NCBI GenBank assembly: GCA_022843445.1
Contig: JALHNS010000023.1
Span: 1-33,982 of the forward strand
Origin: Gemmata sp.
GTDB taxonomy: Bacteria > Planctomycetota > Planctomycetia > Gemmatales > Gemmataceae
DNA: 33,982 nt
Reading direction: 5' to 3'
The translations under genes and the position numbers were made by a program. Shown here piece after piece: positions 1-33,982 of the stretch (position 1 is the first letter of the stretch; the number at the start of each line of letters is the position of its first letter). Below the pieces are notes generated by a model. It searched no databases, was not told the DNA's origin, and saw only the letters and a program-made list of their open reading frames with translations.

Positions 1-378
1 CTGGCGCACGCGGGGTGTCGCCTCTACTTCACACCGGAAGGCTGGTCCAAAGGGGGACATCCGCTCGGCCTGGAAATCCTCAGCGACCAGTGGAAGCCTT
101 CCCTCGCGATCAACGCCACGCTCGCGCCGTTGGGCGTTCGCTTCCCACAGCGGTTCGCGGCGAACGAGTACGGGGCGTGGTTGGCGTTAGACATTCTCAT
201 CGGGGTCGAATTGGATGCCGTGATCGACGGCCTTATCGCCCAGATCCTTGAAGTCCGAACTCTGCTCCGAGGTGGCGAGCGTTCCTCCGACACCCCGTTG
301 GTTCCTCGACAAGAAAGCCAACGCCGTCCTGAAGGATCTGAAGCCAACGGCGGGAGCGAAGAAACTGCCGGAAGCTGA
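1..378 (+). CDS. 3' end of an unrecognised protein (5' partial, possibly frameshifted)
   Basis: An open frame enters from the left edge and gives 125 residues before a TGA. The first ~80 residues look like a natural protein, with segments such as FTPEGWSKGGHPLGLEI and a hydrophobic LALDILIGVELDAVIDGL. I do not recognise the family. After about position 250 this frame becomes arginine/serine/glycine-rich and implausible. The next frame, open from about 222 to a TGA at 395-397, then reads naturally (WFLDKKANAVLKDLKP and an acidic tail). This suggests a frameshift near 245-260, so the true or ancestral end may be 397. Without the upstream part the function cannot be named. Confidence 0.5.
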   Translation: MAHAGCRLYFTPEGWSKGGHPLGLEILSDQWKPSLAINATLAPLGVRFPQRFAANEYGAWLALDILIGVELDAVIDGLIAQILEVRTLLRGGERSSDTPLVPRQESQRRPEGSEANGGSEETAGS

Positions 379-503
379 TTCCGAGAGCGAAAACTGAAAT
401 TCTCTCCCGTCAGGTTTACAAACTCCCCAAATGTGTTGATATTGTCTTCGTACTGATCGGCCTGCTTCGGATGCCGGGCGGAATTCGCCGCTCACTTTTT
501 TCC

Positions 504-541
504 GAACAAGCCCCACTCCGAAGCGAGTGCGGGGCTTGTCC
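504..541 (+). terminator. Terminator-like hairpin downstream of the left-edge gene
   Basis: A stem of ACAAGCCCC (506-514) pairs with GGGGCTTGT (531-539). ACTC/GAGT continues the stem across a 2-base bulge, with a CGAAGC loop. No good U-run follows; a T-run lies on the 5' side (about 496-501). It sits about 110 bases past the left-edge gene and about 90 before the GNAT gene, so it could end transcription from the left. The rest of 379-632 shows no gene I can support. Confidence 0.35.
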
Positions 542-632
542 ACGCGCCAATCAAACCACCCCTACTGACCGCCACAACGGTCCCGCCACCAACAGCGGGA
601 CATGGGCGTCACTGCGCAATCGGAGCCTGGAA

Positions 633-995
633 ATGAGCGATCTGCATCCGAGGCTGGTCAAGATCCGCGTACCCGAAATGATGGCCCGCCGCACCAGCGA
701 GGGCGACGAGATCCTGTTTCGCCGGCTCGACGCGCCTGTGGCGTCGTGGTGCCGCCCAAGTGCGAGGTGGGCCGTCGAGTATTGGCGACCGAACATGGCG
801 TTTCCCGTTGCGCAGGCATGGATCTTCACCGACCCCTATGGGGCGTACATCGACTGGCTCCACGTCATGGAGGAGTGCCGGCGTCAGGGAATCGGTAAGA
901 CGCTGTTCCAAGCGATCCGGCAGCAATGGCCGGACGTGGAGTATGACGCCGTAACCGAGGCTGGCGAGGGATTCATCAAAGGCATGGGCGATTGA
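633..995 (+). CDS. GNAT-like N-acetyltransferase, small (120 aa)
   Basis: This is a 120-residue protein from an ATG at 633. The frame is open further upstream, but that part is low-complexity and crosses the hairpin at 504-541. The C-terminal half has the GNAT acetyl-CoA pyrophosphate-binding pattern: a hydrophobic strand (AYIDWLHVMEECR), then RRQGIGKTLFQAI, matching motif A (R/Q-x-x-G-x-G/A) and its helix. GNAT enzymes move an acetyl group from acetyl-CoA to an amine, but the substrate is unknown here. At 120 residues it is at the short end of the family, so a divergent or reduced member is possible. The Shine-Dalgarno signal is weak. It is flanked by two similar hairpins (504-541, 1033-1052), suggesting a stand-alone unit. 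Confidence 0.6.
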   Translation: MSDLHPRLVKIRVPEMMARRTSEGDEILFRRLDAPVASWCRPSARWAVEYWRPNMAFPVAQAWIFTDPYGAYIDWLHVMEECRRQGIGKTLFQAIRQQWPDVEYDAVTEAGEGFIKGMGD

Positions 996-1032
996 TCTCG
1001 CCGTCTCGTCACTGGCCGGGACAGGTTTCTTT

Positions 1033-1052
1033 CCCGCGACTGCGGGGTTTGT
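1033..1052 (+). terminator. Short GC hairpin after the GNAT gene
   Basis: CCCGC-GACT-GCGGG forms a 5-bp GC stem followed by GTTTGTCC. It lies about 38 bases past the GNAT stop and could end that transcript. The sequence GCGGGG(C/T)TTGTCC is shared with the hairpin at 504-541. The remainder of 996-1156 shows no gene. Confidence 0.35.
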
Positions 1053-1156
1053 CCGTTCGACAACGCGGCCCTACCGGGTCGGCAGTGTGATGGTGGCGAC
1101 CACCGGACGAAGCCCACGAGGTGCGGCCGAGGCTTGCGGAGGCGCTCCCAACGGGT

Positions 1157-2845
1157 TCAAAGCCTCCAAACCTCTTTCAGTTTACCCAGTACCGCTTCCT
1201 GACGTTTCTGGACGACTTCGGGGGTCCACTCTTTTTCGCTGATGGCTTGGGTGGTCAGAGCGAACGGCGACACCCCACCCTTCGTGAAGTACGTTTTGAC
1301 CTTCGCCTCGAACGGCTTGTTGCTGGCGGAACTGTTTTTCTTAAAGTTCAGCAGAAGCAGGTTGCCTAGCCGATGGACGCACTTGTTCCGTGCGTCCTCG
1401 GTCGTGAACCACTTGCACCATTCGCTGTCGGGTGGCGGGGTCTGTGGCAGAACGTGTTCGATGGAAATGACCCCGTAGTCGTAGCTCGCGCTACCGTCCG
1501 ACAGCGCCGCGTCGAGCCGCAGCAGCACATACAGTCGGCGCTCGGCCGTGAAGCGGTACACGTCGCCGTCGAGGTCGGCCAGAAACGCCTTCCGCTCGTC
1601 GGCGGTCAACTGCAACGGCGAGGCGTCAGCGAACAGATCCTCGCCCTTGTCGAATGAATCCAGCACCCTGGAATACCGCTCGATCCGCTCGTTGATCCCG
1701 CACCGACGAACCATCATGAACGCGGCCAGCCGTTCGAGATCGGCCAGGAACCGGAGCAACTCCTTGGGGCGGGCCTTGTGCTTGGCTAAGAACGCGATGG
1801 CCGGCGGCACCCAGTCCACGTTGTCGATCCGGTTCAGCCACCGCAGCAGGCGGTTGACGCCCTCGGCACCTTCTGTGCTTTCGTAGCCCGCCGTGCGGAG
1901 CGTGGCGTAGGCGTCCGCGAACGGAATCAGCACCTCGTCAATCAGCTTCCGCGAGTCCCCAACCTTCTTGACGACGAACTCGCGGAACTCCTTGAGGACC
2001 GACTCCTTGTACTTCGCCTTGCGGTAGATCATCCGGCAGTGGGCGAACAGGTCGCTAAACGCCTCGCGACCGAGTTCCTCCTCGGCGTCCTCCCACCGCT
2101 CGTTGTAACTCTCTTGCAGTTCGCGGGGCAGTTTGCCGATGACCTCGGACTTCAGGATGTCGGAGTGGGAGAGGTCGAGTCCCCGGTCGTTCAGAATTGA
2201 AAAGATTCGGTAGGCCGAGTCGAGGTCAGGCGTGGTCACAACGACGAGCAGGCATTGTTTCGCGATGAACTGCGCGAGGCGCACGCGGTGCGGTTCGGCC
2301 AGTTTCGTGAGTCGGTCGAGGAACAGGACCGCGTTAGCCCGGACATTGCGCCGCGCGTCGGTCAGTTGGCGCGGGTCGAGAGCGCGAAGTTTCTCGATCT
2401 GCGCGTCGTCTTGGACGTAGTCGCGGAAGAAATCGGCGTCCCGCTCCCGCAAGGTCAGTCGGTAACGGTTCGGGTTACCCTCAATTTTGTCCCCCTTCTC
2501 GTACAGGTATTTCGTCAACCCCTCCGAGTATTCGCCAGTGACGAGGTGTCGGATTGCAGACAAAAGGATGGTGAGCGTCGTCAACCGCTGCTGCCCGTCA
2601 ACGACTTCGGCGTCGGGCAGATGCTCCTGTTTGATGAGGACAACGCTTCCGAGGAAGTACGGTGTGAGATCATCGACGGGCGTTGTGCCGGTGCCGATGA
2701 AGTCGAGGAGATCTTCGAGAAGTTCGCCGGCCTGCTCCGTGGTCCACGAGTACGGCCGCTGGTAGAGGGGGATGCGGAAGACGAAGTCGTTGCTGAAGAT
2801 CTTGCGAACCGGGTACTCGGCCCCGTGGATCTTGGCGATGCCCAT
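1157..2845 (-). CDS. GmrSD-like DUF262/DUF1524 nuclease (candidate type IV restriction)
   Basis: This 562-residue protein carries both halves of a GmrSD-type enzyme. The N-terminal DUF262 (ParB/sulfiredoxin-like NTP-binding) has IPLYQRPYSW at 25-34 and VDGQQRLTTL at 82-91. The C-terminal DUF1524 HNH-like nuclease has SIEHVLPQ near 461 and HRLGNLLLLN near 491. Family members cut foreign DNA carrying modified bases (type IV restriction) or act in other anti-phage systems. The ATG at 2845 has GGAG eight bases upstream. A GTG at 2893 overlaps the previous stop as GTGA and would add 16 residues, so translation is probably coupled either way. It is the second gene of a leftward pair with 2890-3750. 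No methyltransferase is nearby, as expected for a modification-dependent enzyme. Confidence 0.85.
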   Translation of the reverse strand: MGIAKIHGAEYPVRKIFSNDFVFRIPLYQRPYSWTTEQAGELLEDLLDFIGTGTTPVDDLTPYFLGSVVLIKQEHLPDAEVVDGQQRLTTLTILLSAIRHLVTGEYSEGLTKYLYEKGDKIEGNPNRYRLTLRERDADFFRDYVQDDAQIEKLRALDPRQLTDARRNVRANAVLFLDRLTKLAEPHRVRLAQFIAKQCLLVVVTTPDLDSAYRIFSILNDRGLDLSHSDILKSEVIGKLPRELQESYNERWEDAEEELGREAFSDLFAHCRMIYRKAKYKESVLKEFREFVVKKVGDSRKLIDEVLIPFADAYATLRTAGYESTEGAEGVNRLLRWLNRIDNVDWVPPAIAFLAKHKARPKELLRFLADLERLAAFMMVRRCGINERIERYSRVLDSFDKGEDLFADASPLQLTADERKAFLADLDGDVYRFTAERRLYVLLRLDAALSDGSASYDYGVISIEHVLPQTPPPDSEWCKWFTTEDARNKCVHRLGNLLLLNFKKNSSASNKPFEAKVKTYFTKGGVSPFALTTQAISEKEWTPEVVQKRQEAVLGKLKEVWRL

Positions 2846-2889
2846 GACGCGAACTCCAAATAAGTCGGGGATCAGCGTGTGCGCCGCCG

Positions 2890-3750
2890 TCACACGTCGA
2901 TGACTTCAGTTTCGGGGAACGGCAGTTCTCCACGGTATACGACCCAGTTGTTCTGCCGTCGCGCGTAACCTCCACCCGTATCCGCTTCGTGGGCCTGGGC
3001 GAGCATCCCGCCGCAGACCCGGCCGAGGTAGAGAAAGGTTCTCTGGAAGGCGCACCGGGGCCAGGGTTCGGCCGCACGGTCCCACACCCGGTTGATGCTG
3101 CCGTGGGCTGCGTCCAACACCACGTCGATCCTCTTGGTGTCCCGCGTCATGTCGAAACCGCTCCCGCCATCCCAAAACTCGCCGCACACGAACAACAGTA
3201 ACCGGAAGCCTCCGACATCCAGCACACGATCCGCCAACGCGGTCGCGTCGCGAACGACCTCGCCACTGCGAGCGCGACTGCCCGCCGTGTACCACCAGAC
3301 TTTCTGCTCATGGGTTTCCCACGACTGTTCCGCTCCGACCGCGAGCAAAGTGTCTTTCGGGAGAGTAGCGGAGATTGCTCCGAGGCGTCGGTCGAGGTCG
3401 CCCAGGTCGAGATCCCCCGGCCATGAGAAGTCTCTCGTGCTGTCACCGGCCGTGGTCACGCAGCCGAAGTACCCCGCCGAGGTGAGGTAGACACAAGGGC
3501 CGTCAGTGTGGGTGGCGTCGATGGCGCGTTGGAGAAGATCGAGCCTCGCATCGACCGACGCCCCCGTACCGCGCCGAGGGTTCACCGCGACGACGCGAAG
3601 ATGCGGCCCCGACCCGGTCCAGCGTGTTCCCCCCGCACCGAACCGGGCCGTCACAGCCCATCCGAAAGCCGAGTCTGGAACCACGCGCCTCCCCGAAGAC
3701 GGGTCGTTGTGGGAGGACGCCTCCGAACACGGTGACTCGGTTTGTTTCAT
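2890..3750 (-). CDS. Nitrilase-like protein lacking the usual catalytic Glu and Lys (286 aa)
   Basis: The protein is 286 residues from an ATG at 3750 with GGAG about 10 bases upstream. The frame is open to 4158, but that extension is antisense to the divergent ATPase gene. The layout resembles the carbon-nitrogen hydrolase (nitrilase) fold. A strand HLRVVAVNP and a helix lead to YLTSAGYFG, where nitrilases have a PE-G catalytic Glu. LLAVGAEQSW follows, then a strand ending LLLFVCGEFWDGG, aligning with the catalytic Cys strand. Near the end, FQRTFLYLGRVCGGML matches the usual late helix and strand. The Glu and a clear K are absent, so it may bind rather than hydrolyse. It begins the leftward operon with the DUF262 nuclease and diverges from the ATPase operon. 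The fold is my inference, and an unrelated alpha/beta protein is the alternative. Confidence 0.55.
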   Translation of the reverse strand: MKQTESPCSEASSHNDPSSGRRVVPDSAFGWAVTARFGAGGTRWTGSGPHLRVVAVNPRRGTGASVDARLDLLQRAIDATHTDGPCVYLTSAGYFGCVTTAGDSTRDFSWPGDLDLGDLDRRLGAISATLPKDTLLAVGAEQSWETHEQKVWWYTAGSRARSGEVVRDATALADRVLDVGGFRLLLFVCGEFWDGGSGFDMTRDTKRIDVVLDAAHGSINRVWDRAAEPWPRCAFQRTFLYLGRVCGGMLAQAHEADTGGGYARRQNNWVVYRGELPFPETEVIDV

Positions 3751-3864
3751 TCCGCTGCTCCGCTTGAAACGAGAACGCGGCGAGAGACTGCTCTTATCCG
3801 CTATCAAATGCTCACGGTAATATACTGCCGACAGATTTGAACGCAGCGGTGACCGGAGGTTCCG

Positions 3865-4710
3865 ATGAACTGGTTGACCGTCGAATTGGTCGAGGGACTG
3901 CAACAGGCGATTCGTCAGGGAATGCCAGTTCACGACCACATCAACAACATCCAGCACACGACACTTGCGGGGCTGTTGGAGTACGGCTGCCTCCGGTACA
4001 CGGCTGCGAGCGACAGCCTTCCGCCGCTGCCCGCCGTAATCCAAACCAGCCCGCTCGGTCGGGCGCTTTCGGAGATCCGCTCGCCCCTCGGACTTCGCAG
4101 AAGTGGGAGCCAGAAACCCCACATTCGCAGCGTCGATACCCGCGAGGTCGAATTTCACGCATTAGAAGGAGAGAACCCGACCCTCGAACCTGCATGGGAA
4201 GACTACATGGTCCGGTTCGTCCGCTCGGCGGTCGCGGCCGGTTTCCGCCAAGTCATCGCGGATGGGATCTGCGCCACACTCCATGAGATGGCCGAGAATG
4301 TCCAGATTCATGCCGCTTCGCCCGTTGGGGCGGTCGCCGGGTATCACGTTACCCCCGGCGTGTCCGCGTTCACCATCGTAGACGTGGGAGTCGGCGTGCT
4401 TGCCAGCCTGCGCACCTGTCGGGAGTACGCACACCTCTCCCACCACGGAGACGCCCTCCAAGCCGTGTTACGGGATCACGCGAGTAAGTTCGGGCGTGGC
4501 AAGGGCGGCAACGGGTTTCGACAACTGTTCAAGTCTCTGGCCGACCAGCGCGGTGAACTCCGATTTCGCACGGGCGAGGCACGGGTGACGATGTCCGGTG
4601 AGTTGACCAACGCCCTCGGAACGGAGTCGTTCGGCGAACCCATTCCCGGCTTTCAGATCACCGTCGTGTGCCAGACTCCCGACGCGACCGCGAACCGCCC
4701 GTTGATGTAA
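3865..4710 (+). CDS. GHKL-type (HATPase) ATP-binding protein, first gene of a four-gene operon
   Basis: This 281-residue protein starts at an ATG with GGAGG at 3855-3859. Residues ~110-245 form a GHKL ATPase domain. The N box is LHEMAENVQIHA (139-150, Asn145), the G1 box VDVGVG (172-177, Asp173), and the G2/lid GRGKGGNGF (210-218). Such domains occur in histidine kinases, anti-sigma kinases (RsbW/SpoIIAB), MutL and Hsp90. No receiver, HisKA or transmembrane segment is seen, so it is probably soluble. The first 100 residues are unrecognised. It is followed at once by a STAS-like protein, and a GHKL ATPase beside a STAS protein recalls RsbW/RsbV partner switching. That functional reading is inference. 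The G2 lid is unusually glycine/lysine-rich but intact. Confidence 0.8.
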   Translation: MNWLTVELVEGLQQAIRQGMPVHDHINNIQHTTLAGLLEYGCLRYTAASDSLPPLPAVIQTSPLGRALSEIRSPLGLRRSGSQKPHIRSVDTREVEFHALEGENPTLEPAWEDYMVRFVRSAVAAGFRQVIADGICATLHEMAENVQIHAASPVGAVAGYHVTPGVSAFTIVDVGVGVLASLRTCREYAHLSHHGDALQAVLRDHASKFGRGKGGNGFRQLFKSLADQRGELRFRTGEARVTMSGELTNALGTESFGEPIPGFQITVVCQTPDATANRPLM

Positions 4711-4724
4711 TTCCGCAGTTCTCC

Positions 4725-4753
4725 TTGACTCACGGCAGCGGGCCGCATATTAT
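4725..4753 (+). promoter_or_regulatory. Sigma70-type promoter for the STAS/winged-helix gene
   Basis: TTGACT at 4725-4730 and TATTAT at 4748-4753 are separated by exactly 17 bases. This is a near-consensus promoter in otherwise GC-rich DNA. It lies between the ATPase stop (4710) and the next start, so the last three genes of the operon can be transcribed without the ATPase gene. The predicted start near 4760 would leave only 13-28 bases of leader. Confidence 0.7.
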
Positions 4754-4774
4754 CTCACTACATCGAGGTGAGAT
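4752..4774 (+). promoter_or_regulatory. Perfect 7-bp inverted repeat over the -10 element and translation start
   Basis: ATCTCAC (4752-4758) and GTGAGAT (4768-4774) are exact reverse complements separated by TACATCGAG. The left arm overlaps the -10 box and the right arm covers the GAGGTGAG ribosome-binding region and the first possible ATG (4773). It could be an operator for the winged-helix protein encoded next (autoregulation), or an RNA hairpin masking the ribosome site. Confidence 0.55.
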
Positions 4775-4787
4775 GAATGAGGTTTCC

Positions 4788-5351
4788 ATGACCATCGATC
4801 TAGCTCAGACGCTCGGCGCACGGCTCCAGGGCCGCCTGAATGGTCGTCGCGACTTTGCACGGCTTTGTGAGTTGGTGTCCACGGCCGCGCAGGGGGAGAT
4901 CATTCATCTCGACTTCACGGGCGTCGAGCTTGTGACGGGGTCTTGGGTGAACGAGGCGTTGGTGCCGCTCCTGCGCTGGGCTGCGGACGAACGGAACGAC
5001 CTCTACCCAGTATTGCAAGGTTTAAGTGACACTGTGCGGGAGGAACTCGTGTTCGTCGCGGAGGCGACGAACACACACTTCCTCGCCCTCGACCGCCGTT
5101 CCCCGCCCCGCGCCGTCCTCATCGGCTCGCTCGATCCGGGGCAGCGGGCGACCCTTGAAGCCCTGATGAAATACCCGGACGTAACCGGGGCGGAACTGGA
5201 ACGTCGGGAACCTGGGGGCGAAAAGGTTCGCGCGACTGCTTGGAATAACCGTCTCAAAGACTTGTTCGAGAAACGTCTTTTGCGGCGAGTCAAACGGGGA
5301 CGAGAACACCTTTACTCGCCGGTCGTACCGGAGGTGGTGCTGAATGGGTGA
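4788..5351 (+). CDS. STAS-like (DUF4325-type) domain fused to a winged helix (187 aa)
   Basis: Residues ~20-105 resemble the STAS-like DUF4325 domain. IIHLDFTGVELVTGSWVNEAL (38-58) fits the family pattern of a strand with LDF-GV, then a short loop and S-x-x-x-E. Residues ~114-178 form a predicted winged helix: LDPGQRATLEALMKYPDVTGAEL, a recognition-helix region around NNRLKDLFEKRLL, and a basic wing (RRVKRGREHLYSP). The protein may read a signal through STAS and bind DNA, perhaps its own promoter. The start at 4788 is preferred because GAGG lies five bases upstream; an ATG at 4773 would add five residues. The 3' end overlaps the next gene by eight bases. GHKL plus STAS genes side by side suggests an ATP-dependent switch, which is inference. 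Confidence 0.7.
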   Translation: MTIDLAQTLGARLQGRLNGRRDFARLCELVSTAAQGEIIHLDFTGVELVTGSWVNEALVPLLRWAADERNDLYPVLQGLSDTVREELVFVAEATNTHFLALDRRSPPRAVLIGSLDPGQRATLEALMKYPDVTGAELERREPGGEKVRATAWNNRLKDLFEKRLLRRVKRGREHLYSPVVPEVVLNG

Positions 5352-5736
5352 CAAGATCCTTACCGGCCAACGGACGTACCGGAGGCGGGGCCGAGAAAAA
5401 GCAAAGGACGAGTTGGGGCGACCCGACCTCTTCAGCCAACCCGACATCATCGAGCGCGAATACCCCGTGACGCCGATGCCCGGTGAGAAGCTGAACGACT
5501 GCGACGTATTCGTGGTCTACCGGGGCGACCAGCCCGACCGCGTGAACTTCGCGCGAGGCACCCACCTCGTGGGCTATTCGACCGGCGAAGCCGCCGCCCG
5601 ATTGCGGGAGGCAATGACCGAGTCAGGGCAGGAGGCCATTCGCGTGCGGGTGGTCAAGGTGTCTCCGTTCGGGTTCGGCACGGCCCGCATCGTAAAGGAG
5701 GACGACGGTGATCTCGGTCGTAAAGCGTCCGCGTGA
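5344..5736 (+). CDS. Small protein of unknown function, third operon gene (130 aa)
   Basis: I do not recognise this 130-residue protein. The N-terminus is strongly basic (YRRRGREKAKDE) and may be disordered. The rest looks like a small alpha/beta domain: strands DCDVFVVYRG and RVRVVKVSPFGFGTARIV flank a helix GEAAARLREAMTESG. It has no transmembrane segment, signal peptide or metal motif. The start ATG overlaps the STAS gene by eight bases, with GGAGG nine bases upstream. The end overlaps the following gene by 29 bases. Such tight packing between two conserved-looking genes argues that it is a real partner of the system, perhaps an adaptor binding nucleic acid through its basic arm (inference). 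Confidence 0.65.
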   Translation: MGDKILTGQRTYRRRGREKAKDELGRPDLFSQPDIIEREYPVTPMPGEKLNDCDVFVVYRGDQPDRVNFARGTHLVGYSTGEAAARLREAMTESGQEAIRVRVVKVSPFGFGTARIVKEDDGDLGRKASA

Positions 5737-6826
5737 GTCGGAAATCGCATCCAGTTGTTCGTCGTGTTTCCGGCGCACCCACTGCGGCGGGATGGACTCG
5801 GACGGCACACTTTTTCAGGACATGTCGTGCTTCGAGCGTTACTGCTGCGAGAAGCCGGACTGTCAGATGATCTGCCCGAACAACCAGTTCTGGCAGCGCG
5901 ACCTGCGCGAACTCGGCGGGCTGCGGTTCGAGGAGTTACCACGGCTCTCTCAAGCCGACGTGTCACTCCCCAATTACGTTCCGGTGATCGACCACAACTA
6001 CCGCCTGCGGGACGTGATCGACTGGCCGGTGGTGGCCTTGAAGTTGTCTGAAGTGTTCCGGTGCAAGAACTTCGTGCCGGTCGCCGAAGACGCGGCGGGG
6101 TTGAGAAAATACTTCAACCTCGCTCCGACCACCCGCATCGTGCTGCGGGGTACGGACGACGATCCCCCACTCGAACGGTACTGGCAGAACCGGCACACCG
6201 CCCGCGCCTGTGAGCGGATGGCCCGTCTCGGCATCGATCTGGTGATCGGCCCCAACTTCTCGCACGCCGCCGATGTGGTCCGCACCGAAACTCAAGGGAA
6301 TCGGATGCGGCAATTGATCTGTCTTGCTGAAATGGCGAATGCGGGGCTAACGGTGGTGCCGCACTTGAACGCGGTCGATTCCGCTGACTGGTGGTTCTGG
6401 GGGCGCTACCTCTCCGAGCAACCCGGCATCCGAGTCGTTGCGAAGGAATTCCAAACCGGCGATAAGGACACGGAAGAGGGGCGGCGTGTCATCGACCGGA
6501 TCGCAGCGATCCAAGAATCGACGGGAAAGTGTTTGCACCTGATCGCGGTCGGTGCGGCACAGTTCGCGGGGTACATCGCGCACCGTTTCGCGAGCTTCAC
6601 GATTCTGGACTCGATCCCGTTCATGCGAACGGTCGCCGGTCACCGCGAGTTCGCCGTCGAAAGCGGTGAACCGCGATGGGAGGAACGGTTCTTCGGCCCT
6701 GAAGACCCCATCGACGCGCTCTTCAGGCACAACCTCTCGCGCTACTCGGCGTGGGTGTTAGACGCGGCTCGTCTCGGACGCGGGAACCGAATCGCACTGA
6801 CTTGTTTGGGGAGTAAACGCACATGA
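5708..6826 (+). CDS. Cysteine-rich N-terminus plus predicted alpha/beta barrel (372 aa), DUF4417-like
   Basis: The gene starts at GTG 5708, supported by AAGGAGG six bases upstream, and overlaps the previous gene by 29 bases. Eight cysteines lie at residues 17, 20, 26, 41, 46, 47, 52 and 56, ending CQMICPNN. They suggest a zinc or iron-sulfur site. From ~75 on, repeated strand-helix units fit a TIM-barrel-like fold: ARLGIDLVIGPNFS, AGLTVVPHLNAVDSADW, PGIRVVAKEF, GKCLHLIAVGA and FTILDSIPFMR. The overall look recalls DUF4417 proteins and, more distantly, tRNA-guanine transglycosylase-like barrels. Neither match is certain, and I see no catalytic signature that settles it. As the largest non-regulatory member it is the likeliest effector of the operon. 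Its stop overlaps an ATG (ATGA at 6823) with GGGGAG upstream, hinting that a further gene once followed. Confidence 0.7.
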   Translation: MISVVKRPRESEIASSCSSCFRRTHCGGMDSDGTLFQDMSCFERYCCEKPDCQMICPNNQFWQRDLRELGGLRFEELPRLSQADVSLPNYVPVIDHNYRLRDVIDWPVVALKLSEVFRCKNFVPVAEDAAGLRKYFNLAPTTRIVLRGTDDDPPLERYWQNRHTARACERMARLGIDLVIGPNFSHAADVVRTETQGNRMRQLICLAEMANAGLTVVPHLNAVDSADWWFWGRYLSEQPGIRVVAKEFQTGDKDTEEGRRVIDRIAAIQESTGKCLHLIAVGAAQFAGYIAHRFASFTILDSIPFMRTVAGHREFAVESGEPRWEERFFGPEDPIDALFRHNLSRYSAWVLDAARLGRGNRIALTCLGSKRT

Positions 6827-6900
6827 TGGCGCTTGCCCCCGCAACGACCCTGAGCGCCGACGATGGTACTGTCGGCTCGCGCCACCGTGGAACGGTGAAA

Positions 6901-8298
6901 CTAGCCGTTTGCCACCAGCACTGCTGCCTGAGCTTGCTCTGCTACTTCAGCTACCACTTCGTCGTACTGCGGGATAAACCGTCGAAGGTGCGAGAACTCC
7001 GAGCGAAGGCTACCGACCAGTGCGACCAAGCGCTCAGCAGCCGCGAAACCATCGGCTACGAGGTCATCTGCCGATTTCCGCACCACTTGCCGAAACACAG
7101 CCAATACCCGCTCACTTTCTTCCACAGCGGGAAGCACTTGCTCGGCCAGTTGCCGAGGAGGGTAATTGGGATACCGGCTCGGTCGCACGAAACCGAAGAA
7201 CCGTTGGATAAGGTGTCGCTTCGTGTCATTCCCCAAGCCGCTCCACAGCAATGAAGTGGGTGGCGCGAGGGCATCTTCGGCGGGCCAATCCCCGTCTGCC
7301 TTATCCCACTGCCGAATCAAGTTCGCCTCGACAACTTGCCGTTTATCACCAGACAAGTGCGAGAAGCGGTTTGCGAAAAGGGCGAGCGGTTGAGTGTACA
7401 CCGTGCTGCGGAAGTTGGGGGCCAACTTGTTCACGAAGTAGGTCGCGTCTGCGAGCGTCTCGTTTGGTGGGAGCCGCTGCACAAGTTCTCCGAGGAATAA
7501 GTCAAGGTTCTTGCCTCGCCACGCCTTCGCAGGGACGGCCTTGAGCCGCGAGATCGTCGGGTATATTTCGATGAGGCGGCGGGCAGCATCAGACCGCTGC
7601 TCAAAATCCAACCCCTCCGCAAACGCAGCGACGAGTTGCGAAGCGTTTTGGTTCTGGTAGCACTCCGTAATTCGCTGAACGACCACGCCGTCTGCCGGCT
7701 GTTCCGGCAATGCATTTTGTTCCGGTAACGCATCGATCTTCGCACCTTGATAGGCTTGGAAGAACTCGTCAGCCGTAAAATGGACAACATTGTCCAGCGA
7801 GAGTTCCATGACGAGCGATTCGAGGTAATCGCTGAGTGGGAAGGCAGGGTCGAAGAGGAGATCCACATCAGGACCGTGGAGAACCATGACCGATTGTCGC
7901 CGGCCAGCCCGAAGTGCCTTCAGAAAGTTGTCTGTAAGGCCGGGTTTGGAGACGAAGACGCCGATGGTGCCAGCGAACTTGCCCTCAACCTTCCCAAGAA
8001 ACGCGAACAACTCCGACGCGGCCAATTCGGTCGATTCTGCCCACTTCGCTTCCATGAGAGCGTATCGCCCAGACACCCGCAGTGCGCCGTCGATTTGCTC
8101 CGACCCACCGTCCTTCGTGCGGTACGACCCTCGACAGAGCAAACCCCAAGCATCCAACACATCACGAACAAGGCGCTCGAACTCCAGTCCGCGACGTTGA
8201 GCGTGCGGCGATTTCTTGTACACGTCGGCATGAAGCTCTTGGTACGCTGCTCGCAACTCCGTGATTCGGGCCAACCGTGCTTCGGGCGTCAGGGCCAC
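6901..8298 (-). CDS. Mrr-like PD-(D/E)xK restriction endonuclease (465 aa)
   Basis: Residues ~35-130 form a PD-(D/E)xK nuclease core. Helix RRGLEFERLVRDVL carries Glu40, SEQIDGAL carries Asp70, and YALMEAKW carries Glu83-x-Lys85, followed by a strand TIGVFVSKPGL. Mrr-like enzymes cut DNA, often modified DNA, without a partner methylase. The remaining ~330 residues are helical and unrecognised, perhaps for target recognition or oligomerisation. The chosen start is GTG 8298 with GGAGG five bases upstream. A longer frame to 8475 is open but begins with low-complexity residues and crosses a hairpin. The gene converges on the four-gene operon, 74 bases from its end, and lies beside the tRNA-Gly junction. 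Base composition matches the island rather than the core genome. Confidence 0.8.
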   Translation of the reverse strand: MALTPEARLARITELRAAYQELHADVYKKSPHAQRRGLEFERLVRDVLDAWGLLCRGSYRTKDGGSEQIDGALRVSGRYALMEAKWAESTELAASELFAFLGKVEGKFAGTIGVFVSKPGLTDNFLKALRAGRRQSVMVLHGPDVDLLFDPAFPLSDYLESLVMELSLDNVVHFTADEFFQAYQGAKIDALPEQNALPEQPADGVVVQRITECYQNQNASQLVAAFAEGLDFEQRSDAARRLIEIYPTISRLKAVPAKAWRGKNLDLFLGELVQRLPPNETLADATYFVNKLAPNFRSTVYTQPLALFANRFSHLSGDKRQVVEANLIRQWDKADGDWPAEDALAPPTSLLWSGLGNDTKRHLIQRFFGFVRPSRYPNYPPRQLAEQVLPAVEESERVLAVFRQVVRKSADDLVADGFAAAERLVALVGSLRSEFSHLRRFIPQYDEVVAEVAEQAQAAVLVANG

Positions 8299-8443
8299 AG
8301 TTGCCTCCACGGTATCGCGGTTCTTGCAGACAAATCCGCGCGTTGCCGGGAGGCGAGTTCCGAGCCAACCTCGGCCACCTCCAGCGCGGACTCGCATCTG
8401 CTCAGTCACACCGATCTTGTCACAGCGGTTGTAAGATGAATCA

Positions 8444-8471
8444 GAGCCGCCGATCCTGGGATCAGCGGCTC
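8444..8471. terminator. 12-bp imperfect hairpin between nuclease gene and tRNA-Gly
   Basis: GAGCCGC-C-GATC, a CTGG loop, then GATC-A-GCGGCTC give a 12-bp stem with one mismatch. No U-run follows on either strand, so a terminator is only one reading; a protein-binding site is another. It belongs to a 265-base gene-free stretch (8299-8563). Confidence 0.35.
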
Positions 8472-8488
8472 TCAAGTTTCACCCCGAA

Positions 8489-8519
8489 TTTGCCAGCGTT
8501 TTTGCCACTAACTTTGCCA
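8489..8519 (+). repeat. Three TTTGCCA direct repeats with an exact 12-base period
   Basis: TTTGCCA occurs at 8489-8495, 8501-8507 and 8513-8519, each separated by five bases. The array ends 45 bases before the 3' end of tRNA-Gly. Phased heptamers next to a tRNA are reminiscent of recombinase arm-type sites or regulator-binding iterons, but no integrase gene is in the window. Confidence 0.6.
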
Positions 8520-8563
8520 GAAAAATCGTCGCCCTAACTGCTGATTTGGTCGAGACTTACAAG

Positions 8564-8634
8564 AGCGGGATAGGGGAGTCGAACCCCTCTCACAGCCTTG
8601 GGAAGGCTGGGCACAACCGATATACCAATCCCGC
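8564..8634 (-). tRNA. tRNA-Gly (anticodon CCC)
   Basis: On the minus strand the acceptor arms GCGGGAT and ATCCCGC pair. The anticodon stem CAGCC/GGCTG encloses the loop TTCCCAA, giving CCC at 34-36. The T-arm GGGG-TTCGACT-CCCC is intact. The 71-base gene ends in a T discriminator and CCA is not encoded. Its 3' end faces the low-GC accessory region, the usual orientation for island integration. Confidence 0.95.
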
Positions 8635-8644
8635 GACAAGGCAA

Positions 8645-8672
8645 ATCTTAACGCGCCGCGGCCCGCGATCAA
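8645..8672 (-). promoter_or_regulatory. Candidate promoter of tRNA-Gly
   Basis: Read on the minus strand, TTGATC (8672-8667) and TAAGAT (8650-8645) are separated by 16 bases. The -10 box ends 10 bases before the mature tRNA 5' end. This is a reasonable sigma70-type match in a GC-rich setting. Confidence 0.5.
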
Positions 8673-8700
8673 GGGCGCTTTTTTCGCGGCGCGCGGCCCG

Positions 8701-10116
8701 CTACCGCATGAACGCTTGGCGCATGAACCGCAGCGCGTCGCCGAGGCCCATGCCGTCGCCGAACAGCGTCGTGCGGTCGCCCACCAACCGGTTCAGCCGG
8801 TCCAGTTCGCGCAAGAGCGCCAACAGGCGCACGATAACGCCGAGTTCGCCCGGCACGTCCGTCAGCAACCGGTCTTCTGCGAACCCGCGGCGCAGCACCG
8901 CCACGCGGTCGTGCGGCAAGCCCAGCGCGGTCATCACCTCGCACGCGAACAGCGCGTAGCCGCACCCGGTGGGGTGCATGCCGTCCACGCTTTGCAACCC
9001 GCCGGACACCCAGCGGCGCGTCGGCCGCGCGAACCAACTCTGCCGCTCCGTCGCGGCTTCGAGGTAGCGGTTGTCCACCACGATGCCGTCGCCGAGGTCG
9101 ATCCGCCGCGCCGCGTCCAGCGAGTTCTTGAAGTCGTACGCGCCCGTGAGCGCGAAGGCGTCGACGAACGTCACGCGGGCCGCGGTGCCGGCGGCGGCCG
9201 CGGCCCCTTGCACCAGCGCGCGCACGCGGTCGTTCGCCGCGACCACCTGCGCGTCGATCTCCGCGAGGTCGCTTCCGGTCAGACTGCCCACCGAGGGCGC
9301 GAACACCGGGTCGTAGGTGTCCGCGTAGCCGTTCGTGCGGTTCAGCCCCTGCGCGCGCAGGTTCGCCACCGCGCCTACTTTGGGAAGCAGCGTCACGACG
9401 ATTGTCTTCACTTCCGTCGGCAGCGCCGCGAGTTCGCCCGCGAGCCGCGCCCACTGGTGCCAGAACGCGCCGTACACCGGGTCGGTGCCGTCGATCGGCT
9501 TGCGCTCGGCGCGCGAACCGACTTCGTACAGCCCGTGGTTGTGCCCGATCTGCACCACCAGCGTTTCGGGCTCGCGCTCGCGCACCCAATCCAGCATCGT
9601 GAACCCGGCGAACGCCGGGTCGCGGGTCGGGTTCAGCGTGAACCGCGCGTTGATGGCGACGTGCAACTCGCCCACCGCTTTTACCGAAAGCGCCGCGTTC
9701 GGGTTGCCGCCGCCGGTGAGCGCCGCGATTTCCGCTTCCGACGATGCCGCCGTGCGCGCGTACAGGTCGCCGACGAGCGCGCCGGCGACCGCGACGTTGT
9801 CGAAGCACGGGAAGCCCGATTCGGCGGTGCCCGCGAGCCACTCGGCGAGGTTGCGGCGGAACCGCTCGCCGATGCCCTCGAACCGCGCGCCGGCGAGAGC
9901 GAACCCGAGCGTCGTGAGTCGGCGCACTTCGTCTTCCAGATCGAAGAGGACCGGCCGCGGGTGGTCCGGGGAAACGAACTCCCAACCCTGTTCGGCGGCG
10001 AGCCGCGCGGGCCACGACTGCCCGCAGCACGCGCGGGACACCGTGAGCGAGCGGCACCCTTGCGCGAGCGAGTCGCCGATCACCATGAGCTTCGGGCGCG
10101 GGCGCGGAACGGCCAT
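8701..10116 (-). CDS. SGNH/GDSL-like hydrolase (471 aa)
   Basis: This 471-residue protein has the signature blocks of SGNH hydrolases. GDSL is at 14-17 (nucleophile Ser16), FDNVAVAGA near 106 supplies the block II Gly region, GHNHG at 191-195 the Asn block, and DGMH at 378-381 the catalytic Asp/His. Such enzymes hydrolyse esters of lipids or carbohydrates; the substrate is unknown. No signal peptide is seen, so it may be cytoplasmic. It is longer than a typical 200-250-residue SGNH protein because of an insert between blocks. The ATG at 10116 has GGAGG seven bases upstream; an earlier ATG at 10146 lacks one. It is divergent from the BamA gene. Confidence 0.8.
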   Translation of the reverse strand: MAVPRPRPKLMVIGDSLAQGCRSLTVSRACCGQSWPARLAAEQGWEFVSPDHPRPVLFDLEDEVRRLTTLGFALAGARFEGIGERFRRNLAEWLAGTAESGFPCFDNVAVAGALVGDLYARTAASSEAEIAALTGGGNPNAALSVKAVGELHVAINARFTLNPTRDPAFAGFTMLDWVREREPETLVVQIGHNHGLYEVGSRAERKPIDGTDPVYGAFWHQWARLAGELAALPTEVKTIVVTLLPKVGAVANLRAQGLNRTNGYADTYDPVFAPSVGSLTGSDLAEIDAQVVAANDRVRALVQGAAAAAGTAARVTFVDAFALTGAYDFKNSLDAARRIDLGDGIVVDNRYLEAATERQSWFARPTRRWVSGGLQSVDGMHPTGCGYALFACEVMTALGLPHDRVAVLRRGFAEDRLLTDVPGELGVIVRLLALLRELDRLNRLVGDRTTLFGDGMGLGDALRFMRQAFMR

Positions 10117-10242
10117 CGGTGTGCCTCCGGGAGGGGTCGAGTGCAACGGACACTACGCCGCCGGCGGCTCGCTTTTCGCGCCCGTCCCATTTCCCCCAGC
10201 TTTCTCGCGCGCCGGCGCTTTTCGGCACGGCGCGCCGCGGAC

Positions 10243-10271
10243 TTGACACAAAATCCCCCCGCGAGTATCCG
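10243..10271 (+). promoter_or_regulatory. Candidate promoter of the BamA gene
   Basis: A perfect TTGACA (10243-10248) is followed 17 bases later by TATCCG (10266-10271), a poor -10 match. It lies 59 bases upstream of the chosen start. Confidence 0.4.
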
Positions 10272-10329
10272 CCCGCCCTTCACCGAGATGCCGCACGCGC
10301 CGACCGGGAACCACCACGGAATCCCCCCG

Positions 10330-12684
10330 ATGACCGCACGCCGTCGCACCCGCCTCTGGCTCACCGCTGCCGCGTTCGCGCTCGCGCTGTTCGGCGCGGG
10401 CCGCGGGTGGGTCGGGGCGGCCGACAGCCCGCAGGGCAAGCCCATCGCGGAGATCGTCGTCGTCGGGAACAAGCTCCGCGCCACGCCGCAAATTCTCAAC
10501 GTGATGCACCTGCGCAAGGGCCGCACCTACGACGAGGCCACCATTCAGGAAGACGTGCGGCGGCTGTACAACACGCGCTGGTTCACGCCCAGCGGCATTC
10601 GCGTTCACACCACGAACGAGACCGACGGCACGGTCACGGTCACGCTGCTGGTCAGCGAGCTAACGAGCGTGGTGCAGGAAGTGCTGTACGACGGGGCCGA
10701 TCACCTGAGCATGAGCACGCTGCGCTCGCTCACGGGGCTGCGCAAGGGCGACGCGATGAACCCGCTCGCCAACGAACTCGGCCGGCAGGCGATCCTGCGG
10801 AAGTACCAAGAAGACGGGCGCTACTTCGCCACCGTCGTGCTCACCGAGGGCACCAAGAGCACCGACACGCGCGTGGTGTACACCGTGACCGAAGGCCCGG
10901 TGGTGAAGGTGCGCGACGTCGAGTTCGTGGGCAACGCGGGCGCGACCTCGGGCCGGCTCCGCACGCAACTCGTCACCAAGCGCGAGTTCCTGCGGACGAT
11001 CGGCGGCAAGTTCAACTCCACCACGCTGGACTTGGACCGCAAGGCGCTGCTCGAGTACTACCACGCCCTCGGCTACCTGAACGCGAAGATCGAACCGGAG
11101 GTGCGCCGGTCCGACGACCTGCGGCACGTCACCGTCGTGTATCACATTGTGGAAGGCGTGCAGTACAAGGTGGAAGAGCGGCAGATCGACGGCCTTCAGT
11201 CGTTCCCGGCGGAGAAGCTCGAAAAGGTTGTCGAAATGAAGGCCGGCGACCGGTACGACGCGCGCGTGGCCAAACGCGACCTGACGCGGATCCGCGACTA
11301 CGGCGGCCTGCGCGGGCACGCGTGGGGCGTGGAGGAGCAGTGGTACGAGACCGCGCCGGGCGTGGTGCGCGTCCACTACCAGATTCAGGGCGACCGCGGC
11401 GAACAGGACCGCGTGAGCACCATCAAGATCGTCGGCAACGAGATCACCAAGGACCGCGTGATTCTCAACGAACTGGACGTCTTCCCCGGGCAGGTGCTCC
11501 AGTACCCCAAGCTCGAAGAGGCGCGCATGCGGCTCGCCCGGCTGGGCATTTTCGACGGCGAAGAGCCGCCGACGGTGGAGGTGATTCCGAACGAGTTCGA
11601 CAGCGCGCTGAAGGACATTCGCGTGCGCGTGAAGGAGACCCGCACCGGGCAGTTCGTGATCGGCGGCAGCGTGAACTCCGACGCCGGCCTGACCGGGAAC
11701 TTCGTGCTGAACGAGCGCAACTTCAGCCTCACCCGCATCCCGCGCAGCTGGGACGACTTCCGCTACGGCCGCGCGTTCCGCGGCGACGGCCAAGAGCTGC
11801 GGCTCGAGGCCGCGCCCGGCGTGCAGTTCCAGCGGTACTCGCTCACGTTCCGCGAGCCGTACCTGTTCGACACGCCGTTCGGACTCACGAACTCCGCGTA
11901 CTACTACAACCGCGCGTTCGCCGAGTACAACGAGGACCGCTACGGCGGGCGCGTCACCATCGACCGCCGGCTCGACCCCATCTGGCGCGCCTCGCTGAGC
12001 ACGCGCGTGGAAGGGGTGCGGGTAAAGGACATCCCGGACTTCGCCACCGACGCGATCAAGCGCGACGCGGGCAGCCACTTCGTGCTCGGCCTGCGCGCCG
12101 GGCTGAACCGCGACACCCGCGACTCGTTCATCTACCCGACGCAGGGGAACGTGTTCGACATCGGCTACGAGCAGGTGCTGGGCGACTACACGTTCCCCAT
12201 CGGCACCGCGGAGTTCACGCAGTTCTTCTCGTCGCGGTACTTGGCCCGCGAGGACGGCAGCGGGCGGCACGTGCTCGGGTTCCGCACGCAGGTGGCGGTG
12301 GCCGGCGCGAACGCCCCGGTGTTCGAGCGGTTCTACGGTGGCGGCATCCGCAGCTTCCGCGGGTTCAGCTTCCGCGGCATGGGGCCGTTCGAGAACGGCT
12401 TGGCGGTGGGCGGCACGTTCTCGTTCCTGAACACGATCGAGTACCAGATTCCGATCCTGCCGAGCGACAAGATGTTCGCGGTGGCGTTCTTGGACCACGG
12501 CACGGTGGAGCGCCGGTTCGAGATCAAGGACTACCGCGTAACGGTGGGTGCGGGTCTGCGCATCTCGGTTCCGGCGCTGGGGCCGCTGCCGCTGGCGCTG
12601 GACTTCGGCGTCCCGCTGAACCGCGGGCGCGGCGACATCCGGCAGGTGTTCACGTTCGCCGTGGGCCTCTTCGGCAGCCAGTAA
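10330..12684 (+). CDS. bamA: BamA/Omp85 outer-membrane assembly protein (784 aa)
   Basis: This protein folds and inserts beta-barrel proteins into the outer membrane. Residues 1-30 are a signal peptide: basic RRRTR, then a hydrophobic core ending GWVGA. From about 38 come tandem POTRA domains, each opening with a strand like AEIVVVGN, VRDVEFVGN or STIKIVGNEIT. The last ~350 residues are the barrel, with the conserved RGF of strand 16/loop 6 at 677-679 (GGGIRSFRGFSF). The protein ends FTFAVGLFGSQ. The ATG at 10330 is chosen because the signal peptide starts there; an ATG at 10288 is possible. The frame is open far upstream, antisense to the SGNH gene, and that part is not coding. No Skp or Lpx genes adjoin, unlike in proteobacteria. 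A TamA-like role cannot be excluded. Confidence 0.88.
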   Translation: MTARRRTRLWLTAAAFALALFGAGRGWVGAADSPQGKPIAEIVVVGNKLRATPQILNVMHLRKGRTYDEATIQEDVRRLYNTRWFTPSGIRVHTTNETDGTVTVTLLVSELTSVVQEVLYDGADHLSMSTLRSLTGLRKGDAMNPLANELGRQAILRKYQEDGRYFATVVLTEGTKSTDTRVVYTVTEGPVVKVRDVEFVGNAGATSGRLRTQLVTKREFLRTIGGKFNSTTLDLDRKALLEYYHALGYLNAKIEPEVRRSDDLRHVTVVYHIVEGVQYKVEERQIDGLQSFPAEKLEKVVEMKAGDRYDARVAKRDLTRIRDYGGLRGHAWGVEEQWYETAPGVVRVHYQIQGDRGEQDRVSTIKIVGNEITKDRVILNELDVFPGQVLQYPKLEEARMRLARLGIFDGEEPPTVEVIPNEFDSALKDIRVRVKETRTGQFVIGGSVNSDAGLTGNFVLNERNFSLTRIPRSWDDFRYGRAFRGDGQELRLEAAPGVQFQRYSLTFREPYLFDTPFGLTNSAYYYNRAFAEYNEDRYGGRVTIDRRLDPIWRASLSTRVEGVRVKDIPDFATDAIKRDAGSHFVLGLRAGLNRDTRDSFIYPTQGNVFDIGYEQVLGDYTFPIGTAEFTQFFSSRYLAREDGSGRHVLGFRTQVAVAGANAPVFERFYGGGIRSFRGFSFRGMGPFENGLAVGGTFSFLNTIEYQIPILPSDKMFAVAFLDHGTVERRFEIKDYRVTVGAGLRISVPALGPLPLALDFGVPLNRGRGDIRQVFTFAVGLFGSQ

Positions 12685-12693
12685 GCGCGCCTT

Positions 12694-12773
12694 GTAGCCC
12701 GACGCGTGAGCGAGGGTGCCTTTGTCTCGGGCCTCTTCGGGCTGTAGACACCCTTGCTCACGCGTCGGGCTAC
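12694..12773. repeat. 80-base inverted repeat with 25-base arms between convergent genes
   Basis: The left arm (12694-12718, starting GTAGCCCGACGCGTGAGCG) and right arm (12749-12773) are reverse complements with one mismatch in 25. The 30-base spacer also has imperfect symmetry. It fills the gap between the BamA and NAD synthetase stops. Likely a dispersed palindromic (REP-like) element or bidirectional terminator. Confidence 0.85.
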
Positions 12774-12791
12774 CAACCCCGCTCCGCGGGT

Positions 12792-14786
12792 TCACTCCGC
12801 CCCTTCGAGTGCATCGAGCCAGACGCGGGCCGCGGCGTCGCTGGGCATGCGCCAGTCGCCGCGCGGCGACACGCTCACCGAACCCACCTTCGGGCCGTCC
12901 GGTAGGCAACTGCGCTTGAACTGGTTCGCGAAGAAGCGCTTCAAGAACACGCTCAACCACTGCTTCAACTCGCCGCGCGAATACGGCTTGTCGAACTTGG
13001 CGTGCCGCGCGAGGAAGAGAATCTTCTCCGGCCCGCAGCCGAACCGCAGGAAGTGGTACAGGAAGAAGTCTACCAATTCGTAGTCGCCCACGGTCGACTC
13101 GGTCGCTTGGGTCATCGCGCCGCGGGCGTCGGTCGGGAGCAGTTCCGGTGAGATCGGTGTGCCCACGATGTCGTGAAGTGTGGCGCGTGCGTCGCCGGTG
13201 AACTCGTTATCGGCGGCCCACCGCACGAGGAACTTCACCAGCGTTTTCGGGATGCTCACGTTCGGGTTGTACATGCTCATATGGTCGGCGTTGTAGGTAC
13301 ACCAGCCGAGCGCCAGTTCCGACAGATCGCCCGTTCCGATCACGAACCCGCTGTTCATCAGAAGTGACGTGCGCACGCGGGCCTGCGTGTTTTCGAACGT
13401 CAGGTCGCTGCGCCGCTCCGGCGGCAGGTGCAGCAACTTTTCGCTCAGCGACTCCACCGTTTCGCCGTCGAGCGCGATGCCGAACGGGGCGTGCCCGATG
13501 CCGCGCATCTGGTCGAAGCACATCGCGCGAATGTCCACTTCGCGCAACCGCACGCCGAGCGCCTCCGCGAGTTTGTGCGCGTTGCCGCGGGTGCGCGGCG
13601 TGGTGCCGAAGCCCGGCATGGTGAGCGCCCGCACGCGGTCGCGCGGCGCGCCGAGTTCGTCCAGCGTTTTGCACAGCACCAAGAGCGCGAGCGTCGAATC
13701 CAACCCGCCGGACACGCCGATCGCTAGCGGCGGCGAACCCACCACCGACAGCCGCCGGCCGAGCGCCGCGACTTGCGTGCGGAAGATGTCGCGGCACCGG
13801 TCGTCGCGCGTCGCGGGGTCGTTCGGCACGAACGGGTGCGCGTCCACACCGCGCAGCAACTCCGGCGCGCGCGGCGCAACGTCCAGCTCGAAGGACACTG
13901 TGCGGAACGCCGGCGCGGTGCCGTCGTGGAAGCTGTTCGTTTGCACGCGGTCGTGCGCGAGCCGGTCCAAGTCGAGGTCGCACACGAGCAACTGCGAGTC
14001 GCGGCGGAACCGCTCACTTTCGGCGAGCAGGTTCCCGTTCTCCGCGATCAGGCAGTGCCCGCCGAACACGATGTCGGTGGTGGATTCGCCAACGCCGCTG
14101 GACGCATACAGGTACGCACTCACGCACCGGCCGCTCTGCCCCGCGACGAGCTGCCGCCGGTACGCGGCCTTACCGATCACATCGTTACTGGCAGAGAGGT
14201 TCGCGCACACGGTCGCGCCCGCGAGCGCCTGAAGCGAACTCGGCGGCACCGGCATCCAGAGGTCTTCGCAAATTTCCACACCGAGCGTGAATCCGGGCAC
14301 GCCGGAACATGCGAACAGTACATCCGTGCCGAAGGGCGCGACTTGGCCGCACACGGTCACGTCGCGGAAGGTGCCGGCGCGCGCCGGGGCGAAGTAGCGC
14401 GCGTCGTAGAACTCCTTGTAATTCGGCAGGTACGTTTTGGGCACGACGCCGAGGATGCGCCCCGCGTGGAACGCGACCGCGCAGTTGAACAGCCGCCCGT
14501 GGAACTCGAGCGGCACCCCGACCACGGCGACGCCGCGAAACACCTTCGCGCCGTGCGCGACCACGCGCGCCAGTTCGCTTTCGGCCGCGCGGCGGAGCGG
14601 TTCGAGGTGGAACAGATCGTGGCAGGTGTACCCGGTGAGGCCGCACTCCGGGAACACCACGAGGTTCGCGCCTTCGTGCTCGGCGCGTTCCAGCAGTTCG
14701 AGCGTGCGGTCGGCGTTAAAGGGCGCGTCCGCGACGCGCATCTCGGGCGACGCGCAGGCGGCGCGCAGAAAGCCGTGAGTGCTCAT
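12792..14786 (-). CDS. nadE: Glutamine-dependent NAD+ synthetase (664 aa)
   Basis: The enzyme makes NAD+ from nicotinate adenine dinucleotide, ATP and glutamine, the last step of NAD synthesis, in the cytoplasm. The N-terminal nitrilase-type glutaminase domain shows the full triad: Glu47 in FPECGLTG, Lys117 in VPKTYLPNYKEF and Cys173 in GVEICEDLW. The C-terminal synthetase domain has the P-loop SGGLDS at 359-364. Length fits the bacterial two-domain form. The ATG at 14786 opens directly into the glutaminase domain. It forms a leftward group with the WD40 gene and nicotinate phosphoribosyltransferase, placing two NAD-salvage steps together. Confidence 0.95.
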   Translation of the reverse strand: MSTHGFLRAACASPEMRVADAPFNADRTLELLERAEHEGANLVVFPECGLTGYTCHDLFHLEPLRRAAESELARVVAHGAKVFRGVAVVGVPLEFHGRLFNCAVAFHAGRILGVVPKTYLPNYKEFYDARYFAPARAGTFRDVTVCGQVAPFGTDVLFACSGVPGFTLGVEICEDLWMPVPPSSLQALAGATVCANLSASNDVIGKAAYRRQLVAGQSGRCVSAYLYASSGVGESTTDIVFGGHCLIAENGNLLAESERFRRDSQLLVCDLDLDRLAHDRVQTNSFHDGTAPAFRTVSFELDVAPRAPELLRGVDAHPFVPNDPATRDDRCRDIFRTQVAALGRRLSVVGSPPLAIGVSGGLDSTLALLVLCKTLDELGAPRDRVRALTMPGFGTTPRTRGNAHKLAEALGVRLREVDIRAMCFDQMRGIGHAPFGIALDGETVESLSEKLLHLPPERRSDLTFENTQARVRTSLLMNSGFVIGTGDLSELALGWCTYNADHMSMYNPNVSIPKTLVKFLVRWAADNEFTGDARATLHDIVGTPISPELLPTDARGAMTQATESTVGDYELVDFFLYHFLRFGCGPEKILFLARHAKFDKPYSRGELKQWLSVFLKRFFANQFKRSCLPDGPKVGSVSVSPRGDWRMPSDAAARVWLDALEGAE

Positions 14787-14812
14787 ACCGGCAGTGTATG
14801 CACCGCCGGGCG

Positions 14813-15790
14813 CTAATCGCCCAAGTCGAGCAGCCCCAAGTGGCCGTTCTCGCTGCCGAAGGCGAGCGTCAGGCCGTCGGGGGCGAAGGCGACGTGGTGC
14901 AGCGGCCCCACGCCCGGCGCGAACGCGCGCACTTCCTTCCCGCTCGCGGCGTCCCACACGCGCACGGTACCGTCGTGCGCGGCACTCGCCAACGTGCGGC
15001 CGTCCGGGGCGAAATCGATGCTCTGCACCTGATCGGTGTGGCCGCGAAAGTGGCGCGCCTTGCCCGGCTTGCGGCGCGCGCCTGTGCGCGCCGGCGGTAG
15101 CATGTCCCACACCATCACCACCGCCCCGCCGGACGCCGCGAGGCGCGTACCTTCGGGGTCGAACATCAGCCCGCGGACGACGCCGCGCAGCGCGAGTGTG
15201 TGGTACGGCGGCCCGCCGGCCCACTTCCAGAAGCGCACGTGCTTGTCCGCGCTCCCGGACACGAAGCCGTCCGGCCCGGACGCCAGCGCGCCGCAGGCGT
15301 TGTCGTGCCCGCGCACCGAGCGCACCGGCGCGTCCTTCTTCGCGTCCGTGATGAACACGCGCTCCGCGGCCCCCATTTGCCCGCCGGCGAACGCGAGGTG
15401 CTTGCCGTCGCGCGACACGGTCACGGTGCCCACGCCGCCCCACCCGTACGGCTTCACCACGTCCCATTTCTGTTTGCCGTTCCGCGCGTCCCACACGCGC
15501 ACGTGCATCTCCCACCCGCTTGTAATCAGCAACTTGCTATCGGGCGTGAACTGCGCGTGCGTGACGCAGGGCCCGTCGAGTAACAGCTCGAAGACGTCGT
15601 CGTCGTCGTCCAAGCCGAGCTTGTTGTCGACGTCTTCGGCGTCCGCTTCCCACAGCGGAACGCCTTTGTGCAGTTCGGTGGGGGCCCACACCTTCAAGTA
15701 GCCGTCGTAGCCCCCGCTCGCGAGCCGCGCGCCGTCGGGCGAAAAGCACACCACACTCACGCACTTCGCGTGCGGCTTGATAACGATCAC
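14813..15790 (-). CDS. WD40-repeat beta-propeller protein (325 aa)
   Basis: Repeats of the WD40 type run through the whole protein. Examples are VSVVCFSPDGARLASGGYDG..LKVW, THAQFTPDSKLLITSG..VRVWDA, FVSGSADKHVRFWKW, QSIDFAPDGRTLASAAHDG..VRVWDA and HVAFAPDGLTLAFGSENG. Six to seven blades are likely. An acidic insert (LDDDDDVFEL) interrupts one blade. There is no signal peptide, so it is probably cytoplasmic and a scaffold for protein contacts. GTG 15790 has GGGAGG six bases upstream and overlaps the stop of the nicotinate phosphoribosyltransferase gene as GTGA, implying coupled translation. Its place between two NAD-pathway genes hints at a partner role, but nothing in the sequence proves it. 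Confidence 0.88.
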   Translation of the reverse strand: MIVIKPHAKCVSVVCFSPDGARLASGGYDGYLKVWAPTELHKGVPLWEADAEDVDNKLGLDDDDDVFELLLDGPCVTHAQFTPDSKLLITSGWEMHVRVWDARNGKQKWDVVKPYGWGGVGTVTVSRDGKHLAFAGGQMGAAERVFITDAKKDAPVRSVRGHDNACGALASGPDGFVSGSADKHVRFWKWAGGPPYHTLALRGVVRGLMFDPEGTRLAASGGAVVMVWDMLPPARTGARRKPGKARHFRGHTDQVQSIDFAPDGRTLASAAHDGTVRVWDAASGKEVRAFAPGVGPLHHVAFAPDGLTLAFGSENGHLGLLDLGD

Positions 15791-17274
15791 GCGGCACCTC
15801 CCGCCAGTCGCGCTTTCGCTTCGGTCACTTCGGTCGCGCGCATCGCGCGGAACCGCTCCAAGTGCTCGCGCACCAGCGGAGACGGTTCCCACCGCGTGTA
15901 AGTGTTCCACGTGCGTTCGGCGCGGGCGGCCTGTTCGCGGAAGCCTTCGCCGTACACGACGCGGCCCCGATCCACCAGTTTCACGAACAGCGGGTCTCCG
16001 TCGATGCGCTCGCTCTTGTCGGCAACCACCAGAGTGCCGCCGCGCGCGTACACGCGCAAGTAGCCGGGGATCGTTTCCTTGCCGGGCGAGTTGGAGAATT
16101 TCACGTTCGGCCGGTCCTCGGTCGCGGTGCGCTTGAACGCGGCGCTCACGGTGTCGCGGTGAACCAGCTTCCACCAGTAGCCGCCGGCCCCGGGGAACAG
16201 CATCGTGGGTTCTTCGCCCGTGCGCGCGCGGAACGCCTCGTACACCTTGCGCACGCCGTCCGGCGTGACTTCGTCTTCGAACACGATCACCCGCGGCGGG
16301 ATGCCGAGTGCCTTCATGCGCTCGAAGTACAGCACGCACTGCGCCGCGATGTCGCCGCTATCGACGCGCACGCCCACGCGGTCCGTTTCGGGGTGCGCGC
16401 GAATCACGCGCAGCGCGTTTTCGAGACCGACCGTTTCGGCGTCCACCAAGTCGCAGAGCAGCGACGCCGTTCCCACGCGCGACACGAACCGGTCCATCAT
16501 CGCGTATTCGGCCGCGCTCAGCGTTTTGTCGAAGCTCTGACCGGCGCACATCATCTCGTGCCCGATGGTGCCGATGGAGCGGAACAGCTCCGGCCAAAGG
16601 AACTCCGCGGTGTCGTTCGACGTGAGTTGTGCCGCGCCTTGTTCGCCGGCCCCACCCACGAAGCGCGCGAGCAGCAGAACAAGGTTGCACACTTCGACCG
16701 GGGCGGAGCGCAGGCCGAACTCCGCGTCGCGCGGCGTGGCCTCGCTCATCAGCCGCGCTTTGGTGGCTTGAATGACCGGCGCGAAGTAGCGGCACATCGC
16801 GGGTTCGAGGTACGAGATCAGCCCGCCCGCGCCTTCGAACGTGAGGCACGGCACGCCCGCGAGGAACGTCTGCCCGCCGGCGAACCCCCACACATCAACG
16901 GGCAGGCGCAGTTCGTCGCCGCTCTGCGCGAGCACGCTGTCCCACAGTTCCCGCGGAAAGGCTTTGGTGTGCGCGTGCGCGGCGAACCAGTCGCGTGACA
17001 GCTCGATGTCACTCCGCATCAGCGGCTTGTGAAACCACTGCGCGAGCATGGCTTCGTGCCCGGCCATGACGAGCCGGTTGTTCGCGCCCGGTTCCGGCAG
17101 CCCTTTGCGCAGCGTGAGCGTGTACGCCGAGGGCGCGAGCGCGACCTCTGGGACCGCGGCCCACATGGTGCGCTTGTAGGTGTCGGTGCCGCCGAGCCAG
17201 CCGCCCAAGAGGAACAGCTTGTCGAAGAACTCGGCGCGCATCGCGGCGCGCTTGGGAGCGAACGGGTCGGGCAT
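15787..17274 (-). CDS. pncB: Nicotinate phosphoribosyltransferase (495 aa)
   Basis: The enzyme converts nicotinate and PRPP, with ATP, to nicotinate mononucleotide, the entry step of NAD salvage. Family marks seen are GTDTYKRTM (29-37) near the N-terminus, GTIGHE (235-240) with the His phosphorylated in this family, and VGVRVDSGDI (300-309) in the PRPP/nicotinate site. A late KFSNSPGKETIPGYLRVYA matches the conserved lysine/PG segment. Length is normal for a bacterial enzyme. The ATG at 17274 has only a weak ribosome site. The 3' end overlaps the WD40 gene by four bases, and NAD synthetase follows, so the three form an NAD-salvage operon. Confidence 0.9.
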   Translation of the reverse strand: MPDPFAPKRAAMRAEFFDKLFLLGGWLGGTDTYKRTMWAAVPEVALAPSAYTLTLRKGLPEPGANNRLVMAGHEAMLAQWFHKPLMRSDIELSRDWFAAHAHTKAFPRELWDSVLAQSGDELRLPVDVWGFAGGQTFLAGVPCLTFEGAGGLISYLEPAMCRYFAPVIQATKARLMSEATPRDAEFGLRSAPVEVCNLVLLLARFVGGAGEQGAAQLTSNDTAEFLWPELFRSIGTIGHEMMCAGQSFDKTLSAAEYAMMDRFVSRVGTASLLCDLVDAETVGLENALRVIRAHPETDRVGVRVDSGDIAAQCVLYFERMKALGIPPRVIVFEDEVTPDGVRKVYEAFRARTGEEPTMLFPGAGGYWWKLVHRDTVSAAFKRTATEDRPNVKFSNSPGKETIPGYLRVYARGGTLVVADKSERIDGDPLFVKLVDRGRVVYGEGFREQAARAERTWNTYTRWEPSPLVREHLERFRAMRATEVTEAKARLAGGAA

Positions 17275-17383
17275 GGTGTGTTCCCGGGACCGCGGCCGTC
17301 TCGGCCGCCGCTTCGGGGTGAGTGATACAAACGAGTGATTCGCGGTTCGCGCCGCGGCGGGCGGGACGCCCGCGGTCCCGGGG

Positions 17384-17839
17384 TCAGTCCGCGTCCACGT
17401 TCAGCGATTGCACGATCGCGCGCAGTACCGGGTCGTTCGCGTCGCGGTCGTAGGCGCTCACTTGGGCCATGAGCAGCAGCGGGCCGGCGAAGGTGTCCAG
17501 CGCCCGCACGCGGCACTCGGTCGCGGTGTCGAAGGTGAGGAAGTCGGCGTCGAACCCGATGCTCGGCTGCCCCGCAACCGGTTCCACCGCGGTCTGCGCG
17601 TCGAACTCTTCGTACTCGCCGCGCAGGGCGGCGAGCGTTTGGTCGGCGAGGTCCGCGGGGTGCGGCGCTTCCGGGCGCAGCGACACCATCAGGAACGCGG
17701 TGCCGGGGCTGTTCACGGTCGCGGTCCAACCGCCGGCCTCGTCGTCGGCCGCGTCGGCGCGGTTCGCGTGCTCTTCCACGTCGAGCACCCAGTTCGCGGG
17801 GTATTGGAAGGCGATGCCGTCGCGGGAGAAGGTTTTCAT
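17384..17839 (-). CDS. DcrB/DUF1795-like protein (151 aa)
   Basis: This 151-residue protein from ATG 17839 begins with a strand-turn FSRDGIAFQYPANWVLDVEE, the FxYPxxW pattern of DcrB/PsbP-like (DUF1795) proteins. It continues with alternating strands (TAFLMVSLRPEA, PSIGFDADFLTF, TECRVRALD, PLLLMAQVSAYD) and a final helix with VLRAIVQSLNV, typical of that fold. No signal peptide is present, unlike many DcrB relatives. The function is unknown. The frame extends to 17929, but that part overlaps an intergenic inverted repeat. It lies 109 bases upstream of the nicotinate phosphoribosyltransferase gene on the same strand and may be transcribed with it. Confidence 0.75.
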   Translation of the reverse strand: MKTFSRDGIAFQYPANWVLDVEEHANRADAADDEAGGWTATVNSPGTAFLMVSLRPEAPHPADLADQTLAALRGEYEEFDAQTAVEPVAGQPSIGFDADFLTFDTATECRVRALDTFAGPLLLMAQVSAYDRDANDPVLRAIVQSLNVDAD

Positions 17840-17859
17840 TCCACTGGTTCCACGAATTC

Positions 17860-17947
17860 GAGTGCGCGAGTGTGAGGGTGGAGAGTGCGAGGGAGAAAAC
17901 GCCGGCCTCTTCTCCCTCCACTCTGGCACTCTGGCGCTCTGGCACTC
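17860..17947. repeat. Imperfect inverted repeat containing a CACTCTGG tandem array
   Basis: A purine-rich left arm (from GAGTGCGCGAGTG to GAGGGAGAA, 17860-17897) is nearly the reverse complement of a pyrimidine-rich right arm (17910-17947), with mismatches and one indel. The right arm contains 8-base tandem units CACTCTGG, CACTCTGG, CGCTCTGG and CACTC from 17919. The repeat touches the stop of the carboxylate-amine ligase gene. Confidence 0.75.
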
Positions 17948-19058
17948 ACCCCGACACGCCCTCTTGCGTTTCGCGCACCAGCAACTCCGCGACCGCGCGC
18001 GTGCTGCCGGTCGCGGCGAACGCCTTCAGTTGCCGGTCGGCGCTGCTGCCGGTCTCCATGATCTTATACGCGTACTCGATCTCCTTCCGGGTGCCCAACT
18101 CGTCGATCACGTCGCGCAGGAACCAGTCGATCATCTCGTGAATCAACTCGCGCACCGGCACTTCTTTCTCCTTGCCGAGGTCGATCAGCTTGCCGTCCAG
18201 TCCGTACCGCACGGCGCGCCACTTGTTCTCTTCGATCAGTTCGGTGGGGTACACGCGGAACGTGAGGTTGTCGCGGCGCAGCTTCCACAGCTTCGCGATG
18301 ATCGCTTGGAAGATGGCCGCGATGCACACCGCTTCGTCCACCTTCGTGCACACGTCGCAAATGCGGAACTCGAGCGTCGGGTAGCGGTGGTTCGGGCGCA
18401 CGTCGTACCAGATTTTCGAGCCGTCCGGGATGCAGTTCGTGTGCTGCATCGTCTCCACCATGCCCGAGAATTCCGGCCAGTCGGTGAACAGCGGCGGGAT
18501 GCCGCTCCGCGGGAAGTGGCGGAAGATGATCGACCGGTAGCTCTTCAGACCCGTGTTGCGCCCGGTCCAGAACGGCGACGACGTGCTGAGGCACAGAACG
18601 TGCGGGGCGAAGTACCGCGCGACGTTCATGGCGTCGATGAGGAAGTCGCGGTCCTCGATGCCGATGTGAACGTGCGTGCCGAAGATGAGCAACTGCCGGG
18701 CGAGGTCTTGCATGTCGTTCTGCACGCCGAGGTAGCGCTCGAACGGCGTGATCTCTTGCTCCTCCCACTTCGAAAACGGGTGCGTGCCCGCGGCGGCAAT
18801 TACCAGCCCGTTGCGCGCCGCGAGGCCGGTGATGGCCCGCCGCAACTTCACCAGCTCGGCGCGCGCATCCGCGGGCGTCTGGCAGATTTCCGTGCCCACT
18901 TCCACCATCGACTGGTGCAGTTCGGCCTTGATCTGCTCTTTCAGAATCAACTTGCCTTCTTCGAGAATCTGCGTGATGTACGACTTCAATTCGCCCGTGG
19001 CCGGGTCGATGATCTGGTACTCTTCCTCGATGCCGAGGGTGAGCGACGGGGCTTTCAT
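17946..19058 (-). CDS. YbdK-type carboxylate-amine ligase (glutamate-cysteine ligase 2 family, 370 aa)
   Basis: This 370-residue protein from ATG 19058 starts TLGIEEEYQIID, the hallmark of the GCS2/YbdK family. It continues with family segments VGTEICQTPADAR, AAGTHPFSKWEEQ, LLIFGTHVHIGIED and LEFRICDVCT, metal- and substrate-binding parts of the glutamine-synthetase-like fold. Members couple a carboxylate to an amine with ATP; E. coli YbdK has weak glutamate-cysteine ligase activity, but the real substrate is usually unknown. Length fits the family. The frame is open to 19313, but that extension is antisense to the next gene. It may be transcribed ahead of the DcrB-like gene, with the inverted repeat between them. 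Confidence 0.88.
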   Translation of the reverse strand: MKAPSLTLGIEEEYQIIDPATGELKSYITQILEEGKLILKEQIKAELHQSMVEVGTEICQTPADARAELVKLRRAITGLAARNGLVIAAAGTHPFSKWEEQEITPFERYLGVQNDMQDLARQLLIFGTHVHIGIEDRDFLIDAMNVARYFAPHVLCLSTSSPFWTGRNTGLKSYRSIIFRHFPRSGIPPLFTDWPEFSGMVETMQHTNCIPDGSKIWYDVRPNHRYPTLEFRICDVCTKVDEAVCIAAIFQAIIAKLWKLRRDNLTFRVYPTELIEENKWRAVRYGLDGKLIDLGKEKEVPVRELIHEMIDWFLRDVIDELGTRKEIEYAYKIMETGSSADRQLKAFAATGSTRAVAELLVRETQEGVSG

Positions 19059-19167
19059 GGGAACCGTGTTCGCGCGGCGCGCGGTGCGTGGATGGGGCCG
19101 AGAGGTGCGGCTATTATGCCCACCACCGCGCGCGAAAGCGAGTGCGCGCAAGCGAAAGGAGCGAGCC

Positions 19168-20226
19168 GTGGCCGCGCGCATCCCGACACACGTGTTCCGC
19201 ACCCCCCCGATCAAGTGGCTGCCGGTCCTGATCTTCGCTCTCGTGTCGTGCGCCGCCGCGGGGCTGGCGTGGTACTTCGACGCGAATACGTGGGGTTGGG
19301 CGTGCGCCGGCACGGTCGGCCTCGCGTGTGTAGCCGGGGTCGGTTACAGAATCGTTGACGCCCTCGATCGCGCGCCGAAACTCGTCGTCGATGCCGACGG
19401 GTTTCGCGACCTGCGCGAGGCGTCGCCGCTCGAACTCGCGTGGGACGATGTCGTCTGGTTGAGCGCGCGGGCCGAACGCGGGCGGGGCACTTCGGAGGTG
19501 ATTCTGGAAGTGCGCGACCGCAGCGGCGAAGAGAGCCAATTGATCGTGGAGGTGGCTCTGTTGGACGCGCCGGTGGACGAGATCGTGAGGGCCGTCGAAG
19601 AGGTGTGGGAACTGGTGCGCGAGGCCCGCGGCGCGGACGCGGACGAGGAACTGACCGCGGAGGAGTGGAAGGCGCGCAAACTCGCGCCGGAACTCGCGGC
19701 GCGCGCCGGGGCCGAGGTGCCGGAAGTCGAAGTGCGCAACAAGGTACTCTCGCCGCTCGACGGGATCGGGTGCGGCGCGGTCGGTGCCATCGTACTGTTC
19801 GCGGCGCTCTACGCGCTCGGCGCGAACAGTGTCAAGTGGGTCTGCTCCGGGTTCGTGCTGTTCGCGGGGGTGCTGTTCGCCGGCACCGCGCTGCGCCAGA
19901 ACCGCGACCGCGGCGTGAAGGTGGCGCTCGGCCCGGACGGTCTCGAACTGTGCGAGGCCGAACGGTCGTACCCGCTCGACGCCGTCGCCGAACTGAAAGC
20001 GGGCTACTACAAGGCGCGCGTGGGCGTTATGGTTATCGTGAAATTGCAATACGACGACGGCACCACCGACACGGTCCAGTTCGGCGCGGGCGATTTGGAC
20101 CGCCCCCCCGAGGAACTGTGCGAACTGATCCGCGAGGTGTGGCTCACGATCCGCGCGCGGAAGTTGCACCCGCACGCGAAACCGCCCAAGAAGCCCAAGA
20201 AAAAGCCGCGCCCGGACGACGACTAG
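19168..20226 (+). CDS. Membrane protein with two tandem PH-like halves (352 aa)
   Basis: I do not recognise a named family, but the protein is an internal duplication. Each half has a pair of transmembrane helices (about 17-57 and 200-245) followed by a similar soluble domain. In the first, KLVVDADGFRDLREASPLEL leads to a helix EIVRAVEEVWELVREA. In the second, KVALGPDGLELCEAERSYPL leads to ELCELIREVWLTIRAR. The pattern of a strand pair, a charged turn and a final EVW helix resembles bacterial PH-like domains. The C-terminus is lysine/proline-rich (KPPKKPKKKPRPDDD). GTG 19168 has AGGAG six bases upstream. It is divergent from the carboxylate-amine ligase gene. Confidence 0.75.
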   Translation: MAARIPTHVFRTPPIKWLPVLIFALVSCAAAGLAWYFDANTWGWACAGTVGLACVAGVGYRIVDALDRAPKLVVDADGFRDLREASPLELAWDDVVWLSARAERGRGTSEVILEVRDRSGEESQLIVEVALLDAPVDEIVRAVEEVWELVREARGADADEELTAEEWKARKLAPELAARAGAEVPEVEVRNKVLSPLDGIGCGAVGAIVLFAALYALGANSVKWVCSGFVLFAGVLFAGTALRQNRDRGVKVALGPDGLELCEAERSYPLDAVAELKAGYYKARVGVMVIVKLQYDDGTTDTVQFGAGDLDRPPEELCELIREVWLTIRARKLHPHAKPPKKPKKKPRPDDD

Positions 20227-20239
20227 GCGCGCTTCGGTC

Positions 20240-20256
20240 GGTGCCGGCGGGGCACC
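20240..20256. terminator. GC hairpin between convergent genes
   Basis: GGTGCC-GGCGG-GGCACC forms a perfect 6-bp stem in the gap (20227-20332) between two convergent stops. There is no U-run, so the call is tentative. Confidence 0.3.
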
Positions 20257-20332
20257 CCGGTTTGCGGCCGCGCGCCGCGCCACGGCGAAACGGCGTGAAG
20301 AGCGGGACGAACCGCGGCCTCCGGCGCGCGCG

Positions 20333-20926
20333 CTACTCCAGCCCCGGAATCTTTAGGAACAGGCCGTACCCGTTCACGCACAGGAACCCGCCGACGACGG
20401 CGACCACGACGCTCAGGTAGAACGCGATCCGCTTCCCGGAGAGCATCGCCACGCTCGCCAGCACGATCCCGATTTGCAGGAACACTTCCGCGAAGTCGAA
20501 GTACGGGTCGCGGCGCGAGGCGAGGTCGCGCTCGGCCTCGTGCTCGCGGGCCTCGGCCATGATCTCCTCTTTTTCCTTCTTGTACTCGGCTGCTTTCTTC
20601 TCGTAGTCGCTCTTGGCCCTCTCGCGCCGCGCCTTCTTCTTCGCGCTCGGGTTCGGTTCCTCGTCGAGGTCCGCGAGTTGCATCTCCAAATCCTTCGCCG
20701 CGAGCACATACAGGTTCTCGCGCACCACTTTCGCCTGATAGTAGGCCCACGCGTTGCTGGCTTTTTGCTGAGCCATCACCATGTCTTTGCCCGCGTTACT
20801 GCCGCCCAGCGCCGTGACCGCGAGCAGCACCGCGTACACCGCGACCATGAGCGCGATGACGCGCGTGAACGGGTCGCTGCCCTTCTCTTCAACTTCCTTC
20901 GGGTCCGGTACTTCGATGTCGGCCAT
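20333..20926 (-). CDS. DUF4337 membrane protein (197 aa)
   Basis: The layout is that of DUF4337. A short acidic N-terminus precedes SDPFTRVIALMVAVYAVLLA, with a transmembrane helix at ~23-41. QQKASNAWAYYQAKVVREN follows, then a long charged coiled coil (~75-135, rich in K/E/R), and two further transmembrane helices (~145-162 and ~168-190). The function is unknown; family members are small inner-membrane proteins. The ATG at 20926 has AGGTG upstream. It is divergent from hrpB by 87 bases. Confidence 0.82.
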   Translation of the reverse strand: MADIEVPDPKEVEEKGSDPFTRVIALMVAVYAVLLAVTALGGSNAGKDMVMAQQKASNAWAYYQAKVVRENLYVLAAKDLEMQLADLDEEPNPSAKKKARRERAKSDYEKKAAEYKKEKEEIMAEAREHEAERDLASRRDPYFDFAEVFLQIGIVLASVAMLSGKRIAFYLSVVVAVVGGFLCVNGYGLFLKIPGLE

Positions 20927-21013
20927 GTGTCACCTGTGAAATGAATGCGGCAGCGCCGGCAGTGTGCGAACCGCACGCGCGAGCGTCAAGGTGAAGGTCG
21001 CTAAACTACCCGC

Positions 21014-23533
21014 ATGCCGCGCGATCCGTTGCCAATTGATGACGCCCTCCCTCAGTTGCTCGCCGCGCTGCGCGCGAGCGGGGCCGCCGTGCTGCGCGCT
21101 CCCACAGGCGCGGGTAAGACCACCCGAGTGCCCCCCGCGCTGGTGGAAAGCGGACTCGCGGGGCGCGACGGCCTCGTGCTGGTGCTCGAACCGCGGCGCG
21201 TCGCGGCCCGGGCGGCGGCGCGCCGCATGGCCCTCGAACACGGTTCGCCGCTCGGCGACACCTTCGGCTACCAAGTGCGGTTCGACAAGAAGGCGAGCGC
21301 GCGCACCCGCGTGCTGGTGGTCACGCCCGGCGTGCTGCTGCGGCGGCTGCACGACGACCCGTTTCTGGAAGGCGTCGCGGCCGTCGTGTTCGACGAGTTC
21401 CACGAGCGCGGCCTCGAAGCCGACCTCGCACTCGGCATGGTGCGGCTCGTGCGCGAGAACGTGCGCCCCGATCTGCTCGCGGTCGTAATGTCCGCGACCG
21501 TCGATCCATCGGCGGTGAGCACTTACTTCGGCGGTTGCCCGGTGGTCGATAGCGCCGGGCGCACGTTCCCGGTGGACGTGCGCTACCGCTCGCGGCGGAG
21601 CGACACCCCGGTGTCACGTGCCGTCGCGGACGCCGTGCGCGAACTACTGACCGAGCGCGCCGGCGATGTGCTCGCGTTCCTGCCGGGCCTGCGCGAGATT
21701 CGCCAAACGGCCGACGAACTCAGTTCGCTATCCGGCACGGAAGTGGTGCCGCTGCACGGCGACCTGCCGCCCGAGCAGCAGGACCGCGCGCTCCAGAAAC
21801 TCGCGCACCGAAAGGTCGTGCTCGCAACCAACGTTGCGGAAACCTCGGTCACGGTGGATGGTGTAACTGCGGTGGTGGATTCCGGCCTCGCGCGGCAAAT
21901 GGAGTTCGAGGCGGGCGTCGGGATGGACCGGTTGCGGCTCGTGCCCATTTCGCGCGCGAGCGCCGACCAGCGCGCCGGCCGCGCCGGCCGCACCGCACCG
22001 GGCGTGTGCGTGCGGTTGTGGGACGAACCTTCGCACCGCGCGCGAACGGAACAGGCGGTGCCCGAAATCCGGCGCGTCGATTTGTGCGGCGCGGTGCTGC
22101 AACTCGCGGCGCTCGGCGAACCGGACGTGCGCAAGTTCCCGTGGCTCGACGCGCCTTCGCCAGAAGCCGTGGCGCAAGCGCTCGCGCTGCTGGACGCGCT
22201 CGACCTCTTCCGCACCGGCGTGCTCACCAAACTCGGCAAAGCCGCGGCCGGGCTGCCGGTTCACCCGCGGCTCGCGCGCCTGCTGCTCGAAGGTCAGAGC
22301 CTCGGCTGCGCGCGGCGCGCGGCGCTCGCGGCGGCGCTGCTGTCGGAGCGCGACCCGTTCGTGCGCGAGTTCGACAGCGGCCCGCAGGTGCGCACCGCGC
22401 CGAACACCGTATCGGACGTGCTCGACCGCGTGGAAGCGCTCGAAGCGTTCGAGGCCCGCGGCCGGCTCGACGGTCCGCTCGGCCGCTTGCACAAGGGCGG
22501 CGCGCACGGCGTACTCGAAGTGCGCGACCAACTCGCGCGCCTCGTTCGCAGTGAGCAAACCGCGGTGGGCGACGATTCGCTGCTGCGCGCCGTCTTCTCC
22601 GCGTACCCGGATCGGCTCGCGCGGCGGCGCGAGGTGGGCAGCACGCGGGCGCTCACGGTCGGCGGGCGCGGCGTTCGGCTCGCGCCGACGAGCGGCGTTC
22701 ACGAACCGGAGTTGTTCGTGTGCGTCGATGTGGACGCCGGCGGCGCGGACTCGTTCGTGCGGCTCGCGTCCGGCGTCGAACGCGAGTGGCTCCCAGCAGA
22801 GCGCGTTTCGACTCGCATCGAGGTAACGTTCGACGAGCGCGCGGAGCGGCTCGCGGCGCGAAAGGTGACGCGGTTCGGCGACCTCGTGCTGCAGGAGGCC
22901 GACGCACACATCGCGGACGAAGGCGCTGCCGCCGCGGTGCTGGCCCGCGCCGCCGCGGACCGGTTGGAGAAGGTGTTGCCCGCGCCGGACAGCGCCGCGG
23001 GCGCGTTCCGCACGCGCGTACGGTGCCTACGAACGTGGGCGCCGGAACTGAACCTGCCTGCGTTCGAAGCCGCCGACCTCGCGGACGCGCTCGAAGCGCT
23101 GTGTCGCGGGCGGCGGTCGCTCGCGGACGTGCGCACCGGGCCGTGGCTGGACGTGCTTCGCGGTTCGCTTTCTTACCAGCAACTGCAAGCGGTGGAAGCG
23201 GAAGCCCCGGAGCGCATCGAGGTGCCGAGCGGGAGCCACATCGCGCTCGCATACGAAGAGGGCCGCCCGCCGGTGCTCGCGGCACGCATTCAAGAAATGT
23301 TCGGCCTCACGGAAACGCCGCGCGTCGCCCGCGGCCGGGTGAAGGTGCTGCTGCACCTGCTCGCCCCGAACTACCGGCCGCAGCAGGTAACGGACGACCT
23401 CGCGAGCTTCTGGGCGAACGGCTACCCGATGGTGCGGAAGGAACTGCGCGCGCGGTACCCGAAGCACAGTTGGCCCGAAGACCCGCTCACCGCCGACGCC
23501 ATCCGCGGCCCCAAGAAGCGGCGCACGGAATGA
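21014..23533 (+). CDS. hrpB: ATP-dependent helicase HrpB (839 aa)
   Basis: This is a DEAH-type superfamily 2 helicase that unwinds nucleic acid with ATP. Motif I is APTGAGKT (29-36) and motif II DEFH (127-130). Motif III is SAT within LAVVMSATVD, motif V LATNVAETSVTVDG, and motif VI QRAGRAGR. HrpB-specific parts follow: the helicase-associated region with LLLEGQSLGC and the C-terminal segment LASFWANGYPMVRKELRARYPKHSWPEDP, diagnostic of the family. Length matches E. coli HrpB (about 800 residues). Its cellular role is poorly known. The DEFH in place of DEAH is usual for this family. Confidence 0.93.
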   Translation: MPRDPLPIDDALPQLLAALRASGAAVLRAPTGAGKTTRVPPALVESGLAGRDGLVLVLEPRRVAARAAARRMALEHGSPLGDTFGYQVRFDKKASARTRVLVVTPGVLLRRLHDDPFLEGVAAVVFDEFHERGLEADLALGMVRLVRENVRPDLLAVVMSATVDPSAVSTYFGGCPVVDSAGRTFPVDVRYRSRRSDTPVSRAVADAVRELLTERAGDVLAFLPGLREIRQTADELSSLSGTEVVPLHGDLPPEQQDRALQKLAHRKVVLATNVAETSVTVDGVTAVVDSGLARQMEFEAGVGMDRLRLVPISRASADQRAGRAGRTAPGVCVRLWDEPSHRARTEQAVPEIRRVDLCGAVLQLAALGEPDVRKFPWLDAPSPEAVAQALALLDALDLFRTGVLTKLGKAAAGLPVHPRLARLLLEGQSLGCARRAALAAALLSERDPFVREFDSGPQVRTAPNTVSDVLDRVEALEAFEARGRLDGPLGRLHKGGAHGVLEVRDQLARLVRSEQTAVGDDSLLRAVFSAYPDRLARRREVGSTRALTVGGRGVRLAPTSGVHEPELFVCVDVDAGGADSFVRLASGVEREWLPAERVSTRIEVTFDERAERLAARKVTRFGDLVLQEADAHIADEGAAAAVLARAAADRLEKVLPAPDSAAGAFRTRVRCLRTWAPELNLPAFEAADLADALEALCRGRRSLADVRTGPWLDVLRGSLSYQQLQAVEAEAPERIEVPSGSHIALAYEEGRPPVLAARIQEMFGLTETPRVARGRVKVLLHLLAPNYRPQQVTDDLASFWANGYPMVRKELRARYPKHSWPEDPLTADAIRGPKKRRTE

Positions 23534-23541
23534 AGAATATA

Positions 23542-23708
23542 ATCCGCAGATTTCGCAGATGGACACAGATTTGAAGCCAGAAGACGAAAGGCAGTTGTTG
23601 ACAGGATGAACAGGATAAAATCAATGTCTTGAAATCCGGCCTATCCTGTTCATCCTGTCAACAACTCTGCTGTATTCAAATCTGCGTCTATCTGCGAAAT
23701 CTGCGGAT
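23542..23708. repeat. 167-base nested palindrome between convergent genes
   Basis: The outer arms (23542-23575, starting ATCCGCAGATTTCGCAGAT, and 23675-23708) are reverse complements with 2 mismatches in 34. The inner arms (23593-23617, with GACAGGATGAACAGGATA, and 23642-23666) match perfectly over 25 bases. Spacers are short and AT-richer than the surrounding DNA. It fills the gap between the hrpB and sulfatase stops. It resembles short palindromic elements scattered through many bacterial genomes and could act as a bidirectional terminator. Confidence 0.9.
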
Positions 23709-23720
23709 AAACACTCTTCT

Positions 23721-25013
23721 CTACGGTTTCCACCATGCGTCTAGTTTCTTCGTTAGTTCCTTCACTTTGTCCGCGTTCTTTGGCGCGAGGTTCGTGAGTT
23801 CGGTGGGGTCTTTGCTGAGGTCGTACAGTTCCACATCACCTTTCACGTTCGGTGCGTTCGGCACAATCAATTTCCAATGGCCGTCCACAACCCACCGATA
23901 CTGTAGATTCGCGCTCGGTTTGGTGATGTCGATTGCGTTGTGCTCGAAAATCTCGCCGAACACGGTGTCGCGGGCCGCCACCCGTTGCGCGTCGAGCAGG
24001 TTTACGCCCTCCATGCTCTTCGTCTGCTTGCCGGTGATCGCGTGGAGAATCGTGGGAGCGAGGTCGATTGAGCTGGCGAGCTTCTCGCTCGTGCCGGGCT
24101 TCACCTTGCCCGGCCACTTGATGAGGATCGGCGTGCGCAAGCCGCCGTCGTAGGGCGAGCGCTTCGACTTCGGCGCGTACACACCGGCCTTCTCGTCCTG
24201 AATCCAACCGTTATCGTGGAGATAGATCACGATTGTGTTCTCACTCAATCCGCTCTTCTCCAGTTTGTTGAGCACGTCCCCGACGGTCTCATCGAACCAT
24301 TCACACATGGCCCAATATTTCGCTACGAATTCGGATTTGGTTTTGTCCTTATACACTTTCAACAGGCGCTCCGGCGGGTTGTGCGGCGTGTGCGGCATCA
24401 TGGGCGCGTACCACACGAAGAACGGTTTCTTGTCCTTCTGCGCCTTGTCGAGAAAGTCGAACACCGGTTGCAACCCCTGCCGCCCGATCTTCAGCCCCTC
24501 GTCGCCGTGCCGCCCGCCCTTCGCGGGGTCACCGTGCGTCATGCCTTCGGTAAAGCCGCCGCACCGGCACGCGTTGCCCTCCCACCACTTGCCCACTTGC
24601 AGGCTCACGTAGCCTTCCTTTTCCAGCAGCTTCGGCAGGTTCGGCGATTCCTCGAAGATGCGCACCATTTCGTCGCGCAGTTTCAGGTAGCCGGCGTCCT
24701 TGTTCGCTTGCGCGCCGGTGAGGCCCTTCGGCAGCGGCGGGTCGTTCGACGTAATGCGGTGCTGGTGCGCGTACAACCCGGTAATCATGCTCGCGAGGCT
24801 CGCGCGGCACAGGCTCGTGGGCACGTAGCCGCGCTTGTACACGAGCGCCTCGCCCGCGAGTTTGTCGAGGTGCGGTGTGCGGACGTGCGGGTGGCCCATG
24901 AACCCGTAGTCGGTGTACGCTTGATCGTCGCCGACGATGAGCACGACGTTCGGCGGCGCGGCGCGGGCGCACGGGGCGACAAGGAGCGCGACGAACACGG
25001 AGAGGCGGAGCAT
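23721..25013 (-). CDS. Secreted sulfatase-family protein (430 aa)
   Basis: A signal peptide (residues 1-18, LSVFVALLVAPCARA) precedes PPNVVLIVGDDQAYTDYGFMG, the metal-binding DD opening of type I sulfatases. The formylglycine region reads PTSLCRASLASMITG (66-79). The Cys is present (69), but the canonical C-x-P/A-x-R has Leu in place of Arg. Later marks are VGKWWEG, APMMPHTPHNPPER and the C-terminal DGHWKLIVPN...ELYDLSKDPTELTNLA. Sulfatases of planctomycetes remove sulfate from polysaccharides; the altered motif leaves real activity uncertain. It converges with hrpB across the nested palindrome. Confidence 0.88.
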   Translation of the reverse strand: MLRLSVFVALLVAPCARAAPPNVVLIVGDDQAYTDYGFMGHPHVRTPHLDKLAGEALVYKRGYVPTSLCRASLASMITGLYAHQHRITSNDPPLPKGLTGAQANKDAGYLKLRDEMVRIFEESPNLPKLLEKEGYVSLQVGKWWEGNACRCGGFTEGMTHGDPAKGGRHGDEGLKIGRQGLQPVFDFLDKAQKDKKPFFVWYAPMMPHTPHNPPERLLKVYKDKTKSEFVAKYWAMCEWFDETVGDVLNKLEKSGLSENTIVIYLHDNGWIQDEKAGVYAPKSKRSPYDGGLRTPILIKWPGKVKPGTSEKLASSIDLAPTILHAITGKQTKSMEGVNLLDAQRVAARDTVFGEIFEHNAIDITKPSANLQYRWVVDGHWKLIVPNAPNVKGDVELYDLSKDPTELTNLAPKNADKVKELTKKLDAWWKP

Positions 25014-25079
25014 GCTACGAACTCACGTGGCGAGGGAGGTTGCAGCACGGTACCGCACCGCGGCGCGCGATACAAGCGG

Positions 25080-26210
25080 TCAGAACAAGCGCTTTTGGCG
25101 CGGGGTGGCGAGCGCGCTCATCAGCTTGCGCTGCGGGGAACTGGTGGGGAACTCCGCGAGTGCGCTCGTTCGCACCCAGCGCGCCGCCGCGTACGCGCCC
25201 GGTGCGAAGGTGCCGCCGCGCAGCTCCGCTTCGAAGCACACGAGCGTGATCGCGTACCGCGTGACGCCGTGGCGGATCGTTAGCAGTTCCGCGCCCGGTT
25301 CCGCGTCAAAGCCGGTTAGCTCCTTCACCACGCGGGCCGCACCGGCGCTTGCGTCTTCACCTTCGGCGAGCGCGGCGTGCGGCACCTCCCACATGTTCTG
25401 CCAGCGGTTCGCCGTCGCGGGGCGCTGGCACACCAGCACGCGGTCGCCGTCGCGCACCACCACGCCCACTTCGCGCACGTTGGTGATTTCGGGCCGCGCC
25501 GCTTTCGGCGGAATCTCGCCCTGAAGGTTCAGCCGCTTCGCCTCGCAGCGGTTCGCCAGCGGGCACTTCGCGCAATCCGGGTTCGTGGGCGCGCAGACGA
25601 GCGCACCGAGTTCCATGAGCGCTTGGTTGAAGTCCCCGCACCGCTTCGCGGGGAGCACGGCTTCGGCCGCTTGCCACACCCACGCCTTGCCCTCGCCCGT
25701 TCGCGGGTCGTTGCGGTAGCCGAACAGCCGGCTGAGTACGCGAAGGCTGTTCGCTTCCACGATTGGCATTTGCCTGTCGAAGGCTTGCGACAGCACCGCA
25801 CCGAGCACGTAGCGCCCGACGCCCGGTAGCGATTCCCACACGTCCGCGTCGTCGGGAAGTGTGCCGCCGTGCGTGCGCATCAGTTCGATGGCCGCGGCGT
25901 GCAAGTGCCGCGCGCGGCGGTAGTAGCCGAGACCTTCCCACAGTTTCAGCACGTCCTGTTCGGTCGCCGACGCGAGTGCCGCGAGCGTCGGGAAGCGCGC
26001 CACGAACGCGTTGAACTTCGGCACCACCGCGGCGACGGTGGTCTGCTGAAGCATGATCTCGCTCACCCACACCAAGTACGGGTCGCGCTTCCCGTCTGTG
26101 GTGGCGCGCCACGGCAGGTCGCGCTTGTTGGCGTCGAACCAGTCGAGCAACTTCGCGCGCAGTTGCGTGAGCGCTCGCGCGGGCCAGTCTTTCGGAAGCG
26201 TGAACGGCAT
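25080..26210 (-). CDS. mutY: A/G-specific adenine glycosylase MutY (376 aa)
   Basis: MutY removes adenine mispaired with 8-oxoguanine. It has the N-terminal LPWR...DPYLVWVSEIMLQQTTV with catalytic Glu51, then the helix-hairpin-helix SLPGVGRYVLGAV (127-139). The [4Fe-4S] cluster pattern is C-x6-C-x2-C-x5-C at 206, 213, 216 and 222. The C-terminal domain (~240-370) is the NUDIX-like 8-oxoG reader. The second catalytic residue, Asp in LDGNV of E. coli, is Glu152 here (PIVEANSLRVL). The ATG at 26210 is chosen because the domain starts there; the frame is open far upstream, antisense to the ceramidase-like gene. The ribosome site is weak. Confidence 0.92.
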   Translation of the reverse strand: MPFTLPKDWPARALTQLRAKLLDWFDANKRDLPWRATTDGKRDPYLVWVSEIMLQQTTVAAVVPKFNAFVARFPTLAALASATEQDVLKLWEGLGYYRRARHLHAAAIELMRTHGGTLPDDADVWESLPGVGRYVLGAVLSQAFDRQMPIVEANSLRVLSRLFGYRNDPRTGEGKAWVWQAAEAVLPAKRCGDFNQALMELGALVCAPTNPDCAKCPLANRCEAKRLNLQGEIPPKAARPEITNVREVGVVVRDGDRVLVCQRPATANRWQNMWEVPHAALAEGEDASAGAARVVKELTGFDAEPGAELLTIRHGVTRYAITLVCFEAELRGGTFAPGAYAAARWVRTSALAEFPTSSPQRKLMSALATPRQKRLF

Positions 26211-26306
26211 GGAGATTTGTTGGCACTCGTGCGCCGCGAACGGGTACAACGGGCGTGCCACCGAGCATACGCGGTTCGCACTTCGGAACACAACCACAGG
26301 TGCCGC

Positions 26307-27671
26307 ATGAACCCGTCCCGCCGCGACGCACTCGCCGCCGCCTCCGCACTCGCGTTCGCTTCGACCGCACGCGCCGACGAACCGCAACTGAAGCTCGCGA
26401 CCTTCGAAACGGAAGTCACGATTCCGCTCGGGCACCCGTGTATGGGCGGCGGCATCGCGCCCGCGAAAGAGGTGATCGACCCGCTGCTCGCGCACGGGTT
26501 CGTCCTCACCGGGGCCGGGAAGCCGGTGTGCGTGCTCGCGCTCGATTGGTGCGAAATCCGCAACGGTGCCTACGACGCACTTCGCGCGGCAGTGGCGAAG
26601 GCGATCGACACCGACCCGGTGCGCGTGATGGCCTGCGCGCTGCACCAGCACGACGCGCCCATCTTCGACCTCGAAGGCCAACAACTTTTGGAGAAGCACA
26701 AGGCGAAGGGCGCGATCTGCGATCTCGCGTTCTTCGAGAAGGCCGTGGCCCGGCTCGCCGCGACCGCGAAGGCTTCGCTCAAGGGCGCGAAGCCGGTCAC
26801 GCACATCGGCACCGGCCAAGGCGAAGTGAAAGGAGTTGCATCGAACCGCCGCTACACGGATGCCGCGGGGAAGGTGCAGTACAACCGCATGTCCGCGACC
26901 CGCGACGCCGCGATTCGCGCCGCCGAAGAGGGCACCATCGACCCACAACTGAAGACGATCAGCTTCTGGAACGGCGATTCGCCGCTGTGCGCACTGAGCG
27001 CATACGCGACGCACCCGATGAGCTACTACGGGCGCGGCGGCGTGACCGCGGACTTCGTGGGCGCGGCCCGCAAGAAGCACCAAGCCGAAACGCGCGCGTT
27101 CCAAATGTACGCGAGCGGGTGCAGCGGGAACGTCACCGCGGGCAAGTACAACGACGGCGACGCCGCGAACCGCGCCGTGCTCGCGGAGCGCGTTCGCGCG
27201 GGCATGGCGGCCGCGTGGAAGGCCACCACGCGCGTTCCCGTGAAGACCGCGACGTTCCGCAACACGGAACTGACGCTCGAACCGCGTTCGTCGAAGGGCT
27301 TCAGCGAAGAGGAGTTGCTCGCGAAGCTGAAGGACGACCCGCGGCCGTTCGGGCAGTGCCTCGCGGCGCTGGGCCTCAGTTGGAAGAAGCGGTGCGACGC
27401 GGGCAAGCCCATCGACGTGCCGGTGCTGGACTTCGGCGGGCCGTGCGTGTGCGTGCTGCCCGCGGAGAGCTACGTCGAGTTCCAACTGGCGGCGCAAGCG
27501 GCGCGGCCAAAGGGTTTCGTGGTGGTGATGGGCTACGGCGAGTGCGGCCCGGGCTACATCCCGATTGAGCGCGCGTGGAAGGAAAACGACGGCAACCTCA
27601 GCGACTGGTGCTGGGTGAACCCGGGCAGCGAACAGCGGATGACCGACGCCATTCGCAAAGCGCTGGGGTGA
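26307..27671 (+). CDS. Secreted neutral/alkaline ceramidase-like protein (454 aa)
   Basis: The 454-residue protein has a Tat-type leader: twin Arg at 5-6 (MNPSRRDALAAASALAFAS), then a hydrophobic run and ARADE. The body resembles the N-terminal domain of neutral/alkaline non-lysosomal ceramidases common in planctomycetes. VTIPLGHPCMGGG comes early, then VLALDWCEIRN and RVMACALHQHDAPIF, whose His-rich segment aligns with the zinc site. YATHPMSYYGRGGVTADFVG, YASGCSGNVTAGKYND and VVMGYGECGPGYIP follow. Whether it cleaves ceramide is unknown; planctomycete paralogues are numerous and uncharacterised. ATG 26307 has AGGTG six bases upstream. It is divergent from mutY. Confidence 0.78.
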   Translation: MNPSRRDALAAASALAFASTARADEPQLKLATFETEVTIPLGHPCMGGGIAPAKEVIDPLLAHGFVLTGAGKPVCVLALDWCEIRNGAYDALRAAVAKAIDTDPVRVMACALHQHDAPIFDLEGQQLLEKHKAKGAICDLAFFEKAVARLAATAKASLKGAKPVTHIGTGQGEVKGVASNRRYTDAAGKVQYNRMSATRDAAIRAAEEGTIDPQLKTISFWNGDSPLCALSAYATHPMSYYGRGGVTADFVGAARKKHQAETRAFQMYASGCSGNVTAGKYNDGDAANRAVLAERVRAGMAAAWKATTRVPVKTATFRNTELTLEPRSSKGFSEEELLAKLKDDPRPFGQCLAALGLSWKKRCDAGKPIDVPVLDFGGPCVCVLPAESYVEFQLAAQAARPKGFVVVMGYGECGPGYIPIERAWKENDGNLSDWCWVNPGSEQRMTDAIRKALG

Positions 27672-27700
27672 CCGCCGAAGCCGGCTCGTAGGGAGACTCG

Positions 27701-28522
27701 TCAGGAGAGTTTCAGGTGTTCCCCGAACCGCTCGCGCAGAAGTGCGCGCGCGTCTTCGCCGGTTGTGTTTGCGCTCAGATACACGCTGCACGTGCGCGAC
27801 AGGAAGGGCGATTCGGCCAGCGCCCGCGCCCCGGCCGTACCGATGCGGTTGTCGCGCAGGTCGAGCGAGCACACGTGTGCCAGCACCGGCGAACGGGCGA
27901 GCGCGCTCACCGAGTATTCGCTCACGGTCCCGAACCACAGGTCGAGTTTGCGCAACCGCGTGAGCCGGCCACCCACAACCAGCGCGATCACCTCTTCGTC
28001 GGTCGCGCCGCCCAAATTGAGACGGTCCACGCACGCGCCGAACGGCCACCGCGCGACTGCCGCCACGAACTCGAGGTGGCGACCCTCGGCGCCTCCGCGC
28101 CGCGTGATTTCGACGAAGGACATTGGTTCCGGTTCGTAGCCGGAATCGGCCAACCGTGCGGCGCTCGAGAGGGTAAGGAACACCCAGCCCAAGAAACCCC
28201 GCCTGAAGCTGAGCCGGCCCGCCCACTCGTCGCGCTCGGGCTGGGGCAGGTCGCCGACCGCGGCTTCGACCAGCGGCGCGAGCCACTCGTCGCGGTGCGC
28301 CTCTTGTAACTCTTGGTTGCGCGCTTCGAGGCGCTTGCGCTCGGTACGGCTCTTGCGCCGGTCGTGCGGCAGGCGTTCCAGCGCGCACTGCACGCGAATA
28401 AATTCGGCGCGCGGTTCGTCGCCGTGCTCCTGTAGCCAATCGGCGTACACGAGGCGCGGCGTGTCGTCGTCCGGGTTCGCGCGAATCGCGTTCCAGAACG
28501 CGCGCTGTTCGTCGGTCGGCAT
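27701..28522 (-). CDS. TIGR02996-domain protein with leucine-rich-like C-terminus (273 aa)
   Basis: Residues ~3-50 form the TIGR02996 'repeat-companion' domain: EQRAFWNAIRANPDDDTPRL, then VYADWLQEHGDEPRAEFIRVQ. It is abundant in Gemmata and found beside repeat regions. The middle has WLAPLVEAAVG and RRGFLGWVFLTL. From ~150 to the end come LRR-like stretches: VDRLNLGGATDEEV, LTRLRKLDLWFG, HVCSLDLRDNRIGTAGARAL and TCSVYLSANTTGEDAR. It has no signal peptide. The function is unknown, but the domain pairing implies protein binding. It lies 18 bases downstream of the next leftward gene and may be the last of that operon. Confidence 0.88.
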   Translation of the reverse strand: MPTDEQRAFWNAIRANPDDDTPRLVYADWLQEHGDEPRAEFIRVQCALERLPHDRRKSRTERKRLEARNQELQEAHRDEWLAPLVEAAVGDLPQPERDEWAGRLSFRRGFLGWVFLTLSSAARLADSGYEPEPMSFVEITRRGGAEGRHLEFVAAVARWPFGACVDRLNLGGATDEEVIALVVGGRLTRLRKLDLWFGTVSEYSVSALARSPVLAHVCSLDLRDNRIGTAGARALAESPFLSRTCSVYLSANTTGEDARALLRERFGEHLKLS

Positions 28523-28540
28523 GCGTGTGCCCTACCGCGT

Positions 28541-28972
28541 TCACACTTCGGGAATCTCGATGTCGTCGAGCGGGTCCGGTTCCTTCTCGGCGCGCGGCAC
28601 CGGAGGGAGCGCGCGAACGGCGTCCCAATCGACCGCCGCGAACACTTCTTCCATCTGCGACACGACGCCGAGCAAGCTCGCGCTCGCCATCTCGAAGTTG
28701 GTGTGCGGGGAGAACTTCTTGAAGTGGTCGCGGAAGAACTCCGCGGCGCGGCGCAGTTTCGGCAGCTTGCCTTTCAATCGTCGAAGATAGTCGGCGAAGT
28801 CGCCGCGCTCGAACGCCGGTTCCACCGCGCGGATGCTGTCGTACAGCTTGCGCGGCACGTCCAGCATGTCTTCGCTCGTTTGGATTTCGTCCGCGTGCTT
28901 GAGAAACGTGCGCACCATCCACGCGTGCGCGAGGACGGTGTTGAGGCGCGCGACCGCGTCGGCGGGAGTCAC
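28541..28972 (-). CDS. Helical protein of unknown function (143 aa)
   Basis: I do not recognise this 143-residue protein. It is almost all helical and charged (AVARLNTVLAHAWMVRTFLKHADEIQ, YLRRLKGKLPKLRRAAEFFRDHFKKF), with an acidic, proline-containing tail (EKEPDPLDDIEIPEV). It has no transmembrane segment. GTG 28972 overlaps the stop of the upstream membrane-protein gene as GTGA, so the two are probably translated together. The TIGR02996 gene follows 18 bases later. Confidence 0.75.
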   Translation of the reverse strand: MTPADAVARLNTVLAHAWMVRTFLKHADEIQTSEDMLDVPRKLYDSIRAVEPAFERGDFADYLRRLKGKLPKLRRAAEFFRDHFKKFSPHTNFEMASASLLGVVSQMEEVFAAVDWDAVRALPPVPRAEKEPDPLDDIEIPEV

Positions 28973-29595
28973 GAGCCGCTCGCCGCGTTCGGGTCCGGGG
29001 TGCCTTCCACTGGCGCGGGGGCGGGCGGCGGCTTCGGCCCGCCCTTCGCGGCTTCCATGTCTTCCTTCGATTTCAGCACGAGGAACGTGCCGACCGCGAC
29101 GAGCAGAATGCCCACGGGCAGCTTCCAACCCGGCACCTCGAACCCGAAGTGCCACGGGTCGCCCGGCTTCGGGTGCCACACGAGGCTGAGCAGCGTGTTG
29201 ATCGCCGGCGCGAGCGCGAAGATGAGCGGCGCGATGAACACGCGGTAGGTCGCGGGGTTCACGCCCTCCAACTTCGCGGCGTCCACCGCGGCCTTGCTGG
29301 CGAAAATCACGCAGATCGCGCCGACCGCGCCCGCGACGCCCGCGAGCGCGCTGAACACGAGACCGTTGCTCTTCCACTCGGGCTTGGCGTCTTCGCGCAG
29401 GCCCATGAGCACGACCGGGATCACCACCGCCATCACGAAGTATGCGACGCCCACGCAGAGGATCGACGCGAGCCGCCCGCCAATGGTGCCGGGCTTCGTG
29501 GTGAGTTCGGTGCCGCCGTAGAAGATGATGGGAACGTAAGTGCCCCACGCGAGGCCCGCGATAATCACATAGCCCCACCACGGGATGCTCGGCAT
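28969..29595 (-). CDS. Polytopic membrane protein, EamA/DMT-like (208 aa)
   Basis: The 208-residue protein has about five to six hydrophobic helices: WWGYVIIAGLAWGTYVPIIF, LASILCVGVAYFVMAVVIPVVL, VFSALAGVAGAVGAICVIFAS, YRVFIAPLIFALAPAINTLLS and LPVGILLVAVGTFLVL. The last leads into a cytoplasmic proline-rich tail (KPPPAPAPVEGTP). The glycine-rich helix pairs recall drug/metabolite transporters, but the match is loose. The ATG at 29595 has AGGGG five bases upstream; the frame is open to 29769, which runs through the tRNA and is not coding. The 3' end overlaps the 143-residue gene by four bases. Confidence 0.78.
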   Translation of the reverse strand: MPSIPWWGYVIIAGLAWGTYVPIIFYGGTELTTKPGTIGGRLASILCVGVAYFVMAVVIPVVLMGLREDAKPEWKSNGLVFSALAGVAGAVGAICVIFASKAAVDAAKLEGVNPATYRVFIAPLIFALAPAINTLLSLVWHPKPGDPWHFGFEVPGWKLPVGILLVAVGTFLVLKSKEDMEAAKGGPKPPPAPAPVEGTPDPNAASGS

Positions 29596-29610
29596 GGGAA
29601 CCCCTGAAAG

Positions 29611-29685
29611 TGAGTAGTGGGCAGTGACCAGTGGGCAGTAAAGCGAGATCGCCTTAACTGTCCACCGCCCACTGCCCACTCGCAA
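29611..29685. repeat. Imperfect inverted repeat upstream of the membrane-protein gene
   Basis: The left arm (about 29611-29642) contains AGTGGGCAGTGACCAGTGGGCAGT and the right arm (about 29654-29685) contains CCGCCCACTGCCCACT. They pair imperfectly over about 30 bases around a short spacer. TGGGCAGT occurs twice in the left arm. It lies between tRNA-Glu and the membrane-protein gene and could end the tRNA transcript. Confidence 0.7.
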
Positions 29686-29694
29686 CTGCGAAAG

Positions 29695-29767
29695 TGACCC
29701 TGCGGGGATTCGAACCCCGGTCCCCACCTTGAAAGGGTGGTGTCCTAGGCCTCTAGACGACAGGGCC
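29695..29767 (-). tRNA. tRNA-Glu (anticodon TTC)
   Basis: On the minus strand GGCCCTG pairs with CAGGGTC (one G-T). The anticodon stem CCACC/GGTGG encloses CTTTCAA, giving TTC. The T-arm is CGGGG-TTCGAAT-CCCCG and the discriminator is A; CCA is not encoded. The gene is 73 bases long. Confidence 0.96.
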
Positions 29768-29887
29768 ACGTCTTCGGCGTGCGCTTAGGACACACAATTC
29801 TTACAGCCGGTTCGCACCCGCGGCCAGTGGCGAAACCGAACGGAACGCGGTACACTCGGCGCGCTCCCTCCCGCCGCGGTTGCTGCC

Positions 29888-31306
29888 ATGCACACTCACC
29901 CGCACGCCTTCGGCTTCCTGAACGCCGCCCTGCGCGACGGCCTTTCGCTCTCGCGCCGCAACCTGCTGAAGGCCGGGGCCGCCGGGTTCGGCGCGCTCAC
30001 GCTGCCGGCGCTGTTGCACGCGCGCGAGTCGCGCCGAACTGCGCCCAAAAGCGCCATTCTGCTGTGGATGGCCGGCGGGCCGAGCCAAATCGATACCCTC
30101 GACCCCAAACCGGACCGGCCACCGGAGAACCGCGGGCCGTTCGGCGTCACGAAAACGAAACTGCCCGGTGTGCTCGTGTGCGAGCACCTGCCGAAACTGG
30201 CGGCCATGCTGGACCGCTTCACGGTGATTCGCTCCGTCGATCCGCGGAACAGCAACCACGAGCCGAACACGGTGATGCAGACCGCGAACCCGCTCGCGGA
30301 GCCGCGCACCAACCCGGAGGCGCGCAGCTACCCCGCAATTGCCTCGCTAGTGGCGAAGTTTCGCGGTGCGAACCACCCGGCCGCGCCGCCGTACGTGGCG
30401 TTCATGCGGTCGCGCTCGCACCTCGCGTTCGCCGGGTTCCTCGGCAAGCAGTACGACCCGTTCTTGGCGAACGAGGCCGCGCGGCTACCGGTGTACGACC
30501 TCGTGGGCACCGACACCGGCAAGCTGTCCGGCGGGAAGATGTTTGAACTGCCGACCGACGTGTCCGCGGAGCGCATGGGCGACCGGCAATCGCTGCTGAA
30601 GAACTTCGACCGCCTGCGCGCTGACATCGACGCGAGCGGCACAATGGCCGGCTTGGACAAGTACGAGCGCCAAGCGGTGGAGATGCTCACCGGCGGGCGC
30701 GTGCGCGAGGCGCTCGACTACGACCGCGAACCGCAAGCGACCCGCGACCGCTACGGCCCGCACCTGTGGTGCCGTCAAGCGCTGCTCGCGCGCCGGCTCG
30801 TAGAAGCCGGGACCGCGTTCGTCACGCTCGACCTGAGTTACCACACCGCCAGCGGAACGTGGGACACGCACGGCGACAACATCCCGCCCTACGGCGGCAT
30901 TCGGAAGGGCTTGGGGCCGCTGCTGCCGCTGTTCGACCACCTGATTACGACACTCGTGAGCGACCTCGACCAGCGCGGGCTGCTGGAGCAAACGCTGGTG
31001 ATCGCGATGGGCGAATTCGGCCGCACGCCGCAACTCGGCACGCAAGACAGCACCGACGGCCGCAACCACTGGCCCTATGTGATGTCGATGCTGCTCGCGG
31101 GCGGCGGCCTGAAACACGCGCAAGTGATCGGCGCGTCTACGAAAGACGGCGGCAATATCATGGAGCGCCCGGTCACGCCGGGCGACCTCGCGGCAACGAT
31201 CTACCGGCACTTCGGGATCGCCCCGGATTCGACCTACACCGACCCCACGAACCGCGTGCTGAACCTGCTGCCCGCCGGCGGCGACCCGATCCGCGAGCTG
31301 TTCTGA
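29888..31306 (+). CDS. DUF1501 protein, Tat-exported (472 aa)
   Basis: This is the DUF1501 family, abundant in planctomycetes and alkaline-phosphatase-like in fold. The twin-Arg leader SRRNLLKAGAAGFGALTLPAL (22-42) is typical. Family segments follow: AILLWMAGGPSQIDTLDPKP, FTVIRSVDPRNSNHEPN, DTHGDNIPPYGGIRKGLGPLL, VIAMGEFGRTPQLG, GRNHWPYVMSMLLAGGG and a closing IYRHFGIAPDSTY. The role is unproven. DUF1501 genes usually follow a DUF1549/DUF1553 cytochrome-like partner, but none adjoins here, so this is a solitary copy. The stop is one base from the stop of the convergent MFS gene. Confidence 0.93.
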   Translation: MHTHPHAFGFLNAALRDGLSLSRRNLLKAGAAGFGALTLPALLHARESRRTAPKSAILLWMAGGPSQIDTLDPKPDRPPENRGPFGVTKTKLPGVLVCEHLPKLAAMLDRFTVIRSVDPRNSNHEPNTVMQTANPLAEPRTNPEARSYPAIASLVAKFRGANHPAAPPYVAFMRSRSHLAFAGFLGKQYDPFLANEAARLPVYDLVGTDTGKLSGGKMFELPTDVSAERMGDRQSLLKNFDRLRADIDASGTMAGLDKYERQAVEMLTGGRVREALDYDREPQATRDRYGPHLWCRQALLARRLVEAGTAFVTLDLSYHTASGTWDTHGDNIPPYGGIRKGLGPLLPLFDHLITTLVSDLDQRGLLEQTLVIAMGEFGRTPQLGTQDSTDGRNHWPYVMSMLLAGGGLKHAQVIGASTKDGGNIMERPVTPGDLAATIYRHFGIAPDSTYTDPTNRVLNLLPAGGDPIRELF

Positions 31307-31307
31307 G

Positions 31308-32567
31308 TCACTCCGCTTCCCGCGGGTGCTCGCGGTAGAGCGCGAGGAACAGCAGCAGCGCCAGCACGTAGCCCGCGAACGGCACCAGCCACACGCCGGG
31401 CCAGTCCGTTGCGCCGCCCGCGGTACGGTGCGCTTGCGCCACTGCGCCCGCGAGGTAGTTCCCCGCGATCACCGCCGGGCCGCTCCCCAGAAACACCAGC
31501 AGCGCTTGCGCGCCGGCCCGCAGGTGCGGCGGCGCTTCGCGGTCTACCAGCACCGTGCCCAGCATGCCGTAGAACGCGTAGCCCCAGCCGTGCATCGGCA
31601 GCCCCACTGCCACTATGAGCGGCACGTGCGCCGCGTACAGCAGGCCGTTGCGCAGCACCAGCCCGCACAGGCCCAGAATCAGCATCCGCTTCAAGCCGAG
31701 GTGTTTCAAGAGCCACGGGGTCGCCGCCATGCACGCGATTTCGCACCACTGCGCTACCGTGAGCACCACTTCCGGCGCGAGCGTGCCCCACGCGCCCATC
31801 TCCACGCGCACGCCCAACTCGCTGAGGTACGGCCCGGCGAACAGCGTGTAGAACTGGTTCACCGCGTTGCACAGCACCAGCACCAGCGCGAACGCGACGA
31901 ACGCGCGGTCGCCGAACAGCTTCAGCGCCGGAAGGCCGAGCACTTCCGACACCGGGCGGCCGTAGCCCTTCGGCGGTGTGTGCGGCAGCGCCAGCGCGTA
32001 CAGTGCGAGCGCGCCGGACGCCGCGGCGCACACGTACAGCGGTTCGGCCGACACCGGGTTCACCAGCCACCCGGTCACGACGCCCGCGACGATCCACCCG
32101 AACGTGCCGGTGAGGCGCACGTACCAGAACCGCCCGCTGCCCGCCGGCAGGTTCCGCAAACTGATGACGGTGGTGAGCGTGAGCGTGATCTGCGTGCCGA
32201 TCGCGTAGCCGAGGGTGAGCGCAAACAGCGGGCCGACCGCCGCGCCCGGGTCGGCGGCGCGCGCGTCGTGCGCGTCGCACCAGTGGCCCGCGTAGCCCGC
32301 GATGGCGGCCATCAGCGCGTGGCACGCGGCCATCACCTTTTCGGCCGCGAACCAGCGGTCGGCCAGCAGGCCGACCACGAACGGCGCGACGATCGCGCCG
32401 AGCGCGAACGTCATGTAAATGGAGCCGGTTTGTGACGGCGAGAACCCGAGGCCGCCGCTCGCGGGCGCGGTTTGCAGGTACCGCGTGAGCGGGACGATGA
32501 GCGCGCACAGGCCGAAGTACTGAACGAACATCATCCCCGCGAGCCGCACCGGCACCGAACCGCGCAT
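31308..32567 (-). CDS. MFS transporter of the nucleoside:H+ symporter type (419 aa)
   Basis: Twelve hydrophobic helices fill this 419-residue protein. The opening RLAGMMFVQYFGLCALIVPLTRYL, then SQTGSIYMTFALGAIVAPFVVGLLADRWFAAEKVM in the helix 2-3 region, resemble NupG/XapB. So do LTLTTVISLRNL, RFWYVRLTGTFGWIVAGVVTG and GWGYAFYGMLGTVLVDREAP. It probably imports nucleosides or a related sugar compound with protons at the inner membrane; substrate is inferred from family only. The ATG at 32567 starts just before the first helix. It is divergent from the 177-residue membrane protein. Confidence 0.85.
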   Translation of the reverse strand: MRGSVPVRLAGMMFVQYFGLCALIVPLTRYLQTAPASGGLGFSPSQTGSIYMTFALGAIVAPFVVGLLADRWFAAEKVMAACHALMAAIAGYAGHWCDAHDARAADPGAAVGPLFALTLGYAIGTQITLTLTTVISLRNLPAGSGRFWYVRLTGTFGWIVAGVVTGWLVNPVSAEPLYVCAAASGALALYALALPHTPPKGYGRPVSEVLGLPALKLFGDRAFVAFALVLVLCNAVNQFYTLFAGPYLSELGVRVEMGAWGTLAPEVVLTVAQWCEIACMAATPWLLKHLGLKRMLILGLCGLVLRNGLLYAAHVPLIVAVGLPMHGWGYAFYGMLGTVLVDREAPPHLRAGAQALLVFLGSGPAVIAGNYLAGAVAQAHRTAGGATDWPGVWLVPFAGYVLALLLFLALYREHPREAE

Positions 32568-32685
32568 CGCTTCTCCCGGCTGAACTCCGTGCCGCCTTTC
32601 GCGTGTTGTATCGAACGCCGCGGTAGAAATCGGGGTCGCGCTCCGGGTAAGATACCCGCAACCGAATCACCTCCGGGTCACGTTC

Positions 32686-33219
32686 ATGGGTCCGCTGCTG
32701 GCGCTGTTGGGGCTGCTGCTCGCCGTGCTGGTGGGGGCGGCGCTGTTGCAACTGTCGGTCGCGGGCGCGAACCGGCTCGCGGGCGGAAGCCCCGCCGCGC
32801 CGCGCCGCGACCGCGACCTCGAATCCGAATGGGACAAGTGGGACTGGGACGAGTGGGACGACGACCGTGCCCCGTTCGAGGACGAACCGGTGCGCGCGAA
32901 GGGCCTGATCCCCAAGCCGAACCTCGGCGTCGGCATGGCCGTCGTGTTCCTCACGGCCGCGATCGGCGTCCTCGCGTTCGTACTCCTGAACTTCGCGCTC
33001 ATGGACCTGAGCGGGCGGCGGCACCGCGACCAGTCGGCGGCCGCGTTCCTGTTCACGCTCCCGATCGCGTACTTCGCCATGTCCGCGATGCTGGTCGGGT
33101 TCCTGCCCACCACGTTCCGCCGCGCGCTACTGGTCGCGCTGGTGTTCGCTCTCAGCGTGCTCGCGTTCTTCCTGAGCGTCGGCGCGCTGATCTTCGTGCT
33201 CAGCGCGATGCTGCGGTAA
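32686..33219 (+). CDS. Membrane protein of unknown function (177 aa)
   Basis: I do not recognise this protein. It has four hydrophobic helices (about 2-24, 82-103, 118-140 and 145-172). Between the first two is a soluble segment rich in Trp, Asp and Glu (EWDKWDWDEWDDDRAPFEDE, ~47-66). In the intergenic leader, CTCCGGGT occurs at 32641 and 32671, and CGGGTA-AGA-TACCCG forms a small hairpin at 32644-32658. The ATG at 32686 begins the first helix; there is no clear ribosome site. It converges with the last gene across a perfect palindrome. Confidence 0.7.
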   Translation: MGPLLALLGLLLAVLVGAALLQLSVAGANRLAGGSPAAPRRDRDLESEWDKWDWDEWDDDRAPFEDEPVRAKGLIPKPNLGVGMAVVFLTAAIGVLAFVLLNFALMDLSGRRHRDQSAAAFLFTLPIAYFAMSAMLVGFLPTTFRRALLVALVFALSVLAFFLSVGALIFVLSAMLR

Positions 33220-33221
33220 CC

Positions 33222-33245
33222 GCGCGCCGGGCCGGCCCGGCGCGC
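33222..33245. terminator. Perfect 24-base GC palindrome between convergent genes
   Basis: GCGCGCCGGGCC (33222-33233) is followed by its exact reverse complement (33234-33245). As RNA it could fold into a ~10-bp GC stem with a 4-base loop. It fills the gap between two convergent stops and touches one of them. There is no U-run. Confidence 0.6.
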
Positions 33246-33982
33246 TACTTCAGTTCCACGTCCCAGAACACGTCGCGGCGGCGCGGGCGCATCGCGAAGT
33301 ACAGCGCCACGGCCAACCCGAAGAAGCCCAGCCCGATCCACTCCGGGCGCACCGCCTCCGCGAGCCAGTCCCCGAACTGCTTGTAGAACGCGAACCCCTC
33401 CGCCTTCTGCGATTCGGGGTCCAGCTTCAGCGCTTTCAGGCCCATCGAGAGGTACGGGGCCGCGAGGCCCATCAGCCCGCACGCCACCGCGAGCGTCTGC
33501 TTGCGCACCTTCACGTCGAGCGGCACTTCCGCCAGCACGCGCCCGTTTTGGCGCACCAGCACGCGCGCGCCCTGCACGCGGCCGAGCACCCGCGGCACGA
33601 TCCAGAACGTTTCGGTCGAAACGTCGCCGGTGCCGTCGCCCGCGTTCAGCGCGTGCCGCGGCGGGTACACGTCGCACCCCGGTAGCACCGGTTCCACTTC
33701 CACGAGCGCGTTGTCTTCGACCTTGAACGCTTCGCTGGTGGTCTGCTTCACGTGCTTCTTCACCACCTCCGCGACCTCGCGCGCCGAGAGCACAACGAGC
33801 ATGGGGAACATGCGATCCGGGTTCATGCGCGCGTAGTACCTCACGGTGGCGCGGCGCGAACTGGTGTTCCGCGCCGGCGACCCGACGTAATCGAGACCGA
33901 CCGCGGAACCGCCCGCGCGCCGGCCTTCGGCGCTCGATTCGGCGCGCGCCTTGGCTTTCGCGCGGGTGGGCACCGGCGCGGG
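33245..33982 (-). CDS. C-terminal part of an unknown membrane-anchored protein (5' partial)
   Basis: The reading frame stays open to the right edge, so the start is probably outside the window; a GTG at 33973 is possible but unsupported. About 245 residues are visible. An Arg/Ser-rich stretch leads to RYYARMNPDRMFPMLVVLSARE. A beta-rich region (ALVEVEPVLPGCDVYPP, TFWIVPRVLGRVQGARVLVRQNGRVLAEVPLDVKV) follows. A hydrophobic segment with LAVACGLMGLAAPYLSMGL and a near-terminal helix IGLGFFGLAVALYFAM end in a basic tail. I cannot name the family; the beta domain may be periplasmic or cytoplasmic. Confidence 0.65.
   Translation of the reverse strand, partial: PAPVPTRAKAKARAESSAEGRRAGGSAVGLDYVGSPARNTSSRRATVRYYARMNPDRMFPMLVVLSAREVAEVVKKHVKQTTSEAFKVEDNALVEVEPVLPGCDVYPPRHALNAGDGTGDVSTETFWIVPRVLGRVQGARVLVRQNGRVLAEVPLDVKVRKQTLAVACGLMGLAAPYLSMGLKALKLDPESQKAEGFAFYKQFGDWLAEAVRPEWIGLGFFGLAVALYFAMRPRRRDVFWDVELK

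Follow-up and report, generated by a model that had tools for sequence, protein, structure and literature searches.

A candidate defence cassette in Gemmata joins a CapK/CapS-like switch to predicted HIRAN-like and transglycosylase-fold proteins

Four adjacent genes of Gemmata sp. form a real, conserved unit, in which a kinase-repressor switch is combined with a predicted HIRAN-like protein, resembling binders of DNA ends, and with an enzyme predicted to adopt the fold of tRNA-guanine transglycosylases (TGT) and DpdA, which exchange bases in tRNA and DNA. On balance, we lean toward reading this unit as a mobile, DNA-damage-responsive defence cassette. A switch of this kind is already known; its output here appears to be new.

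The unit lies in the window (the whole stretch of 33,982 nucleotides that we analyzed, from contig JALHNS010000023.1), with its four genes on the plus strand. Gene 1 (3865..4710) encodes a CapK-like protein kinase of the GHKL type (HATPase_c_2 / RsbW-type) with its own N-terminus of about 100 residues ahead of the GHKL domain. Gene 2 (4773..5351) encodes a CapS-like repressor composed of STAS and winged-helix domains, gene 3 (5344..5736) a protein with a basic N-terminal helix and a predicted HIRAN-like domain, and gene 4 (5708..6826) a DUF4417-related protein in which an N-terminal cluster of eight cysteines is combined with a barrel of predicted TGT/DpdA fold. The earlier note on this DNA had described a tight packing with overlaps of 8 and 29 bases, and the open reading frame coordinates agree (genes 2/3 and 3/4, respectively). 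The longest frame of gene 2 opens at 4668; its start is probably 4773 or the alternative 4788, leaving after gene 1 a gap of 62–77 bases that holds a promoter-like site.

The full four-gene set is present in 17 of the 17 examined loci where gene 4 is matched over most of its length. These belong to Planctomycetota, Verrucomicrobiota and Alphaproteobacteria and show three arrangements, so the survey that the earlier note had called for does find the set in unrelated genomes near defence genes. Recurrence of this gene set across three phyla takes the association beyond chance. A first scan of 17 loci detected genes 1, 2 and 4 in 16 of them and gene 3 in 15, the sole exception being a Streptomyces cousin (L013) with gene 4 only; a restricted search recovered the sixteenth gene 3 (E 2e-5), and L063 is an additional complete locus. 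Gene 1 directly precedes gene 2, as capK does capS, in 12/17 loci, while in 5/17 the order is rotated or gene 1 is convergent. We left out fragment matches (L052, 56 residues; L054, 40 residues) and redundant loci (L056, the same stretch as L008; L062, overlapping L009; L064, a near-identical Aminobacter copy); in L004, gene 1 is cut by the contig edge. The gene 4 scan of genome contigs gave 2 loci, and the wider sampling came from genome and plasmid searches. In eight plasmid records the match to gene 4 spans 80% or more of its length: all four genes were found in each of the seven examined in sequence, and genes 1, 2 and 4 were seen by tblastn in the eighth (Aminobacter MDW-2). When gene 2 of R. 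phaseoli was searched against plasmids, 7/7 matches fell inside cassettes. Gene 1 also occurs outside the cassette, in five Bradyrhizobium and two S. meliloti records among 15 plasmid matches. Three of those seven (L078, L079 and L080) carry a truncated or partial gene 1, with genes 2-4 absent within 4-5 kb, and we read them as remnants.

The unit is probably mobile. A block spanning 2864..6832 recurs at 94.4% identity (blastn) in another genome from this genus (L055), and homology ends on both sides of it; the left boundary rests on the 674 bases that the other contig has beyond it. Matches are found in 9/397 genomes at class level (own genome and one 56-residue fragment included), in 4/95 at family level (own genome included) and in 2/294 at phylum level (single-sequence query, own genome included). 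The idea of a tRNA-linked island was not borne out: the shared block stops at 6832, short of the tRNA-Gly at 8563-8634. Similarly, of the two restriction-type nucleases thought to flank the unit, the left one is confirmed as a GmrSD-type protein (Pfam E 7.5e-39), but the right one (6901-8475, minus strand) has only a weak PADLOC match (E 0.004) and no match in Pfam or NCBIfam. Cassettes often adjoin defence genes. At other loci PADLOC identified Zac with pAgo, a PtuA-like gene, and pAgo with a helical REase, and further neighbours comprise DUF499/DUF1156/SNF2, OLD with UvrD, KwaB-like and NACHT genes; PADLOC returned nothing for 4/10 neighbours tested, a raw tally.

By sequence, the first two genes are homologues of CapK and CapS, a GHKL kinase and a STAS-winged-helix repressor that control immune operons de-repressed after DNA damage (PMC13373217, EMBO J 2026). 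The set had been thought unlike any named system, which stands for the output but not for the switch pair. Searched against 58 ORFs, the family profile of gene 1 finds a pair of CapK proteins (E 6e-8 and 2.6e-6), aligned from the N box to the G1 box only, with the HTH-STAS part of CapK unmatched. The N, G1 and G2 boxes, already judged intact from the letters, are so across relatives too: N145, H149, D173, G175, G177, G215 and G217 are invariant in 16 sequences, and the catalytic N145 aligns with CapK N218. HATPase_c_2 was matched in 10/16 members (best E 6.7e-8), the window's own protein not among them, and weak family matches link gene 1 to PHROG 3364 (3e-10) and DrmA (3e-4). The description of gene 2 as STAS-like and DNA-binding agrees with its matches to DUF4325 (E 4e-4, under the curated cut-off) and, for the C-terminal winged helix, to Penicillinase_R (E 0.026, also under the cut-off) and to CapS and MarR-type profiles. 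Its own profile matches 5/5 CapS-like ORFs (best E 5.7e-12), and among PDB sequences it finds CapS first (9z72, E 3.2e-4, profile positions 4-175; then 9z71, 0.014), with VapS (9z7o) at 1.4. Invariant residues in the 16 gene 2 sequences are S57, the phospho-acceptor position, which aligns with CapS S54, and T155, W157, N159, R160 and L161, forming a TxWxNRL motif. In mutants of CapS S54 or CapK N218, signalling is blocked or greatly weakened, and the predicted ssDNA site of CapK lies between its STAS and GHKL domains (PMC13373217).

Directly upstream of gene 2 lies a sigma-70-like promoter, TTGACT-N17-TATTAT (4725..4753, plus strand), with 10/12 hexamer matches. It is the sole promoter-like site found in 3500-7000 and would serve genes 2-3-4. 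Scored with the standard hexamers and no fitted consensus, such sites are clearly enriched across loci: the summed best score of 16 loci is 140 vs a null of 111.6 (sd 3.0; 0 of 20000), with scores of at least 8/12 in 15/16 loci vs 22% of random stretches, and of at least 9/12 in 10/16 vs 3%. One locus, L005, scores no better than average. Abutting the -10 element is a palindrome, CTCAC-N9-GTGAG (4754..4772, plus strand; the only exact match in the window), which we predict, with modest support, to be an operator. It is recognizable at 9/10 positions or more in 6/16 loci from two phyla, each time at most 2 bases from the end of the -10 element, and is unclear in the remaining 10/16. The operator consensus was derived from these same loci, so that the 0 of 20000 obtained in the operator test overstates it.

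Gene 4, proposed from the start as the likely effector, is supported in that role. The eight N-terminal cysteines reported earlier (17, 20, 26, 41, 46, 47, 52 and 56) are the only ones in the first 56 residues and are kept wherever the position is covered in a 26-sequence alignment, query included (the first three in 23/23, the next in 25/25, the rest in 26/26). The barrel, previously described only as cysteine-rich, can be refined: the predicted model is a TIM-type barrel closest to TGT, although the Foldseek ranking alone barely separates TGT from plain triosephosphate isomerase. In TGT, the final strand of the barrel ends in the catalytic Asp. In gene 4, D301 is invariant (26/26), is the last residue of strand 296-301 and falls beside the Asp of the TGT 'FDC' motif in a non-significant alignment; judging by strand order, Asn183 presumably occupies the place of the base-reading Asp. 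At the sequence level, the hhalign probability of a link to TGT is 0.2% (not significant), PF01702 is absent from the Pfam scan of the 26 sequences, and the gene 4 profile finds nothing relevant among PDB sequences (best E 1.6). The zinc-site motif of TGTs, CxCx2C, occurs in 0/26 gene 4 sequences vs 19/20 planctomycete TGTs (20 sequences extracted from 30 loci), and the host encodes an ordinary TGT elsewhere in its genome. In favour of the TGT fold, phage TGT / queuine tRNA-ribosyltransferases are among the viral matches; scans of viral contigs and phages with gene 4 yielded no relative.

As for its family, counting matches as weak as E 1, 17/26 aligned sequences hit DUF4417 (PF14386), the best of them at 1e-5 (three scores were inspected, all under the Pfam cut-off), the window's own gene 4 had no such match in the Pfam scan, and several plasmid relatives are publicly annotated as DUF4417. 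PHROG 8680 is a weak match (0.0022), and for the four genes as a whole PADLOC, NCBIfam and PHROGs yield weak matches only and place none in a family. Among 33 plasmid records with shorter gene 4 matches we examined seven, all from Streptomyces: DUF4417 follows a ParB/Srx-type gene in 7/7 of these mutually related plasmids.

Gene 3 had been called a basic adaptor. It has a basic N-terminal helix, and the protein is now predicted to be HIRAN-like, with modest support, over residues ~28-120 from a model of modest quality; Pfam HIRAN gave no match in 72 gene 3 sequences.

In the reading toward which we lean, the parts would work together as follows. At rest, a gene 2 dimer would sit on the palindrome overlapping its own promoter, keeping genes 2-3-4 low. 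Single-stranded DNA or another damage signal, produced by phage infection or by adjacent restriction systems, may activate the gene 1 kinase, which would phosphorylate Ser57 of gene 2, breaking the dimer and opening the promoter. The gene 3 protein could then guide the enzyme to DNA 3' ends or single-stranded stretches, where gene 4 would exchange or remove bases, and the invader or the cell would be crippled. We infer the sensing of ssDNA, metal binding by the N-terminus of gene 4, the nucleic-acid substrate, the base exchange and the anti-phage effect. In a bolder version, which we consider less likely than not, a switch that senses DNA damage would free a transglycosylase or glycosylase, guided by the HIRAN-like protein, to replace or remove bases in the ssDNA or at the DNA ends of the invader.

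If gene 2 also blocked gene 4 (or genes 3-4) directly, the unit would resemble the VapKSC toxin-antitoxin system, with the kinase freeing a toxic base-exchanging or base-removing enzyme, perhaps active on tRNA. We find this unlikely, yet it is the most probable of the alternatives: in the window, genes 2-3-4 overlap behind one promoter-like site, which would couple the synthesis of repressor and effector as in an antitoxin and its toxin; where gene 1 is displaced or inverted, gene 2 still adjoins genes 3-4; and TGTs act on tRNA. VapKSC, uniting a STAS antitoxin, a kinase and the VapC nuclease, provides a precedent, but gene 2 retains its winged helix and the invariant TxWxNRL, whereas VapS has just a short C-terminal region instead (PMC13373217).

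A cassette for stress or DNA repair instead of immunity, in which the TGT-like enzyme strips damaged bases at 3' ends recognized by the HIRAN-like protein, seems to us considerably less probable still. The HIRAN domain of HLTF and Rad5 belongs to fork repair, and the regulation is of the DNA-damage type. The boundary between stress and immune pathways is itself blurred (PMC13373217). Against repair speak the patchy distribution of the genes, the discrete shared block and the defence neighbours at several loci. A classical sigma-factor partner-switching module merely adjoining defence genes, of which the earlier note was reminded by the GHKL and STAS pair and to which a weak RsbW match of gene 1 (E 0.18) would fit, is very improbable and we rejected it: there is no sigma factor among the four genes, as that note had seen, gene 2 appears to bind DNA by a domain of its own, its nearest solved relatives are CapS and not SpoIIAA, and intact gene 1-2 pairs came with genes 3-4.

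The CapK/CapS switch gains an output of another kind than those described for it, seen here in Planctomycetota, Verrucomicrobiota and Alphaproteobacteria, and the DUF4417 family of unknown function gains a likely fold, active-site-like conserved residues and a chemistry open to test. Since residues can be given for the kinase, the repressor, the site and the effector, every step lends itself to a direct test.

Compared with known systems, the unit is like CapK/CapS in pairing kinase and repressor alongside immune genes, in keeping the catalytic Asn and the phospho-acceptor Ser, in the promoter ahead of the capS-like gene, and in a 14-bp half-site spacing (CTCAC-N9-GTGAG here, TTAA-N10-TTAA there; PMC13373217). 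It differs in the N-terminus of gene 1, unlike the HTH-STAS of CapK, in its operator sequence, in that no second promoter was found in the window's overlapping genes 2-3-4, and in its variable gene order, whereas all 443 capK are directly followed by capS (PMC13373217). The outputs that the consulted sections of that article list (Bub, CBASS, DUF4747, Thoeris IV, Bil, MBL and YegP) include neither a HIRAN-like protein nor a TGT-fold enzyme. With VapKSC it shares a compact operon of kinase, STAS protein and effector and an invariant Ser, but the effector is a predicted TGT-fold barrel, with no PIN/VapC gene among the four, gene 2 keeps its winged helix, and a HIRAN-like gene is added. The likeness of gene 3 to the HIRAN of HLTF and Rad5 is one of predicted fold, with no sequence match, in a small stand-alone protein bearing a basic N-terminal helix; gene 4 departs from TGT (PF01702) in lacking significant sequence similarity and CxCx2C and in its eight-Cys cluster. 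Dpd, where the TGT homologue DpdA works with the ParB-like DpdB (PMC12839542), also places a TGT-fold enzyme in a defence setting, and the Streptomyces DUF4417 cousins beside ParB/Srx-type genes echo the DpdA-DpdB pair. Here, however, there is no DpdB, DpdC or other dpd partner among the four genes, gene 4 is without the TGT zinc motif, and control would fall to the kinase-repressor switch. The defence effector may target bases rather than the backbone and, if the bolder version is true, this would be a new immune chemistry, with base exchange an induced weapon and not a self-mark as in Dpd.

The four genes form a real unit. They encode a GHKL kinase (gene 1, 3865-4710), a STAS and winged-helix protein (gene 2, from 4773 or 4788 to 5351), a predicted HIRAN-like protein (gene 3, 5344-5736) and an eight-cysteine, DUF4417-related barrel of predicted TGT/DpdA fold (gene 4, 5708-6826), all on the plus strand; the earlier note's description holds for the two overlaps (8 and 29 bases), for the ATPase boxes of gene 1 and for the eight cysteines. 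Per-gene profiles searched against the ORFs of 17 loci found genes 1, 2 and 4 in 16 of them, and gene 3 too in 15. The missing gene 3 (locus L005) was recovered by a restricted search (E 2e-5), and the remaining locus, the Streptomyces plasmid cousin L013, has gene 4 alone, with only a partial tblastn match. These 16 loci and an additional complete one in Rhizobium sp. CB3090 (L063) therefore place the set in 17/17 loci whose gene 4 matches over most of its length (including L004, where a contig edge cuts gene 1), bearing out the co-occurrence that the earlier note had proposed as a check on its candidate system. Twelve of the 17 loci have the gene order 1-2-3-4 and three (L009, L012 and L063) the order 2-3-4-1; in the other two (L010 and L011) gene 1 is convergent with 2-3-4. 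In the latter two, homology puts gene 1 on the minus strand at 7036-7875/7935, overlapping gene 4; public annotation has a hypothetical plus-strand gene there (7207-8106).

Cassette hosts are Planctomycetota, two Verrucomicrobiota MAGs, and plasmids of Aminobacter, Rhizobium and Sinorhizobium. The window's own genome holds a second, divergent copy of the whole cassette (contig C8, L006 6414-9370). Eight plasmid records cover at least 80% of gene 4: the seven fetched are all cassettes, and the eighth has genes 1, 2 and 4 by tblastn. With R. phaseoli gene 2 as query, 7/7 plasmid matches were cassettes. Shorter gene-4 matches occur in 33 plasmid records, and the seven inspected, all from Streptomyces, differ in context by annotation. 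There (L013, L065-L070) the conserved context is a ParB/Srx-type gene and, after it, a DUF4417 gene; amidoligase genes come next in three. On Bradyrhizobium and S. meliloti plasmids (L078, L079, L080), what is left of gene 1 is truncated or partial, and genes 2-4 are missing.

The cassette probably moves between genomes. Positions 2864-6832 form a block that shares 94.4% identity with a contig from another genome of the genus; on the right the alignment ends six bases past the gene 4 stop codon, followed by 7.6 kb of unrelated sequence, and on the left it ends at 2864, where just 674 bases of the other contig are left. Gene 4 is found in 9/397 genomes of the class, a count that takes in the window's own genome and a 56-residue fragment, and in 4/95 of the family, again with the own genome. 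GmrSD lies left of the cassette in the window. Within the block, a minus-strand ORF (2890-~3720), divergent from gene 1, overlaps the GmrSD start at 2893 with its 3' end and is possibly in one operon with it; it had no Pfam match, and its likeness to nitrilase-type hydrolases is by eye only. A 524-residue protein (6901-8475, minus) had no Pfam or NCBIfam match and a weak PADLOC match, PDC-S02 (E 0.004).

PADLOC matched six of ten neighbour proteins picked by hand, a raw count, and gave no match for four (in L058, L007, L061 and L059). ZacB, ZacC and a class II pAgo surround L057, a PtuA-like protein lies one ORF away from gene 1 in L058, and a pAgo and a helical REase adjoin L060. Class II Argonaute is the next gene 3' of gene 4 in L057 (11049-13496) and in L060 (6360-8636), paired in L060 with the helical REase. 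Annotated neighbours on rhizobial plasmids include DUF499/DUF1156/SNF2, OLD + UvrD, KwaB-like and NACHT genes.

To judge from their sequences, genes 1 and 2 make up a switch of the CapK/CapS type. The top PDB matches of the gene-2 profile were the CapS structures 9z72 (E 3.2e-4) and 9z71 (E 0.014) of the paper on this switch and VapKSC (EMBO J 2026, PMC13373217); VapS 9z7o was weaker (E 1.4). The same profile matched 5/5 CapS-like ORFs fetched as yardsticks, and among 58 ORFs the gene-1 profile matched solely two genes taken as CapK, that is, lying directly before such a CapS. By alignment, S57 of gene 2 corresponds to CapS S54 and N145 of gene 1 to CapK N218 (numbered on the annotated proteins of L075, as in PMC13373217), and each is invariant (16/16). 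According to that paper, the S54A mutant is not phosphorylated and shows strongly reduced induction; with N218A, phosphorylation is strongly reduced and there is no induction.

A gene 2 start within gene 1 is unlikely, because the gap between them is filled by a sigma-70-like site, TTGACT-N17-TATTAT (4725-4753), and a perfect palindrome, CTCAC-N9-GTGAG (4754-4772). We scored the best -35/-10 match (out of 12) in the 150 bases upstream of a fixed gene 2 codon in 16 loci: 15 reached at least 8, vs 22% of random stretches from the same loci, and 10 at least 9, vs 3%, with L005 at 7, average for random stretches. The summed score was 140 vs a null of 111.6 (sd 3.0; 0/20000 reach 140). The palindrome, whose consensus was derived from the loci scored here, matches at 9-10 of 10 positions in six of the 16 (the window, L055 from the second genome of the genus, L060, L061, L009 and L012), always at most 2 bases from the end of the -10 element; it is unclear in the other 10.

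Damage or ssDNA would activate the kinase, phosphorylation of Ser57 would release the repressor from its site, and the predicted HIRAN-fold and TGT-fold proteins would then be produced and may act on bases of nucleic acid. The main rival is that gene 2 might be a direct antitoxin, by analogy with VapKSC, a role that the overlapping 2-3-4 arrangement would suit; the repressor switch and this role could be compatible, both operating together. An ordinary TGT and two matches to QueC in the host make a supply of 7-deazaguanine precursors probable, a point that does not help to choose between the readings.

Compared with CapK/CapS, the putative switch differs in three respects: the gene 1 N-terminus has no match to CapK's HTH-STAS part, the genes of the cassette vary in order, and the stretch between the repressor and effector genes yielded no second promoter. 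Its operator-like palindrome has half-sites 14 bp apart centre to centre, a spacing equal to that of the wide CapS palindrome TTAA-N10-TTAA described in PMC13373217.
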